From positions 1 through 64,000 of the forward strand of contig NZ_JACCJZ010000004.1 of the NCBI RefSeq assembly GCF_013425765.1: a DNA stretch of 64,000 nucleotides. Direction: 5' to 3'. The stretch is from Luteimonas deserti (GTDB taxonomy: Bacteria > Pseudomonadota > Gammaproteobacteria > Xanthomonadales > Xanthomonadaceae). The position numbers and the translations under genes were made by a program. Below, in pieces: positions 1-64,000 of the stretch (its first letter is position 1; every line of letters begins with the position of its first letter). The notes beneath the pieces are model-generated. The model saw only the letters and a program-made list of their open reading frames with translations, had not been told where the DNA came from and did no database searches.

Positions 1-694
1 CCTCCTGGCGCGCGGCTTCGTCGCGCGCGGTCTGCTCGGCGGCGGCCTGCTGCTGGGCGAGCTGGGCCGCGGCCGCCGCCTGCTGCTGTTGCTGCTGCTG
101 CGCGCGGTCACGCTCGAGCTGCTGCTGGCGCTGGGCTTCCTGTTCGGCCGTCAGCACCTGCTGCTCGGCGCGGCGGGCTGCCTGTTCCTCGGCGGCGGTG
201 ATGCTCGCACGCAGACGCTCGAGCGCCGGATGCCGGGCATCGGCACGCTCGATCAGGCCGAGCAGGCGGCGGGCTTCGGCGAAGTCCGCCCGGTCGCGGC
301 TCTGCTCGGTGGCGATGACGGTCATCGGCAGCAGGTCGATCAGGGCACTCGATGCCGCGGCGTCACCGGCCTGCTTCTCGCGCAGGGCGAGGTAGTACTC
401 CATCGCGCTCTGTCCGGCCGGCGAGTAGAGCCGGCTCTCCTGGTAGGCCGCGTTGGCGGCCGTGCGCAACTCGTCCACCGACAGGTCCGCCATCGCGCTG
501 TCGGCTTCCTGCTGCTGCCGGGCGGCCTGTTCGGCCGCCTGCTGGCTGACCGCGGCGGCGTCCCCGGCCGCGGCGTCCGGCGCAGCGGCGTCGTCCTTGC
601 TTCCGCAGGCGGCGAGCGCGAGTGCGGCGCAGAGCGTCGCAGCCAGCCGCGCCCGCGACGGCCATACGGACGTCGTTTGCTTCGAGACCATCAT
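1..694 (-). CDS. Lipoprotein with Q/A-rich coiled-coil region (partial, C-terminus outside window)
   Basis: The frame is open from ATG at 694 to the window edge, so the C-terminal part is missing. The N-terminus is a lipoprotein signal: a basic start, a hydrophobic run and a lipobox ending LALAAC, with the lipidated Cys near residue 30. Residues about 70-160 are helical (motifs AYQESRLYSPAGQSAMEYY and LIDLLPMTVIATEQS). A long Gln/Ala/Glu-rich stretch with a short poly-Gln tract follows and is probably coiled coil. It lies 117 bp downstream of mnmE on the same strand, with GGGGAAAG before the start. In Xanthomonadaceae, proteins of this build next to mnmE can end in a TonB-type C-terminal domain; that end lies outside the window, so a TonB-family role is possible but unproven. 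The second ATG at 691 is an equally good start. Confidence 0.75.
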   Translation of the reverse strand, partial: MMVSKQTTSVWPSRARLAATLCAALALAACGSKDDAAAPDAAAGDAAAVSQQAAEQAARQQQEADSAMADLSVDELRTAANAAYQESRLYSPAGQSAMEYYLALREKQAGDAAASSALIDLLPMTVIATEQSRDRADFAEARRLLGLIERADARHPALERLRASITAAEEQAARRAEQQVLTAEQEAQRQQQLERDRAQQQQQQQAAAAAQLAQQQAAAEQTARDEAARQE

Positions 695-811
695 CTTTCC
701 CCAAGGATGCATGTCAGCAGATTGCGTAGGACGCGTCAGCGGCGTCGATTTGTCAACCTCTTCACGCGTTTCCGCCGCATCCGGCCGCGACGACGTGAAT
801 ACGCGAGGCGC

Positions 812-2146
812 CTATTTGCCGATGCAGAAGCTCGAAAAGATATGGCCGAGCAGATCGTCGGGCCGCACCCGTCCGGTGATGGCACCCACCGCGTCGTGCG
901 CGGCGCGCAGCGATTCGGCGGTCAGTTCCAGCGCGCCGCCGTCCACGGTGGCCGCGGCATCGGCGAGCGCGGTCGATGCCTCGCGCAAGGCATCGACATG
1001 GCGTTGCCGCGCGGTGAACGCGCCTTCGCCCCCGCCGCCCCCGTCGAGGCGCTGCGCCAGTGCGGCGCGCAACCGGTCCAGGCCGGCGCCGGTGCGCGCC
1101 GAGACCGGCACCGCGTCGGCGGCCTCGTGATCCTCGACGAGATCGATCTTGTTGTGGACGAGGAGGCGATCCGGCACCGCGGCGAGATCGTCGGCCACCG
1201 TGGACAGCCCGCCGGCCACGTCGCGCGCGTCGAGGACGACCAGGGCCAGGTCCGCACGCTGCAGCTCCGCCCGCGCCCGCCGGATGCCCTCGCGCTCGAT
1301 GGCATCGCCGGCGTCGCGCAGGCCGGCGGTATCGACCAAGACCAGTTCGGCGCTGCCGATGCGGACGGTTTCCTGGAGCAGGTCGCGGGTGGTACCGGCG
1401 ATGTCGGTGACGATCGCACGGTCGCTGCCGGCCAGCGCATTGAGCAGCGAACTCTTGCCGGCGTTGGGCGGGCCGACGATCACCACGTGCAGGCCGTCGC
1501 GCAACCTGCGTCCGCGTTCGGCGTCCTGCTCCAGCGCCGAAAGCGCCGCGCCCAGCGCGGCGATGCGCCGGGCGACCTCGTCCCCGCCGAGCGTATCGAT
1601 CGGCTCGTCGGAGAAATCGATCATCGCCTCGACATAGACACGCAGCTGCAGCAACGCGTCGGCGAGCGACGCGCAGCGCTCCGAGAACACCCCGTCGAGC
1701 GAGCGCCGCGCGGCGCGGGCGCCACGTACGTCGCCGGCTGCGATCAGGTCGGCCACGGCCTCGGCCTGGGCCAGGTCCAGGCGCCCATTGAGGAAGGCCC
1801 GCTCACTGAACTCCCCGGCACGTGCCAGGCGCGCGCCGAGCATGCGGCAGCGGCTCTGCAGCTGCTGCAACACGACCGGGCTCCCGTGCGCCTGGAGCTC
1901 CACCACGTCCTCGCCGGTGTAGCTGGCCGGACCGGCGAAGGCGATCGCGATGCCGTCGTCGAGCACCTCGCCGTCCTCGTCGAGGAAGCGCACGTGGTGG
2001 GCACGGCGGGGCTCGAGCCGCCTGCCGCAGACCGCGTGGGCGACGTCCCGCGCGCGCGCGCCCGACAGGCGGACGATGCCCACGCCGCCGGCGCCTGCGG
2101 GCGTGGCGATCGCGACGATGGTGTCGGTGTCGGCGTGCGTGGTCAT
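812..2146 (-). CDS. mnmE: tRNA uridine-5-carboxymethylaminomethyl(34) synthesis GTPase MnmE
   Basis: MnmE works with MnmG to install the carboxymethylaminomethyl group on the wobble uridine of certain tRNAs, using GTP hydrolysis, tetrahydrofolate and FAD. The 444-residue protein has the family's usual length. It has an N-terminal formyl-THF-binding domain ([20 protein letters not shown]), a helical middle, and an inserted G domain with G1 [12 protein letters not shown], switch DIAGTTRD, G3 DTAGLRD and G4 NKID. It ends with the family's C-terminal FCIGK. I chose ATG 2146 because it gives the standard N-terminus; the frame continues upstream without homology. It lies downstream of yidC on the same strand, in the conserved origin-flanking order. 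Confidence 0.97.
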
Positions 2147-2214
2147 GAGGCGATTGTGCCCAAACGCGCGAGCCCGCCGGTGGGCGGGCTCGCGGTGCAG
2201 CGCTGGTCCGGGCA

Positions 2215-3924
2215 TCAGGCCTTGGCGGGCACCGGTGCCTCGCTGTAGCGGCGGATCATCCACCACTGCTGCAGCAGGCCGAGGCCGCCGTTGGTCACCC
2301 AGTACAGCACGAGGCCCGACGGGAAGAAGATCATGATCACGCCGAACACCAGCGGCATCAGCTGCATGATCTTCTGCTGCATCGGATCCATGCCGACCAT
2401 CGGCGTGAGCTTCTGCGTGCCCCACATGATCGCGATGTTGAGCACCGGCAGGATGAAGTACGGATCGCGCGCGGTCAGGTCCTGGATCCACAGCATCCAC
2501 GGCGCGTGGCGCAATTCCACCGACTCCAGCAGCACCCAGTACAGCGCGAAGAACACCGGCATCTGCAGCAGCACCGGCAGGCAGCCGCCGATCGGATTGA
2601 TCTTCTCCTTCTTGTAGAGCTCCATCATCGCCATCTGGAACTTCTGCTTGTCGTCGCCGTAGCGCTCCTTGAGCTGGGCGATGCGCGGCTGGAACTTGCG
2701 CATCTTCGCCATCGACTTGTACTGGGCGACCGACAGCGGATACAGCGCGAGCTTCACCAGCAGCACCAGGCCGATGATCGACCAGCCCCAGTTGCCGAGC
2801 AGCCCGTGCAGCTTGGCGAGGATCCAGAACAGGCCCTCGCCGAGCATCGCGAAGATCGAGAAACGGCTGTAGTCGACGACGCGGTCGAGGCCGCGGACAC
2901 CCTGTGCACGGATCAGGTCGACCTGCTTGGGCCCCACCCAGAGACGGGCGCTGGTGGCGGCCTGCTGGCCCGGGGCCACGGCGAGCAGCGGGCCGAGTTC
3001 GCGGATCAGGTAACGCGGCGCACCGGTGCTGCGGTCGACCTGCATCGAGATCTCGCCGGGGTCGTCGGCGCGCGGCACCCAGGCACTGAAGAAATGATGC
3101 TGGACCATCGCGATCCAGACCTGGCGGTCGCGCGCATTGAGCGGGCCGTCGTCCTCGAAGTCGCCGAGCTGGCGTCGGCCGTATCCGATGTCGGCGCCGA
3201 ACCAGGTCGCGCCGATCAGGCTGTACGACTCCGGATTGGTCATGCCGCGCTTGACTTCCGGGGTGGTGCGGATCAGCTGGCGGTAGGCGAAGCCCTGCCA
3301 GGGCGCACTGCCGGTGTTGGCGATCTCATCGCGCACCTCGATGGCGTAGTCGCCACGTGTCAGCACGAACTGGCGACGGATCGTGACGCCGTCGGCGCCG
3401 GTCCAGACGAACGGCACGACGACGGCGGTTTCGCCATCGACGAGGCTGTGCGTGGTCGCGGTGCCCTCGGGCACGAAGGCGCCCTCGTGGCTCGGGGCCG
3501 CATGGCTGCCGCTGACCCAACCGCTCTGCGCAGCGTAGAAGCGCTGCGGATCGGTGTCGAACATCCGGACCGGCGGCGCGCCGTCCGCCCGCGTCTGTGG
3601 ATACGCCAGCAGGTCGGCCTGGACGACGTTGCCGGCGTCCAGCACCACCCGCAGCACGTCGGTCTGGACCACCACCTGGCGCGATGCCGGCGCGGCACTG
3701 GCGCCGGCGCCCGGGACCGAAGCAGCGGGGGCAGCGTCGGTCGGCGCGGTGGGCACGGCCGCGCTTCCCGGGACCGCACTGGGCACCGTGGTCGACGGCG
3801 CGGCCACCTGGGTGGACCCCTGCGGTGACACCGCGGGCGCCGCCTTCTCCTTGCCCCATTCCATCCACAGAAGCACGGCCACCATCAGCCAGGCGAGGAT
3901 CAGGAAGGTACGGATCTGGTTCAT
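2215..3924 (-). CDS. yidC: Membrane protein insertase YidC
   Basis: YidC inserts and folds inner-membrane proteins, alone or with SecYEG. The 569-residue product has the proteobacterial layout. An N-terminal membrane anchor (residues about 5-21, [20 protein letters not shown]) is followed by a Pro/Ala-rich linker and a large periplasmic beta domain to about 340. The conserved C-terminal core has its other membrane segments at about 350-385, 425-450, 465-485 and 500-545, including [20 protein letters not shown] and [20 protein letters not shown]. The gene starts 13 bp after the end of rnpA. No yidD reading frame fits between them, although many bacteria have one there. Confidence 0.98.
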
Positions 3925-3937
3925 CAGGCAGGCAGGC

Positions 3938-4354
3938 TCATGCGCCGGGCGACGCCGGCGAAAGGGGAATCGGGGAGTCGGGCATTGTGCCGTCCGGGGC
4001 CCTCAGCGGCAACGCACGCGCACGCCTGAGCGCTGCTTCGAAGGCGGCGCGCAACGCGGCAGCGTCCGCCGTGGCCGCGGCTGGACGGGCGACGACGACG
4101 TAGCTTCCGGGGGCGAGCTGGGGACGCATCAGGCGAAAGGCCTCGCGCAGGATGCGTTTGATGCGATTGCGGCCGACGGCCCGCTTGTCGACCTTGCGCG
4201 AGACGGCCAGCCCCATGCGGGCGGCACCGGGTTCGCGAAGCAGATGCACGGCGAGCAGCGGCGATGCGGTGCGCGCGGCGGCGGCGAAGATGCGGTCGAA
4301 ATCCGCCCGCGCACGCACCCGCGCCTGCCGCGGATAGCGGGCAGTCCGGTTCAC
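3938..4354 (-). CDS. rnpA: Ribonuclease P protein component
   Basis: RnpA is the small basic protein cofactor of RNase P, which removes 5' leaders from pre-tRNAs together with the catalytic RNA. The 138-residue sequence starts MNRTARYPRQARVRARADFD and contains the family signature KRAVGRNRIKRILREAFR (the RNR motif), plus the core GLAVSRKVDK strand. It follows rpmH by 57 bp in the usual rpmH-rnpA-yidC order and is probably co-transcribed from the rpmH promoter. The last 20 or so residues, rich in Pro and Ser, extend past the conserved core. Confidence 0.96.
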   Translation of the reverse strand: MNRTARYPRQARVRARADFDRIFAAAARTASPLLAVHLLREPGAARMGLAVSRKVDKRAVGRNRIKRILREAFRLMRPQLAPGSYVVVARPAAATADAAALRAAFEAALRRARALPLRAPDGTMPDSPIPLSPASPGA

Positions 4355-4411
4355 AGGACGTACGCGGGTCGGCCGGCGAGCAGGACGATGCAGCTCACCG
4401 GCCCGGCAGGA

Positions 4412-4552
4412 TCAGGCCGAGAGGACCTTGCGACCCTTGGCGCGGCGACGCGCGAGGATCTTGCGGCCGTCGGCCGTCGCCATGCGGGCACGGAAACCGT
4501 GGTCGCGCTTGCGCTTGAGGTTGCTGGGTTGGTAGGTGCGCTTGGTAGCCAT
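4412..4552 (-). CDS. rpmH: 50S ribosomal protein L34
   Basis: This 46-residue, strongly basic protein starts [20 protein letters not shown] and ends [13 protein letters not shown], an unmistakable L34 sequence of normal length. L34 is a structural protein of the large ribosomal subunit. It is first in a minus-strand operon with rnpA, yidC and mnmE, divergent from dnaA across the origin region. A good sigma-70-type promoter precedes it (separate entry). Confidence 0.98.
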
Positions 4553-4591
4553 GGTGAGCCCTTGGGGCGACGCGACAAAAAGGAACCGGAA

Positions 4592-4621
4592 ATTCTAGCG
4601 GCGCACGTGCGCCCCGGTCAA
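4592..4621 (-). promoter_or_regulatory. Putative sigma-70 promoter of rpmH-rnpA-yidC
   Basis: On the minus strand, TTGACC (4621-4616) is separated by 18 bases from TAGAAT (4597-4592), about 40 bp upstream of the rpmH start. Both hexamers differ from consensus by one base. This is the best housekeeping promoter in the window and would drive the ribosomal protein and RNase P operon. Confidence 0.7.
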
Positions 4622-4758
4622 GCCGGAGTGACGGTGGGCACGGCGGGATGCGGGTCTTCCCGGTCCGGCCACGCAGGGCAGCATGATAGGCTGCCTGCCC
4701 TTCTTCCGGCACCGCTGCGCACCCTGCGCGGCCGTGCCCGCTTTTGTCGAAAACCCCG

Positions 4759-6093
4759 ATGACGGATGCCTGGCCCCGCTGCCTCCAACGCCTCGAAGCC
4801 GAGTTTCCGGCCGAGGATGTCCATACCTGGCTCAAGCCCCTGCAGGCGCGCGGCGATGCCCACAGCACCGTGCTGTATGCGCCCAATGCCTTCGTTCGCG
4901 ACGAGGTCCAGGCGCGCTACATGCCCCGCATCCGCGAACTGCTCGAACATTTCGCCGGCACCGCGGATGTGAGCCTCCAGGTCGGCTCGCTGCCCCGGGT
5001 GCCGGCGCCAGTCCCGTCCGCGTCCGGCGAGCTGCGCTCCACGACGACGGCCACGCCGATCGAAGCCTTCGCCGGAAACATGGACAGCCACTACACCTTC
5101 GACAACTTCGTCGAAGGCCGCAGCAACCAGATGGGCCGCGCCGCCGCCTGGCAGGCCGCGCTCAAGCCCGGCGACCGGGCCCACAACCCGCTGCTGCTCT
5201 ACGGCGGCACGGGCCTGGGCAAGACCCACCTGATGTTCGCCGCCGGAAACGCGATGCGGCAGGCCAATCCCCGTGCACGCGTGCTGTACCTGCGTTCGGA
5301 GGAGTTCTACAGCGCGTTCTTCCGCTCGATCCAGGAGAAGACCTCGGACCAGTTCAAGCGCCAGTTCCGCCAGATCGACGCGCTGCTGATCGACGACATC
5401 CAGTTCTTCGCCGGCAAGGACCGCACCCAGGAAGAGTTCTTCCACACCTTCAATACGCTGTTCGACAGCAAGCAGCAGATCATCATGACCTGCGACCGCT
5501 ACCCGCGCGAAGTGGACGGCCTGGAGCCGCGCCTGAAGTCGCGCCTGGCCTGGGGCCTGTCGGTGGCGATCGATCCGCCCGATTTCGAAACCCGCGCGGC
5601 CATCGTGCTGGCCAAGGCCGCCGAGCGCGGGACCCAGGTGCCGGACGACGTCGCGTTCCTGCTGGCCAAGAAGATGCATTCGAACGTGCGCGATCTCGAG
5701 GGCGCGCTCAACACGCTGGCCGCACGCGCCAATTTCATGGGCCGCGCGATCACCGTCGAGTTCGCCCAGGAGACGCTGCGCGACCTGCTGCGTGCCCAGC
5801 AGCAGGCGATCAGCATGTCCAACATCCAGAAGGTCGTGGCCGACTACTACGGCCTGCAGATCAAGGACCTCCTCTCCAAGCGCCGTACGCGCTCGCTGGC
5901 GCGCCCGCGCCAAGTGGCCATGGCGCTGTCCAAGGAACTCACCGAGCACAGCCTTCCGGAGATCGGCGAGGCCTTCGCCGGACGCGACCACACGACGGTG
6001 CTGCATGCGTGTCGGCAGATCCGGACCCTGATCGAAAGCGACGGCAAACTGCGCGAGGATTGGGACAAGCTCATCCGCAAGCTCAGCGAGTAA
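4759..6093 (+). CDS. dnaA: Chromosomal replication initiator protein DnaA
   Basis: DnaA binds 9-mer boxes at oriC, oligomerises with ATP and melts the origin. The 444-residue protein has an N-terminal DnaB-interaction domain ([16 protein letters not shown]), a short linker and a AAA+ core with Walker [10 protein letters not shown] and Walker B LLIDDIQF. The C-terminal box-binding helix-turn-helix carries the signature [15 protein letters not shown] chose ATG 4759 because it gives the Xanthomonadaceae N-terminus; an in-frame TTG at 4744 would add five residues. It is divergent from rpmH and is followed by oriC and dnaN. Confidence 0.98.
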
Positions 6094-6347
6094 GCTGCGC
6101 ACGGGCGGGCCGTGGACAAAACCGGGACGGCAGGTGCACAGGGTGTGGACAAGTCGAGGGGCCTGAACTTGTCCACAGGTTCATCCCCTGCTCCCGGGTC
6201 TGCTGTCCACCGGGTTTTAAGGTCCAGAAAAGCTCGCAGAATCAAGGGGTTGGATGAGATATCACCCGATTCCGACCTCACCCAGCACCACCAGATTTAG
6301 ATTTATATCCTTTCGTTAAAAGCACGGACCAAGGGGATAACACCGAC
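6094..6347 (+). other. Replication origin oriC (DnaA boxes plus AT-rich unwinding element)
   Basis: The dnaA-dnaN gap holds several matches to the DnaA box TTATCCACA or its complement. These are GTGGACAAA at 6112-6120, TGTGGACAA at 6144-6152, TTGTCCACA at 6169-6177 and the weaker CTGTCCACC at 6203-6211. Boxes two and three face each other across 16 bp. Downstream, about 6293-6320 is markedly AT-rich (TTTAGATTTATATCC followed by TTCGTTAAAA), unlike the surrounding 65-70 percent GC sequence, and fits a DNA unwinding element. Position between dnaA and dnaN agrees with origins in this family. The promoter of dnaN must also lie here. Confidence 0.88.
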
Positions 6348-7448
6348 ATGCGTTTCAGTCTGCAACGCGAAACTCTGCTGAAGCCGCTGGCTCAGGTCGT
6401 CAATGTCGTCGAGCGTCGGCAGACCCTGCCCGTGCTTGCCAACCTGCTGGTGCAGGTGACAGATGGGCAGCTGTCGCTGACCGGTACCGATCTCGAAGTG
6501 GAGATGGTCTCGCGTCGGGCGGTCGAGGAAGCCCAGGATGGTGAGACCACGATTCCGGCGCGCAAGCTGTTCGACATCGTCCGTGCGCTGCCGGACGGCA
6601 GCAAGGTTGCGATCTCGCAGGCAGGCGACAAGATCACCGTGCAGGCGGGCCGCAGCCGCTTCACCCTGGCGAGCCTGCCCGCGGGCGACTTCCCTTCGGT
6701 CGACGAGGTCGAGGCGACCGAGACGATCGCGGTGCCCGAGGCCGCGCTGAAGGAGCTGATCGAGCGCACGGCGTTCGCGATGGCGCAGCAGGACGTGCGG
6801 TATTACCTCAACGGCCTGCTGTTCGACCTGGGCGATACCCGGTTGCGCTGTGTGGCCACCGACGGTCACCGCCTGGCGCTGTGCGAGACCACCCTGGACA
6901 CGGCGGTCCAGACCAAGCGTCAGATCATCCTGCCGCGCAAGGGCGTCACCGAGCTGCAGCGCCTGCTCGAAGGCGGCGACAAGACGCTCGAGCTCGAGAT
7001 CGGCCGCAACCATCTGCGGGTCAAGCGCGACGATGTGACCTTCACCAGCAAGCTCATCGACGGCCGGTTCCCCGACTACGAGGCAGTGATCCCGATCGGC
7101 GCCGATCGCGAGGTGACGATCGACCGCGAGTTGCTCCGTGCCGCCTTGCAGCGCGTGGCGATTCTGTCGAACGAGAAGTACCGGGGCGTCCGGATCGAGG
7201 TCTCGCCCGGCATGCTGCGCATCAATGCACACAATCCCGAGCAGGAAGAAGCCCAGGAAGAAGTCGAGGCCGACACGAAGGTCGATGAGCTGGCAGTAGG
7301 GTTCAACGTGAACTACCTGCTCGACGCCCTGACCGCGTTGCGTGGCGAGAACGTGGTCCTGAAGCTGCGCGATGCGAACTCGTCCGCTCTGGTGCGTGAG
7401 GCGACCGACGAGCGCAGTCGACATGTCGTCATGCCGCTGCGCCTCTGA
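6348..7448 (+). CDS. dnaN: DNA polymerase III subunit beta (sliding clamp)
   Basis: The beta clamp is a ring-shaped homodimer that tethers DNA polymerase III and other repair proteins to DNA. The 366-residue sequence has normal length and starts MRFSLQRETLLKPLAQVVNV. It shows the three-fold repeated clamp architecture, including VRYYLNGLLFDL, VATDGHRLAL and the C-terminal RHVVMPLRL that helps form the partner-binding pocket. It lies directly downstream of oriC and 87 bp before recF, in the standard dnaA-dnaN-recF-gyrB order. Confidence 0.98.
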   Translation: MRFSLQRETLLKPLAQVVNVVERRQTLPVLANLLVQVTDGQLSLTGTDLEVEMVSRRAVEEAQDGETTIPARKLFDIVRALPDGSKVAISQAGDKITVQAGRSRFTLASLPAGDFPSVDEVEATETIAVPEAALKELIERTAFAMAQQDVRYYLNGLLFDLGDTRLRCVATDGHRLALCETTLDTAVQTKRQIILPRKGVTELQRLLEGGDKTLELEIGRNHLRVKRDDVTFTSKLIDGRFPDYEAVIPIGADREVTIDRELLRAALQRVAILSNEKYRGVRIEVSPGMLRINAHNPEQEEAQEEVEADTKVDELAVGFNVNYLLDALTALRGENVVLKLRDANSSALVREATDERSRHVVMPLRL

Positions 7449-7470
7449 CCCCGGCAGACGCGCCTAATAC

Positions 7471-7484
7471 GTTTCACGTGGAAC
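7471..7484 (+). promoter_or_regulatory. parS-type ParB-binding site 1 (one mismatch)
   Basis: GTTTCACGTGGAAC lies between dnaN and recF. It differs by one base from the GTTCCACGTGGAAC core repeated three more times in the next 1.2 kb. This is the known gammaproteobacterial parS consensus recognised by the chromosome-partitioning protein ParB. Confidence 0.7.
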
Positions 7485-7486
7485 AT

Positions 7487-7508
7487 GACGCCCGGTTCGC
7501 CGGGCGTC
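7487..7508 (+). terminator. Strong hairpin after dnaN (possible terminator or processing site)
   Basis: GACGCCCGG, loop TTCG, CCGGGCGTC: a perfect 9-bp stem with a stable UUCG tetraloop, directly behind parS site 1 and 28 bp before the recF start. Only a pyrimidine-rich stretch follows rather than a true T-run, so it may attenuate rather than end transcription. Confidence 0.45.
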
Positions 7509-7535
7509 GTCCGTTTCAACTCTCTTTGGACAGTC

Positions 7536-8651
7536 GTGCGCCTGACCCGTCTCGATCTCCGCAATCTGCGCAACCTGCAGGACGTCTTGCTGGTGCCCGG
7601 CGCCGGCGTCAATCTCCTGATCGGCGACAACGGTGCGGGGAAGACCAGCGTCCTCGAAGGCCTGCACCTGATGGCCTACGGACGCAGTTTTCGCGGGCGC
7701 GTGCGCGACGGGCTCGTGCGGCGGGGGGCCGAGGCGCTCGAGGTGTATGCCGAGTGGGTCGAGGCCAGCGGAGGCGATGACCTGCGCGAGCGCCGCGCGG
7801 GCCTTCGACACAGCGGACAGGCGTGGTCGGGTCGCCTGGACGGCCAAGATGTCGCGCAACTCGGCGATCTGTGCGCCGCGCTGAAGGTGGTCACGGTCGA
7901 GCCGGGCAGTCACGCCCTTGTTTCGGGGAGCAGCGAGATCCGCAGGCGGTTCCTGGATTGGGGGCTGTTCCACGTGGAACACGGTTATCTGCCCCAATGG
8001 CGGCGCTACGCGCGCGCGCTGAAACAGCGGAATGCCCTGCTCAAGGTCGGGGGTGCCAACGGTCAGCTCGACGCCTGGGACCAGGAGCTCGCCGATGCCG
8101 CAACACCCCTCGATCATCGACGGGATGCGTATCTCGGCCGCCTGCAGAGTTCGTTGCGCATCGTTGCGTCACGGATCGCACCCGGGCTGGTCGCGCCCGA
8201 GCTGGAGTTCATCCCGGGCTGGCGCCGCAGCGACCTGTCGTTTGCCGATGCCCTTCTCGTCGCCCGGGAGCGCGACCGCACCGCGGGCTACACGAGCGTC
8301 GGCCCCCATCGCGCCGATTGGCGGCTCCGGTTCGAAGGCGGCATCGAACAATCGCTGCTGTCGCGGGGGCAGGCCAAGCAGGCGGCACTGTGTTGCCTCA
8401 TGGCGCAGGCGCTCGATTGCGCAAGCGAGCAGGCCGGTCACTGGCCTGTCGTCGCGCTGGACGATCTCGCCTCCGAGCTCGATCGGCACCATCAAGCCGA
8501 GATTCTCGACTACTTGCGGGCCGGAGATGCGCAGGTATTCATTACCGGGACCGAGATCCCCGCGCACTGGTCCGCGGAGCTTCGCCGGCAGGCGCACATG
8601 TTCCACGTGGAACACGGCGTCGTATCGCGTCTCAGTAAGACCTCAGGCTGA
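7536..8651 (+). CDS. recF: DNA replication and repair protein RecF
   Basis: RecF is an SMC-like ATPase that, with RecO and RecR, loads RecA at single-strand gaps. The 371-residue product has Walker A GDNGAGKTS near the N-terminus, the ABC signature region LLSRGQAKQ and Walker B VVALDDLASELD. I chose GTG 7536 (VRLTRLDLRNLRNL) because it gives the family N-terminus; an ATG at 7485 would add 17 unconserved residues. Two parS palindromes lie inside the gene and are translated as the odd motif FHVEH, near residue 145 and near residue 356 shortly before the C-terminus. The coding sequence thus carries a second, DNA-level function. Confidence 0.95.
   Translation: MRLTRLDLRNLRNLQDVLLVPGAGVNLLIGDNGAGKTSVLEGLHLMAYGRSFRGRVRDGLVRRGAEALEVYAEWVEASGGDDLRERRAGLRHSGQAWSGRLDGQDVAQLGDLCAALKVVTVEPGSHALVSGSSEIRRRFLDWGLFHVEHGYLPQWRRYARALKQRNALLKVGGANGQLDAWDQELADAATPLDHRRDAYLGRLQSSLRIVASRIAPGLVAPELEFIPGWRRSDLSFADALLVARERDRTAGYTSVGPHRADWRLRFEGGIEQSLLSRGQAKQAALCCLMAQALDCASEQAGHWPVVALDDLASELDRHHQAEILDYLRAGDAQVFITGTEIPAHWSAELRRQAHMFHVEHGVVSRLSKTSG
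7966..7981 (+). promoter_or_regulatory. parS site 2 (perfect 16-bp palindrome inside recF)
   Basis: TGTTCCACGTGGAACA is a perfect palindrome matching the parS consensus. In the recF frame it encodes LFHVEH. Confidence 0.85.
8599..8614 (+). promoter_or_regulatory. parS site 3 (perfect 16-bp palindrome near the recF 3' end)
   Basis: A second exact copy of TGTTCCACGTGGAACA, encoding MFHVEH in recF. It lies 618 bp from site 2. Confidence 0.85.
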
Positions 8652-8662
8652 ACGCATCGCCG

Positions 8663-8678
8663 TGTTCCACGTGGAACG
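8663..8678 (+). promoter_or_regulatory. parS site 4 (recF-gyrB intergenic)
   Basis: TGTTCCACGTGGAACG matches the 14-bp core exactly with one change at the outer edge. It lies 49 bp after site 3 and just past the recF stop, upstream of gyrB. Confidence 0.82.
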
Positions 8679-8741
8679 ATGCGGACATCGGACACTGCGA
8701 CGAGGCGACAACTTCCCGGAGGCGATATCGCCGCCCCGTAA

Positions 8742-11330
<2,589 letters not shown>

Positions 11331-11349
11331 AGCACGGTGATGGCCGGGT

Positions 11350-11364
11350 CCCGTCATTGACGGG
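11350..11364 (+). terminator. Weak hairpin after gyrB
   Basis: CCCGTC-ATT-GACGGG, a 6-bp stem 19 bp after the gyrB stop with no T-run. It may contribute to termination. Confidence 0.25.
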
Positions 11365-11418
11365 CCGTTAATCCACCGCGCACTACAACGGTCGTCCTTG
11401 AACAGGGGACGACCGCCC

Positions 11419-12228
11419 ATGAAAGCGCTGACCGCCGCACTCGCCACCGCGCTCACGCTCGCCGGCTGCGCCACCACCACGTCGCCCACGGGTCGCACGC
11501 AGTACGTGGGCGCGGTGTCGCAAGCCCAACTCAACCAGATGGGCGAGCAGGCCTTCGCCGAAACCAAGAGCAAGATGCGCGCCTCGCCCGACGCCCGGCA
11601 GCAGGCCTACGTACGCTGCCTCGTCACCGACATCGTCCGCGAACTGCCTGGCGACTGGCAGCGGCTGAACTGGGAGTCGATCGTGTTCGTGGACGACAAC
11701 CCCAACGCCTTCGCGCTGCCCGGCGGCAAGGTCGGCGTGCATACCGGCATCCTCAACGTCGCCAAGACCCAGGACCAGCTCGCGGCGGTGATCGCGCACG
11801 AGATCGGCCACGTCTACGCCAACCATCACGACGAGCGCATCACCCGGCAGATGGGCGCGCAGGGCGCACTGGGCGTCGCCGGCGCACTGCTCGGCTCGCG
11901 ATACGGTGAAGGCGCGCAACAGTCCACGAACCAGCTCGGTGGTGCGGCGCTGCAGGCGACCTTCCTGCTGCCGGGCACGCGCATGCAGGAAACCGAGGCC
12001 GACGTCGTCGGCCAGGAACTCATGGCCAAGGCGGGCTTCGATCCGCGCGCGGCCGTCGGCCTGTGGCAGAACATGATCGCCGCGAGCGGCGGAAACCGCC
12101 CGCCGCAGTGGCTGTCGACCCATCCCAATCCCGAAAACCGCATCAGCGAACTGCAGGCACGTGCGACCTCGCTCGTGCCCACGTTCGATCAGGCGCGCGC
12201 GGCCGGGCGTCGACCGAACTGCGGCTGA
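11419..12228 (+). CDS. M48 family metallopeptidase, lipoprotein (LoiP/BepA-like)
   Basis: This is a zinc protease probably anchored to the outer membrane and acting in envelope protein quality control. The 269-residue sequence starts with a lipoprotein signal whose lipobox LAGC puts the lipidated Cys at residue 17. The zinc motif HEIGH is at residues 127-131 (AVIAHEIGHVYANHH), and a downstream Glu in ETEADVVGQELMAKAG is the likely third ligand. A preceding segment with NAFALPGGKVGVHTGIL is typical of the family. I chose ATG 11419, with AGGGGA 11 bp upstream; an upstream TTG at 11398 would lengthen the signal peptide unnaturally. It is probably transcribed alone. Confidence 0.9.
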   Translation: MKALTAALATALTLAGCATTTSPTGRTQYVGAVSQAQLNQMGEQAFAETKSKMRASPDARQQAYVRCLVTDIVRELPGDWQRLNWESIVFVDDNPNAFALPGGKVGVHTGILNVAKTQDQLAAVIAHEIGHVYANHHDERITRQMGAQGALGVAGALLGSRYGEGAQQSTNQLGGAALQATFLLPGTRMQETEADVVGQELMAKAGFDPRAAVGLWQNMIAASGGNRPPQWLSTHPNPENRISELQARATSLVPTFDQARAAGRRPNCG

Positions 12229-12344
12229 TCCGCGGCCGCATCGCACGCGCTGTGTAACCCGCGGCCGCATCCGCTCGTCCATAATCGCCGTATCCAGTCC
12301 ATGCCGGCACCGCGCTGCGGTGGCGCCGTCCACGAGGTGATCCG

Positions 12345-13601
12345 ATGTCGAAGTCCCGTCTCTCCAACTCCCTGCTGACCGGCGCCATCGCGACCGCGCT
12401 CTTCGCGTTCGCCGCGCCGGTCACCGTGCACGCGCAGGACGAAGGCAGCGACCGCGGCGATCGCAGCGAGCGCGCCGCGCGCGGCGCGCGTTCGAGCGAC
12501 CGTACCGAGCAGCGCGCCGAGCGCCGCAGCTCGCGTCAGGCGCAGGCACCGAAGGAGGCGCTGTATCCGAACGCGACTCGCGCCGCACCGGGGGTCAGCG
12601 CGAGCCAGCGTCTGGCCAAGCAGCTCAATGCCCTGTCCGAAGCCAATACCGCGCAGGATGCCGGGAAGGGTCTGCCACTCGCGGAGGAAATTCTCGCCAA
12701 CGAGCGCGCCAACGAGTACGACCGGTCGATCGCCGCACTGCTCGCCGGCCAGCTGCTCCTCAACGACGACAACGAGCGCGCGATCACCTACATGCAGCAG
12801 GCGATCGACCTCGGTGGCCTCGACAACGACAACCACTTCCAGGCCATGCTCATCATTGCCCAGCTGCGTGCCCAGGAGCAGGACTACGCCGCTGCGTTGA
12901 CGATGATGGAGCGCTTTCTCGCCGAGTCGGGCTCCACCGATCCGAAGGACCTGGCGCTCAAGGGCAACCTGCTCTATCGCCTGGAGCGTTATCCCGAGGC
13001 CATCGCCACCCTGAAGCCGCTGGTGGACGCGGGCGGCGAGGTCGATCCGCAGTGGACGCAGCTGCTGATGGGTGCGTACGCCGAGTCGGGCAACACCGCC
13101 GAGGCCACGCGTCTGGCCGAGCAGGTCGCCCAGGCCACGCCGAGCGACAAGCGCTCGCAGATCAACCTCGCGGTGTCGTACCTGCAGACCGATCAGAACG
13201 ACAAGGCCATCGAGGTCTTCGAGCGTCTGCGCGCGGCCGGCCAGCTCACGGAAGAGAGCGAATACCGCAACCTGTACGCCCTGTACCTCAACGGCGACAG
13301 CAAGGAACGCGAAGCGATCGCGGTGATCAACGACGGTCTCGAGAAGAACGTGCTCAAGCCTGACTACCGCACGATGTCCGCGCTCGGTCAGGCGTATTAC
13401 TTCTCCGAGCAGATTCCGCAGGCGATCGATGCGTGGGGCAAGGCCGCGCCGCTCGCGGAGAACGGCGAAACCTATCTCAACCTGGCGCGCGTGTTGCACC
13501 AGGAAGGGCGCAGCGCGGAAGCGAAAGACGCCGCGCGCCAGGCCATCGCCAAGGGCCTGCGTTCCAACACGGATGCTGAACGCATCATCTCGTCACGCTA
13601 A
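12345..13601 (+). CDS. TPR-repeat protein with signal peptide, upstream of tonB
   Basis: The 418-residue protein has a signal peptide (residues 1-30, cleavage after VHA), then an acidic/Arg-rich low-complexity stretch (QDEGSDRGDRSERAARG). Most of the rest is repeated helical pairs of the tetratricopeptide type, for example AAALTMMERFLAESGSTDPK, ALKGNLLYRLERYPEAIATL and TYLNLARVLHQEGRSAEAKD. It is likely a periplasmic scaffold. Its place before tonB-exbB-exbD-exbD on the same strand suggests a link to the TonB system, but a 130-bp gap with its own promoter-like sequence separates them. The exact role is unknown. Confidence 0.85.
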   Translation: MSKSRLSNSLLTGAIATALFAFAAPVTVHAQDEGSDRGDRSERAARGARSSDRTEQRAERRSSRQAQAPKEALYPNATRAAPGVSASQRLAKQLNALSEANTAQDAGKGLPLAEEILANERANEYDRSIAALLAGQLLLNDDNERAITYMQQAIDLGGLDNDNHFQAMLIIAQLRAQEQDYAAALTMMERFLAESGSTDPKDLALKGNLLYRLERYPEAIATLKPLVDAGGEVDPQWTQLLMGAYAESGNTAEATRLAEQVAQATPSDKRSQINLAVSYLQTDQNDKAIEVFERLRAAGQLTEESEYRNLYALYLNGDSKEREAIAVINDGLEKNVLKPDYRTMSALGQAYYFSEQIPQAIDAWGKAAPLAENGETYLNLARVLHQEGRSAEAKDAARQAIAKGLRSNTDAERIISSR

Positions 13602-13666
13602 GGAAAAATAGGTGCGTGCCACGGATGGTGCACGTCGCTTCTCTTGGTATAAGCTTTAGGGTTCCT

Positions 13667-13684
13667 GCCGCCCGTAAGGGCGGC
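13667..13684 (+). promoter_or_regulatory. Hairpin in the tonB leader, with a TATAAG -10-like element just upstream
   Basis: GCCGCCC-GTAA-GGGCGGC is a perfect 7-bp stem with a GTAA loop, 48 bp before the tonB start. A TATAAG box at about 13648-13653 lies just upstream and could be the -10 of the tonB promoter. The hairpin would then sit in the 5' untranslated leader. I see no clear Fur box. Confidence 0.35.
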
Positions 13685-13731
13685 GGATCGACTTTCCACC
13701 GGGCCCGCCCGGCCTCACCAGAGTTCTTCGC

Positions 13732-14397
<666 letters not shown>

Positions 14398-14420
14398 GTC
14401 GGCAACCCGAACAACGTGCA

Positions 14421-14440
14421 GGCGTCCCGTCCGGGACGCC
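14421..14440 (+). other. tonB-exbB intergenic hairpin
   Basis: GGCGTCCC-GTCC-GGGACGCC, a perfect 8-bp stem with a 4-base loop, lies between the tonB stop and exbB. No T-run follows. It may be an RNA-processing or stability element that lets exbB-exbD levels differ from tonB. Confidence 0.4.
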
Positions 14441-14498
14441 CACTCGATCCGCGTCAACGTTCCATACTTCAAACCACTACATCTAGAAGGTACGCGTC

Positions 14499-15251
14499 AT
14501 GCTGCAGGAAACCACTAACGCCGCTGTGTCCAATGCTGCAGGTCTGTCGCAGATGGGCTTCGCCGACATGATCGAGCACATGGACGCGGTCAACTGGACC
14601 GTGCTCATCGTCCTGATCATCATGTCCGCGATGTCGATCTTCTGGATCATCTTCAACGCGATCAAGAACGCGCGTTTGCGTGGCAGCTCGGATCGCGTGA
14701 TCAACACGTTCTGGGAAACCCCGAACGCACAGGACGCGATCCGCTTCATGGAAGAGCAGCCCAAGAGCGAGCCCTTCTCGAAGGTCGCCCTCGACGCCGC
14801 CCAGGCGGCGGCCCACCACCAGCGTCACGAAGGTTCGCGTCTGGTCGAGTCGCTGAACCGTTCGGAGTTCGTGGACCGCGCCCTGCGCCAGGCCGTGACC
14901 CGTGAATCGCTGAAGCTGGAAGACGGTCTCACCCTGCTCGCCACCGTCGGTGCGACCGCGCCGTTCGTGGGTCTGCTTGGTACGGTGTGGGGCATCTACC
15001 GCGCCCTGATCCGCATCGGCGCCAGCGGCCAGGCCGACATCGGCGCCGTGGCCGGTCCGGTCGGCGAGGCGCTGATCATGACCGCGATCGGTCTGGGCGT
15101 CGCGATCCCGGCGGTGCTGGGCTACAACTTCTTCGTGCGCATCAATCGTGGCCTGAACAACAAGCTCGACACGTTCGCCCACGACCTGCACGACTTCTTC
15201 GCCACCGGTTCGCGCGTCGGCGACGTCGCCCCGCCGGCGCCGAAGGTCTGA
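14499..15251 (+). CDS. exbB: ExbB proton channel subunit of the TonB complex (MotA/TolQ/ExbB family)
   Basis: ExbB pentamers with ExbD form the inner-membrane motor that energises TonB. The 250-residue protein has three membrane segments: about residues 28-50 (WTVLIVLIIMSAMSIFWIIF), about 145-165 around TVGATAPFVGLLGTVWGIY (the family's conserved pore helix), and about 185-210 (IMTAIGLGVAIPAVLGYNFF). It precedes two exbD genes and follows tonB. Confidence 0.96.
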   Translation: MLQETTNAAVSNAAGLSQMGFADMIEHMDAVNWTVLIVLIIMSAMSIFWIIFNAIKNARLRGSSDRVINTFWETPNAQDAIRFMEEQPKSEPFSKVALDAAQAAAHHQRHEGSRLVESLNRSEFVDRALRQAVTRESLKLEDGLTLLATVGATAPFVGLLGTVWGIYRALIRIGASGQADIGAVAGPVGEALIMTAIGLGVAIPAVLGYNFFVRINRGLNNKLDTFAHDLHDFFATGSRVGDVAPPAPKV

Positions 15252-15293
15252 TCAAGAACGTCTCGTAGCAGTCAGCGACAACGGAGTTCCGAT

Positions 15294-15713
<420 letters not shown>

Positions 15714-15728
15714 ACCGGAGCAACACGC

Positions 15729-16139
15729 ATGGCATTCTCATCCGGTGGCGAAGGCCCGATGGCCGACATCAACATCATTCCGCTCTGCGACGTGATGTTG
15801 GTGCTGCTGATCATCTTCATGGTCACAGCGCCCAAGGCGTCCTATCCGATCGATATCGATCTCCCGCAGGCATCCATCACGCCGCCCGACAACCCGGTGG
15901 AACCACCGGAGCCGATCAAGCTCCGGATCGACGGGTCGGGCCAGGTGTACTGGAACGACAGCCCGACGCCGATTTCGGCGCTGCGCAACATGATGGAATC
16001 GGAAGTCCAGCGCGATCCGACCAACCAGCCGACACTGGAGATCGATACCAGTGGCGATGCCGATTACGGTGTCCTGGCCAAGGTTCTCGCCGAGGCCAAG
16101 AACGCGCAGATGCAGAAGATCGGTTTCGTTCGGCAGTAA
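15729..16139 (+). CDS. exbD: ExbD biopolymer transport protein, second copy
   Basis: A 136-residue ExbD paralogue with the same membrane segment ([20 protein letters not shown]) and a distinct periplasmic domain ([19 protein letters not shown]). It starts 15 bp after the first exbD. Two ExbDs after tonB-exbB is the arrangement known from xanthomonads, where the second copy has been reported to have a specialised role. It is the last gene of the operon and a strong terminator follows. Confidence 0.94.
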
Positions 16140-16196
16140 GGCATCACCCGTCGGCGCGGGCCTGCAGCACGCGCGACGCGATCTTGATCCAGTTGA

Positions 16197-16221
16197 CGCC
16201 GCCTTCGGGCGGCGTTTTTTT
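16197..16221 (+). terminator. Rho-independent terminator of the tonB-exbB-exbD-exbD operon
   Basis: CGCCGCC-TTCG-GGCGGCG followed by seven T residues (16215-16221), 57 bp after the second exbD stop. It is the clearest intrinsic terminator in the window. Confidence 0.93.
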
Positions 16222-16323
16222 ATGCCAGGCACCGGGAGCGCGCGCGCGGCGATGCGCGTCGTGGTGGCGAGAACCAGCCGGTCATGCCGATCCGGACGCA
16301 TCCGCGTCGAGCGCGGACTCCTG

Positions 16324-17076
16324 TCAGCGCGCTGCGGCGAGGATGGCCAGGTACCGGCGCACCGTCACCTCGAGACCCTGGTACAAGGCCTCGCTGATGA
16401 GCGCATGCCCGATCGAGACCTCGTCGACGCCGCCGAGCGCCGCGACGAACGCCGCGAGATTGCGCTGGCTCAGATCGTGCCCCGCGTTCACGCCGAGTCC
16501 GGCGGCGCGTGCGCGCCGCGCGGTCTCCGCGAACGCAGGCAATACGGTGTCCGGCGTTCCTGCGGCGAACGCGTCCGCCCACGGGCCGGTGTAGAGCTCG
16601 ATCCGATCGGCGCCGGTGGCGGCGGCGGCGCCGATGTCGCAGGCGGCATCCGCGAACAGGCTGACCCGGCATCCGAGCGCAGTGAACCCGGCCACCATCG
16701 GACGAAGCCGCTCGAGCTCGGCTGCGAAATCGAAACCGTGGTCCGACGTGAGCTGACCATCCCCGTCCGGCACCAGCGTGACCTGGGCCGGCCGCGTCTG
16801 CTCGCACAGGATCCGAAGACCCGGATAACCGGGACGCGGAGGTGCGAAGGGGTTGCCCTCGATGTTGAACTCGACGCCACGCGCGGCGGTCAGCGCGGCC
16901 AGTGCGTACACATCGTCGGCGCGGATGTGCCGTCCATCGGGCCGGGGATGCACGGTGATGCCGTGCGCCCCCGCGTCGAGGCAGGCCTCCGCCACGCGGA
17001 CCACATCGGGCTCCGCGCCGCCGCGGGAGTTGCGCAGCACCGCGATCTTGTTGACGTTGACGCTCAGGCGGTTCAA
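16324..17076 (-). CDS. pdxJ: Pyridoxine 5'-phosphate synthase
   Basis: PdxJ condenses 1-deoxyxylulose 5-phosphate with 3-amino-2-oxopropyl phosphate to make pyridoxine 5'-phosphate in vitamin B6 synthesis. The 250-residue TIM-barrel protein starts with [17 protein letters not shown] and has the family motif [15 protein letters not shown], with catalytic and phosphate-binding residues. Further conserved strands include [16 protein letters not shown] and [14 protein letters not shown]. Length is normal. It is convergent with the exbD operon and 39 bp downstream of a small membrane-protein gene. Confidence 0.96.
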
Positions 17077-17115
17077 CGCCCGGACCCCCGTCCGGTCCGC
17101 ATCAGACGCAACGCA

Positions 17116-17394
17116 TCAGCGCGGCTCGGTCGGCGGCACTGCAGGCGGCGCGGCACCGGCCGTCTCCGCGCGACGGGCCTCGGCCTGTTCGCGCAAGCGG
17201 CGCAGCTCGACCGGGTCGACCATCATGGCTTCGCTCCGGCTCTGGTTGCCGACGCGCTGCGCCAGCAGGCCGAGCACGCCGATCACGATGAAGACCAGGG
17301 CCAGCAGCAGGGCGATCGCAGCCAGCGGGACCGAGGTGGTGGAGAACGCGAGCACGAGCGCGCCGAGTGCGAGCAGCAGGAACAGCCAGGGCAT
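17116..17394 (-). CDS. Small hypothetical membrane protein
   Basis: A 92-residue protein with two hydrophobic segments (about 2-20, PWLFLLLALGALVLAFST, and 24-47, LAAIALLLALVFIVIGVLGL) and a charged cytoplasmic tail with VDPVELRRLREQAEARRAE. It reads as a genuine gene because hydrophobic and charged regions are cleanly partitioned. It lies upstream of pdxJ on the same strand and may be co-transcribed. The function is unknown. Confidence 0.75.
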   Translation of the reverse strand: MPWLFLLLALGALVLAFSTTSVPLAAIALLLALVFIVIGVLGLLAQRVGNQSRSEAMMVDPVELRRLREQAEARRAETAGAAPPAVPPTEPR

Positions 17395-18057
17395 GCAAGG
17401 GTCTCCGCCGGACGTGGGCGCAGTCTAAACCACGGAAACGCCGGACACGCCGCCGGCGGCTCGCCCTCCGTCGGGGCGAGGCCTCCGGCTGTCGGCCGAT
17501 GGCGCAGCGTCGGCGGCTCGAAGGCGTGGGCCTCTTCGATGCAGGCGACGCAGCAGCGAGTCACCGCCAGGCCTCCGGGTCGCGTCGCGATCGGACATCA
17601 GTCAACTGGGCGGATGTGGCCCAGGCCTGCAAGCCCGGATGCCGAGGCACGCGATGACAGGCCCGGGAAGCGGCGCCGCGACAGTGCGATCGGCCCAGTC
17701 GCCCGCGCGACGGTGCCGGGGTCGTGCACGCCCCTCCGCGCATGACGGGCGCAGTGCGATGCCCGTGCTTGCGATCGCGCGCTCCGGCCCTGCACGACGG
17801 GTGCGATCACAGCGATCCGCGGAAACACCGACGCCATCGCGCTTCGCCGAGCCGCTCCGTTGGTGCAGGAGACATGCACCGGCTGGGGACCGCCAACGGC
17901 CGCGCAGATGCAGGCGCGCGGACGTGGGCATGGACCTGCGCGTCCCGGCGAGGGCGACGATGTGCAGCAGCGCATTCGCCGATGCGAGCCCCTTCGAGCT
18001 GCCGTGCGCGCGGATCCGCGGTGCTCGCCGCGCGCCTGCGTGCGGGCGCGGCCCTAA
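17395..18057 (+). other. 663-bp stretch without a supported gene
   Basis: Several frames are open here, as expected at this GC content, but none shows a recognisable domain, a clean start or a consistent hydrophobic pattern. The candidate proteins are Arg/Ala/Pro-rich in every frame, the usual look of antisense or non-coding high-GC DNA. I see no RNA gene or repeat. It separates two minus-strand genes and should contain the promoter of the small membrane-protein/pdxJ pair. Confidence 0.55.
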
Positions 18058-19500
18058 CTAGAGCAGGGGCGAACACAAGCGGGCGAGCGCCTCGGGCACG
18101 CGCGCGGTGAGCAGCGGGCGCCGCCGCCCGCGATGTACGCGGGGCGCGTGCGCGAATTCGCTCTCGATCAGACGCGCGAGCGCACCGGCCACGCCGGGAT
18201 CGTCGAACAGCACCGACAGCTCGAAGTTCAAGCGGAAACTCCGGTGGTCGAAGTTCGCGCTGCCGATGATCGCGATGTGGTCGTCGACCAGCAGCGATTT
18301 GCTGTGCAGCATCCGCGAGCGATACTCGTAGATCTTCACGCCCGCGACCAGCAACTGTCCGAAGTACGAGCGGGCGGCGAGCGTCACCAGCCGTGAATCG
18401 CTGACCCGGGGAACCAGCAGGCGTACGTCGAGTCCGGCCAGGGCCGCCGAGGTCAGCGCCATCATCGCCGCCTCGCCGGGGACGAAGTACGGGGTCGTCA
18501 TCCAGACCCGCTCGCGCGCCGCATGGATGGCACCGACATGCGCGCGATGGATCGCCTCCCACATCGAGTCGGGACCGGACGTCAGGATCTGCGTGCGCAC
18601 CGGGCCCGGATCGGCCGGGGGCGTCTGCTGCTCCACCTCGGCGAGGAAATCGCGGCGCCCCGTGGCATAGGCCCAGTCCTCGGCGAACACCAGCTGGAGC
18701 ACGCGCACCGACTTGCCCGTCAGGCGCATGTGCAGATCCCGATAGGCGTCGCTGCGCAGGCGCTCGTCCTGTTCGTCGGTGATGTTCATGCCACCGGTGT
18801 AGCCGATGCGCCCGTCGATCACGACGATCTTGCGGTGCGTGCGCAGGTTGGTCCACGGTCGTTTCCAGATGCGACCGAACCGCATCGGATGGAACCAGGC
18901 GACCTCGCCGCCGGCCTCCACCAGCGGAGCGAAGAACCGGCGCGAGGCACCCGAACCGACGAAATCCATCAGCAGGCGGACCCGCACGCCGGCGCGCGCG
19001 CGTGCCGTCAAGGCATCGCGCAGCGCGGTTCCGGTCGCGTCGGGTTCGTAGATGTAGTACTCGAGGTGCACGTGATGCCGTGCTGCAGCGATGTCCGCGA
19101 GCAGCGCGTCGTATTTGGCGGCGCCGTCGACGAGCAGGTCGACGCGGGCCGAGCAGGTCACCGGCAGACCGGTCGTCGCCTGGGCCAGGCGCACCAGCTC
19201 GGCGGCCTCGCCGTCCTCGGCGGCGAGCGCGGCATTGTGCATGGCCGCGCGGCTGCGACTGCGGCGCAACCGGTTGCGGCGGATCTTCTGCGGTCCGAAG
19301 ACGTGATAGATCAGAAAGCCCAGGTACGGCAGCAGTGCCAGGCCGAGCAGCCAGCTGAGCGTGGCCACGGGCTCGCGCTTCTGCAGCACGATCCACGTGC
19401 CCAGCACCACGAGATACAGCAGCCAGCCGCCGACCAGCAGCGCGATCAGCGTGGGCGTGGACACCAGCGCGTCCCACGCGCGCATGACGGTTCCGGACAT
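18058..19500 (-). CDS. cls: Cardiolipin synthase (phospholipase D family)
   Basis: The enzyme condenses two phosphatidylglycerols to cardiolipin and glycerol at the inner membrane. The 480-residue protein has two N-terminal membrane segments (LIALLVGGWLLYLVVLGTWI and LSWLLGLALLPYLGFLIYHV). Two PLD-type HKD motifs follow: HRKIVVIDGRIGYTGGMN around residue 218 and HSKSLLVDDHIAIIGSANFD around residue 400. Length and layout fit ClsA. I chose ATG 19500; an in-frame GTG at 19536 would add 12 residues. No close neighbour is on the same strand. Confidence 0.93.
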   Translation of the reverse strand: MSGTVMRAWDALVSTPTLIALLVGGWLLYLVVLGTWIVLQKREPVATLSWLLGLALLPYLGFLIYHVFGPQKIRRNRLRRSRSRAAMHNAALAAEDGEAAELVRLAQATTGLPVTCSARVDLLVDGAAKYDALLADIAAARHHVHLEYYIYEPDATGTALRDALTARARAGVRVRLLMDFVGSGASRRFFAPLVEAGGEVAWFHPMRFGRIWKRPWTNLRTHRKIVVIDGRIGYTGGMNITDEQDERLRSDAYRDLHMRLTGKSVRVLQLVFAEDWAYATGRRDFLAEVEQQTPPADPGPVRTQILTSGPDSMWEAIHRAHVGAIHAARERVWMTTPYFVPGEAAMMALTSAALAGLDVRLLVPRVSDSRLVTLAARSYFGQLLVAGVKIYEYRSRMLHSKSLLVDDHIAIIGSANFDHRSFRLNFELSVLFDDPGVAGALARLIESEFAHAPRVHRGRRRPLLTARVPEALARLCSPLL

Positions 19501-19583
19501 GGGGCACTCGGACACGGCGCACGACGCGCCACGCACAGGGTAGCGGCGCCGCGGCGCGGGTGCCGTCGCGACATGTCACTCGA

Positions 19584-19607
19584 GGGTGTCACAGCGCGGT
19601 GACACCC
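19584..19607 (+). promoter_or_regulatory. Palindrome upstream of the Fap-like operon: enhancer (UAS) candidate
   Basis: GGGTGTCAC-AGCGCG-GTGACACCC, perfect 9-bp arms around a 6-bp spacer. An extra half-like TGTCAC sits just upstream at about 19575-19580. It lies about 130-155 bp upstream of the sigma-54 -24/-12 element, the usual distance for an activator site that acts by DNA looping. The likely binder is the convergent sigma-54 activator at the far end of the locus (inference). Confidence 0.65.
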
Positions 19608-19707
19608 CGCCACGGCGCACGCCGATGCGGCTGCACCCGCCGCCGGCACGTGGGGATGCCACATCAGTGCGACGCCGGCCAGCGGGAAACAGCCGGGCCA
19701 CCGATCC

Positions 19708-19720
19708 CAAACAATTGATT
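19708..19720 (+). promoter_or_regulatory. IHF-binding consensus between UAS and sigma-54 promoter
   Basis: CAAACAATTGATT reads on the other strand as AATCAA-TTGT-TTG, an exact match to the IHF consensus WATCAANNNNTTR. It sits in a short AT-rich island (about 19705-19737) that stands out from the GC-rich surroundings. It lies between the palindrome and the -24 element, where IHF bends DNA at many sigma-54 promoters. Confidence 0.6.
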
Positions 19721-19738
19721 CAAAAGGAAAATAACGAC

Positions 19739-19753
19739 TGGCACGGCGTCTGC
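19739..19753 (+). promoter_or_regulatory. Sigma-54 (RpoN) promoter of the Fap-like operon
   Basis: TGGCACG-GCGT-CTGC matches the -24/-12 consensus TGGCACG-N4-TTGC at all but one position, with the invariant GG and GC exactly 10 bp apart. It lies 34 bp before the first gene of the operon. Confidence 0.8.
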
Positions 19754-19786
19754 GTAATCAGGTCCAACACGTCACAGGGGACCGCC

Positions 19787-20302
19787 ATGCGCCAGCCAAT
19801 CCAGACCGTCGTCGGCCTGCTCGGTCTAGGGGTCCTCTGCGCGGCACCGATGGTCCATGCAGCCGGCGCGCGGACCGGAGTCGAGCCCCGCCACGGCGAG
19901 ATGGTGCTGCTGCGTGAGGTCGGCGCGCGGCATGCCGTGCGCCCGGCGCCGCCCGGCATCGCACTGATCGCCGACCCCACGCCCAACCGGCAGCTCCTTC
20001 CCGTGCTCGCCGATGGCGAGCTCAGCGACGCCGATTTCCGCGGCCTCGACACCGGGCCCCAGACCGGAGGCGCCGCGCCGAGCGGCGCGGGCCTGGCCGC
20101 GCCGATGGTGCGGACACTGGGCAGTGCGGGCCTCGGCGGCCCGACGCGCGACGCAGGCGGACTGCAGGCCACGGGCACCCTTGCAGGTGCGGGCGGGCCC
20201 CTGGGCGCGGTGGGTCAGGCCACCCGCGGTATCGCCGGCCACGTCACCGGCGCACTGTCGCAACTGCCTCTCGGTCAGCCGGCCGGCGGGCGCGGACCGT
20301 GA
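19787..20302 (+). CDS. Small secreted protein, first gene of the Fap-like operon (FapA position)
   Basis: A 171-residue protein with a signal peptide (MRQPIQTVVGLLGLGVLCAA, cleavage after VHA near residue 26) and no transmembrane segment after that. The middle has an acidic stretch (LLPVLADGELSDADFRGLD). The C-terminal third is Gly/Ala/Leu-rich and low in complexity. I do not recognise a domain. The start at ATG 19787 follows CAGGGGACC, and its stop overlaps the next start (GTGA), so the two genes are translationally coupled. In the Pseudomonas fap operon this position holds FapA, a periplasmic chaperone of the fibril subunits. By position only, this could do the same job. Confidence 0.7.
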   Translation: MRQPIQTVVGLLGLGVLCAAPMVHAAGARTGVEPRHGEMVLLREVGARHAVRPAPPGIALIADPTPNRQLLPVLADGELSDADFRGLDTGPQTGGAAPSGAGLAAPMVRTLGSAGLGGPTRDAGGLQATGTLAGAGGPLGAVGQATRGIAGHVTGALSQLPLGQPAGGRGP

Positions 20303-20913
20303 GCCGCCGCCTCGCCCTGCTGCTGGCCGGACTGATGGCCGGATCGGCCTCGGCCGACGAGTACGGCGCGATGCTCGGCTATCTGACCGAGTCGCGTGTC
20401 GACGGTCAGGCCTTCGCCGGTGCGTCGGGCGCGATCGCACTCAATCTCGCCTCGGGCGATCTCAACCAGCAGGTCAACCTGCGCGCGATCTCGACCGGCC
20501 CGCGGGCGCTCGCCCACGCCGACGTGCGCCAGGCGCGCAGTCGCGACGCGGCCGACGCTCCGGACGTGGCCGCAGCGGTCATCGCGGACGGCGCCTTCGC
20601 CGGCGCATCCGGACTCGCGGGCATCAATCAGGCCAGTGGCAGCGGCAACTCCGCGTTCAACGCGGTGGCCGTGGCCCTGGCGCAACAGGGCATACGCGAA
20701 AGCGACGACGACGGCACGTTGGCGTCCGCGTTCGCGTCGGCGGGGCAACAGCACGGTTTCGAACGGGGGGGCACGACGGCGGGTCGTCGCGTGGCATCCG
20801 TCGAGTCCACTGCGCTGCAGGGCTTCGAAGGTGTGTTGCAGCTCAACCAGGTCGCGGGCGCGGGCAACGACACCGGCAATGCATTGTCGATGTCGCTGGC
20901 AAGCGGTCCGTGA
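20299..20913 (+). CDS. Minor amyloid-like repeat protein (FapB position)
   Basis: A 204-residue secreted protein: signal peptide 1-19 (cleavage after SASA), then three spaced repeat units, at about 39-64 (IALNLASGDLNQQVNLRAI), 100-126 (AGINQASGSGNSAFNAVAVA) and 175-200 (LQLNQVAGAGNDTGNALSMS). The shared pattern is N-x-A-S/A-G-x-x-N-x-x-x-N followed by alternating small and hydrophobic residues, as in Fap amyloid repeats. Divergent linkers separate the units. The GTG start overlaps the upstream stop. In Pseudomonas, FapB is the nucleator or minor subunit. The C-terminal CxxC known from Pseudomonas FapB is absent; the protein has no Cys. Confidence 0.75.
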   Translation: MSRRLALLLAGLMAGSASADEYGAMLGYLTESRVDGQAFAGASGAIALNLASGDLNQQVNLRAISTGPRALAHADVRQARSRDAADAPDVAAAVIADGAFAGASGLAGINQASGSGNSAFNAVAVALAQQGIRESDDDGTLASAFASAGQQHGFERGGTTAGRRVASVESTALQGFEGVLQLNQVAGAGNDTGNALSMSLASGP

Positions 20914-20964
20914 CCCGGCACTTCAACGGGTCATCCACGTGAATCACAAGAGAGAGAGAACGAT

Positions 20965-22533
20965 ATGAAGACCATGAAATGGACCGTCCTGGCGCTGGCC
21001 GTCAGCGCCGCCGCCGCAAGCACGGCGCACGCGCAGGAGGTCGACTGGCAGATCGTCGACTACGACATCACCATCGACGACGCCCGCAACTACGAGACCA
21101 ACGTCAGCAACACGACCACCAATCTGGAGCTCAATGCGACCGCCGATCTCGCGCTGACCGCGACCGCGGACCTGTCCCTGCGCCAGAGCCTCGACCAGAG
21201 CCTGACCGAGTCGACCGAGCGCCGGATCACCGAAACGATCGACCGCAGCCTGACCGACACCCAGACCGCCAGCGACAATTTCGACCGGAGCGTGAGCATC
21301 GACGAGGCGCATCGCCTGCGCACCAACCAGGTGTACGAGACCATCGACCGCAGCGAGAACGTCAGCTCGGACATCCGCCGCGAGCGCAACGAGCACGGCG
21401 TGTCGGTGAACCTCGAGAAGAGCCTGTCGCTGAGCTCGGACATCGCGTTCACCGGCGATCCCACGCTCAGCGGCGAGATCGAGATCGATTCGGCCGCGAT
21501 CGCGGTGGTCGACAACCGCCAGTCGGTCAGCGGCAATCTGGGTCTCAACGAGGCGCTGGAGAACGACGCCGCCATCGACGGCGATGTCGCTTCCGGCGCG
21601 TCGGGCAACCTGCTGTTCAACGTCGCCGCGGGCGACAACAACGTGCAGGACAACGCCGCGGCCCTGTCGGCGGCGGATGCGGGCTTCGCCTTCGGCCTGG
21701 CCGATGCCGAGGTCTTCGTGAACCAGGCGGGCAGCGGCAACGTCACGATGAACGAGGGCGTCGCCAACAGCGCGGACCTCGCCGGCAGCGCGTTCTCGGC
21801 GGCCACCGGCAACATCGGCGTCAACGTCGCCTCGGGCAACAACAACGCACAGAAGAACGCGATGGCCGCCTCGGTCGCCACGGCCGCCTATGCGCAGGCG
21901 AGCGTGAGCTCCAACCAGGCCTCGTCCGGCAACCTGACCAGCAATGCGGGCAGCTACGAGTCCTTCACCGACACGGTGGACGTCTCGCTCAGCGGCACGA
22001 TGAGCGGCGGTTCGATCGCGATGGGCTTCGGCGCCTACGAGGGTTCGACCAGCGGCGAATCGACCAGCCGCGGCAACGCCTACCAGCAGTCGAACTTCTA
22101 CGCCGACATGTGGGAAGGCCAGGATCACCCGGCCGGCCCGGTGATCGGCCATGCCGACTTCGACGGTGCGTCCCAGGGCGCGGTGCGCAACCCCTACCGC
22201 GGTTCGGACGAGCACGGACCCATCGGTGGCCTGGCCTTCGACACCGATTCCGAGGGCAGCTACACGGGCAGCGAATCCGGCGGCCTGGCCTTCATGGAGC
22301 TCGGCTACAGCGAGCTGGAAGCGGCATTGAGCGGCGAAGTGACGACCACGCGCTGGGTCGCGGTGGCGGCCACCAACAGCGCCGGCCTGTCCGGCAGCGC
22401 CTTCAGCAACGCGTCGGGCAACATCGGCGTCAACGTGGCGGCAGGCACCGGCAACCTCCAGGCCAACAGCCTGGCGATGGCGGTGGCCCAGCCGGGCGCA
22501 GCGGCACCGCCCCCGGGCGGCGGCGGCGAGTAA
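20965..22533 (+). CDS. Large secreted Gly/Asn/Ala repeat protein, likely fibril subunit (FapC position)
   Basis: A 522-residue secreted protein: signal peptide 1-23, then an acidic Thr/Ser/Asp-rich region (about 24-185) with regularly repeated LSLRQSLDQSL and ITETIDRSLTD patterns. Three imperfect amyloid-type units follow at about 214-235 (GNLLFNVAAGDNNVQDN), 282-303 (GNIGVNVASGNNNAQKN) and 485-507 (GNIGVNVAAGTGNLQAN). Half units occur at 190, 258 and 322. A Gly/Ser/aromatic linker (330-460) separates units two and three, and the tail is Pro/Gly-rich. The mature protein contains no Cys and is acidic. Spaced N/G/A/Q repeats with linkers of different length fit the FapC major subunit. Amyloid formation is inferred, not shown. 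Confidence 0.78.
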   Translation: MKTMKWTVLALAVSAAAASTAHAQEVDWQIVDYDITIDDARNYETNVSNTTTNLELNATADLALTATADLSLRQSLDQSLTESTERRITETIDRSLTDTQTASDNFDRSVSIDEAHRLRTNQVYETIDRSENVSSDIRRERNEHGVSVNLEKSLSLSSDIAFTGDPTLSGEIEIDSAAIAVVDNRQSVSGNLGLNEALENDAAIDGDVASGASGNLLFNVAAGDNNVQDNAAALSAADAGFAFGLADAEVFVNQAGSGNVTMNEGVANSADLAGSAFSAATGNIGVNVASGNNNAQKNAMAASVATAAYAQASVSSNQASSGNLTSNAGSYESFTDTVDVSLSGTMSGGSIAMGFGAYEGSTSGESTSRGNAYQQSNFYADMWEGQDHPAGPVIGHADFDGASQGAVRNPYRGSDEHGPIGGLAFDTDSEGSYTGSESGGLAFMELGYSELEAALSGEVTTTRWVAVAATNSAGLSGSAFSNASGNIGVNVAAGTGNLQANSLAMAVAQPGAAAPPPGGGGE

Positions 22534-22550
22534 GCGCCACGAGGTGTGAA

Positions 22551-22571
22551 CCCGGCCCCTTCCCGGCCGGG
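22551..22571 (+). other. First hairpin between the fibril-subunit and peptidase genes
   Basis: CCCGGCC-CCTTCCC-GGCCGGG, a 7-bp perfect stem 17 bp after the stop of the large repeat protein. It stands next to a stronger hairpin (next entry). Confidence 0.5.
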
Positions 22572-22581
22572 CTCTCCCGGA

Positions 22582-22612
22582 GCCCCGCGCCACCTGCCCC
22601 GTGGCGCGGGGC
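22582..22612 (+). terminator. Strong hairpin after the fibril-subunit gene (attenuator or mRNA-stabilising element)
   Basis: GCCCCGCGCCAC-CTGCCCC-GTGGCGCGGGGC, a perfect 12-bp GC-rich stem with a 7-base loop, followed by CTCCTTCC rather than a T-run. It sits in the 101-bp gap before the C39 peptidase gene. Such a structure would protect upstream mRNA ends and reduce read-through, giving more structural subunit than export machinery (inference). Confidence 0.55.
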
Positions 22613-22634
22613 CTCCTTCCCCACGAGGTCGACG

Positions 22635-23336
22635 ATGATCCGTCTTCTTGCGGCGGTGACGCTGGTCCTGCTGGTGCTGGTGGTCGCCGCCCGCGCGCGC
22701 GCGGCCGACGTGCAGGTGCACGGCATTCTGCCCAACGGAGCGGTCATGCCGGTGCGGGTGGAAAGCATGCGCGAGGCACGCTTCCGCCACATCGTGCGTC
22801 AGCACACCGATTACAGCTGCGGCGCGGCCGCACTGGCCACGGTGCTCAAGTACGCCTATCGGCTGGACGTCGACGAGGCCACGGTCATCGAAGGCATGCT
22901 CGGGCTGGCCGATGTCGAGGTGGTGCAGGCCCGCGGGTTCTCGTTGCTCGACATCAAGCGCTACGTCGAATCGCTGGGCATGCGCGGACGCGGCTACCGC
23001 ATCGAGGAAGCTCGCCTGCGGGCATTGCGGGTGCCCGGGCTGGTGCTGATGGACGTGCGCGGCTTCCGCCACTTCGTCGTGCTCAAGCAGGTGGTCGGCG
23101 ACATCGTCGAGGTTGCGGATCCGATCCTGGGCAACCGCAGCGTGCCGATGGCCGAGTTTCTCGACTCGTGGCCGTCCCGCGCCATTTTCATCGTCATAGC
23201 GAGTGATTTCGACCGCGACAGCGTGCTGCTGCAGCCGGTCGCGCGTCCGAGCGCAAAGGCGCTCTTCGCGCGCCAGGGACCGCTGACCGATGCCGAGCTG
23301 CTCGACTTCGGCTTCAGCCATGCGGATCTGTTCTGA
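22635..23336 (+). CDS. C39 family peptidase of the Fap-like operon (FapD position)
   Basis: A 233-residue papain-fold protease with a signal peptide (residues 1-23). The catalytic triad can be read directly: Cys62 in HTDYSCGAAALATVLKYAY, His146 in VRGFRHFVVLKQV and Asp162 in VEVADPILGN. These are the three blocks of peptidase family C39, here as a stand-alone periplasmic enzyme without transporter domains. In Pseudomonas the fourth fap gene encodes such a protease, needed for fibril export. The start at ATG 22635 has an ACGAGG ribosome site. It is in the same operon as the repeat proteins, behind the two hairpins. Confidence 0.88.
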   Translation: MIRLLAAVTLVLLVLVVAARARAADVQVHGILPNGAVMPVRVESMREARFRHIVRQHTDYSCGAAALATVLKYAYRLDVDEATVIEGMLGLADVEVVQARGFSLLDIKRYVESLGMRGRGYRIEEARLRALRVPGLVLMDVRGFRHFVVLKQVVGDIVEVADPILGNRSVPMAEFLDSWPSRAIFIVIASDFDRDSVLLQPVARPSAKALFARQGPLTDAELLDFGFSHADLF

Positions 23337-23349
23337 GACGAGGTGTCCG

Positions 23350-24105
23350 ATGTCCACATCCATTCAATGGCGCGTGATGCTGCTGCTGATCACCGCATTT
23401 CTCGCGGCTCCCGCGTGCGCGGAGGTCGACGCCGTCGCCAGGCCTGCCGCGCTCCAGGAGATTCCCGACGCCGAACTCGGCGCGATGCGTGGCCGCTACA
23501 TCGTGGGCGACGACCGCATCGCCTGGTTCGGCGTCACCATGGTGTCCGACTGGCTCACCGCCGGCGGACAGCGCCTGCAGGGCGCCATGACGATCGGCTT
23601 CGACCTGCGCGGTGCGCGCCCCGAGGTCAGCTTCCTGCCGAGTGTGACCATCACCGGTGTCGACACGGCGGCCGCGACGGGGACCGGAGAGGTCGACGGC
23701 AGCGGCCTGGCCAACGTCGGGGGACTGATGCAGGCGGTGCAGGTCGCCGGCGACGGCAACACCGCGCGCAATGCGCTGTCGCTGCGCGTGCGCGAAGGCG
23801 TGATCCCGGGACGAGCCGGCGGCGAGGCCGCAGCCAGTGCCGAGCTCCGGGTCGACGGTGCGCACGCACGCGCCGCGCTCGACGATGCAGGCGCTCGCGT
23901 GCTGCTGCAGGTGGCCGGACAGGGCGCGGTGGAGCAGTGGATCGACGCGCGTGCGATCGGCCAGAGCATCCGCCTGACCGGCGACGGGCACATGGCGGGC
24001 AACCGGTTGCAGCTCGATCTGGTCCGCCAGCGGGCGCCGGCCAGCCAGACCATTCACCAGAATCTCGTGCAGGCGATCGGCATGACCCGCGTCGGCGGAC
24101 TCTGA
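23350..24105 (+). CDS. Accessory secreted protein with repeat-like units (FapE position)
   Basis: A 251-residue protein with a signal peptide (cleavage near residue 24, after ACA). The N-terminal domain carries IPDAELGAMRGRYIVG and WFGVTMVSDWLTAGGQ. Its C-terminal half contains degenerate units related to those of the fibril proteins (VQVAGDGNTARNALSLRV about 130-147; IRLTGDGHMAGNRLQLDL about 207-224). That relation to the subunits and its position between C39 peptidase and outer-membrane protein match FapE, a minor fibril component or chaperone. It starts 13 bp after the peptidase stop. Confidence 0.72.
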   Translation: MSTSIQWRVMLLLITAFLAAPACAEVDAVARPAALQEIPDAELGAMRGRYIVGDDRIAWFGVTMVSDWLTAGGQRLQGAMTIGFDLRGARPEVSFLPSVTITGVDTAAATGTGEVDGSGLANVGGLMQAVQVAGDGNTARNALSLRVREGVIPGRAGGEAAASAELRVDGAHARAALDDAGARVLLQVAGQGAVEQWIDARAIGQSIRLTGDGHMAGNRLQLDLVRQRAPASQTIHQNLVQAIGMTRVGGL

Positions 24106-24143
24106 TCCACGCACATCACGCGTCGATGCGGGAGGGGGCAATC

Positions 24144-25505
24144 TTGAAATCGACAATCGCAGGCGCGCGGCGGCCATTGGCCATCGCGCTCGGGTTGACA
24201 TTGCTGGCACCGATGGCTGCCACCGCGCAGGAAGGCGCGGCGTTCACGGCCGAGGACCGGGCCCGGATGCAGCAATTGCTGCGCGAGCTGTCGGACCTCA
24301 AGCAGAGCTATGCACAGGAAGTGCGCCGGCTCCGCGAGCTCGACATGCAGATCCAGGCGCTGCAGGCACGCGTGGGCGGCGTGGCCGCGGCGGCGCCGCG
24401 CGAGGTGCCGCAACCCCTGGCCCACGCTCCTGCCGACAGGCAGCAGGATCAAGCGCCCGGCCCGGCCGGCACACCCCCGGCCGCGCGCCAGGACGAGGGC
24501 TACGCGAGCAGCGCCGAGGATGCGCAGCGCGCTCGGGAGGCCGAGTCGCGCAGCGTGGCCGACGTCAAGCAGCAGAGCACCGCGCTGTTCAACCGCCGGC
24601 TCACACTGGAGAACGGGCTGAGCTACAACCGCTACGACCGCAAGCAGGTCACGCTCAACGGCTTCCTTGCGCTGGATGCGATCTTCCTCGGCAACATCGC
24701 GATCGAGAACGTCGAATCCGACACCGTGAACTACAACTTCGCCGCACGCTGGGGCGTGAGTCCGCGCCTGAGCCTCAACCTCGACGTGCCCTACATCGCC
24801 CGCAAGACCGTCTACCAGAAGGGCGGCGCCGGCGGTGCGGCCGCGGCGATCGCGCAGGAACAGACCGACGGCGCGGGCCTGGGCGACATCAGCGCGAGTG
24901 CGAACTGGAAACTCTTCGGCGAACGCGGCGCCTGGCCGGAAACCGTGCTCAACGTCGGCGTCACCGCGCCCACCGGCCGTGAGCCCTACGGCATTCCGTG
25001 GCGCGTGCTCGAACGCGACGAGGACAACTTCATCCGGTTCGCGGTGCCCGAAGAACAGCCCACCGGCAACGGCCTGTGGCAGGCCACGGTCGGGCTGTCG
25101 GCGGTGAAGACCACGGATCCGGCCATCCTGTTCGGGAATGTCGGTTACGTGCATTCGTTCGCGCGGAACTTCGGCGATCTCGACAACAACCCGCTGACGG
25201 TCAATCCCGGCCGGGTGGCGCTGGGCGACGCGTTCTATTTCGGCGCGGGCCTGGCGTTCGCGTTCAACGAACGCACCAGCCTGAGCATCGCCTTCAGCGA
25301 CCGGCTCAGCGCACGTGCGCGCACCCGCTACGAGGGGGGCGACTGGGTCAAGCTCATCGGCAGCGATGCCAATGCCGCGACCATGAGCCTGGGTGTGACC
25401 CATGCGATGACGCCCAGTGCGACGTTCGTCGGGGTCCTCGGCATCGGCCTCACGCCCGACGCGCCGGATTTCAACCTGACGGTGAAGGTGCCCTACGCGC
25501 TGTGA
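24144..25505 (+). CDS. Coiled-coil plus beta-barrel outer-membrane protein, probable fibril-subunit exporter (FapF position)
   Basis: A 453-residue protein. After the signal peptide (cleavage near residue 29) comes a heptad-patterned helix at about 37-77 (ARMQQLLRELSDLKQSYAQE), then an Ala/Pro linker. From about 150 to the end the sequence alternates like an outer-membrane beta-barrel (LTLENGLSYNRYDRKQVTLN, ATVGLSAVKTTDPAILFGNV) and closes with FNLTVKVPYAL. This is the known layout of FapF, which uses an N-terminal coiled coil to gate a barrel through which subunits pass. I chose TTG 24144 because GGAGGG lies 8 bases upstream and it gives a normal signal peptide; ATG 24126 lacks a ribosome site. 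It is the last gene of the six-gene unit. Confidence 0.82.
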   Translation: MKSTIAGARRPLAIALGLTLLAPMAATAQEGAAFTAEDRARMQQLLRELSDLKQSYAQEVRRLRELDMQIQALQARVGGVAAAAPREVPQPLAHAPADRQQDQAPGPAGTPPAARQDEGYASSAEDAQRAREAESRSVADVKQQSTALFNRRLTLENGLSYNRYDRKQVTLNGFLALDAIFLGNIAIENVESDTVNYNFAARWGVSPRLSLNLDVPYIARKTVYQKGGAGGAAAAIAQEQTDGAGLGDISASANWKLFGERGAWPETVLNVGVTAPTGREPYGIPWRVLERDEDNFIRFAVPEEQPTGNGLWQATVGLSAVKTTDPAILFGNVGYVHSFARNFGDLDNNPLTVNPGRVALGDAFYFGAGLAFAFNERTSLSIAFSDRLSARARTRYEGGDWVKLIGSDANAATMSLGVTHAMTPSATFVGVLGIGLTPDAPDFNLTVKVPYAL

Positions 25506-25538
25506 CGCCTGCCCTGCGCGATCGCGAGTGGCGCGCGC

Positions 25539-26864
25539 TCACTCCCAGCGGCAGGCGTCGAGCGAGACGCCGTGCTTGCGGCACAGGCGGTAGACGGTCA
25601 TTCGCGAAATGCGCAGTCGCTGGGCGCAGGCGCTGACGTTGCCGCCGGTCGCACGCAGCGCGTCGAGCAGCGCGTCGCGATCGGTGCGGTCGCGGTGGTC
25701 GTCGAGAGCCACCACGCGCGCGCTGGTCGGACCGAGCTGGAGATCCTCGGGCTCGATCAGCGCATGCTCGGCCACCACAGCCGCCCGACGGACGCGATTG
25801 AGCAGCTCGCGCACATTGCCGGGCCAGGCGTGGCGGCGCAGGCACAGCCGCGCCGCGGCACTGAAGCCGCGCGCCTGCACCGGATGCGTGGCGCGGAACG
25901 CGTCGAGGAACTCGCGCGCCAGCAGCTCGATGTCGTCCCCGCGTTCGCGCAGCGGCGGCAAGCGCAGGCGCAGCACGTCGAGGCGGTAGTACAGGTCGGC
26001 CCGGAAGCGGCCCTGCGCGATCGCTGCCTCGAGATCGACATGGGTGGCGGCGAGTACCCGCACGTCGACACGGATCGCATGGTGGCTGCCCACCCGCTCG
26101 AGGGTGCCTTCCTGCAGGACACGCAGCAGGTTGGTCTGCGCCTCCAGCGGGAGGTCGCCGATCTCGTCCAGGAACACGGTGCCGCCGTCGGCGGATTCGA
26201 ACAGACCGACGCGCCGCGCCGTGGCTCCAGTAAAGGCACCACGCTCGTGACCGAACAATTCCGACTGCACCAGCGTCGGCGCGATGGCGCCGCAGTTCAT
26301 CGCCACGAACGGCCGCGCGCGACGCGCGGAGAGCGCGTGCAGGGCGTGCGCCGCAAGCTCCTTGCCGGTTCCCGATTCGCCGGTGATCAGCACCGGCAGC
26401 TCGACCTGGGCGTAACGATGCAGCATCGCGCGCACCCCGAGGATGGCGGGACTGCGACCGCCGATGCTGTCGATGTCGCGTTGCGGCCTGGCGACCAGCG
26501 CGGCGAGTGCGCTTACGAGGCGTTCGGCATCCAGCGGGGCGGCCAGCACGCGCCCGCACTGGGCAATCACCGCCTGCTCGAGCGGATCCTGCGACGCGTC
26601 GTCCGTGTCGTCGACGACCGCCAGCGACGGCAGGTCAGCGTGTTCAGCGAGCGTGCGCTGCATCTCCAGCAGGTGCGCGGAATCGGCCCCGCGCAGGTCG
26701 ACCACCAGCACGACCAGATCCGCGCCGCGCATGCCGACCTGATGCGCCGGCCCGGCCACCCGCAGATGCCAGCCGCCTGCAGCCAGCTGGGCCTGCTCGC
26801 GCCGGGTGGGTGCGCCGAACCAGATCGCGCAGCGCTGCGCCGTCGGCGCGCTCACCGACGCCAT
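25539..26864 (-). CDS. Sigma-54-dependent transcriptional activator with degenerate receiver domain
   Basis: A 441-residue enhancer-binding protein. The N-terminal 125 residues look like a receiver fold but lack the acidic pair at the end of strand one and the conserved Lys, so phosphorylation is unlikely; VpsR- and FleQ-type activators are similar. The AAA+ domain has Walker [10 protein letters not shown] (161-169), the sigma-54-contact loop GAFTGA (209-214) and Walker B FLDEIGD (231-237). The Fis-type helix-turn-helix is at the C-terminus ([20 protein letters not shown]). It is convergent with the Fap-like operon, whose stop is 33 bp away. The operon has a sigma-54 promoter, so this is its likely dedicated activator. 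Start ATG 26864 is chosen by domain content. Confidence 0.92.
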
Positions 26865-27034
26865 GCCGGGTGCCCGGTCGACGTCGCCATGCCGGTCCGC
26901 TCCGGCCGATCCTCCACGGACATGCCCTCTCCCTGCCCCCCGGTGTCGGCCTGCTATACGCAGGAAGCGACCCGCACCGGCCATCACGCGCCCGCGTCGC
27001 AGCGACTGAGACCGGCGGCTGCGAGACTCGCGCG

Positions 27035-28132
27035 ATGCCTGCCGGCCCGCCCCGTCCGCCCGTCGCGACCGTCCGCAAGGGGCGCGGCAGCGCCTCGTGG
27101 GTGGCCAGCCGTTTCGACAGTCGCAGCGCGGTTCCCGAGGACGACGGCTGGAACGGGCTGCAGGCCCTGCAGGACGAGGCCGGGGCCCCGGCGACGGTGG
27201 TCACGGACGAGCGCGCCCGCAGCATCGTCAGTCGCAATGCCTCGCCGGACATCGGGTTTTCGCAGTCCGTCAATCCCTATCGCGGCTGCGAGCACGGTTG
27301 CATCTACTGCTTCGCGCGCCCCTCGCATGCCTACCTCGACCTGTCGCCCGGGCTGGACTTCGAAACCCGGCTGTTCGCCAAGACCAACGCGGCCGAACGC
27401 CTGCGCGCCGAGTTCGCGCGGCCCGGCTATGCGTGCTCACCGATCGCGCTGGGCATCAATACCGATGCCTACCAGCCGCTGGAACGCGAGCGGGGGATCA
27501 CACGGGCGCTGGTCGAAGTCATGGCCGAAGCCCGGCACCCCTTCAGCGTGGTGACCAAGAGTGCCGGCGTCGTGCGCGATTTCGATCTGCTCGCACCGCT
27601 CGCAGCGGACGGGCTGGTGTCCGTCTACCTGTCGGTGACCACGCTGGACAACCGGCTCTCGGCCCGGATGGAACCGCGCGCCGCCGCGCCGCACGCCCGT
27701 CTGCGCACCATCCGCCGCCTGGCCGATGCCGGGATTCCGGTCGGTGTGCTGGTGGCGCCGGTGATCCCGGCCATTACCGACCACGAGCTGGAAGCCATCC
27801 TGGGCGCGGCCCGCGAGGCCGGCGCCGCATCCGCCGGCTACGTGCTGCTGCGCCTACCGCACGAGCTCAAGACCCTCTGGCGCGAGTGGCTCGAGCTGCA
27901 CTACCCCGAGCGCGCCGCGCACGTGATGAGCCTAGTGCAGCAGCTGCACGGCGGCAAGGATTACGACAGTACCTTCGGCCGCCGGATGCGCGGACAGGGG
28001 CCCTTCGCCGACCTGCTGGCCGCCCGGTTCGCACGTGCCCATCGCCGCCTCGGCTTCGCCCGCCTGCCGCCGTTGCGCACCGACCTGTTCCGGCCGCTGC
28101 GCAACGCGTCCCCGCAAGGCGTCCTGTTCTAG
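27035..28132 (+). CDS. PA0069-family radical SAM protein
   Basis: A 365-residue protein with the radical SAM cluster motif C85-x3-C89-x2-C92 in NPYRGCEHGCIYCFARPSH, which holds a [4Fe-4S] cluster and S-adenosylmethionine. The rest has the barrel strands of the family (IALGINTDAYQPLER, FSVVTKSAGVVRDFD, VGVLVAPVIPAITDHELEAI). It belongs to the group named after PA0069, related to spore photoproduct lyase-like sequences, whose substrate is not established. Start ATG 27035 gives the usual N-terminus. It is divergent from the sigma-54 activator and followed at 101 bp by a histidine kinase. Confidence 0.9.
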   Translation: MPAGPPRPPVATVRKGRGSASWVASRFDSRSAVPEDDGWNGLQALQDEAGAPATVVTDERARSIVSRNASPDIGFSQSVNPYRGCEHGCIYCFARPSHAYLDLSPGLDFETRLFAKTNAAERLRAEFARPGYACSPIALGINTDAYQPLERERGITRALVEVMAEARHPFSVVTKSAGVVRDFDLLAPLAADGLVSVYLSVTTLDNRLSARMEPRAAAPHARLRTIRRLADAGIPVGVLVAPVIPAITDHELEAILGAAREAGAASAGYVLLRLPHELKTLWREWLELHYPERAAHVMSLVQQLHGGKDYDSTFGRRMRGQGPFADLLAARFARAHRRLGFARLPPLRTDLFRPLRNASPQGVLF

Positions 28133-28233
28133 CGTCGGCTGGCCCGCCACGGCGCCTGTTCACGCCGTCTCCACCACACGTCCACGCCCGCATTTCCTAC
28201 ACTGCGCGTCCGCCGTACCGCGCCGTACCCCCG

Positions 28234-29298
28234 ATGTCCGATGTCGCCTGTCTGCGTTCGCCCGTCGAACTCGGATCCAGCCAGCTCCTCGATGCCCTGT
28301 CGGTGGCCGCCGTCCTGCTCGGCCGGGATGGACGCTGGCTGCACGCCAATCCGGTCGCCGCGGCCCTGCTCCAGGCCGAACCCGGCGCACTGGCCGGCCT
28401 GCCCGCCCATCGCCTCCGGTTGCCCGGGCTCGCCGGGCAGATCGACGCCGCACTGGCGGATGACGTGCCGTTGCGCGATGCCTCCGCCAGCCTCGACGAG
28501 CCCAATGGCCGCGCCCGTCATCTGCAGGTGCGGCTGCAACCCCTGGGTGACGGCAGCACGTGGCTGCTGGAGCTGCACGACCACAGTGCGTTACGCGATC
28601 TGGAAGTCCTGCAGGAGACGCTGGGCTTCGGCATCTCCCACGAGCTGCGCGCCCCCGTCCGTGCGATCGAGCAGTTCTCGCGCCGGCTCGAGGCCCAGGT
28701 CGACGCCCCCGAGCCGGCCGCGACCCTCGACCACCTGCGGCGGATCCGTCATGCCGCCGCGCAGGCGGGTCGCCTGATCGACGGGCTGCTGGACACGATG
28801 CGCGCCTCGCGGCCGCCACGCGCACCGGGACCGGTCGACGTGAGCATGCTCGGCGAGTGGGTCTGCGCCGAGCTGCAGGATGCCGCGCCCACGCGCGCAG
28901 CCGACATCCACGTGGCGCCCGACCTGTGGGTCTGGGGCGACGAGCATGCGCTCAAGCAGATGCTCGGCAAGCTGATCGACAACGCCTGGCGATTCTCCGC
29001 GCAGCGCGAGCGGGTGCGGATCCATCTCGATGGCGAGCGCAGGGGCGAGCGTCAGGAACTGCGACTTCGCGACGAGGGCAGCGGTTTCGACATGCGATAT
29101 GCTGACCGACTGTTCGTGCCGTTCAGGCGGCTGCACGGTGTCGAGGCGGGTGCCGGCCATGGTCTCGGCCTCGCCATCGCGCAGCGGATCGCCCAGGCGC
29201 ACGGCGGCCACATCCGGGTGCATTCCGAACCGGACGTGGGCACGACCTTCACCATCGATCTGCCGGCGGTGCCGGCCGAGGACGCCCGATCCCCATGA
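28234..29298 (+). CDS. PAS-containing sensor histidine kinase
   Basis: A 354-residue cytoplasmic kinase without membrane segments. Residues 15-120 resemble a PAS domain (AAVLLGRDGRWLHANPVAAA). The H-box GISHELRAPVRAIEQFSRRL places the phospho-acceptor at His136. The ATPase domain follows with N-box LIDNAWRFS, G1 DEGSGFDMRYADRLF and G2 GHGLGLAIAQ. The dimerisation and ATPase regions resemble phytochrome-linked kinases. The stop overlaps the start of the response regulator (ATGA), so they form a two-component pair. No sensory GAF or phytochrome domain is present, so the signal is presumably read by the PAS domain. Confidence 0.9.
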   Translation: MSDVACLRSPVELGSSQLLDALSVAAVLLGRDGRWLHANPVAAALLQAEPGALAGLPAHRLRLPGLAGQIDAALADDVPLRDASASLDEPNGRARHLQVRLQPLGDGSTWLLELHDHSALRDLEVLQETLGFGISHELRAPVRAIEQFSRRLEAQVDAPEPAATLDHLRRIRHAAAQAGRLIDGLLDTMRASRPPRAPGPVDVSMLGEWVCAELQDAAPTRAADIHVAPDLWVWGDEHALKQMLGKLIDNAWRFSAQRERVRIHLDGERRGERQELRLRDEGSGFDMRYADRLFVPFRRLHGVEAGAGHGLGLAIAQRIAQAHGGHIRVHSEPDVGTTFTIDLPAVPAEDARSP

Positions 29299-29729
29299 CC
29301 GAACATACGATCCTGCTGATCGAAGACAACCCCGACGACGCCGAGCTCACCCGGATCGCGTTCGCCGAGGCCGGCATCGACAGCCAGCTGGTCGTGGTCG
29401 GCGATGGCGCCGAAGCGCTGGACTATCTGTTCGCGCGCGGCGGACACGCCGACCGTGCCGGCGCGCAGCTGCCGTCCATCGTGCTGCTGGACCTCAACCT
29501 GCCCAAGCTCGACGGTCGTGAAGTCCTGCAGGCCCTGCGCGCCAATCCCGCGACCCGCGGTCTGCCGGTCGTCGTGCTCACCACCAGCACCGAGCCGTTC
29601 GATGTCGAGGCCAGCTATGCGCTGGGCGTCAACAGCTACATCCGCAAGCCGGTCGATTTCGGCAAGTTCGTCGAGGTGGTGAAGCAGATCGGCATGTACT
29701 GGCTGGTGTTGAACCACCCGCGGGGGTGA
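29295..29729 (+). CDS. Rcp1-type single-domain response regulator
   Basis: A 144-residue stand-alone receiver: acidic pocket LLIEDNPDDAEL, phospho-acceptor Asp66 in IVLLDLNLPKLDGREVL, Thr in VVVLTTSTEP and Lys118 in NSYIRKPVDF. NPDDAEL after the acidic pair and the C-terminal YWLVLN segment mark the Rcp1 group, partners of phytochrome-type kinases. It has no output domain, so it must act by protein contact. The start overlaps the kinase stop by four bases. Confidence 0.93.
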   Translation: MTEHTILLIEDNPDDAELTRIAFAEAGIDSQLVVVGDGAEALDYLFARGGHADRAGAQLPSIVLLDLNLPKLDGREVLQALRANPATRGLPVVVLTTSTEPFDVEASYALGVNSYIRKPVDFGKFVEVVKQIGMYWLVLNHPRG

Positions 29730-29877
29730 GGGTGGTCCGCTAGGCGGTGCGCGTCGGCGCGAACCTCGCCCTTGGGCGGCGTCTTCTGATCGGATCTGCG
29801 CGTTTCCGACGGAATATCTGATCGGGCCGCGTGTTCGAATGGAGGCAACGCGTCGAGGAGGAACCGCGCGCGACGCT

Positions 29878-29908
<31 letters not shown>

Positions 29909-29959
29909 TTTTGCCGTGCTGTTGGCTCCGGCTTTTGGCCGTTGCTTGTCTGCTTTTGG

Positions 29960-30540
29960 ATGACGAGCCGTCAAGCGAGCCGAGCATCGCAGGGCGGCGG
30001 GGCCGTAGAGCAGCCCATGCCCGAGCGCAGCGAGTTTGGGCTGCGTCACCGTGAAAGTGACAATGTGCCCCGTCGACCGAGAAGCGCAGGGGCCCGCCGC
30101 GGCTTCATGCGGCGGATCGCGTCCGGCGACGGCGGTTTGACTCGCGCCTCCGGCACTCGCCCTGCGGGCCGGCTTCGCCGTTCGCCAGCGCATCGGCGCT
30201 GTCGTGCTTACTTTTGACAAGACAAAAGTAAGCCGCGCGAACAGCGCGGAAGCTCTGTTCTTCGCGGTTAGGCGTGATCACGCAAGACAAGCAAACGAAG
30301 CAAGTGCACGGCTTTCGCCCGCTACGCGTGCGAGCCCCTTTTTGAAGGACCAAAAAGGAACCAAAAAGTCCCTTCGCCGGACGCGATCCGATGCGATGAA
30401 GCCGCATCGGTCCCCTGTGCTCCTCGCCTGACGCGGCACATTGTCACCTTCACGGTGACGCAGCCCAAACTCGCTTCGCTCAGACATGGGCTGCTCTTCG
30501 GCCACGCCAGGCTCCGGTGCTCGGCTCGCTCTACGGCTCG
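29960..30540 (+). repeat. Large imperfect inverted repeat (Xanthomonadaceae-type dispersed intergenic element)
   Basis: The left arm (about 29960-30130) and right arm (about 30372-30540) are reverse complements over some 170 bp with scattered mismatches. The best-kept core is 30008-30069 against 30436-30497; it includes GAGTTTGGGCTGCGTCACC, then GTGACAATGTGCC, and its complement. The ends GATCGCGTCCGGCGA also match. The 240-bp centre holds two perfect hairpins, CTTACTTTTG-ACAAGA-CAAAAGTAAG (30207-30232) and CCGCGC-GAACA-GCGCGG (30233-30249). Short open frames here are not genes. I recall similar sequence between genes in many genomes of this family; copy number here cannot be judged. Confidence 0.8.
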
Positions 30541-30554
30541 AACGTCAAACGCTG

Positions 30555-30620
30555 AAAGCCAAAGCCAAAGCCAAAGCCGAAGCCGAAGCCGAAGCCGAAG
30601 CCGAAGCCGAAGCCGAAGCC
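30555..30620 (+). repeat. Hexanucleotide tandem array, (AAAGCC)4 followed by (GAAGCC)7
   Basis: Eleven six-base units in two subtypes differing at the first base. It lies just outside the right arm of the large inverted repeat. Read on the minus strand it is GGCTTC/GGCTTT, comparable with the CGTTGC array outside the left arm. Likely variable in copy number. Confidence 0.92.
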
Positions 30621-30792
30621 GGGCTGCGGGCGACGGCAAGAAAGGACGACGGGAACAATGTCAGCGGACAGCGCTCTTAACCGGTGCCGGCCTGGACGTG
30701 CGATCCAATGCAGCGCGACGACGAGACGCTCAGCGCCAAGGCGAGCGCACGCCGAACGCCGATGCCGGCCCTGGTCGCCTGCGACGCGACCA

Positions 30793-31491
30793 TCACCCCC
30801 CGTACAACGTCTCCGCCCGCTGGAACAGGATCCAGCTCGTCGCGATGAACTTGTCGCCGTGCAACGGCATGTTGCCGCGATGCGTATGCGTGAACGCCGT
30901 CGGCGCGATCAGCAGGTCGCCGGTACGCGGTGCGATCCTGCGATGCTGGAACAGGAATTCGGTCTCGCCGGCGTCGAAGCCGTCGTTGAGGTAGATCGTC
31001 CACAGCAGGTGGCGGTGCAGGGTTTCGGCGCTGCCGTCGCGCGGAAACAGTTCGCAGTGCCAGTACGGGTAGCCGCCCTCGCCGCCCGTGTACCACTGCA
31101 GGTTGATCGCGCCCGGGCGCAGGCAGGTCTGCAGCAGGCTGCCGAGGTGCGCGTCGTCCATGCCGGCGAAATCCTCGGCCACCAGCCGGCGCAGCTGCCC
31201 GTCGGCGCCGGGCTGCTGCAGCATCAAGGGCGCGATGAGCACCTGCGGGTACTTGCGCAGATAGGCCATCAGGCCGCCGTAGACGGCGACGTTGAGTTGC
31301 TGCACGACGTCGGCCCAGTCGGCGCGGTCGTTGATCGACAGGTCGCGGCTGCGCTTGAGTTCGGGATAGATGCCGCCGCCCACCTGGCCCGGCTGCAGGT
31401 CCCCGCTTCCGCGCAGGCGCGCGACGATCGCCGCGCAGGCCTCGGGCGACAGCGCGCCGGGCGTGACCTCGATGAAGTCGGCGGCGCTCAT
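30793..31491 (-). CDS. 2OG-Fe(II) oxygenase family protein
   Basis: A 232-residue protein of the prolyl-4-hydroxylase-like superfamily, which uses Fe(II) and 2-oxoglutarate to hydroxylate a substrate. The likely iron site is His145-x-Glu147 ([15 protein letters not shown]) with the distal His at 202 or 204 in [17 protein letters not shown], where Lys214 may bind 2-oxoglutarate. Glu replaces the more common Asp of the HxD motif. The core strands [20 protein letters not shown] and RTGDLLIAP fit the double-stranded helix fold. The start overlaps the fbp stop by 4 bp, so the two are coupled. The substrate is unknown. Confidence 0.82.
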
Positions 31492-32513
31492 GCGGCCGCG
31501 CCGTCGTGCTGCAGGTGGTAGCGCGTCGCCGCGTCCACTTCGTCCTTCGAACCGAGGAACACCGGCACGCGCTGGTGCAGCGAGGTCGGCTGCAGGTCGA
31601 GGATGCGTTCACGTCCGGTGGTCGCCGCGCCGCCGGCCTGCTCGACCAGCATCGCCATCGGATTGGCTTCGTACATCAGCCGCAGCTTGCCCGGCTTGCC
31701 GGGGTCCTTGGCGTCCCACGGGTAGATGAAGATGCCGCCGCGGGTGAGGATGCGATGCACGTCGCCGACCATCGCGGCCACCCAGCGCATGTTGAAATCC
31801 TTGCCGCGCGGGCCGGACGTGCCGGCCAGCAGGTCGTCCACATAGGCCTGCATCGGCGGCTCCCAGTGGCGCTGGTTCGACATGTTCACCGCGAACTCGC
31901 GGGTCTCCTGCGGAATCCGCAGGTCCGCTTTCGTCAGCACGAACGAGCCCTGCTCGCGGTCCAGCGTGAACGCGTGCGTGCCGTGGCCGATGGTCAGCAC
32001 CAGCATCGTGCTCGGCCCGTAGAGGCAGTAGCCCGCCGCGACCTGGGTGCGACCCGGCTGCAGGAAGTCGGCATCGCCGGCCGCGGTGACGCCGTCGGGG
32101 CAGCGCAGTACCGAGAAGATCGTGCCCACGCTGGCGTTGATGTCGATGTTCGAGCTGCCGTCGAGCGGATCGAACACCAGCAGGTAGTTGCCGCGCGGAA
32201 AGCCGTCGGGAATCGGCTGCGAATGCTCCATTTCCTCCGACGCACACGCCGCCAGATGGCCGCCCCAGGCATTGGCCTCGAGCAGGATGTCGTTGCTGAT
32301 CACGTCGAGCTTCTTCTGCGCCTCGCCCTGCACGTTGATGCTGTCGCCCTGGCCGGCTTCGCCGAGCACGCCGCCCAGCGCGCCCTTGCCCACGGCGACC
32401 GAGATCCGCTTGCAGGCGCGCGCGACCACTTCCAGCAGCAGCTGCAGGTCGGGCGTGAGCTGGCCCTGGCGCTGGGCTTCGATCAGGTGGCGGGTGAGGG
32501 AAATGCTGGCCAT
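31488..32513 (-). CDS. fbp: Class I fructose-1,6-bisphosphatase
   Basis: Fbp hydrolyses fructose 1,6-bisphosphate to fructose 6-phosphate in gluconeogenesis. The 341-residue protein contains the metal/active-site motif [16 protein letters not shown] and the N-terminal [12 protein letters not shown]. It also has [26 protein letters not shown] and the C-terminal [20 protein letters not shown] with substrate-binding residues. Length is normal. I chose ATG 32513; the open frame extends to 32699 but the added residues are not Fbp-like. It is divergent from the aminotransferase and its 3' end overlaps the oxygenase gene. Confidence 0.96.
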
Positions 32514-32652
32514 GGCGACATCCGGTGCGACGGGAGCCGCCATTGTCGCCGCATCGCGCGGGCGGTGTCCGCGGCCCAGGTTGTATTCTGGGCGGGTTTC
32601 GCACGCCGTTCCGGCTGCGGAATCCGCCCCCTCCGTCGTACAGGCCGTTTCC

Positions 32653-33858
32653 GTGTCCACATTCTTCGCAGACGTCGAACTCGTTCCCGGTGATCCCATC
32701 CTCGGTCTGAGCGAGGCCTACAACGCCGACAGCCGCGTCACCAAAGTCAATCTCGGTGTGGGCATCTATTACGACGAGAGCGGCCGCATTCCCGTGCTCG
32801 ACGCCGTGCGCGAGGTCGAACAGCGCTTGGCCGCCGAGGCCAAACCGCGCGGCTACCTGCCGATCGACGGCCTGCCCGACTACACACGGGCGACGCGCGA
32901 ACTGCTGTTCGGCGCCGAGTCGCCGCTGCTGGGCGCGGGTCGCGTGGCGACCACCCAGACCATCGGCGGCAGCGGCGCATTGCGCACCGGCGCCGACCTG
33001 CTGAAGAAGACGCTGCCGCACGCGACGATCGCGATCAGCAACCCGAGCTGGGAGAACCACCGTGCGGTGTTCGGCGCGGTCGGCTTCGACATCCTCGATT
33101 ACACCTACTTCGACAACGCCACGCACGGCGTCGATTTCGACGGCATGCTTGCCGACCTGCGCAGGCTCGACGCCGGCACCGTCGTGCTGCTGCACGCCTG
33201 CTGTCACAACCCCACCGGCGCCGACCTCACCGAGGCCCAGTGGCGTGAAGTCATCACCGTGCTGTCGGAGCGCTCGCTGTTTCCGTTCATCGACATGGCC
33301 TACCAGGGCTTCGACCGCGGGATCGATGAAGACGCGACGGCCGTGCGCCTGCTGGCGGAATCGGACATCGCGGAGTTCGTCGTCGCCAGCTCGTATTCCA
33401 AGTCGTTCTCGCTGTACGGCGAGCGCGTCGGCGCATTGACCGTGGTCTCGGCGACCGCCGAGGCCAGCCGCGCGGTCCAGTCGCAGATCAAGCGCATCGT
33501 GCGTGCGAACTATTCCAGCCCGTCCACGCATGGCGCGGCGCTGGTCGCCGGTGTACTCGGCAGCGCCGAACTGCGCGCGCGCTGGGAGACCGAACTCGGC
33601 CAGATGCGCGAGCGCATCCACGCCCTGCGCGCCGGGCTCGTCGAGAAACTCGCCGAACACGGCGCGCCGGAATTCGCCTTCATCCAGGACCAGGCCGGCA
33701 TGTTCTCGTACTCGGGCCTGAGCCGGGCCCAGGTGGACCGGCTGCGCGACGAGTTCGGCATCTACGCGGTGGGCACCGGGCGCATCTGCGTGGCCGCGCT
33801 GAGCCTGAGGACCCTGGACTACGTGGCGGACGCGGTCGCGACGGTCAGCCGCGGCTGA
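32653..33858 (+). CDS. tyrB: Aromatic amino acid aminotransferase (aspartate aminotransferase superfamily)
   Basis: A pyridoxal-phosphate transaminase of fold type I, subgroup I-alpha, of 401 residues. It contains [19 protein letters not shown], the [18 protein letters not shown] cofactor-phosphate region, [13 protein letters not shown] and [12 protein letters not shown]. The lysine that forms the internal aldimine is in [15 protein letters not shown]. This set fits TyrB/AspC enzymes that transfer amino groups between aromatic or acidic amino acids and 2-oxoglutarate. I favour the aromatic enzyme, partly because phenylalanine hydroxylase is 8 kb away, but sequence alone does not separate it from AspC. 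The start is GTG 32653. Confidence 0.88.
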
Positions 33859-33871
33859 TCACGCTCGCCGT

Positions 33872-33891
33872 CCTCCCCGCGTGCGGGGAGG
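33872..33891 (+). terminator. Hairpin between convergent genes
   Basis: CCTCCCCGC-GT-GCGGGGAGG, an inverted repeat with 9-bp arms 14 bp after the aminotransferase stop, in the gap to the convergent small membrane protein. It has no T-run on either strand and may act as a shared factor-dependent terminator. Confidence 0.45.
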
Positions 33892-33940
33892 CGGCTGTCA
33901 CGGGTCACAAGCGACGGCCGTAACCGCGCTGCGCCTTCCG

Positions 33941-34192
33941 TCACGTCGGGCGCCGCGCGCGTGCCCGCCGGACCGCGCGCAGCTCGCGCGTCAGCAGTGC
34001 GAGCAGGACGCCCGGTGCGACGAACTGCACCGCGATCTGCACGCTGCGCCGCACGGTGAGGCGGATCGCCTCGCGCACGTCGTCGCGTGCGATCCACGGG
34101 TCGAAGTCGCGCCAGCCGACCCACACGCACAGCACCAGGACGGCGCACAGCGCGAGGACGCGCCAGCCGTGCGCACGGTCCGACGGATTCAT
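33941..34192 (-). CDS. Small hypothetical membrane protein downstream of carotenoid oxygenase
   Basis: An 83-residue protein with an N-terminal membrane segment (WRVLALCAVLVLCVWVGW), a short charged loop (FDPWIARDDVREAIR), a second hydrophobic segment (AVQFVAPGVLLALLTREL) and an Arg-rich tail. Its start (ATG 34192) overlaps the stop of the carotenoid oxygenase gene, so it is the next cistron of that operon. I do not recognise the family. It could anchor or assist the oxygenase, but this is a guess from position. Confidence 0.65.
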   Translation of the reverse strand: MNPSDRAHGWRVLALCAVLVLCVWVGWRDFDPWIARDDVREAIRLTVRRSVQIAVQFVAPGVLLALLTRELRAVRRARARRPT

Positions 34193-35706
34193 GCCGCGGC
34201 CTGGGCGAAATGCCCGTGGAAGCCCAGCGGAAACGCGTACGGCAGCCACGCGGTCGCGAGCGGACCGTCACCGATGCGCTGCGCATCCAGCACCGCGATG
34301 CCGCTGCGGTCGCGGGTGGGGTCGAGCAGGGTGCCCACCAGCCAGCCGTCGTCGGGCCGCGTGCTGCCCGGGCGCGGCACGAAGACGTGCTCCTCGACGA
34401 GGATGTCGCGCCCGTACCGGTGCACCGTACGGAGGTCCGCCGCCGCGTCGATCATCTGCACCGCATTGAAATAGGGCGCGCTCGCCTCGCCGACGGTAGC
34501 GGGCATGTACAGGCGCGCGCCGCTGTCGCCCGCCGTGCGGGCATCGAAGAGCGGAAACTCCATGCCCGGCACGCCGAGCATGTGCCACCGCGCACGGCCC
34601 GTGCGCAGGTCCAGCCGCAGTTCGGCCAGCTGCGCCGGCGAGGCGGCGCCGGCATGGCCGAACATCGCGGCGCGATGCGGCGAGCGCGCATGCTCCACGT
34701 CGTCGTGGTGCGCGGCCCGCACGATGAGTTCGCTGCCGCGTTCGAAGGCATCGCCGAAGTGGTAGATCGCCGCGAAGTCGACCTCGAACCGGCGCATCAC
34801 CCGGTCGGGCGCGGTCTTGTCGATCACCAGTGCCGTGCACGGGCGCTGCGGGGCGAACGCCATGCTCTCGAAGAACGAGCCGCCGGCCGTGCGGTCGAAC
34901 GGCGTCATCAGGAACACCAGGTACCGGTCGGTCTGCGCGAAGGCATGCAGATAGCCGGGTGCATCGAGGGCGTGCACATGCGCGTCGATCAGGCGCGCGT
35001 CCGCACCGATGTGCCACAGCAGCAGCCCGCCGCCGCCCATCAGCGACAGCGCACCGAAATTCCACCAGCTGCCGTCGCGGTCGCGCAGCGGATGCGCCGA
35101 GAACGGCAGCGCCTGAAGATCGGGCCGCCACGTCGTCGGCTCCAGCGTGGCCAGTTCGTCGGGATCGAGTTCGAATGCCGAGCCGCCCTCGTACAGCGCG
35201 AACAGGCGCCCCCCGATCGTCACCACCGAGGTGTTGGCGGTATTGGCGTCGTCGTTGTTGCGGATGGCCACCGGCTCGGCGATCGTGGTGCCGGCGGCCG
35301 GCGTGTTGAAGCGGCCGGCGCGCTGCTCGCGCTGGAACTTGGGCGTCTGCACCATGCGCCCGCGATGGGTGACCGCGCCGTTGCCGAAGTGCCAGCCGTG
35401 GACCATGCCGTCACCGTCGAACCAGTGTTCGTAGCGGAAGCCGTCGCGCTCGAACCAGGCCGGGCCGTTGCGATACAGCGTGCCGGCGAAGTCGGCCGGC
35501 AGCCGCCCTTCGAGCTGCACGGTGGTGGGGCCGAAGGCCTCGGCGGCGACCTGGCGCCAGCCCGCGAGATAGGGACGCTCGCGCAGGCCGGCGGCGAACT
35601 CGGCCGGGTCTCCGGCCAGGGCCTCGCCGCCGCGCAGCAGCGCGGGGCCCAGCGCGGCGACGGTGGCGCCGGAGAGCAGAGTGCGAAGGAAGCGGCGACG
35701 GTCCAT
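34189..35706 (-). CDS. Carotenoid oxygenase family protein with Tat signal
   Basis: A 505-residue member of the carotenoid-cleavage dioxygenase family, seven-bladed propeller enzymes with a four-His iron centre that split polyene, stilbene or similar double bonds. The four iron ligands can be read in their usual settings: His205 (PFSAHPLRD), His254 (GYLHAFAQT), His316 (IYHFGDAF) and His497 (PLGFHGHF). A blade motif LYRNGPAWF near 78 is also typical. The N-terminus MDRRRFLRTLLSGATVAALG is a twin-arginine signal, so the folded enzyme is exported, which is less usual for the family. AGGAG precedes ATG 35706. It is between a DUF2141 gene and a small membrane protein in one operon. Confidence 0.88.
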   Translation of the reverse strand: MDRRRFLRTLLSGATVAALGPALLRGGEALAGDPAEFAAGLRERPYLAGWRQVAAEAFGPTTVQLEGRLPADFAGTLYRNGPAWFERDGFRYEHWFDGDGMVHGWHFGNGAVTHRGRMVQTPKFQREQRAGRFNTPAAGTTIAEPVAIRNNDDANTANTSVVTIGGRLFALYEGGSAFELDPDELATLEPTTWRPDLQALPFSAHPLRDRDGSWWNFGALSLMGGGGLLLWHIGADARLIDAHVHALDAPGYLHAFAQTDRYLVFLMTPFDRTAGGSFFESMAFAPQRPCTALVIDKTAPDRVMRRFEVDFAAIYHFGDAFERGSELIVRAAHHDDVEHARSPHRAAMFGHAGAASPAQLAELRLDLRTGRARWHMLGVPGMEFPLFDARTAGDSGARLYMPATVGEASAPYFNAVQMIDAAADLRTVHRYGRDILVEEHVFVPRPGSTRPDDGWLVGTLLDPTRDRSGIAVLDAQRIGDGPLATAWLPYAFPLGFHGHFAQAAA

Positions 35707-35731
35707 GGCGGGCTCCTGGGGCGAGGGCGGA

Positions 35732-36163
35732 TCAGCGGATCGCGATGTCGAGCGCCAGCGCGTCGGCGCCGATCTCGAACGCGGCTTCGTCGAAGGTCGG
35801 CTTGCGCATCACCCGCGGATTGTTGCTGAAGCCGTAGCCCTCGACCGGCATGCCGATCACGTTCGTGTCCAGCGTGCCGTTGCCGTTCTCGTCGTGGATC
35901 ACCATCAGCGCGTAGCGGCCCGCCGGCAGGTCGGCGAAGGTGACCGGGGTGACGGCGCCCGCCGGCGCGACCCGCTGCGCGGCGACCGGCCCGCTGCGGC
36001 CCGCGTAGCCGTCGGCGTCGACCAGCGCCACCTGGAACTGGCCGCTCTGGCTGCGCGCCTCGTGGATCGTGACCGTGACGTCGCCCGCATGCGCGGGCGC
36101 GGCGAGAACGGCGGCCGCCAGCAGGGCGACGGGGATGAAGAAGGGTGCGGGGATGCGGCGCAT
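35732..36163 (-). CDS. DUF2141 domain-containing secreted protein
   Basis: A 143-residue protein with a signal peptide (residues 1-26, cleavage after AHA). Its beta-rich DUF2141 domain carries the motifs YALMVIHDENGNGTLDTN and PVEGYGFSNNPRV. The Asp/Asn loop DENGNGTLD looks like a calcium-binding or turn motif. DUF2141 proteins are often found beside carotenoid- or terpenoid-related genes, and here it is the first gene upstream of the carotenoid oxygenase. The function is not established. It is divergent from the two-component system at 36309. Confidence 0.85.
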   Translation of the reverse strand: MRRIPAPFFIPVALLAAAVLAAPAHAGDVTVTIHEARSQSGQFQVALVDADGYAGRSGPVAAQRVAPAGAVTPVTFADLPAGRYALMVIHDENGNGTLDTNVIGMPVEGYGFSNNPRVMRKPTFDEAAFEIGADALALDIAIR

Positions 36164-36308
36164 GGCGATGTTCTCGTTGGGTGTGGTGCCAGTGTCGGCG
36201 GCTGCCCCGCCGGTGCCAGCTGCCGGTGGTCATCGATCCGCCGTGCCGGAAGTCACTTTCGCCGCGCCGCCCATTGCCGCCGCGCGGGGCGGGCGGCAGC
36301 ATGCCTCC

Positions 36309-37412
36309 ATGGACCGCAGCCGCCTGCTCAATCCGCTCAACCTCGCCGCGCTGCTGACCCTCGGCGCGATCTCGCTGTCGATCCGGTACTTCGACGACGG
36401 CAGCCGGCTGCTGGCGTGGTGCCTGCTCGGGCTGTTCGCGGCCGGCTTCCTGTCGCTGTCACTGTGGCCGCCCCGGCTGCGCTTCGCCGAGCACGCGGTG
36501 ATCACGGCGCTGCCGGTGATCGCGCTCGCCCTGATCGCGCTCGACCCGCGCATCGGCACCGCGCCGGTGCTGCTGGTGATCTGGGCCGGCGTGGTCTTCG
36601 CCGACTGGCCCGCGCGCCGGGCGGCGCTCGCGGTGCTCGCGGTCAACGTCGCCTACTACCTCGTGCTCAAGCATGCCGGCGGGCTGCGTGCGCCGTTGAT
36701 GTCGGTCCTGATCTTCATCGGCTTCCAGGCCTTCGCCGCGCTGTGCATGCATTACGCACGCAGCGCCGAGCGTGCGCGCGATGCGCTCGCCCAGGTCAAC
36801 GCCGATCTTCTGGCCACCCGTGCCCTGCTCGCCGACAGCGCCCGCGATGCCGAGCGCCTGCGCGTGGCGCGGGAACTGCACGACGTGGCCGGGCACAAGC
36901 TCACCGCGATGCGGCTCAACCTGCGCGCGCTTGCCGACGATCCGGGCTTCGCCGGCAACGCGCAGCTGCGCATCGCCGAACAGCTCTCGGGTGAACTGCT
37001 GGGCGACATCCGCAACGTCGTCCAGGCCCTGCGCGACAGCGGCGGTCTCGACCTGGCGACCGCGCTGCGCGCGCTGGCGGCGCCGATGCCCCGCCCGCGC
37101 CTGCAGCTCGACATCGCCGACGACGTGCGCGTGACCGACCCGGCAATCGCCGAGGCCGTGCTGCGTCTGGTGCAGGAAGCGCTGACCAATGCTGCCCGGC
37201 ATGCCGACGCGGACACGCTCGATGTCGCGCTTCACCGCGAGGGCGACGTGCTGCACGTGACGATCCAGGACGACGGCCGCCTGCGCGAGGGCTGGCGGGA
37301 AGGCAACGGGATCGCCGGCATGCGCGAGCGCCTCGCCGCGCTGCACGGCCGCGTGCGCCTCGCCCGCACGGAAGCCGGTGCGATGCGCATCGACGCGGAG
37401 CTGCCGGCATGA
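36309..37412 (+). CDS. DesK/NarX-type sensor histidine kinase
   Basis: A 367-residue kinase with six predicted membrane segments in the first 160 residues (for example LLAWCLLGLFAAGFLSLSLW, AALAVLAVNVAYYLVL and LMSVLIFIGFQAFAALCMHY). A dimerisation helix with the HisKA_3-type H-box ARELHDVAGHKLTAMRL follows. The ATPase domain has N-box VQEALTNAARHADA and a compact G region IQDDGRLREGWREGNGIAGM. Overlap with the NarL-type regulator (ATGA) makes it a two-component pair. The membrane sensor without a large periplasmic domain resembles DesK, which senses membrane state. Start ATG 36309 is chosen by homology. Confidence 0.9.
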   Translation: MDRSRLLNPLNLAALLTLGAISLSIRYFDDGSRLLAWCLLGLFAAGFLSLSLWPPRLRFAEHAVITALPVIALALIALDPRIGTAPVLLVIWAGVVFADWPARRAALAVLAVNVAYYLVLKHAGGLRAPLMSVLIFIGFQAFAALCMHYARSAERARDALAQVNADLLATRALLADSARDAERLRVARELHDVAGHKLTAMRLNLRALADDPGFAGNAQLRIAEQLSGELLGDIRNVVQALRDSGGLDLATALRALAAPMPRPRLQLDIADDVRVTDPAIAEAVLRLVQEALTNAARHADADTLDVALHREGDVLHVTIQDDGRLREGWREGNGIAGMRERLAALHGRVRLARTEAGAMRIDAELPA

Positions 37413-38047
37413 GCGGAGCCTTCATCCGGGTGGCCCTGGCCGACGACCAGGCGCTGGTGCGCGCCGGGCTGCGCGCACTGCTCGAGCGCCTGGGCATCGT
37501 CATCGTGTTCGAAGCCGACTCCGGCGCAACGCTGCTCGAAGGCCTCGTCGCGCACCCGGTGGACGTGGTGCTCAGCGATATCCGCATGCCCGGGCTCGAC
37601 GGCATCGAGGCGCTGGCCGCGCTGCGTGCGCGCGGTGATCGCACGCCGGTGCTGCTGCTGACCACGTTCGACGACAGCGACCTGCTGCTGCGCGCGACCG
37701 ATGCCGGCGCGCAGGGGTTCCTGCTCAAGGACGCCGCGCCCGAGGACCTGCGCGACGCGATCGCGCGCGTCGCGGCCGGCGAGACCCTGCTGCTGCCGGT
37801 CAGCACCGAACCGGTGCGTGCGCGCTACCGCTTCCACGACGACAATGCCCCGCGCGAAACCTTCACCGAGCGCGAGGTCGCGATCCTGCGCCTGCTCGCC
37901 GGCGGCTACTCGAACAAGGAGATCGCCCGCAGCCTGTTCCTCGCCGAGGGCACCGTGAAGAACTACGTGTCGGCGATTCTCGAAAAACTGGGCACTCGCG
38001 ACCGCACCCGCGCTGTGCTCAAGGCGATCACCCTGCAGGTGATCTGA
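37409..38047 (+). CDS. NarL/LuxR-family response regulator
   Basis: A 212-residue regulator. The receiver domain has acidic residues at 12-13 (ALADDQALVRAGLRALL), phospho-acceptor Asp57 in VVLSDIRMPGLDGIEAL, Thr in LLLTTFDDSDLL and Lys in GFLLKDAAPEDL. The LuxR-type helix-turn-helix is at the C-terminus (FTEREVAILRLLAGGYSNKE and LAEGTVKNYVSAILEKL). Between the domains lies an unusual RYRFHDDNAPRE linker. It is coupled to the upstream kinase by a four-base overlap. The targets are unknown; the divergent DUF2141-carotenoid oxygenase operon is one candidate. Confidence 0.94.
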   Translation: MSGAFIRVALADDQALVRAGLRALLERLGIVIVFEADSGATLLEGLVAHPVDVVLSDIRMPGLDGIEALAALRARGDRTPVLLLTTFDDSDLLLRATDAGAQGFLLKDAAPEDLRDAIARVAAGETLLLPVSTEPVRARYRFHDDNAPRETFTEREVAILRLLAGGYSNKEIARSLFLAEGTVKNYVSAILEKLGTRDRTRAVLKAITLQVI

Positions 38048-38430
38048 AGGACCGGCCGCCATTCCCGGGATACCCGCCCGGGACCGTATCCACAAGTTCT
38101 TCCGTGAGGACAGGCGAAATCCTCGAGAGCGATCGGCGCGCGCTGGTGAAGCCCGCCGGGATCGCGGCGCCTCGTGCCGGATCGCGCAGACGGATCTGTG
38201 TGTTGCAGCCGCCGCCGGGCAGGCGATCCGGCGTTTCGAGACGGGCTCCGATTGCAAAGCGACAGGCGCGATCAGGCCACGACATCCACGCCTGCCCTTC
38301 GCGGCAATCGCGCAGAACCGCCCACGCCCGCCCCCTGCGACACACCGTCCCGGGCCGTTCACGCTGCGCTTTGCGACAATGCGCAGCGCGATGCGTCGCA
38401 TTGCGGGCTCATACGTTCTCCGGAGATGTC
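38048..38430 (+). other. 383-bp intergenic stretch before azurin, no gene seen
   Basis: No supported coding frame. At about 38065-38085 an inverted repeat TCCCGGG-ATACCCG-CCCGGGA follows the response regulator and may end its transcript. The rest should hold the promoter of the azurin-receptor operon, but I see no convincing -35/-10, Fur or FNR-type site. Confidence 0.5.
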
Positions 38431-38886
38431 ATGCCGAACCGCGCCTGGCGCGGCGCGCTCGCGCTGCTGCTGTTGTTCCCCGCCACCGGCGCACTCGCGC
38501 GAGTCTGTCCGCTCACCGTCGACAGCAACGACTCGATGCGTTTCGCGCAGACGGAGTTGCGGGTCGCCGCCGACTGCACCCAGGTGCGGCTGACCCTGCG
38601 CCACGGCGGCCGCGTACCGGCCACGGCCATGGGTCACAACTGGGTGCTCACGCGCACGGCCGACTATCGCCAGGTCGCGCTCGCCGGCGGGCGCGCACGT
38701 CTGGCCGACAGCTACCTGCCGAAGGACGATGCGCGTGTCATCGCGCATACCAAGGTGATCGGCGGCGGCGAATCGACCACGATCACCTTTCCCGTGCGCG
38801 GCCTGCAGCGCGGCGGTGACTACACCTTCTTCTGCTCGTTCCCGGGGCACTGGAACGTGATGCGCGGCAAGCTGGTGATCGAATGA
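38431..38886 (+). CDS. azu: Azurin (blue copper protein)
   Basis: A 151-residue periplasmic electron carrier: signal peptide about 1-23, then a cupredoxin domain. The copper ligands are present in their azurin setting: His in AMGHNWVL, and Cys, His and Met in FFCSFPGHWNVMRGKL. The typical segments DDARVIAHTKVIGGGE and VCPLTVDSNDSMRFAQ support azurin rather than pseudoazurin. Mature length of about 128 residues is normal. Its stop overlaps the start of the TonB-dependent receptor gene (ATGA), an uncommon partnership. Confidence 0.95.
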   Translation: MPNRAWRGALALLLLFPATGALARVCPLTVDSNDSMRFAQTELRVAADCTQVRLTLRHGGRVPATAMGHNWVLTRTADYRQVALAGGRARLADSYLPKDDARVIAHTKVIGGGESTTITFPVRGLQRGGDYTFFCSFPGHWNVMRGKLVIE

Positions 38887-41030
38887 GTCGCGTCGTCTCC
38901 CGCTCGTTGCTGGCGATGGCACTCGCGACGGCCGGCATGCCGGCCTGGGCGCAGGCGGTCGCCGACGCGGCCGCCGCATCTGCACAGCCGGTGACGCTGG
39001 AGCGCGTGCGCGTCGATGCGACGCGCCTGCGCGGCGTCAGCGATTTCGACACGCCGGCCTCGGTCGATGCAATCCGCCTCGACGATGCGGACAGCAACCG
39101 CGCCGGCACCGTCGCGTCCGAGCCGCTGTCGGGCGTGCCCGGCCTGCTCGCGCGCGACCGCCAGAACCACGCGCAGGACACGCAGCTGTCGATCCGCGGC
39201 TTCGGTGCGCGTTCCACCTTCGGCGTGCGCGGCGTGCGTCTGTTCGCCGACGGCATCCCGGCGTCGATGCCGGACGGCCAGGGTCAGCTCTCGCATTTCA
39301 GTCTGGTCGGCGGCGACCGCATCGAGATCATGCGCGGCCCGTTCTCGGCGCTGTACGGCAACTCCTCCGGCGGTGTCGTGCAGCTGTGGAGCGCCGACGG
39401 ACAGCCCGGCGATCCCTGGCGCTTCAAGGCCAGCCACGGACGCGACGACACGACCAGCCTGTCGACGCAGCTGCGTGGCGGCACGGAAGTCGTCGGCTAC
39501 AACCTCGCGCTGTCGCGTTTCGACACCGACGGCTGGCGCGACCACAGCGCCGCGCGGCGCGATTCGGCGAACGCGAAACTGCGCTTCGATTTCGGTGATC
39601 GTCGCCGGCTGGACCTGGTCGCAAACCATGTCGACATCGACGCGCAGGATCCGCTCGGCCTGACCGCCGCGCAGGTGCGCGAGAACCCGCGCCAGGTCGC
39701 GTCGGTCGCGCGCCAGTTCGACACGCGCAAGACCGTGCGCCAGAGCCAGGCCGGCGCGGTCTACGAACACGGCATCGGCGAGGCGCACACGGTGCGTGCG
39801 ATGGCCTACGGCGGCGAGCGCGCGGTGGTGCAGTACCTGCCGATTCCACCCGCCGCGCAGGGCAATCCGTTGAACTCGGGCGCCGTCATCGATCTCGACA
39901 ACGCATACGGCGGGCTGGATCTGCGCTGGAGCTGGGAAGGCACGCTGGCCGGACGTCCGCTGGAAGTCACCTTCGGCGCGAACGCCGACCGGCAGCGCCA
40001 GGACCGGCAGGGCTTCGAGAATTTCGTCGGTGACACGCTCGGCGTGCGCGGGCGGCTGCGCCGCGACGAGCGCAACACGGTCGAAAACCGTGACCAGTTC
40101 GCGCAGCTCTACTGGACCTTCGCGCCGCGCTGGTCACTGCTGGCCGGCGTGCGCCACAGCGAGGTGGAGTTCGTCTCGCGCGACGCGTTCGTGACCGCGA
40201 CCAACCCGGACGACAGCGGCCGCATCGCGTTCCGCCAGACCTCGCCGGTGGCGGGCGTCACGTTCGCGCCGCGCGAGGATCTGCGCGTGTACGCGTCCGC
40301 CGGACGCGGCTTCGAGACGCCGACCTTCAACGAACTCGGTTATCGCGCCGACGGCGGCGCCGGGCTCGCCTTCGATCTGGCGCCGGCGGTCAGCGACAAC
40401 CTCGAGATCGGCACCAAGTGGCAGGCGCGTTCGGGCACTACGCTCAACGCCGCACTGTTCCGCGCCGACACCGATGACGAGCTCGCGGTCGCGCGCAACG
40501 TCGGCGGCCGCAGCAGCTTCCAGAACATCGGCCGCGCACGTCGCCAGGGCGCGGAACTGTCGCTGCGCCAGCCGCTGGGCGAATCGCTCGATCTGAGCAT
40601 TGCCGCGACCTGGCTCGATGCGACCTTCCGCGACGACTATCTCGTCTGCACCGGTGCGGGCTGCACCGTGCCGGCGACTCCGGTGGCGGCGGGTGCGCGG
40701 ATTCCCGGCGTTCCGGCCCGGCAACTGTTCGCACGGCTCGACTGGAGCGGCGGACCGTGGAGCGCGGCGATCGAAGGCGTGGGCGTCGGCGATGTCGTCG
40801 TCGACGACCTCGCGACCGGTCGCGCGGCCGGCTACGCACTGCTGCACCTCGAAGGGGCGCGCCGCTGGCGCTTCGATGCCGGCGAGCTGCGCAGCTTCGT
40901 GCGCGTCGACAACGTGCTCGACCACGCCTACATCGGCTCGGTGATCGTCAACGAAGGCAACGGCCGGTTCTTCGAGCCGGGCCCGGGGCGTGGGGTGATG
41001 GTGGGGGCGCAGTGGACGTGGAACCGGTGA
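38883..41030 (+). CDS. TonB-dependent outer-membrane receptor
   Basis: A 715-residue receptor. After the signal peptide (cleavage near residue 24) comes the plug domain with LERVRVDATRLRGVSDFDTP, QLSIRGFGARSTFGVRGVRL and the typical IEIMRGPFSALYGNSSGGVV. A 22-strand barrel follows, with WSLLAGVRHSEVEFVSRD and VYASAGRGFETPTFNELGYR, ending in FEPGPGRGVMVGAQWTWNR. The ligand is unknown. It is translationally coupled to azurin, so copper or a copper-linked ligand is conceivable, although the sequence has no His/Met-rich metal motifs that I can see. It would be energised by the tonB-exbB-exbD system near the origin. Confidence 0.93.
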   Translation: MSRVVSRSLLAMALATAGMPAWAQAVADAAAASAQPVTLERVRVDATRLRGVSDFDTPASVDAIRLDDADSNRAGTVASEPLSGVPGLLARDRQNHAQDTQLSIRGFGARSTFGVRGVRLFADGIPASMPDGQGQLSHFSLVGGDRIEIMRGPFSALYGNSSGGVVQLWSADGQPGDPWRFKASHGRDDTTSLSTQLRGGTEVVGYNLALSRFDTDGWRDHSAARRDSANAKLRFDFGDRRRLDLVANHVDIDAQDPLGLTAAQVRENPRQVASVARQFDTRKTVRQSQAGAVYEHGIGEAHTVRAMAYGGERAVVQYLPIPPAAQGNPLNSGAVIDLDNAYGGLDLRWSWEGTLAGRPLEVTFGANADRQRQDRQGFENFVGDTLGVRGRLRRDERNTVENRDQFAQLYWTFAPRWSLLAGVRHSEVEFVSRDAFVTATNPDDSGRIAFRQTSPVAGVTFAPREDLRVYASAGRGFETPTFNELGYRADGGAGLAFDLAPAVSDNLEIGTKWQARSGTTLNAALFRADTDDELAVARNVGGRSSFQNIGRARRQGAELSLRQPLGESLDLSIAATWLDATFRDDYLVCTGAGCTVPATPVAAGARIPGVPARQLFARLDWSGGPWSAAIEGVGVGDVVVDDLATGRAAGYALLHLEGARRWRFDAGELRSFVRVDNVLDHAYIGSVIVNEGNGRFFEPGPGRGVMVGAQWTWNR

Positions 41031-41936
41031 GGCGAGCGGCGCGAGCGTTCGCTGTCCTTCCTGTCTCTTCATTCCGGCGAACGCCGGAGTCCGCCGCCGT
41101 CGTGGCTGTGATGCAGTCACCCGCCACCCGTGAAGCGGAGGCTCCGGAAGATTGCGTTGTCGTCCGTTGAACGTCGCCGTTCGTCGAACCGACACTCTCG
41201 GATCCCATTGGATGCGCGCCGTTCGCCCGAAGCATCGGCATCCGCTCGCTGACCGACGCATCTCCGGCGACGCCGGGCGCCATCTTCGCGGCCCGTCTCT
41301 TCGCGTCGAAGTGCAGAATCGCAAGCGGGCGTCCGCCTGCGCCATCGCGACGGACTGCGCGGTGTTCGTGCCCGGCTGACACGCCCCGAACCACACCTTG
41401 CAGAGCCGGTCATCCCGTCGGCTCCGCATTCGGGTGACGCGTGCGTGGAACGGGTAACGGTCGGGCGCTTGGCGCCACATCCCGTTCATCCCGAATGCAC
41501 CCGGCACGGCTGTCGACAGGCACAGGCTGCTCATCGCTCTTCGCGCTGATACGCCGCTGCGGGTTGGAGACGCAGGACCGAGGGCCCTCAGCTTGCGGGG
41601 CCACGGTCTTCACAGGGCGTCGTCCTCGAGTCGTCGATGCGCTGCGCAGCGATCACGGAACCCGACGGCGGAACGGCATCGTTCTCGGCGCAAACGTCGG
41701 TGACGCGCGTGATGGTCCAGTGCGGTCACCCGAGCGTCTCCCGCGAACGATCGCTATGCCCCGACCGCGACAGGCGGTTCAACCGTCTCGCGGTACGACG
41801 TCGTTCCGCATCGGAACGCAGAGACGAGAGATCGCCTGCGTGCACCGGAACGACGGGATCGCACTGGTGACGACTGGTCTACGCGTCGCGAGTCACAGTG
41901 TCGGGCACGGCTCGGCGCGATTGCCGACGCCTTCGA
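41031..41936 (+). other. 906-bp stretch without a supported gene, with REP-like palindromes
   Basis: The stretch lies between the receptor gene and the convergent phenylalanine hydroxylase. Sampled GC is about 63 percent, lower than the coding sequence around it. Open frames exist but encode Arg/Ser/Pro-rich sequence without domains or good starts. The visible structure is a REP-like palindrome at 41073-41088 and a related one at 41264-41276. It may be degenerate sequence. Confidence 0.55.
41073..41088 (+). repeat. REP-like palindrome TCCGGCG-AA-CGCCGGA
   Basis: Perfect 7-bp arms around AA, within TCTTCATTCCGGCGAACGCC, a type of dispersed extragenic repeat common in Xanthomonadaceae and related genomes. 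A shorter relative, CCGGCG-A-CGCCGG, is at 41264-41276. Confidence 0.6.
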
Positions 41937-42839
41937 TCAGACGTCCCCACCGGCCGTCCAGCCTTCGCCGGTGCCGCGATGAAACACGCGATCTTCGTCG
42001 CGCACCGTGCCCGCGCCCACCGTGTCCTGCGTCGCCAGCCGCGCATAGATCGGCGTGAAGTCCGGGCGGGTCGCGTCCATCAGCTGCTCGAAGCTGTCGA
42101 TGACGAAGTAGGTCTTCTGGTAGGTGTCGATGCGGTAGCGCGTGCGCATGATCCGCTCGAGATCGAAGCCGATGCGGTTGGGCGCGTCGGATTCCAGCGA
42201 GTAGATCGACTCCCCCTTCGACGACACGATGCCCGCGCCGAAGATGCGCAGGCCATCGGCCTGGCGGATCAGCCCGAACTCGACCGTGTACCAGTACAGC
42301 CGCGTCAGGTTCTGCAGCGCGTCCGGGCCGATGCCATGCGCCTTCACCCCGCCCTTGCCGTAGGCCTCCATGTAATCGGCGAATACCGGATTCATCAGCA
42401 GCGGCACATGGCCGAACAGGTCGTGGAAGAGGTCGGGCTCCTCGATGTAGTCGATCTGGTCCGGGCGGCGGATCCACCAGGTCACCGGGAAGCGCCGGTT
42501 GGCGAGGTGGTCGAAGAAGTCGAGTTCCGGCAGCAGGCCTTCCACACCCATCAGCGTCCAGCCGGTCGCGGCTTCGAGGACCTCGTTGAGTTCGGAGAAC
42601 TTCGGAATCGCATCGGGGGTCATGCCCATCGCGTCCTGGGCCTGCAGGAACTCGTCGCAGGCGCGGCCGAGCAGCAGCTCGCGCTGACGCGCGTACAGCG
42701 TGGCCCAGGTCGCGTGGTCGGCGGCGCTGTAGGTGTCCCAGGGCTGCTCGACGATGCCGGTGGCGTAGACCGGCACCCGACCCTTGTCGGTCTGCAGGTT
42801 CTCGACGCGGCGCGGAGCGTTCGACGGCTGGGCGGACAT
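41937..42839 (-). CDS. phhA: Phenylalanine 4-monooxygenase
   Basis: PhhA converts phenylalanine to tyrosine with iron, oxygen and tetrahydropterin. The 300-residue protein has the catalytic core of bacterial aromatic amino acid hydroxylases. The iron ligands are His139 and His144 in DLFHDLFGHVPLL and Glu187 in LYWYTVEFGLI, and the pterin region ATGWTLMGVEGLLPEL precedes them. I chose ATG 42839 because GGAG sits six bases upstream; two in-frame starts farther out lack a ribosome site. It is divergent from an Lrp/AsnC regulator across 131 bp, which probably controls it. Confidence 0.96.
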   Translation of the reverse strand: MSAQPSNAPRRVENLQTDKGRVPVYATGIVEQPWDTYSAADHATWATLYARQRELLLGRACDEFLQAQDAMGMTPDAIPKFSELNEVLEAATGWTLMGVEGLLPELDFFDHLANRRFPVTWWIRRPDQIDYIEEPDLFHDLFGHVPLLMNPVFADYMEAYGKGGVKAHGIGPDALQNLTRLYWYTVEFGLIRQADGLRIFGAGIVSSKGESIYSLESDAPNRIGFDLERIMRTRYRIDTYQKTYFVIDSFEQLMDATRPDFTPIYARLATQDTVGAGTVRDEDRVFHRGTGEGWTAGGDV

Positions 42840-42970
42840 GGCGGACTCCGATGACATTGCGTGACGTATCGACAATACCGCCGATCGGCCGCAACAGGCT
42901 TGCGTCATTGCAGAACTCAGCCTCACCTGCGCAATAATCGTGCGCATCGCGCCGATTCAGGACAACAACC
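42840..42970 (+). promoter_or_regulatory. Divergent promoter region phhA / Lrp-family regulator
   Basis: A 131-bp shared region with an AT-richer patch ATCGACAATACCGCCGATCG near 42865-42885 and CGCAATAATCGTGCGCAT near 42932-42949. The second looks like a -10 region (AATAAT) for the regulator. No exact Lrp consensus can be fixed by eye. Confidence 0.4.
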
Positions 42971-43444
42971 ATGTCTGCCGCTACGTTGGACCGCATCGAC
43001 CTGCTGTTGTTGGCCGAACTCCAGCGCAACGGCCGGCTGACCAACACCGACCTCGCCGAACGCGTCCATCTTTCGCCGTCGGCCTGCCTGCGTCGGGTGC
43101 AGCGTCTGGAGCGTGACGGGGTGATCGCAGGCTACCGTGCCGACGTCAGTGCCGAACGTCTGGGCCTCGGCCTGCAGGCCTTCGTGCGCGTCCAGCTCAA
43201 GCACCACGACAGCGCGGCCGTCGCGGGCTTCGCAGACCTGGTCAATGGCTGGGACGAGGTGATTGCCTGCCATGCGCTGACCGGCGACATGGACTACCTG
43301 CTGCAGATCGCCGTGCGCGATCTGGAACACTTCTCCGGCTTCCTGCTCGATCGGCTGCTCAACCAGCCCGCGGTCGACGACGTGAACTCCAGTTTCGTGC
43401 TGCGCACGGTCAAGGCGAATCGGGGGATGCCCCTGTTGCGGTGA
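42971..43444 (+). CDS. Lrp/AsnC family transcriptional regulator
   Basis: A 157-residue regulator with an N-terminal winged helix-turn-helix ([20 protein letters not shown], then LAERVHLSPSACLRRVQRLE) and a C-terminal effector/oligomerisation domain (GWDEVIACHALTGDMDYLLQ). Its divergent position to phhA matches the known arrangement in which an Lrp-type regulator controls phenylalanine hydroxylase in response to aromatic amino acids. The physiological effector is inferred from that position. Confidence 0.93.
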   Translation: MSAATLDRIDLLLLAELQRNGRLTNTDLAERVHLSPSACLRRVQRLERDGVIAGYRADVSAERLGLGLQAFVRVQLKHHDSAAVAGFADLVNGWDEVIACHALTGDMDYLLQIAVRDLEHFSGFLLDRLLNQPAVDDVNSSFVLRTVKANRGMPLLR

Positions 43445-43452
43445 TCCACAGC

Positions 43453-45078
43453 TCAGTGCGCGGACACCAGGTCACAGGCCTCGGCCGCGGCGCGCAGGCC
43501 CGACAGCGCTGCGCCCTCCATGAAGCCTTGCCATTCGTAGAAGCTGCTGGTCTGGTCGCCGGCGAAGAGGATGTTGCCCAGCGGCGGTGCTTCGCGATGC
43601 GCGATCCGGGTGAAGTAACCCGGTTGCGGCCTGGGCATCGCGCCCCGGCTGTTGCGATTGATCTGCCAGTTCTCGCTCGCCGCAACGACTCTGCCCCGGT
43701 TGCGCGCCACCGCATCACGTGCGCCCGGCAGCACTTCCTCGAGCGCTGCAAGGAAACCGGCCGCATCGGACTGCACACTGGCTGGCACCAGCGCGCGCGC
43801 TGCCGCGCCGCCGACCTGCTGGGCGAGTACCGCGCCCTGTCGGCCCGCCCCCGAAGGGTTGGTTTCCCACACGTTCTGGATATAGGGAAGATCGGCATTT
43901 CCGCCGCCGCTTGCCCCGCTTTCGCGCCAGTAGGGCCGCGTGAAACCGACCAGCAGGCGACTGGCATCACCCATCTCCGCGCCTCGAATGGCCATGTGCT
44001 TCCACGCCGGCATGTCGATCGCTGCACCGAACTGTACGTCGCGCAGCACGCTGAAGGGCAGCGCCAGCACCACTGCCTCATGATCGGACTGGACGCGTTG
44101 TCCGCCGATATCGAAGGTCAGGCGTACGCCGCCGGTAAACCGGCGGTTGATGGCCACCAGTCGATGCCCGTGCACGACCGGCTGCGGCAGCTGACGGGCG
44201 AGTCCGGTCGTGATCAGGTCGTTGCCGCCCACCACGCGCAAGGCGTCGCCCGGGGCCGCGTAACCGAAAGTGCTGCGGCGGTCGCCGTAGATGAAACGCA
44301 GAAACGCCAGCGCGCTCACCTCGTCCAGCTCGCTGCCGAACTCGGCGAGGAACGCGGTGCGCAGGACGCTGCGCAGCAGGCCGCTGGCGCCGTAGAGCAC
44401 CAGATACTCGTCGAGCGTCATGAAGTCGAACACTTCCGCCTGCGGCGTGAAATGGTCTGCATGCGGCGCGCCGATCGCCTCGACATCGTCGCGGATGATG
44501 ACGGCGAACTCCCGGAACTCCGCTGCGATTTCGGCTTCCGAATAGCGCATGCCCGCGTAGTGGTGGAAGCCGCCGCTGGTGCCGTCGACAGTTTCCAGGC
44601 GCAGCCCCAGTGCGCGCGCGTAACCTAGCATCGCGTGGTGCGAGCTGCCGATGAACTCGGCGCCACGTTCCGCGACCTGGCCTGGAAACGTGTCGCGCAG
44701 CGACCAGCACCGGCCACCCACCCGGGCCGAAGCCTCGAACACCGTCGCCGGGATCCGTTTGCGTGCCAGCTCGGTCGCGCACGCGAGGCCGGCGATACCG
44801 GCGCCGATCACGGCGACCCCGCGACCACCGGTGGCGCGTGCGACGAGTGCGCGCGCCTCGTTGCTGCCGGCGGCCGCGAGCAGTGGCGGCGCCAACGCGC
44901 CCGCACACAGCGTCGTCGTGCCGGCCAGTGCGACACGCAGTACCCGGCGTCGCCCCGCGTCGTGCGGCATGCCAGGGCCAATCGTCTGCGCGACCCCGGT
45001 ACCGGGGTCACCCGTGGCCCGATCTGCGCGGGCCATTCGCAACACCTGTTCCATCCAGCGGGAGCGGACCATCATCAT
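43453..45078 (-). CDS. FAD-dependent amine oxidase (flavin monoamine oxidase family)
   Basis: A 541-residue flavoenzyme that oxidises an amine or amino acid to the imine and hydrogen peroxide. The FAD-binding motif is at 90-105 (VIGAGIAGLACATELARK), followed by EASARVGGRCWSLRD. The C-terminal FAD contact is ILFAGDQTSSFYEWQGFMEG. A twin-arginine-like signal RRRVLRVALAG at 43-53 suggests export. The far N-terminus is uncertain: ATG 45078 (with GAGG upstream, and two more ATGs next to it) leaves a long n-region, while ATG 44970 would start just before the signal but has no ribosome site. It is convergent with the Lrp-type gene. The substrate is unknown. Confidence 0.88.
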   Translation of the reverse strand: MMMVRSRWMEQVLRMARADRATGDPGTGVAQTIGPGMPHDAGRRRVLRVALAGTTTLCAGALAPPLLAAAGSNEARALVARATGGRGVAVIGAGIAGLACATELARKRIPATVFEASARVGGRCWSLRDTFPGQVAERGAEFIGSSHHAMLGYARALGLRLETVDGTSGGFHHYAGMRYSEAEIAAEFREFAVIIRDDVEAIGAPHADHFTPQAEVFDFMTLDEYLVLYGASGLLRSVLRTAFLAEFGSELDEVSALAFLRFIYGDRRSTFGYAAPGDALRVVGGNDLITTGLARQLPQPVVHGHRLVAINRRFTGGVRLTFDIGGQRVQSDHEAVVLALPFSVLRDVQFGAAIDMPAWKHMAIRGAEMGDASRLLVGFTRPYWRESGASGGGNADLPYIQNVWETNPSGAGRQGAVLAQQVGGAAARALVPASVQSDAAGFLAALEEVLPGARDAVARNRGRVVAASENWQINRNSRGAMPRPQPGYFTRIAHREAPPLGNILFAGDQTSSFYEWQGFMEGAALSGLRAAAEACDLVSAH

Positions 45079-45142
45079 CGTCCTCGAAGACGCTCCGTCG
45101 CCGCATCGGGCGACGGCGGAGCGGAATGTTGTCCGGCGCGCG

Positions 45143-48100
45143 TCAGCGGCCGGTCCGGAACATCAGCTGCAGAGCACTGTCGCGCTGCTCACCACTGCCC
45201 ACGAGCCCCCGGTAGTCGAACTGCAGCGAGTAACCCGTGAACTGGAACGATGCGCCGAAACCCAGTAGCAGGCGACTGCGGTCGTAACCGCGGACGCCGG
45301 TCACGTAGACCGGACCCAGCAGGTCCGCGTACTGCATCGATGTCGTGGCGTCGGCATCCAAATCGTGCTGGTACTCGATCCGGAGTTGCGGCGCGAAGGC
45401 GCCCCACCCGGTCACCCGGCGGAACGCGGAACGCAGCCCCAGACTGCCGGTCGTGGTGTCCACATCCTGCTCACCGTAGGCGAGGTCATGGACGCCGCCG
45501 CCATGCTCGACGTAACCGTCGAGCGTGCCGCGCATCGCGTCCACCCGCGCGTACGGTGTGTGCTGCCACTGGCCACCAACGAGATCGGCGCCGAGCGCTA
45601 TCGAGGCCATGCGTTGATCGCCATCGCGGCGTCCGCGGGCGATGCTGCCGCCGGCGAGGAACCGGTCGACATCATAGGAAAGCGCCTGATAGCCCAACAC
45701 GCCATCGACGAAGAACGTGCCGCCCGGCTGCAGGCTCGCGTACAGCGCGAGCGTGCGTGCGTTACCGCGCAGGTGCGAGCCGTTGCGGCCGATCGATGTA
45801 CTGTCCTGACCGTAGCCGAGGCCGGCGCCGATCACGAGGAGAGGGTGCACGCGCATGTCCGCACCCGCGCTCACGCCTTCGGTCTCGAAATCGAAACCGC
45901 GTGCGCCGGCCTGGCCGTCGTGGTTACCCGAGCGCAGCGTGCCGCCGATCCAGTACCCGATACGACCGCCGCTGCCGCTTGCGGCAGGCGCCCCGGCGTT
46001 TCCGGACCCCGGGCCGCCGTCATCGAAGGGGCCACTAACGTCTTCGTTCTGCCGCCGCTGGCGCGCTGCCATGCCGCATGGGCTGTCGGGCGCGTGGAAC
46101 CGGTTCTCCGCGCACAGCTCGCGGGCCGTGAACGCCAGTGCGCTGTGCACGCCGCTGGCGTGTCCACCATGCAACTGCTCGAGGCGCTGCTGGAAGTTGT
46201 CGAGCTGGCTGGTCGCAAACCGGCGTGTCGCCGCAGCCTGCGCATCGAGCAGACCGCGCACTTCAGGGTCGCGCGTCGGATCCGGTCGCTCGATGACCCC
46301 CAGGACATAGGTGCGCGTGCCGGTGAAGCCGAGCGCATCCGTCGCCTGTATCGAGACGGTGAAGCTACCGGCGACGGTCGGGGCGCCGGACAGAACGCCG
46401 CCGGTCGAGAGCGCGAGACCCGCTGGCAGCGCGCCGCTCGCAACCCCGTACGTGTAGGGCGCAGTGCCGCCTCGCGCGACCAGCGTCTGCGAATAGGCAA
46501 GTGTCGTCTGCGCCTGCGGCAATGTCTCGGGCTCGATCGAGATCAGCGGGGCGGACACCGCCAGGGTGTAGGCGACCGTGACGCTGCCGGGCGTCCCGCC
46601 CGTGCTGTCGGTCGCGGTGATCGAGAAGCTGAAGCGACCGGCTTGCGTCGGCGTTCCGGACACGACGCCGGTGTCCTGCGCGAGCGCCAGTCCTGCAGGC
46701 AGCACGCCCGCGCTGATCATGTAGCGATAGCCGGGTATGCCACCGGCAGCGGTGAATTGCTGACGGTAGGGCGAGCCGGCCGTGCTGTCGGCGAGCGTCT
46801 CCGGGGTCATGGTCAGCGCAGGCACGGCCACCGACATCGCATAGGTTCGGGTGGCGCTCTGACCGTTGGCATCGGCCGCGGCAACGCTGAACGTATAGGT
46901 GCCGGTCGCGGTCGGCGTACCCGACAGCCGGCCCTCGCCGGTCAGGTTCAGACCGGCGGGCAGCGCACCGCCGCTTACCGAAAACAGATACGGGGCGACG
47001 CCCCCGCCGGCCGAAAGTGCTTGTGCGTAAGCCACGCCTGCGGTCGCGTCGGGGAGCGCGGGCGGTGTGATCGTGATGGCCGGTTGCGGCACCTCGAGGG
47101 TGTAGCTCCGGGTGAGCGAGAACGGCGCGCCGACGCCCGTGGCGCCGCTGTCGGTGACCGTGATGTCGAAGGCGTAACTGCCCGGCGCCGTCGGCGTGCC
47201 CGACAGGGTGTCGCCGACGAAGGTCAGCCCCGGGGGCAGGGCGCCGGTCACTGAATAGCCATACGGACCGACGCCGCCCGACGCGCCGAATGCCTGCGAG
47301 AAAGGTGTCGCATAGGGCGCAGTCAACGGACCCGACCCTGGCGTCAGGCCGAGTTGCGGCGACTGGACCAACAGCGTGTAAGTGCGCGTTCCCGTTTGCC
47401 CGTTGGCGTCGGTCGCTACGATGCCAATGGAAAAAGTGCCGGCTGCAGTCGGTGCGCCCGACAGCGCACCGGCATCGGACAGTGCGAGGCCGGCGGGCAG
47501 GGCGCCGGCCGTCACCGCAAAGGTATAGGGCGCCACCGCGCCGCTGGCTGACAGCGTCTGGGAGTAAGGCTGGGCGACGGTCAGGTCGGGCAATACCCCC
47601 GGTGCGATCGAGACCACCGGGGCGCTGACGGTGACCGTGACCAGTGCCGGCGCGGACGTGCCGCCGCTGTTGGTCGCCAGGTAGGTGAAGGCGTCGGTCC
47701 CGGCGAACCCCGCCGCGGGTTGATACGTGATGCCGGTGCCCGTCGCGACCGCCGTTCCCGACGCGGGTAGCGTGCCCAGCGACACCGAGGTGGCGGCGCC
47801 GCCGGTGATGTCGAGCGTCACGGCCGTCGCGGGGGCTCCGTAGGCGACAGCGAACGCGACCGGATTGGCGACCGGCGCCGCGTCGACGACTGTGATGCGG
47901 TAGGTCTGGGTGACGGTGTACGGCCCGCTGCCCGTGCTGGTATCGGTCGCGGTCACACTGAAGTCGAAGTCGCCCAGCGCCGACGGTGCTCCGGTGATGG
48001 CGCCGCTCGACGCGTCGATGGCGAGGCCCGCCGGCAGTGTCCCGGACGTCACCGCATAGGTGTAGGGCGCCGTGCCGCCGGATGCGGGCGTGATCGCGGC

Positions 48101-50029
48101 GGCATAGCCGACGCCGAGCGTGCCGGCGGGCAGCATCGAGGTCGGCAGGACCAGGACGGCGGGCGCAACGGAGATCGAATACGCACGCGATGCGGTGAAC
48201 GGTCCGGGCACCGGGCTGCTGTCGGTCGCGGTTACGGTGAACGTGAAGGAGCCGCCTGCGGTGGGTGTGCCGGCCAGCGTGCCGTTGGTGGCGAGCGACA
48301 GGCCCGCCGGCAACGCGCCTGCGCTGACGGCGAACGTGTACGGTCCGGTGCCGCCCGAGGCCACGATGGACTGACTGTAGCCGGCGGCCACCGCGGCACT
48401 GGGCAACGTCGGCGGCCCCACCTCGACCGGCACGTCGTCGTCGACGATCGTCCCGAGGCCCTGCGCGTCCGCCAGCGTCGCGTTGACGGGGGCGCCGAGA
48501 TTGACGAAGAACGTCTCGTCGGCCTCCGGCACGATGTCCCCGACCACCGACACCGCGATCGGCAGGCTGGTGATGCCGGGTGCGAAGGTCAGCGTGCCGC
48601 TGGTCGCGAGGTAATCGGCGGGCGCACTTGCGGTCCCGTCGGCAGTCGCATACCCGACGGTGACTGTCCGACCACTGGCGACGTTCAACGCCACCGCGAA
48701 CGTCGCGATGGTCATGCCCGTATTGCCCTCGACGACCGTGACATCGCCGATCGCGAGGCTGGGCAGGGGGTCGTCGTTGAGAATCGTGCCGAGCCCCTGG
48801 CCGTCGGCCACGACCGCACCCGAGACGTTGCCGACGTTGACGAAGAACGTTTCGTCCGCTTCGTTCAGGGTGTCGCCCGTGACCGCGACGCTGAAGGTGT
48901 AACTGGACGCGCCGGCGGGAATGCTCTGCGCGCCCAGGCTGCGCGCGACGTAGTCTTCGCCGGCGACCGCGGTGCCGTCCGCTGTCGCGATGTCGAAGCT
49001 GACACCGCCGGCTCCGGCCGGTGCGCTCAGGTTCACGGTGAATTCGAACGCGGTGGTGCCGGCATCACCCTCGGCGAGCGCCACATCGCCTATCGACAGC
49101 GCGGGCAGCTGGCTCACGGTCAGCGTGAACGCCTCGACCTCGAAATAGCTGCCGCCTCCCGCACTCGAATCGGTGACCCGGATCGTCACCGGGTAATCGC
49201 CAACAGGCGCTGCGGTGCTGCCACTGAGCACACCGGCCGAAGACAGCATGACCCCGGCGGGCAGGCTGCCCGTCTCGAGCTGATAGCTGTAGGGCGCGAC
49301 GCCGCCGAGCGTGGACAGCGACTCGGAGAATGCAGCGCCCTGCTGGACGATCGCGGTCGCGGGCACGAGCGTCAGCGACGGGTTCTGCACCGTTCCGGCG
49401 TAGCTCTTCACCACGGACTCGCCGGTGCTGTCCTCCGATCGCACGCCGAAGCTGTACCCGCCCCGCGCAGTGGGTGTACCGGACAGGACGCCGGCGGCGT
49501 TGAGCGAGAGGCCCGCCGGCAATGCGCCACTGCCGAGCGCGTAGCTGTAGGGCGCTTGCCCGCCATCGGACGCCAGCGTCACGCTGAAGGGCGTGCCCGC
49601 GGTCAATGCGGGGAGGGACGCGGGGGTCACCACGATCGCGGAATTCGACGGCGTGATGGTGATGCTGAAGAGCACCAGGTCGTTCTCCTCGTCGAGCAGC
49701 GTGAAGCTGTCGGTGGGATCCGTACTGATGCCGTCGTGGGTATAGGTGACCTGCTGGAAGCCGCCACTGTTCGGTCCGATCACATACGTCCCGGAGGTCG
49801 GCGGTGTCGCGGGTGGGCCGTCGCTCATGCCTCCGTCGAAACTGCCGTCGCAGTTGCTGACATCGAACGTCGCGGAGCCACCGCTGGTGATGGTGGCCGT
49901 GAACGGCGTCGGACAGAACGCCGACGTCTGGGCACTGACACTGCCGGGCCACACCAGGCCGATGAGCATGAGCCAGCACGCACAATAGAATGCGCCCGCG
50001 ACTCCACGGCGCGTCGACAACGTCTGCAT
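45143..50029 (-). CDS. Large autotransporter-like surface protein with putative Ig and Calx-beta domains
   Basis: A 1628-residue protein, one of the longest in the window. The signal peptide ends near residue 33 (VSA/QT). The passenger holds nine repeats of the He_PIG-like type, marked by LPAGLxL, GxLSGTPT and FSVTATDS blocks spaced about 85-90 residues. It also has two Calx-beta domains at about 310-540 (IGDVTVVEGNTGM, NEADETFFVNVG) and one cadherin-like unit (GFAGTDAFTYLATNSGG). A helical linker (DAQAAATRRFATSQLDNFQQ) leads to a beta-barrel from about 1354 to the end, with GAGLGYGQDSTSI and RLLLGFGASFQF. This is a type V-like layout. The barrel ends in MFRTGR without a terminal aromatic residue. 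ATG 50029 has AGGGGAA upstream. Confidence 0.88.
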   Translation of the reverse strand: MQTLSTRRGVAGAFYCACWLMLIGLVWPGSVSAQTSAFCPTPFTATITSGGSATFDVSNCDGSFDGGMSDGPPATPPTSGTYVIGPNSGGFQQVTYTHDGISTDPTDSFTLLDEENDLVLFSITITPSNSAIVVTPASLPALTAGTPFSVTLASDGGQAPYSYALGSGALPAGLSLNAAGVLSGTPTARGGYSFGVRSEDSTGESVVKSYAGTVQNPSLTLVPATAIVQQGAAFSESLSTLGGVAPYSYQLETGSLPAGVMLSSAGVLSGSTAAPVGDYPVTIRVTDSSAGGGSYFEVEAFTLTVSQLPALSIGDVALAEGDAGTTAFEFTVNLSAPAGAGGVSFDIATADGTAVAGEDYVARSLGAQSIPAGASSYTFSVAVTGDTLNEADETFFVNVGNVSGAVVADGQGLGTILNDDPLPSLAIGDVTVVEGNTGMTIATFAVALNVASGRTVTVGYATADGTASAPADYLATSGTLTFAPGITSLPIAVSVVGDIVPEADETFFVNLGAPVNATLADAQGLGTIVDDDVPVEVGPPTLPSAAVAAGYSQSIVASGGTGPYTFAVSAGALPAGLSLATNGTLAGTPTAGGSFTFTVTATDSSPVPGPFTASRAYSISVAPAVLVLPTSMLPAGTLGVGYAAAITPASGGTAPYTYAVTSGTLPAGLAIDASSGAITGAPSALGDFDFSVTATDTSTGSGPYTVTQTYRITVVDAAPVANPVAFAVAYGAPATAVTLDITGGAATSVSLGTLPASGTAVATGTGITYQPAAGFAGTDAFTYLATNSGGTSAPALVTVTVSAPVVSIAPGVLPDLTVAQPYSQTLSASGAVAPYTFAVTAGALPAGLALSDAGALSGAPTAAGTFSIGIVATDANGQTGTRTYTLLVQSPQLGLTPGSGPLTAPYATPFSQAFGASGGVGPYGYSVTGALPPGLTFVGDTLSGTPTAPGSYAFDITVTDSGATGVGAPFSLTRSYTLEVPQPAITITPPALPDATAGVAYAQALSAGGGVAPYLFSVSGGALPAGLNLTGEGRLSGTPTATGTYTFSVAAADANGQSATRTYAMSVAVPALTMTPETLADSTAGSPYRQQFTAAGGIPGYRYMISAGVLPAGLALAQDTGVVSGTPTQAGRFSFSITATDSTGGTPGSVTVAYTLAVSAPLISIEPETLPQAQTTLAYSQTLVARGGTAPYTYGVASGALPAGLALSTGGVLSGAPTVAGSFTVSIQATDALGFTGTRTYVLGVIERPDPTRDPEVRGLLDAQAAATRRFATSQLDNFQQRLEQLHGGHASGVHSALAFTARELCAENRFHAPDSPCGMAARQRRQNEDVSGPFDDGGPGSGNAGAPAASGSGGRIGYWIGGTLRSGNHDGQAGARGFDFETEGVSAGADMRVHPLLVIGAGLGYGQDSTSIGRNGSHLRGNARTLALYASLQPGGTFFVDGVLGYQALSYDVDRFLAGGSIARGRRDGDQRMASIALGADLVGGQWQHTPYARVDAMRGTLDGYVEHGGGVHDLAYGEQDVDTTTGSLGLRSAFRRVTGWGAFAPQLRIEYQHDLDADATTSMQYADLLGPVYVTGVRGYDRSRLLLGFGASFQFTGYSLQFDYRGLVGSGEQRDSALQLMFRTGR

Positions 50030-50267
50030 GCTCTGTTCCCCTGATGGCGTCGGCACTGCTGTACCGGACTTCCAGCCCCATACCGCGACGGGCGATCGCA
50101 GTCCCACCCGCGGCCCAGTCGTCCCCCAACGCACGCATTACAGCAGCATTCCGCATCCTTCGCACATCGGGTCGAGGTCGACCCCGGGGCGCTGCTGGTC
50201 ATGCCGCGGGATTTGCGACTACGCTAGCCACCGTCGGCACCGCGAGTCGACCACGGGGAGGGGCGGC

Positions 50268-50816
50268 ATGAGTGAGTTCTTCATCGGTCAGATCATGATG
50301 ACCGGCTTCGGCTTCGCGCCCCGAGATTGGGCGCAGTGCAACGGACAGTTTCTGCCGATCAACCAGAACCAGGCGCTGTTCTCGCTGCTCGGAACCCAGT
50401 ATGGCGGCGACGGCATGACCCTCTTCAGGCTTCCCGACCTGCGCAGTCGCACGCCGGTCGGCTATGCGTCGTCGGTCGACCCCAATTGGCAGCCGTTGCC
50501 GATGCAGGCCGGCGAAAGCGGCGGTGTGGAAAGTGTGGCGCTGCGATCGTCCGAAGTTCCATCGCACGGTCATGCCGTGCATGCGGCGTCGGGCCCCGCC
50601 AACAGTCGCCTGCCCGGCGGCCGCGCCTTCGCGGCGAGCACCAATAGCGCCGGCGCGGCCGTTCCGATCTACGGCGCCGCCTCGGGGCCGAAGGTGACGC
50701 TGGCGCAGCAGTCGGTAGGGACGATCGGCGCCGCGCAACCCCATTCGAATATGCAGCCCTATGCCGCGATCAATTTTTGCATTGCTCTGCAGGGCATCTA
50801 CCCGTCGCGAAACTGA
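50268..50816 (+). CDS. Phage tail collar-domain protein, first of three
   Basis: A 182-residue protein with the tail-collar (MdpB/microcystin-dependent) layout: N-terminal FIGQIMMTGFGFAPRDWAQC followed by NGQFLPINQNQALFSLLGTQ and FRLPDLRSRTPVG, a variable middle, and the conserved C-terminal AINFCIALQGIYPSRN. Such proteins form knob-like trimers in phage tails but occur widely in bacterial genomes without a phage. No other phage gene is near. A GGGGAGGGG ribosome site lies just upstream. It is divergent from the big autotransporter-like gene across 238 bp and first in a four-gene unit with two paralogues and an acetyltransferase. Confidence 0.92.
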   Translation: MSEFFIGQIMMTGFGFAPRDWAQCNGQFLPINQNQALFSLLGTQYGGDGMTLFRLPDLRSRTPVGYASSVDPNWQPLPMQAGESGGVESVALRSSEVPSHGHAVHAASGPANSRLPGGRAFAASTNSAGAAVPIYGAASGPKVTLAQQSVGTIGAAQPHSNMQPYAAINFCIALQGIYPSRN

Positions 50817-50860
50817 TCGGACGGCGCGGGGAGCATCCCGCGCCCCACCGGAGCGCCCAT

Positions 50861-51391
50861 ATGAGTGACTGCTACGTCGGCGAAATCCGCATGTTCGGAT
50901 TCAATCGCCAGCCCATCGGTTGGGTCGCCTGCGATGGCCGACTGCTTCCGATCTCAGAGTACCAGACATTGTTCCAGCTGCTCGGCGTCGCGTATGGCGG
51001 CGATGGGCAGATCACGTTCGCCGTCCCCGATCTGCGCGGTCGGCTTCCGGTGCATCAGGGCCAAGGGCCGGGTCTGGGCAATTACGCACTTGGACGGATG
51101 GCAGGGACGGAGACGGTGACCCTGCTCGCGTCGCAGCTTCCCCCGCATACCCATCCACTGTTGGCGACCACGGCCGCCGCCACTGCCACCGCGCCAGGCC
51201 CCACGCTCGTGCCCGCGGCCGTCAGCGGTGACAACTTCTACGTCAGCAGCATTGCAGGCAATACGGCTGCGGCGATGGGCGCGCAAACGGTCGGGGTGGC
51301 GGGCGGCAGCCAGCCGCACGAAAACTGCATGCCCACGCTGGCGGTTCAGTTCTGCATCGCCTGGGCGGGCCTCTATCCGTCGCAGAACTGA
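50861..51391 (+). CDS. Phage tail collar-domain protein, second of three
   Basis: A 176-residue paralogue of the previous gene: YVGEIRMFGFNRQPIGWVAC, DGRLLPISEYQTLFQLLGVA and FAVPDLRGRLPVHQG at the start, an Ala/Thr-rich middle (TTAAATATAPGPTLVPAAV) and the ending VQFCIAWAGLYPSQN. It starts 45 bp after the first copy. N- and C-terminal blocks are conserved between copies and the middles are unrelated, which suggests different binding surfaces on a shared scaffold. Confidence 0.92.
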   Translation: MSDCYVGEIRMFGFNRQPIGWVACDGRLLPISEYQTLFQLLGVAYGGDGQITFAVPDLRGRLPVHQGQGPGLGNYALGRMAGTETVTLLASQLPPHTHPLLATTAAATATAPGPTLVPAAVSGDNFYVSSIAGNTAAAMGAQTVGVAGGSQPHENCMPTLAVQFCIAWAGLYPSQN

Positions 51392-51433
51392 CCCTCTTCA
51401 AACGCACGTCCGATCCGCACCCGGAGCGATCCC

Positions 51434-51976
51434 ATGACCGAACCCTTTGTCGGACAGATCCAGTTGTTCGGCTTCAACTTCAATCCTATGGGCTGGGCGT
51501 TCTGCAACGGCGCTGCCGTGCCGATCCAGCAGAACACCGCGCTGTTCTCGCTGCTGGGTGTGAACTATGGCGGGAACGGACAAACCGTGTTCCGGCTGCC
51601 CAACCTGGCCGGCCGCGCAGGCTGCGGTTCCGGCCAGGGGCATGCGCTGACACCTCGGAGCGTCGGGGACACGTTCGGGACCAATACGGCCACCTTGACC
51701 GCCGCGCAGATGCCCGCGCACGGACACCCGATCAACGCCTATTCGCAGTCGGCCGTGGGCAGCGGGCGTTCCGCCCCGGTCACCGATGGCGGGCTCTCGT
51801 TTCTCACAGTGAACACCAGTGCGCGAACCTTCGCGTCGGGTGCACCGGACACGACGCTCGCCCCCGATATGCTCCAGCCCGAAGCGGGCGGTGGCCAACC
51901 TCATGCGAATAGGCAGCCCTACCTCGCTCTGAACTTCTCGATCGCGCTGCAAGGGGTCTTCCCGTCGTTTCCGTGA
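51434..51976 (+). CDS. Phage tail collar-domain protein, third of three
   Basis: A 180-residue third paralogue: FVGQIQLFGFNFNPMGWAFC, NGAAVPIQQNTALFSLLGVN and VFRLPNLAGRAGCGSGQG, then a Ser/Ala-rich middle and LALNFSIALQGVFPSFP at the end. Its stop overlaps the GTG start of the acetyltransferase gene (GTGA), so the two are translated in coupling. This supports one functional unit of three collar proteins and a modifying enzyme. Confidence 0.92.
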   Translation: MTEPFVGQIQLFGFNFNPMGWAFCNGAAVPIQQNTALFSLLGVNYGGNGQTVFRLPNLAGRAGCGSGQGHALTPRSVGDTFGTNTATLTAAQMPAHGHPINAYSQSAVGSGRSAPVTDGGLSFLTVNTSARTFASGAPDTTLAPDMLQPEAGGGQPHANRQPYLALNFSIALQGVFPSFP

Positions 51977-52530
51977 CGGCCGGGGACGCCCTTCTTGCCG
52001 GCACGCCGGACGACGGGCTCCAGGCGCTGCCCGCGCTCGCTGCGCAGGGCTTGACGATTCGGCGCCTGTGCGAGCGCGATATGGCATGGTTGCCCGCGCT
52101 GTATGCCAGCACCCGCGAAGACGAAATGTCCCGGCTGCCGTGGCCGGATGCCATGAAGCATGGTTTCCTCGCTCAGCAGTGCGCGGCGCAGCACCGCCAC
52201 TACGTCGCGGTCTTCGCCGATGCCGAGTTCTATGTCGTCTGTGATGGTGACCGCCCGGTGGGGCGCTTCTATCTACAGCCAACGCCCCCCCTGCACCGGA
52301 TCATCGACATCGCGCTGCTTCCAGGCGCGCGTGGACGCGGGGTGGGTACCGCACTGATCGTGGCGTCCCAGCGCAGGGCATACGCCCAGGGATGCGGCAT
52401 GGAGTTGCACGTGTTTCACTCGAACGCTGACGCGGCGCGCCTCTACGCCCGGCACGGTTTCGTCGGTGTCGAGGGTGATCCGGCGGCGTCCCATCGCCTG
52501 ATGCGGTGGAACCGGCCCGAGCCGTCGTGA
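51973..52530 (+). CDS. GNAT family N-acetyltransferase
   Basis: A 185-residue acetyltransferase. The acetyl-CoA motif A is visible as IDIALLPGARGRGVGTALIV (Q/RxxGxG/A type), preceded by the fold's strands FYVVCDGDRPVGRFYL and followed by ADAARLYARHGFVGV. The GTG start at 51973 overlaps the third tail-collar stop. The acceptor is unknown. Coupling to the collar proteins suggests it may modify one of them or a partner, and the same combination recurs in related bacteria as far as I recall. Confidence 0.9.
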   Translation: MTAGDALLAGTPDDGLQALPALAAQGLTIRRLCERDMAWLPALYASTREDEMSRLPWPDAMKHGFLAQQCAAQHRHYVAVFADAEFYVVCDGDRPVGRFYLQPTPPLHRIIDIALLPGARGRGVGTALIVASQRRAYAQGCGMELHVFHSNADAARLYARHGFVGVEGDPAASHRLMRWNRPEPS

Positions 52531-52539
52531 CTGCGTTCG

Positions 52540-52830
52540 TCAGTTGAAGACGGCCTGGTAGACGAAGCCCTCGCGGTTCTGTGCGATGGGTACGAGGAAG
52601 ATGCCGACATCACCCAGCCGCGGATGGCGCATCCGGAAGGTCTGCTGGGGAAACAGCAAGGGAGACCCGTTGTGGAATAACAACGAGAACGGGGTGCGCT
52701 GCGCACCCGGTAGCGTCGCTTGCACCGGCGCCGCTTCGACCAGCACGAAGGGCGCCTCGAGTCCCTGGATGTCCGCCATGAATGTCTCGTTGAGACAACC
52801 GGCGAAGTGTTCGAGCGTCAGCAGGTCCAT
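52540..52830 (-). CDS. DUF6916-like small protein, convergent with the tail-collar unit
   Basis: A 96-residue protein without signal peptide or membrane segment: LTLEHFAGCLNETFMADIQG at the start, and PFSLLFHNGSPLLFPQQTFR and GVGIFLVPIA-type strands (GDVGIFLVPIAQNREGFVYQ) later. The pattern of a small beta domain with FSLLFxG and PQxxYxxxHPxLG-type elements fits a family usually found with tail-collar genes (DUF6916, from memory). Its stop is 9 bp from the acetyltransferase stop. The function is unknown; its steady company suggests a chaperone or adaptor for the collar proteins. Confidence 0.75.
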   Translation of the reverse strand: MDLLTLEHFAGCLNETFMADIQGLEAPFVLVEAAPVQATLPGAQRTPFSLLFHNGSPLLFPQQTFRMRHPRLGDVGIFLVPIAQNREGFVYQAVFN

Positions 52831-52917
52831 TCGGCGACAAGGCAGGAAAGAAGGCGAACATCATCGCGCCTCGTATCCCGTTTGGCACGCCGGAGCGCGG
52901 GTCGGTCGCCAAGGCAA

Positions 52918-52932
52918 GCACCAACGGGGTGC
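52918..52932 (+). promoter_or_regulatory. NtrC (GlnG) binding site 1 upstream of glnA
   Basis: GCACC-AACGG-GGTGC matches the inner ten positions of the NtrC consensus TGCACC-N5-GGTGCA as a perfect palindrome. It lies about 95-105 bp upstream of the glnA -24/-12 promoter. Confidence 0.75.
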
Positions 52933-52945
52933 GGGGACATCTCCC

Positions 52946-52962
52946 TGCATTATTGTGGTGCA
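52946..52962 (+). promoter_or_regulatory. NtrC (GlnG) binding site 2 upstream of glnA
   Basis: TGCATT-ATTGT-GGTGCA matches the NtrC consensus with a full right half and four of six bases in the left half. The two site centres are about 29 bp apart, close to three helical turns, so the sites face the same side of the DNA. Confidence 0.75.
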
Positions 52963-53023
52963 AAAGCCGCGGGGCGATGGCGTCTGGCATCGGCTAAGCC
53001 ATTGTTTTCTTGTTGCGAATGGT

Positions 53024-53038
53024 TGGCACGCTCATTGC
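53024..53038 (+). promoter_or_regulatory. Sigma-54 promoter of glnA
   Basis: TGGCACG-CTCA-TTGC is an exact match to the -24/-12 consensus, 40 bp upstream of the glnA start. With the two NtrC sites upstream, glnA should be switched on by nitrogen limitation through NtrC and RpoN. Confidence 0.9.
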
Positions 53039-53077
53039 GTCGCTGCATGCACTCCCAAAGCAAGGTGACCGTTTCCG

Positions 53078-54487
53078 ATGTCCATCGACACCGTCGAAAA
53101 GCTGATCAAGGACCACAAGATCGAATTCGTGGATCTGCGTTTCACCGACATGCGCGGCGTGCAGCACCACGTGACGTTTCCGCAGTCGGTGGTCGAGCCG
53201 GGCCTGTTCGAGGACGGCAAGATGTTCGACGGCTCGTCGATCAGCGGCTGGCGCGGCATCCAGAACTCGGACATGGTGCTGTTGCCCGATCCGTCCACCG
53301 CGTTCGTCGATCCGTTCACCGCCGATCCGACCCTGGTGCTGACCTGCGACATCCTCGATCCGACCACCATGCAGGCCTACGAGCGCGATCCGCGCGGGAT
53401 CGCCCGCCAGGCCGAGGCCTTCCTGAAGTCCAGCGGCATCGCGGACCAGGCCTTCTTCGGTCCCGAGCCCGAGTTCTTCATCTTCGATTCGGTGCGCTAC
53501 GCCAACGAGATGGGGCACACCTTCTTCCACATCGAGTCGGAAGAAGCGCACTGGAACTCGGCCAAGGAATACGAGGGCGGCAACAGCGGCTACCGTCCGG
53601 GCATCAAGGGCGGTTACTTCCCGGTCGCGCCGCTCGATTCACTGCACGACATCCGCGCCGAGATGTGCAAGACGCTGGCCCAGGTCGGCATCGAGGTCGA
53701 AGTGCACCACCACGAGGTGGCGAATGCGGGGCAGTGCGAGATCGGCACGCGCTTCAACTCGCTGGTCAAGAAGGCCGACGAGCTGCAGACGATGAAGTAC
53801 ATCGTCAAGAACGTCGCCTTCCGCAACGGCAAGACCGCGACCTTCATGCCCAAGCCGATCGTCGGCGACAACGGCAGCGGCATGCACGTGCACCAGAGCC
53901 TCGCCAAGGGCGGCACCAACCTGTTCACCGGTGACGGCTACGGCGGCCTGAGCCAGACTGCGCTGTGGTACATCGGCGGCATCTTCAAGCACGCCCGCGC
54001 GATCAACGCGTTCTCCAATGCGTCCACCAACTCCTACAAGCGTCTGGTGCCGGGTTTCGAAGCGCCGGTCATGCTGGCCTACTCGGCCTCGAACCGCTCG
54101 GCCTCGTGCCGCATCCCGTACGTCGCCAACCCGAAGGCGCGCCGCATCGAAATGCGTTTCCCCGATCCGATGCAGTCGGGCTACCTGACTTTCGCCGCGC
54201 TGATGATGGCGGGCCTGGACGGCATCAAGAACCAGATCGATCCGGGCGGCCCGAGCGACAAGGACCTCTACGACCTGCCGCCCGAGGAAGAGAAGAACTT
54301 CCCGACCGTGTGCCATTCGCTCGACCAGGCGCTCGACGCACTCGACAAGGACCGCGACTTCCTCAAGGCCGGCGGCGTGTTCTCCGACGACTTCATCGAT
54401 GCCTACATCGCGCTGAAGATGAAGGAAGTCACCGCGTTCCGCGGCGCGACCCACCCGCTCGAATACCAGATGTACTACGCGATCTGA
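53078..54487 (+). CDS. glnA: Type I glutamine synthetase
   Basis: GlnA makes glutamine from glutamate, ammonia and ATP and is the main route of ammonium assimilation. The 469-residue protein matches the E. coli type I-beta length. It contains [19 protein letters not shown], the ATP-site region [34 protein letters not shown] and the adenylylation loop [11 protein letters not shown] with the target Tyr near residue 398. Activity should therefore be controlled by GlnE as well as by transcription from its sigma-54/NtrC promoter. It is followed by a porin, a PII protein and an ammonium transporter. Confidence 0.98.
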
Positions 54488-54833
54488 TTTCCGCCGTCGT
54501 AGCGCCGCGTGCGGCGCGACGGGACGTACCACGCCGGCGGCGTTCGACGGCCGGCCGCAGGACCCGGGCGCATCGCCGCCCGGGGTGACACCCGCAGACG
54601 GCGACGCCTTCCCTCCCCCACGGTCGGGGGCGTCGCCCGATGCATCTGCAATGACGATCAGGCCGAAGCCGGATCGACGGGGACACGGCCCGGGGGTGGG
54701 CCGCGTGCGACCCACAAGCGCCGCAGAGCGCAGGTCGCCGAACCAGGACGCCAGGGGCGGCGTCGACACGTATCACGCGCTACGTACCACGCAATGACCG
54801 GGGAGGGCTTTCATTCATTGAGGAGCCTGTGTC
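54488..54833 (+). other. 346-bp intergenic region glnA - TorF-type porin
   Basis: No supported gene. Shortly after the glnA stop lies the inverted repeat GCGCCGC-GT-GCGGCGC (54502-54517), which may assist termination but lacks a T-run. Further on are GC-rich stretches and no clear -24/-12 element or NtrC site, so the promoter of the porin-glnK-amtB genes could not be placed. Confidence 0.45.
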
Positions 54834-55538
54834 ATGCCGTCTCGCCATCGTGTTTCCGCAACAATCCTGTGGCTCGGCCTGCTCGCCGCCGGCGGTGCAC
54901 AGGCCGAGGTGTCGGGGTCGCTCACGCTGACCAGCGACTACCTGTTCCGTGGCATCACCCAGACCGACGGGAAGCCCGCCCTGCAGGGTGGCATCGAGTG
55001 GGCGCACGACAGCGGGTTCTACGCCGGCGCCTGGGGCAGCAGCATCAGCTGGCTGTCCGATTCCGATCCCGACATTTCCAGCCAGGTCGAACTCGACGGC
55101 TATCTCGGCGTCCGCGGCGACTTCGGTGACAGCGGCGTCGGCTGGGACGTCGGCGCCGTGCATTACTGGTATCCGGGCCGCTATCCGGCCGGCTTCAACA
55201 AGGCCGATACCACCGAGCTGTATGCCGGGCTGAGCTGGAGCGTCCTCGGCGCCAAGTATTCCTATGCGGTCACCGATCTCTTCGGCATCCCCGACTCCGA
55301 CGGCAGCAGCAATCTCGACGTCACCGTCGGCTGGGAGTTCGCGCCCGGCTGGAGCTTGAACGGGGCCGTCGGCAAGCAGTGGGTCGCAGGCACCGCCGGC
55401 ACCGCGACCTATGCGTTCTGGTCGGCCGGGGTGGGCAAGACCTTCGACAACGGCTTCGACGTCGCCTTGGCCTGGAACGACAACGACCTGATCGGTCCCG
55501 ACGAGACCATCACCTTCGCGGTCACCAAGTCGTTCTGA
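54834..55538 (+). CDS. TorF family putative porin
   Basis: A 234-residue outer-membrane protein: signal peptide 1-24 (cleavage after AQA), then alternating barrel strands. It starts SGSLTLTSDYLFRGITQTDG, the hallmark of the TorF (Gcw_chp) family, continues with GGIEWAHDSGFYAGAWGSS and ends in VALAWNDNDLI and FAVTKSF with a terminal Phe. Proteins of this family often sit directly upstream of glnK-amtB, as here with a 27-bp gap, and may help ammonium or other small solutes cross the outer membrane; this role is inferred from position. Confidence 0.92.
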   Translation: MPSRHRVSATILWLGLLAAGGAQAEVSGSLTLTSDYLFRGITQTDGKPALQGGIEWAHDSGFYAGAWGSSISWLSDSDPDISSQVELDGYLGVRGDFGDSGVGWDVGAVHYWYPGRYPAGFNKADTTELYAGLSWSVLGAKYSYAVTDLFGIPDSDGSSNLDVTVGWEFAPGWSLNGAVGKQWVAGTAGTATYAFWSAGVGKTFDNGFDVALAWNDNDLIGPDETITFAVTKSF

Positions 55539-55904
<366 letters not shown>

Positions 55905-55920
55905 ATCCACGGAGATTCCC

Positions 55921-57327
55921 ATGACCACGACGACAACCCGCGGGTGGGCGACCCGGACCCGGGCATTCGGCCTGACCCTGCTGTGTGCGCTGGCGCTGCT
56001 CGGCGTCGCCGGCGGCGCCCTGGCGCAGATGCCGCCGACCGATCCACCGGCGGTTCCGGTGGCGGCCACCGCCGAGGCATTGACCGCCGCCGACACCCCA
56101 CTCGAAGTCGCCGCGTTCGACAGCGGCAATGTCGCCTGGATGCTCACCTCGACGCTGCTGGTTCTGCTGATGGTGGTACCGGGGCTGGCGCTGTTCTACG
56201 GCGGCATGGTGCGCGCCAAGAACGTGCTGTCCGTACTGATGCAGGTGCTGGTGGTGTATTCGCTGGTGATCGTGCTGTGGGTGGCCTACGGCTACAGTGC
56301 GGCGTTCACCGAGGGAAATGCCTTCTTCGGCTCGTTCACCGAGAAAGCATTTTTGCGTGGCATCACCGCCGACACGGATGCCGACGGCCTGCCCGAATTC
56401 CTGTTCGTGATCTTCCAGGCGACCTTCGCCGGCATCACCACCGCGCTGATCGTCGGCTCGTTCGCCGAGCGCATCAAGTTCGCCGCAGTGCTGCTGTTCT
56501 CGATCCTCTGGGTGACCTTTGCCTACCTGCCGATGGTGCACATGGTGTGGAGCGGAGATGCGGGCTTTCTCGCCCACCGCGGCGTGATCGATTTCGCCGG
56601 CGGCACCGTGGTCCACATCAATGCCGGTGTCGCCGGGCTGGTGGGCGCCTACTTCATCGGCAAGCGGCTCGGCTACGGGCGTGAGGCGCTCAAACCACAC
56701 AACGTGCCCTTCACCTTCGTGGGCGCGTCACTGCTGTGGGTCGGCTGGTTCGGCTTCAACGCCGGCTCGGCGCTGGCCGCCGACGCCAGTGCGTCGCTGG
56801 CGATGATCAACACCATGGTCGCCACTGCCGGCGGCGTGCTCGCGTGGAGCCTGGTCGAAGCGTTCACCAAGGGCCATCCCTCTGCGCTGGGCGCGGCCTC
56901 CGGCGCGATCGCAGGACTCGTCGGCATCACCCCGGCGGCGGGCACGGTGGGGCCGATCGGTGCACTGGCGATCGGCCTCATTGCCGGTGCACTGTGCGTG
57001 TGGGGCGTCACCGGACTGAAGCGGCTGCTGCGCGCCGACGACAGCCTCGACGTCTTCGGCGTGCACGGCATCGGCGGCATCGTCGGTGCGCTGCTGACCG
57101 GCGTCTTCAGCGCGCAGTCGCTCGGCGGCACCGAAGCGGATCTCGCGATCGGCGCCCAGGTCTTGGTGCAACTGGTCAGCGTGGTGTTCACCATCGTCTG
57201 GTGCGCCGTGGTGACCGCGATCGCGATCACAATCACCCGCCTGGTGACCGGCCTTCGCGTCAGCGAGGACGACGAGCGCAACGGGCTCGACATCGCCTCG
57301 CACGGCGAGTCCGCCTACGAGAACTGA
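55921..57327 (+). CDS. amtB: Ammonium transporter AmtB
   Basis: A 468-residue ammonium channel: signal peptide (about 1-36, ending GALAQ), a 35-residue linker and eleven membrane segments. The pore residues are present: the twin histidines occur in GGTVVHINAGVAGLVGAY and DVFGVHGIGGIVGALLTG, and the motif YGGMVRAKNVLSVLMQ is typical. The C-terminal tail RLVTGLRVSEDDERNGLDIA is the part that docks with GlnK. Together with glnA and glnK this is a nitrogen-assimilation block. Confidence 0.97.
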   Translation: MTTTTTRGWATRTRAFGLTLLCALALLGVAGGALAQMPPTDPPAVPVAATAEALTAADTPLEVAAFDSGNVAWMLTSTLLVLLMVVPGLALFYGGMVRAKNVLSVLMQVLVVYSLVIVLWVAYGYSAAFTEGNAFFGSFTEKAFLRGITADTDADGLPEFLFVIFQATFAGITTALIVGSFAERIKFAAVLLFSILWVTFAYLPMVHMVWSGDAGFLAHRGVIDFAGGTVVHINAGVAGLVGAYFIGKRLGYGREALKPHNVPFTFVGASLLWVGWFGFNAGSALAADASASLAMINTMVATAGGVLAWSLVEAFTKGHPSALGAASGAIAGLVGITPAAGTVGPIGALAIGLIAGALCVWGVTGLKRLLRADDSLDVFGVHGIGGIVGALLTGVFSAQSLGGTEADLAIGAQVLVQLVSVVFTIVWCAVVTAIAITITRLVTGLRVSEDDERNGLDIASHGESAYEN

Positions 57328-57370
57328 GACCGGGGTCTCTGCGTCGGTCGCGCCGACGCAGAGGCCGGTC
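57328..57370 (+). terminator. Long hairpin after amtB
   Basis: The core CTCTGCGTCGG-TCGCG-CCGACGCAGAG (57337-57363) has a perfect 11-bp stem. It is flanked by GACCGG (57328-57333) and CCGGTC (57365-57370), which extend the pairing. There is no T-run, but it is the only strong structure after the amtB stop and probably ends or protects the transcript. Confidence 0.55.
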
Positions 57371-57457
57371 GGTCGCGCGCCGACCGCGGAGAGCTCTGGC
57401 GATCGTGGCGGCCGCTGCGCGGCTTGCGCCCGTGCACCGGAGCGGGTGCAATGCGCC

Positions 57458-58216
57458 ATGCGCCTGATCTCCGTTCTCCTCGCCATGGCCCTGCTGTCGG
57501 GCTGCGCCCATCAGGCAGCTCCACGCAATCCGCTCGCGACCTGGGTGCCTTCGGGCAACCACGACGCGCGCCGCCCGTTGCTGGTGGTGCTGCATTACAC
57601 CGAGCAGGACTCGGTGCAACGCAGCCTCGACACCCTGCGTACCGGCAACAGCGGCGGCCGGGTGAGCGCGCATTACCTGGTCGGCCAGCGCGGCGAGCGC
57701 TACCAGCTGGTCTCCGATCTCGACCGGGCCTGGCATGCCGGGGCCGGTCGCTGGGGTGCGATCGGCGACGTCAATTCGGCATCGATCGGCATCGAACTCG
57801 ACAACGACGGACGCACACCGTTCGCCGAGCCGCTGATCGAAAGCCTGCTCGTCCTGCTCGATGATCTGACCACGCGCTGGCGGATTCCGCCCGGGAACAT
57901 CATCGGACACTCCGACATGGCGCCGACGCGCAAGATCGACCCCGGCGTGCACTTTCCGTGGAAACGCCTGGCCGAACACGGCCATGGCCTGTGGCCGCGC
58001 GACGACACACCGCCGCCACCGCCCGGCTTCGACGCCATGCAGGCATTGCGCCTGCTGGGGTATCCGACCGACGACCCGGAAGCCACGGCCCGCGCGTTCC
58101 GCATGCGCTATCGCGCGCTGCGCGAAGGACCGCTGGACGGCGAGGACCATCGGATCCTGCATGCGCTCGTGCAGGGCTGGACGATTCCGGCACATCCGCG
58201 GGCGCGCGCCCGATGA
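57458..58216 (+). CDS. N-acetylmuramoyl-L-alanine amidase, lipoprotein (AmiD-like)
   Basis: A 252-residue zinc amidase that cuts the bond between MurNAc and L-alanine in peptidoglycan. The lipoprotein signal has the lipobox LLSGC with Cys16. The Amidase_2 domain has the first zinc His46 in LLVVLHYTEQ and later ligands in IIGHSDMAPTRKIDPGVHFP; VSAHYLVGQRGERYQLV is typical. A C-terminal helical segment follows (FDAMQALRLLGYPTDDPEA). This is the AmiD type, anchored in the outer membrane and used for wall recycling. I chose ATG 57458. Its stop overlaps the start of the next gene (ATGA). Confidence 0.92.
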   Translation: MRLISVLLAMALLSGCAHQAAPRNPLATWVPSGNHDARRPLLVVLHYTEQDSVQRSLDTLRTGNSGGRVSAHYLVGQRGERYQLVSDLDRAWHAGAGRWGAIGDVNSASIGIELDNDGRTPFAEPLIESLLVLLDDLTTRWRIPPGNIIGHSDMAPTRKIDPGVHFPWKRLAEHGHGLWPRDDTPPPPPGFDAMQALRLLGYPTDDPEATARAFRMRYRALREGPLDGEDHRILHALVQGWTIPAHPRARAR

Positions 58217-60282
58217 CCGGCACCGAGCAGGCCAAGGCGCTGTTCTTCGAAGGCCTCGAGCATCACAACCGGCACCGGTTCCTGGCGGCGGAAACCTGCT
58301 ACCGCCGGGCGCTGGACCTGGTGCCCGAACGCGTGTCCGTGCTGGTCAACCTCAGCGCCGTGCTCATCGCGCAGTCGAAGTTCGACGAGGCGGCCGCACT
58401 GTGCCGGCGGGTGCTGGCCATCGAGCCGGGCAATACCGAATGTCGCGCGCACCTCGACGTGTGCCGCCACGCGGGCGCGACGACGCGTCAGCGCTGGCTG
58501 CAACTGGAGCAGGCGGTGGTCGCGCATCCCGATGACGCCGGCGCGCACGACAGGCTGGGCAGGGCCTGGCTCGACAATGGCGATCCCCGACGTGCGCTCG
58601 CCTGCTTCGAGACCGCGCTGCGCCTGTCGCCTGGCGATACGTCGGCCGGCGTCCACCGCGCCCAGACGTTGCTGGCCCTGGGCCGCGCGGACGATGCCCT
58701 GCGTGCCTACCTGGACTGTCTCGCCACCGCGCCCGGTTCTCTGGTCATCGCCCAGGCGGCGCTCGCCGTGCTGCTCGAACACGGGCACGCGATGGCCTGG
58801 ACCCTGCACGATCCTCGGGTCGTACGCCTCCTCATCGAGGGGCTGGCCACCCCGTTGCTGATACCGCAGCTGCTCGCGCCGCTGGCCATGGCCCGGGTGC
58901 TGCTGGATCTGCAGCAGGGCGGCCCGCAGCAGGTGTCGCTCGACGCGCTGGCGGACATGCCGGTGTTGATGCGGGTGCTGGTGCACGCGCGCATCGCCAC
59001 GCCGGAACTCGAAAGCCTGCTCACCGACGTCCGGTGTCGCCTGCTCGCGCAGCTGGCGGCCGTCGACGGCGTCGGGGCGCTGGATCCGGTCGTGCGGCTG
59101 GCGGTCGCGATCGCCACGCAATGCTGGCGGAACGAATACTGCTGGTACGAGACGGAAGCGGAGACCGCGCAGGTCCACGTGCTCGCGACGCGAATCCGGG
59201 GCGGCGATGCAATGCCGTTCGACGTGCTCGCGTTGGCCATGTACGCACCCCTCGACACCGTGCTCGGCGACGACCGCGAGCGCCCCGCGGCGGCATGGCC
59301 CGACGCCCTGACCCGGCTGGTGTCGCAGCAGCTGGCGCTGGATGCGCAGGCACGGTCGGCCGCCGCGTCGGTGCCGCAGCTGACCGCGATCGACGACGCC
59401 ACCGCCGCGCGCGTACGGCAGTGGGACGACCACGCGCCATCCCCGCGCTGGACGGCCCTGCCGGCACAGGCCGCCCGTACCCCGCTGGCGCAATTCGCAC
59501 GCCAGGCCATCGCCGGCGCGCCTGAGCTCGGGATCACGCCTGGTCCGGGCGGCGTTCGTGCATTGAATGCCGGCTGCGGGACCGGCCAGCATGCGGTCGA
59601 CATGGCGCTCCGGATCGACGGTCTGCACCTGCTCGCGATCGACCCGAGCCGCGCCCGCCTCGGCTACGCGATGGCGCTGGCGCGTCGCCACGACGTCCAC
59701 GGCATCGAGTTCGCCCAGGCCGACCTGTCGCGGCTGCGCACGCTGGACCGGCAGTTCGATTACATCGAGTCCGCGGATGCGCTCCAGCACCTGGAGGCGC
59801 CCGAAGCGGGACTCGCGGCGCTGGTGGACTGCCTGGCACCGCGGGGACTGGTGCGCATCGCGCTCCACAGCCGGCGCGGTCGCCAGTGCATCCGGCATTG
59901 CCGGGACTGGACGAGCGCGCAGGAGCCATCGCAGACCATCGCTAGCATCCGGGCGCTGCGCCAAGCGATCCTGGCGCTGCCCCCGGGCGATCCGCGGCGC
60001 GAGGTCACACGCTTCAGCGACTTCTACGCCACCGGCGAATGCCGCGACCTGCTGCTGCGGACCGGAGAACCCCATTACGATCTGGTCGAGGTCCACGCGA
60101 TGCTCGAGCGGCAGGGTGTGCGGCCGCTCGGCCTGGAGGCACCGGACGCCATGCAGCAGGCCTTCGTCCGCACGATGCCGGGCGCCCGCCTGGACGACTT
60201 CAGTGCATGGGACCGCTTCGAGGCCGCGCACCCGCGCACGTTCGAACGGATGTTCTTCGTCTGGGCGCAGAAACCCGGCTGA
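58213..60282 (+). CDS. TPR-repeat SAM-dependent methyltransferase fusion
   Basis: A 689-residue cytoplasmic protein. The first 190 residues are TPR units (HRFLAAETCYRRALDLVPER, LSAVLIAQSKFDEAAALCRR, RALACFETALRLSPGD). A middle helical region of unknown type follows (about 200-420). From about 445 to 600 there is a class I methyltransferase domain with the SAM motif ALNAGCGTGQHAVDMALRID, acidic LLAIDPSRARLGYAMALAR and post-I IEFAQADLSRL. The C-terminal FYATGECRDLLLRTGEPHYD resembles TPR-methyltransferases that act on proteins. It is translationally coupled to the amidase. The substrate is unknown. Confidence 0.85.
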   Translation: MTGTEQAKALFFEGLEHHNRHRFLAAETCYRRALDLVPERVSVLVNLSAVLIAQSKFDEAAALCRRVLAIEPGNTECRAHLDVCRHAGATTRQRWLQLEQAVVAHPDDAGAHDRLGRAWLDNGDPRRALACFETALRLSPGDTSAGVHRAQTLLALGRADDALRAYLDCLATAPGSLVIAQAALAVLLEHGHAMAWTLHDPRVVRLLIEGLATPLLIPQLLAPLAMARVLLDLQQGGPQQVSLDALADMPVLMRVLVHARIATPELESLLTDVRCRLLAQLAAVDGVGALDPVVRLAVAIATQCWRNEYCWYETEAETAQVHVLATRIRGGDAMPFDVLALAMYAPLDTVLGDDRERPAAAWPDALTRLVSQQLALDAQARSAAASVPQLTAIDDATAARVRQWDDHAPSPRWTALPAQAARTPLAQFARQAIAGAPELGITPGPGGVRALNAGCGTGQHAVDMALRIDGLHLLAIDPSRARLGYAMALARRHDVHGIEFAQADLSRLRTLDRQFDYIESADALQHLEAPEAGLAALVDCLAPRGLVRIALHSRRGRQCIRHCRDWTSAQEPSQTIASIRALRQAILALPPGDPRREVTRFSDFYATGECRDLLLRTGEPHYDLVEVHAMLERQGVRPLGLEAPDAMQQAFVRTMPGARLDDFSAWDRFEAAHPRTFERMFFVWAQKPG

Positions 60283-60350
60283 TCCCGTGCACGCGACGCG
60301 CGTGCCATCGCGTCGGCACCTTCGCGTCCCGATCGATCCTCGGTCGGCGA

Positions 60351-62528
60351 TCAGCGCGCCCGCAGCGTGAACTGGCGGGCCTCGCCTGCCTCGGCATGCG
60401 GTGCGATCCACACATCGAACAACCCGGGCTCGGCGGTGAACGCGCCGCTGCGCGTGGTGAAGGCGAGCTGCTCGCGGTGAAGCTCGAAATGCACCGTCGC
60501 CGACTCGCCGGGCGCAAGGGCGATCTTGCGGAAGGCCTTGAGCTCGCGCATCGGGCGCACCCGACTGGCGACGCGGTCGTGGATGTAGAGCTGCACGACC
60601 TCCTCGCCGGCGCGTGCGCCGTCGTTGCGCACCTCCATCGAGGCGGTCAGCGTGCCATCCCAGTCCAGCGTGTCGCTCGACAACCGGAGATCGCCGTAGA
60701 CGAAGCGCGTGTACGACAGGCCGTGACCGAAGGGATACAAGGGGCGGTGCGACATCTCGCGCCAGCGGCTCTTGAACTCGGTCATGCCGGGCAGCTCGGG
60801 CCGCCCGGTCCGCTGGCGGTTGTAATAGAGCGGTTGCTGGCCGGAATCGCGCGGAAAGCTCACCGGCAGCCGCGCCGAGGGGTTGTAATCGCCGAACAGC
60901 ACGTCGGCAACCGCGGGACCGGTGGCGGTGCCGAGAAACCAGGTCGCGAGGATCGCCTGCGCATCGCGCACCGCGCCGTGCAGCGCGAGTGCGCGGCCGT
61001 GACGCAGCAGGACGACGACGGGGGTGCCGGTGGCGGCGACCGCCTCGGCCAGCGCCTGGTGTGCCGGCGGAATCACGATCTGCGTGCGCGACTGCGCCTC
61101 GCCGCTGAAGCCTTGCGGCTCGCCGATGGCGAGCAGTACGACGTCGGCACGACGCGCGGCCTCGACCGCCGCATCGATCCCGCCGTCGATCCCGTCCTCC
61201 ATGCCGCAGCCGTCGACGACGTCGAGCGCGGCGCCGTCCTCGAGCGCGGCGCGCAGCCCGTCCTCGAGGGTGACGTGCAGGCGCGCATCGCCGAACAGCG
61301 TCCAGCAGCCCTCGATGTTGGCGCGATCGCGGGCGTAGGGGCCGATCAAGGCGATCCGCTGCCCGGACGTGCGCAGCGGCAGCAGGTCGCCCTCGTTCTT
61401 CAGCAACACGATCGAGCGGCGGGCGGCATCGCGAGCGAGGTCGAAATGCAGCGCGTGCGGATCGAGCGCGGCTTCGACCCCGGCATCGAGGGAGCGGTAG
61501 GGATTGTCGAACAGGCCGATCGCCTGCTTGACCGCGAGCACGCGGCGCACGCCCTGATCGATGGTCTGCATGGAGACCTCGCCGCTCGCGACCAGATCCG
61601 GCAGGTGCGCGGCGTACAGGCCGCTCTGCATGCTCATGTCGACGCCGGCGGAGAACGCGAGCCGGGTCGCATCGCGATCGTCGGCGGCGAAGCCGTGCGC
61701 GACCAGCTCGAAATCCGCCGTGTAATCGGACACCACGAACCCCTCGAACCCCCACTCGCCGCGCAGCAGGTCGGTGAGCAGGCCGTCGTGGGCGGAGGCG
61801 GGCACGCCGTTGATGTCGTTGAAGGCGCTCATGACGGTAAGCGCGCCGGCATCGAGCGCCGCCTTGAACGGCGGCAGGTGCACGTCGCGCAGCGTGCCGT
61901 CGGAAATCTCGACGCTGTTGTAGTCCAGGCCGCCCATGACCGCGCCATAGCCGACGAAATGCTTGGGCGTGGCCAGCAGCGAATCGTCCGCCGTCAGGTC
62001 GTCGCCCTGGAAGCCACGCACGCGCGCGGCGGCGAACGCGTTGCCGAGCACCACGTCCTCGCCGGCCGCTTCCGCCACCCGGCCCCAACGCTGGTCGCGG
62101 GCGATGTCGAGAGTCGGTGCGAAGGTCCAGTGCAGGCCGCATGCGGTGGCCTCCACGGCGGCCGCGCGTGCGGTGCGCTGGGCCAGCTCCGGCTCGAAGC
62201 TCGCGGCTTCGCCGAGCGGAATCGGAAACACGGTGCGCATGCCGTGGATGACGTCGGCGCCCATCAGCAGGGGAATACCGAGCCGGCTCTCCTCCACCGC
62301 GATGCGCTGCGATTCGCGCCCCTGGGCCGCGCCCACGCCGTTGAATACCGCGCCCACACGGCCCGCACGGATCTGCTCGCGCAGTTCACCGGCATTGCGC
62401 TCGTTCATCTCCGGATTCACGTCGGCGGCGAACGGGCGCAGCGTGTCGGCGAAGATGCCCAGCTGGCCGATCTTCTCCTCGAGTGTCATCCGCGCCACAA
62501 GCGCGTCGAGGAAGTCATCAGGACGCAT
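60351..62528 (-). CDS. bglX: Glycoside hydrolase family 3 beta-glucosidase (BglX-like)
   Basis: A 725-residue GH3 enzyme that removes terminal beta-linked glucose. It has the N-terminal TIM-barrel (MTLEEKIGQLGIF, GADVIHGMRTVFPIPLG, HFVGYGAVMGGLDYN) with nucleophile Asp near residue 269 in GFVVSDYTADFEL. The alpha/beta sandwich (IVLLKNEGDLLPLR, LIGPYARDRANIEGCW) and a fibronectin III-like domain at the end (ALAPGESATVHFELHREQLA) follow. The N-terminus MRPDDFLDALVARM has no signal peptide, unlike the usual periplasmic BglX, so this copy appears cytoplasmic. ATG 62528 is preceded by GGAG. It is convergent with the methyltransferase. Confidence 0.93.
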   Translation of the reverse strand: MRPDDFLDALVARMTLEEKIGQLGIFADTLRPFAADVNPEMNERNAGELREQIRAGRVGAVFNGVGAAQGRESQRIAVEESRLGIPLLMGADVIHGMRTVFPIPLGEAASFEPELAQRTARAAAVEATACGLHWTFAPTLDIARDQRWGRVAEAAGEDVVLGNAFAAARVRGFQGDDLTADDSLLATPKHFVGYGAVMGGLDYNSVEISDGTLRDVHLPPFKAALDAGALTVMSAFNDINGVPASAHDGLLTDLLRGEWGFEGFVVSDYTADFELVAHGFAADDRDATRLAFSAGVDMSMQSGLYAAHLPDLVASGEVSMQTIDQGVRRVLAVKQAIGLFDNPYRSLDAGVEAALDPHALHFDLARDAARRSIVLLKNEGDLLPLRTSGQRIALIGPYARDRANIEGCWTLFGDARLHVTLEDGLRAALEDGAALDVVDGCGMEDGIDGGIDAAVEAARRADVVLLAIGEPQGFSGEAQSRTQIVIPPAHQALAEAVAATGTPVVVLLRHGRALALHGAVRDAQAILATWFLGTATGPAVADVLFGDYNPSARLPVSFPRDSGQQPLYYNRQRTGRPELPGMTEFKSRWREMSHRPLYPFGHGLSYTRFVYGDLRLSSDTLDWDGTLTASMEVRNDGARAGEEVVQLYIHDRVASRVRPMRELKAFRKIALAPGESATVHFELHREQLAFTTRSGAFTAEPGLFDVWIAPHAEAGEARQFTLRAR

Positions 62529-62608
62529 CGCCACTCCGGTGTAACCGATTTCAGCTGGCGATTATAGGGCGCACCGGCGAATGCGTCCGGCGCCGGGCGC
62601 GGCCGCCT

Positions 62609-62827
<219 letters not shown>

Positions 62828-62961
62828 TCAAACGGGTGTGAACGGACCGCACGGGTGCGCTTGACGCGGGAACGACGTGCACGATGCAAGCCTGCGCCTC
62901 CGGCAGGCGCACCGGCGCCGCGACCCCGTGGTGCGTCGCGCCGCCGCGTCAGGAGTTCTCC

Positions 62962-63891
62962 ATGGCACGTCCCATCTGGTCCGGTTCGCTGTCGTTCGGC
63001 CTGCTCAACATCCCGGTCTCGCTGATGTCGGGCGAACGCCGCACCGATCTGAGTTTCCGCATGCTCGATTCGCGCGACAAGAAGCCGATCCGCTTCGAAC
63101 GCGTGAACGCCGATACCGGCGAGGAGGTGCCGTGGAAGGAGATCGTCAAGGCCTTCGAGTACGACAAGGGAAGCTACGTCGTCATCGAGAAGGAAGACAT
63201 CGCATCGGCCGCGCCGGAGTCGCACGAGTCCGTGGACGTGGAAGCCTTCGTCGACGCCGGCAGCATCGGCACCCGGTTCTTCGAAAAGCCCTATGTCCTC
63301 GTGCCCGGCAAGAAGGCCGAGAAGGGCTACGTACTGCTCCGCGAGACCCTCAAGCAGACCGGAAAAGTGGGCATCGCCCGGGTGGTCATCCGCACCCGCG
63401 AGTACCTGTGCGCGGTGTTGCCCGAGGACGATGCGCTGATCCTGATGCTGCTGCGCTATCCGCAGGAGCTGGTGGAACCCGGTGACTACAAGCTGCCGTC
63501 GGGTGCGCTGTCGAGCTACCGCATCGCCGACAAGGAAGTGCAGATGGCCACCCAGCTGGTGGAATCGATGTCGGCCGAGTGGGCTCCGGACGGCTACCAC
63601 GACGAGTTCCGCGAACGCCTGGCCGCGATCATCCAAAAGCGCATCAAGGACAAGGGGGCGACCGCGAAGGTCACGGAGGATGCACCCCACCGTGAGGATG
63701 CGGCCACCAACGTGGTCGATTTCGTGTCCCTGCTGCAGCAGAGCCTGCAGACCAACAAGCGCACGCCGGCCAAGTCGGCGCCGGCGGCCAAGACACCGGT
63801 CAAGAAGGCGGCTGCGAAGAAGACCGCCACGCGCAAGACCCCCGCGAAGAAGGCCGCCAAGAAGAAGACGGCCGTGCGCAAGGCCTCGTAG
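62962..63891 (+). CDS. ku: Non-homologous end-joining protein Ku
   Basis: A 309-residue bacterial Ku, which forms a ring on DNA ends and recruits LigD for double-strand break repair. It starts MARPIWSGSLSFGLLNIPVS and has the beta-barrel core (FRMLDSRDKKPIRFERVNAD, GSYVVIEKEDI) and the bridge region VGIARVVIRTREYLCAV. The last 45 residues are a Lys/Ala/Pro-rich tail (KTPVKKAAAKKTATRKTPAK), as in many Ku proteins where the basic tail binds DNA. AGGAG precedes ATG 62962. It is directly followed by ligD. Confidence 0.97.
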   Translation: MARPIWSGSLSFGLLNIPVSLMSGERRTDLSFRMLDSRDKKPIRFERVNADTGEEVPWKEIVKAFEYDKGSYVVIEKEDIASAAPESHESVDVEAFVDAGSIGTRFFEKPYVLVPGKKAEKGYVLLRETLKQTGKVGIARVVIRTREYLCAVLPEDDALILMLLRYPQELVEPGDYKLPSGALSSYRIADKEVQMATQLVESMSAEWAPDGYHDEFRERLAAIIQKRIKDKGATAKVTEDAPHREDAATNVVDFVSLLQQSLQTNKRTPAKSAPAAKTPVKKAAAKKTATRKTPAKKAAKKKTAVRKAS

Positions 63892-63894
63892 GCC

Positions 63895-64000
63895 ATGACC
63901 CTGGCCGAGTACCGGCGCAAGCGCCGGTTCGACAGTACCCGCGAACCCGAGCCGGGCAAGCGTGCCCCGCGGGGCACGCGCCCGATCTTCGTGGTGCAGC
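63895..64000 (+). CDS. ligD: DNA ligase D, N-terminal fragment (truncated by window edge)
   Basis: Three bases after the ku stop, ATG 63895 opens a frame that runs off the window: MTLAEYRRKRRFDSTREPEP, then GTRPIFVVQ. The LAEYRRKRxFDxTxEP start and the FVVQ strand are typical of the phosphoesterase domain that begins many LigD proteins, and LigD beside Ku is the standard bacterial end-joining pair. Only about 35 residues are visible, so the polymerase and ligase domains cannot be checked. Confidence 0.85.
   Translation, partial: MTLAEYRRKRRFDSTREPEPGKRAPRGTRPIFVVQ

Follow-up and report, generated by a model that had tools for sequence, protein, structure and literature searches.

Organization of the fap locus

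The window, a stretch of 64,000 nucleotides from Luteimonas deserti, displays six co-directional open reading frames on the + strand at positions 19787–25505 (open reading frame coordinates; the start codons are the analyst's choice). The genes and associated features are as follows.

19739–19753, +, sigma-54 −24/−12 element TGGCACGGCGTCTGC, agreeing at 10 of 11 specified positions and starting 48 nt before fapA
19787–20302, +, fapA, 171 aa, small secreted protein (chaperone in NCBIfam); NF058617, E-value 5.8e-5, 23.5 bits, cut-off 110
20299–20913, +, fapB, 204 aa, GTG start, minor amyloid subunit and putative nucleator; NF058557, E-value 1.5e-25
20965–22533, +, fapC, 522 aa, major amyloid subunit, no cysteine; NF058558, E-value 3.5e-53 over residues 171–507
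21952–22365, +, FapC insertion, residues 330–467, within repeat 3; GHxDxD spans residues 395–400
22635–23336, +, fapD, 233 aa, C39 peptidase; NF058616, E-value 1.6e-76
23350–24105, +, fapE, 251 aa, secreted fibre-associated protein; NF058559, E-value 2.6e-30
24126–25505, +, fapF, 459 aa, outer-membrane transporter; NF058560, E-value 8.7e-109
25539–26864, −, sigma-54 enhancer-binding protein, 441 aa from the ATG at 26864; PF00158, E-value 4.6e-68; FleQ 8p53, E-value 1.1e-76

The fapA and fapB frames share 4 nt. The initial annotation, made from the sequence alone, had read the six co-directional genes as following the order of Pseudomonas fap. The NCBIfam profile search bears this out, as each protein has its own Fap model as the top match in the order A-B-C-D-E-F, with E-values from 5.8e-5 for FapA, the weakest, to 8.7e-109 for FapF; the similarities to FapC, FapD and FapF, on which the annotation had staked its reading, are among the strong ones. 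All six scores are under the NCBI equivalog (naming) cut-offs. However, only 5 of the 16 genomes with FapC in the class sample score above the FapC cut-off, thus these cut-offs name a group narrower than the Fap system. FapBC repeats also lie within 5 kb of three or more further fap genes, which is how PMC12392863 (section 2.1) defines a Fap cluster; the scoring here used NCBIfam models and not the authors' HMMs.

Loci of relatives were fetched for 45 of 50 strong FapF loci, together with 15 class-2 loci (L034–L093 set), and a further 80 loci form the L094–L173 set. The full set of six fap genes is present in 42 of the 45 strong FapF loci and in 79 of the 80, counts that are not independent since the two sets overlap in strains. 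The missing genes are mostly lost at contig ends.

FapD displays Cys62, His146 and Asp162 exactly where the annotation had placed them, and these residues, with Gln56, are identical in all 137 aligned FapD sequences of fap loci, the window included. The FapF sequence matches the solved Pseudomonas FapF 5o65 (E-value 5.9e-77, PDB sequence search). The coiled coil and outer-membrane beta-barrel that had been anticipated for the last protein are both found in a single-chain model, which has helices at 42–83 and 130–156 followed by a barrel with 13 strands of at least 9 residues. Foldseek places 5o65 first for this model (2.8 Å, TM(target) 0.90).

The identity of 19787–25505 as a fapABCDEF operon is thus supported by the six profile matches, the sequence matches to solved FapC (see below) and FapF, the fold and the same gene set in relatives.

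Repeats and predicted fold of FapC

FapC carries three imperfect repeats with a GN-x-G-x-N ... GN-x-Q-x-N core, and the layers lie at about 176–237, 244–305, and 309–328 plus 470–508. The stretches 214–235, 282–303 and 485–507, singled out earlier as repeats, are the conserved parts of these three units. The sequence matches the solved Pseudomonas FapC 9nqd (E-value 1.4e-13, PDB sequence search). An AlphaFold2 model of low confidence (mean pLDDT 58.5, pTM 0.43) has three sets of five strands; five strands per layer are described for FapC (PMC12392863 section 2.6). FapC 9u4u is the first and sole Foldseek match at E ≤ 0.001 (probability 1.00), with an rmsd of 20.2 Å and a TM(query) of 0.16. Because of these values and the low confidence, the support from the model is limited to the local layer pattern. 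A Greek-key cross-beta fold is proposed for FapC; the strand pattern and the first match of this low-confidence model agree with it, and the model gave no sign of the non-cross-beta fold of the repeat units that would have spoken against the initial annotation.

An insertion in the third repeat

The third repeat is interrupted by an insertion of about 138 residues: residues 331–470 align with positions 190–199 of UK4 FapC, where UK4 has 8 residues. "Large divergent linkers" had been ascribed to the subunits. This holds for the N-terminal region (about 24–140), which is variable with a mean of 2.03 bits per column, but not for the insertion, for which the relatives show good conservation (44 columns reach 3.3 bits or more). 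Its invariant residues are His388, His396, Asp398, Asp400, Gln404 and Asp426. The GHxDxD motif is present in 81 of 81 long FapC sequences examined; the L094–L173 loci were taken as the best 80 of 344 relatives that had been identified by their resemblance to long FapC, so that length is a selection criterion in that set, and the search patterns were without GHxDxD. The insertion occurs in the long FapC of Xanthomonadales and of several other gammaproteobacterial families, and is absent from the Pseudomonas-like FapC sampled.

Among 14 members of the insertion searched against Pfam, the first matched no family, and there were weak matches in single members only (Tudor_3, 0.0056; EF-hand_5, 0.0078). 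The top match in the PDB is an EF-hand protein at an E-value of 0.12, which is a hint at most of calcium binding. The invariant His, Asp and Gln residues suggest calcium or another divalent ion as a possible ligand. It is conceivable, though rather doubtful, that the insertion acts as a conserved module with a function of its own, exposed once on every subunit of the fibre, where it would bind a ligand or metal ion and serve regulated binding or cross-linking, giving decorated fibres as opposed to bare ones. In published work, linker 2 of FapC is regarded as flexible and variable in length, with a role in tuning stiffness (PMC12392863 section 3.3). In contrast, the segment found here is strongly conserved inside the third layer, which bears on the role of the fibre surface. 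It is the least expected detail of the locus and looks worth testing.

Cysteine content and the question of a separate branch

As initially annotated, the amyloid subunits are without cysteine: FapB and FapC have none, and FapA, FapD and FapE have one each. FapC therefore does not have the C-terminal CXXC motif, which has been called conserved (PMC6173800). Together with the linkers, this had led to the suggestion of a separate branch, taken here as a new amyloid branch marked by the lack of cysteine in its subunits. In its favor, 79 of 81 long FapC sequences have no cysteine, and the long-FapC loci form a clade. However, cysteine-free FapC is also found in 6 of 12 cases from other families and in one member (L213) of family f161, presumably Pseudomonadaceae. 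Among the other gammaproteobacterial FapC just 3 of 12 carry CXXC, as do just 4 of 15 FapC-like open reading frames of the phylum sample; among short FapC from the window's own bacterial family, 31 of 36 carry it. In f159, the nearest other clade, long FapC has GHxDxD as well as CXXC. Since the absence of cysteine is common and scattered among FapC it marks no branch, and a branch so defined has little likelihood. By the same token CXXC, missing from most other FapC sampled, is not taken as defining a Fap system. What stands of the suggestion is the long-FapC clade itself, which is shared with Stenotrophomonas.

Lineages and distribution

In the FapF tree, in which the window itself is not a row, the long-FapC loci form one clade with support 97/92. 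The rows include 13 of the 80 L094–L173 loci, 5 of 15 class-2 loci and 10 of 12 from other gammaproteobacteria, and L065, whose contig lacks fapC, is labelled short by default. The long-FapC lineage has a single long FapC, and the short-FapC lineage has between one and four short fapC copies in tandem. The nearest relatives belong to the supported long-FapC lineage, apart from the short-FapC lineage of the same family. Two well-separated fap lineages in one bacterial family fit uneasily with the view stated in 2013 that horizontal transfer played a minor part (PMC3792158).

Within the genus the distribution is patchy. Strong FapF is found in 3 of 8 other genomes of the sample; in the remaining 5 the fap genes and the regulator gene are missing as one block, leaving a clean empty site. 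As they are absent together from this site in sister genomes, the seven genes behave as one unit. The patchiness could point to an operon recently acquired or decaying and non-functional in this strain, which is very unlikely: the six frames are open, the catalytic residues and promoter element are intact, and FapC and FapD are 85% and 90% identical to those of the relative G194. FapC of Luteimonas sp. BLCC-B24 is likewise 85% identical in its best segment. A plasmid origin was rejected: the sole PLSDB record retrieved with FapC by tblastn is a 4.9-Mb Aeromonas caviae sequence at 41%.

A Fil-like pilus or fibre (FilB C39 peptidase, FilC channel), or another export system of the FapD/FapF type, can be virtually dismissed: FapD and FapF do match pilus_FilB (5.9e-34) and pilus_FilC (2.3e-20), and pairs of FapD/FapF-like genes without fapA/B/C/E occur in the same family, but their matches to the Fap models are much stronger (1.6e-76 and 8.7e-109), FapB, FapC and FapE are present, and the FapF-like proteins of class 2 group apart in a clade of their own (100/100).

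Fap was already known from Xanthomonadales, with Stenotrophomonas listed in the 2013 survey (PMC3792158). A literature search, with supplementary files outside its reach, found no description of Luteimonas Fap or of the FapC insertion. The operon extends the known list to Luteimonas-like genomes with a Fap amyloid and a likely sigma-54 switch; the system itself is ordinary.

Promoter and regulator

Elements scoring at least 10/11, as does the one before fapA, are present in 109 of 123 fapA upstream regions versus 28 of 2440 order-1 Markov sequences, and the genome has two rpoN genes. No sigma-70 promoter was found (0.3 expected), and terminators are no more frequent than in shuffles.

The enhancer-binding protein gene is directly downstream of fapF and convergent to it. 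Such a gene is present in 42 of 45 (L034–L093 set), 76 of 80 (L094–L173) and 10 of 12 (other gammaproteobacteria) fetched loci, by a profile that is unspecific, as it also gives 520–563 bits on a second copy beside L040 and L115 and on the class-2 locus L082. BrfA is reported to activate fap in P. fluorescens, and c-di-GMP binding is reported for PF07 BrfA (PMC13101488; see also PMC8202526). The arrangement of the BrfA type, a sigma-54 promoter and a linked enhancer-binding protein, is found at the window locus. The −24/−12 element before fapA and the reverse gene just past fapF (1326 bp including the stop codon) resemble the arrangement described for RpoN/BrfA control in P. fluorescens PF07 (PMC9207406, PMC13101488). 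In many Stenotrophomonas loci the regulator is upstream and divergent, unlike PF07 and the window. The protein is likely BrfA-like, a putative orthologue by place, size and family.

Proposed mechanism

The locus shows the gene content and homology of a Fap operon, the catalytic residues of FapD, the repeats of FapC and the barrel fold of FapF, along with a promoter-like element and a linked regulator. It very probably encodes a complete functional-amyloid system of the Fap type known from Pseudomonas, with activator, sigma-54 promoter, export and a three-layer FapC fibre. A BrfA-like activator, probably c-di-GMP-sensing, would act on sigma-54 RNA polymerase at the −24/−12 promoter so that fapABCDEF is transcribed, and FapA–F would enter the periplasm. 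FapD may process or escort substrates. FapB would nucleate and FapC polymerise into a Greek-key cross-beta fibre with three stacked layers per FapC, which would give the biofilm its cohesion; the extra conserved segment of this lineage would sit on the third layer and stand out from the fibre core. Fibre production and its amyloid nature are expected for this strain by homology, and the export route, nucleation, c-di-GMP control and biofilm role are carried over by analogy from Pseudomonas work.

Comparison with known systems

Curli (csg) is another functional amyloid of bacteria, built from a major repeat subunit and served by a nucleator and a channel in the outer membrane. The window proteins are unrelated to it, and no csg family is among their NCBIfam matches.

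Pseudomonas Fap (9u4u/9nqd, 5o65) is alike in gene order, in all six families, in a FapC of three repeats and five-stranded layers, in the C39 triad and in the coiled-coil and barrel transporter. It differs in that the window FapC is 522 aa versus 250 aa for 9u4u, with about 138 residues between 331 and 470 versus 8 in UK4, and has no CXXC and a variable N-terminal region, with scores below the equivalog cut-offs. Also close is the Fap of Stenotrophomonas and other Xanthomonadales (PMC3792158; L094–L173 loci), which, compared at the sequence level, displays the same long FapC with the GHxDxD insertion, the same operon and the same regulator.

Operon identity

The + strand at 19787–25505 of the window carries six genes. 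Each translated protein has its own Fap model as best NCBIfam match, in the order A-B-C-D-E-F, which bears out the fapABCDEF order and protein types claimed in the initial annotation.

E-values of the window proteins against their own NCBIfam models
FapA, 5.8e-5
FapB, 1.5e-25
FapC, 3.5e-53
FapD, 1.6e-76
FapE, 2.6e-30
FapF, 8.7e-109

The locus is a complete Fap amyloid operon. None of the six proteins reaches the NCBI equivalog cut-off (NCBIfam). The FapC cut-off is passed in only 5 of the 16 FapC-bearing genomes of the class sample (369 genomes), thus the lower scores place the window group outside NCBI's named core and do not indicate a different system. Among the six proteins only Peptidase_C39 exceeds a Pfam gathering score, so Pfam by itself misses the operon. 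The window's genome has one FapC locus and one FapF locus. The Fap system itself is already known from surveys: Stenotrophomonas maltophilia and the order Xanthomonadales are listed in PMC3792158, 25 genera were added in PMC6173800, and 1172 clusters were surveyed in GTDB in PMC12392863.

Distribution in the family

Strong FapF matches (>200 bits) are found in 50 of 198 family genomes, one apiece, and 26 further genomes have weak matches only. In the FapF tree the strong loci split in two, a lineage with long FapC, to which the window's nearest relatives belong (35 rows, 97/92), and one with short FapC (19 rows, 100/100); other gammaproteobacteria are placed between them. The FapC of Luteimonas sp. 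BLCC-B24 is 85% identical to that of the window. Short-lineage loci (L057–L073, L088, L092, L093) carry between one and four fapC genes in tandem; 13/19 have two to four, and L068 has four. CXXC is present in 31/36 short FapC. In one short-lineage locus (L088 9156–10465, genome G166) fapF is found as two overlapping open reading frames, and may be broken or reflect a sequencing error.

The cardiolipin-synthase-like and radical-SAM flanking genes are adjacent in 5/5 same-genus genomes without strong FapF (G028, G070, G123, G144, G162), with no fapC, fapD, fapF or regulator gene between them. At this empty site the fap and regulator genes are jointly absent; the counterpart region in the window is 19537–27010.

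A second locus type in the family has FapD-like and FapF-like genes (132.7 and 166.9 bits at L074 5845–10311) and is found at 14 more loci (L075–L087, L089). No fapA, B, C or E matches were found at these 15 loci. At L074 the pair sits next to a secreted 434 aa protein rich in Gly and Asn, and to two small proteins that carry an MRGG-like motif. Five further phyla in which homologues of fapD and fapF are colocalised are mentioned in PMC6173800. A Rhodanobacteraceae MAG contig (L173 56–12489) has an extra fapD-E-F-regulator set immediately upstream of a full fap operon.

Regulation

19739–19753, + strand: TGGCACGGCGTCTGC, sigma-54 element, 10/11 consensus positions, beginning 48 nt 5′ of the fapA ATG
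25539–26864, − strand: sigma-54 enhancer-binding protein (Pfam), convergent to the fap operon

TGGCACGGCGTCTGC was scored with the 11-position sigma-54 consensus. Among the regions upstream of 123 fapA genes (from the window and from both the long and the short lineage, with strains overlapping between sets), 109 score at least 10, 12 score 9 and two score 8; 28/2440 Markov sequences score at least 10. FleQ is the nearest solved structure to the regulator. By an enhancer-binding-protein profile that is not BrfA-specific, homologues are present at 42/45 family-sample loci with strong FapF, at 76 of the best 80 of 344 relatives chosen by similarity to long FapC (the remaining four contigs stop there) and at 10/12 other gammaproteobacterial loci. 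In position and length (441 aa from the chosen start) the gene agrees with BrfA, and it is called BrfA-like on grounds of position, length and protein family. The operon's switch is likely of the RpoN/BrfA type. In P. fluorescens PF07, BrfA activates fap and senses c-di-GMP (PMC13101488). The window's own genome has two rpoN genes (contig C19).

FapD and FapF

The proposed C39 triad of FapD, Cys62/His146/Asp162, is identical in 137/137 FapD sequences, as is Gln56. FapF residues 141–457 match crystal structure 5o65 in a sequence search (E 5.9e-77). The predicted FapF model (mean pLDDT 70.5) has a barrel as well as helices at 42–83 and 130–156; its superposition on 5o65 gives 2.8 Å and TM(target) 0.90. 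Of the coiled coil plus 12-strand barrel first proposed, the helices and barrel are seen in the model; the strands of at least 9 residues number 13, not 12.

FapC and its insertion

FapC has three repeats with variable linkers (PMC3792158), and its structure has three layers of five short strands each (PMC12392863, section 2.6). The window FapC sequence matches the solved chains 9nqd and 9u4u (E 1.4e-13). Its model, weak overall (pLDDT 58.5), shows three five-strand sets at 176–237, 244–305 and 309–328 + 470–508. The sole Foldseek match at E ≤ 0.001 is 9u4u (probability 1.00, rmsd 20.2 Å, TM(query) 0.16). The C-terminal tail of long FapC (window residues 509–522) is rich in Gly and has E or EQ last, whereas short FapC finish with CXXC or with a tail of Pro and Cys. 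Since FapD is one of the double-glycine C39 peptidases, the Gly-rich tail might be a substrate site.

Window FapC residues 331 and 470 align with residues 190 and 199 of Pseudomonas strain UK4, leaving 138 residues versus 8. As modelled, the insertion lies in the third layer between strands 2 and 3, adjoining the stretch mapped as disordered in UK4 (186–197). AlphaFold renders it as a long hairpin (pLDDT about 40–77), and PMC12392863 warns that such predictions tend toward hairpins of this sort. The paper texts searched yielded no account of a conserved insertion, nor of Fap in Luteimonas.

GHxDxD (residues 395–400 of the window FapC) is present in 10/12 other gammaproteobacterial loci, 1/36 short FapC of the same family, 2/15 FapC-like open reading frames of the phylum sample and none of the five FapC first examined (L211–L215) from family f161, presumably Pseudomonadaceae. 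The insertion profile matches 7/398 genomes, always within a FapC match, versus FapC in 20/398, which indicates that by sequence profile the insertion is FapC-specific in this sample, yet not universal among FapC. Weak EF-hand-like matches (profile and PDB sequence searches) are only a lead to its role.

Within long FapC, 44 insertion columns have at least 3.3 bits (46 sequences) and GHxDxD is found in 81/81, which argues that the insertion here is not free to vary. This strong conservation differs from the four Pseudomonas in PMC12392863, where the region is handled as linker 2 and ranges from 35 to 259 residues.
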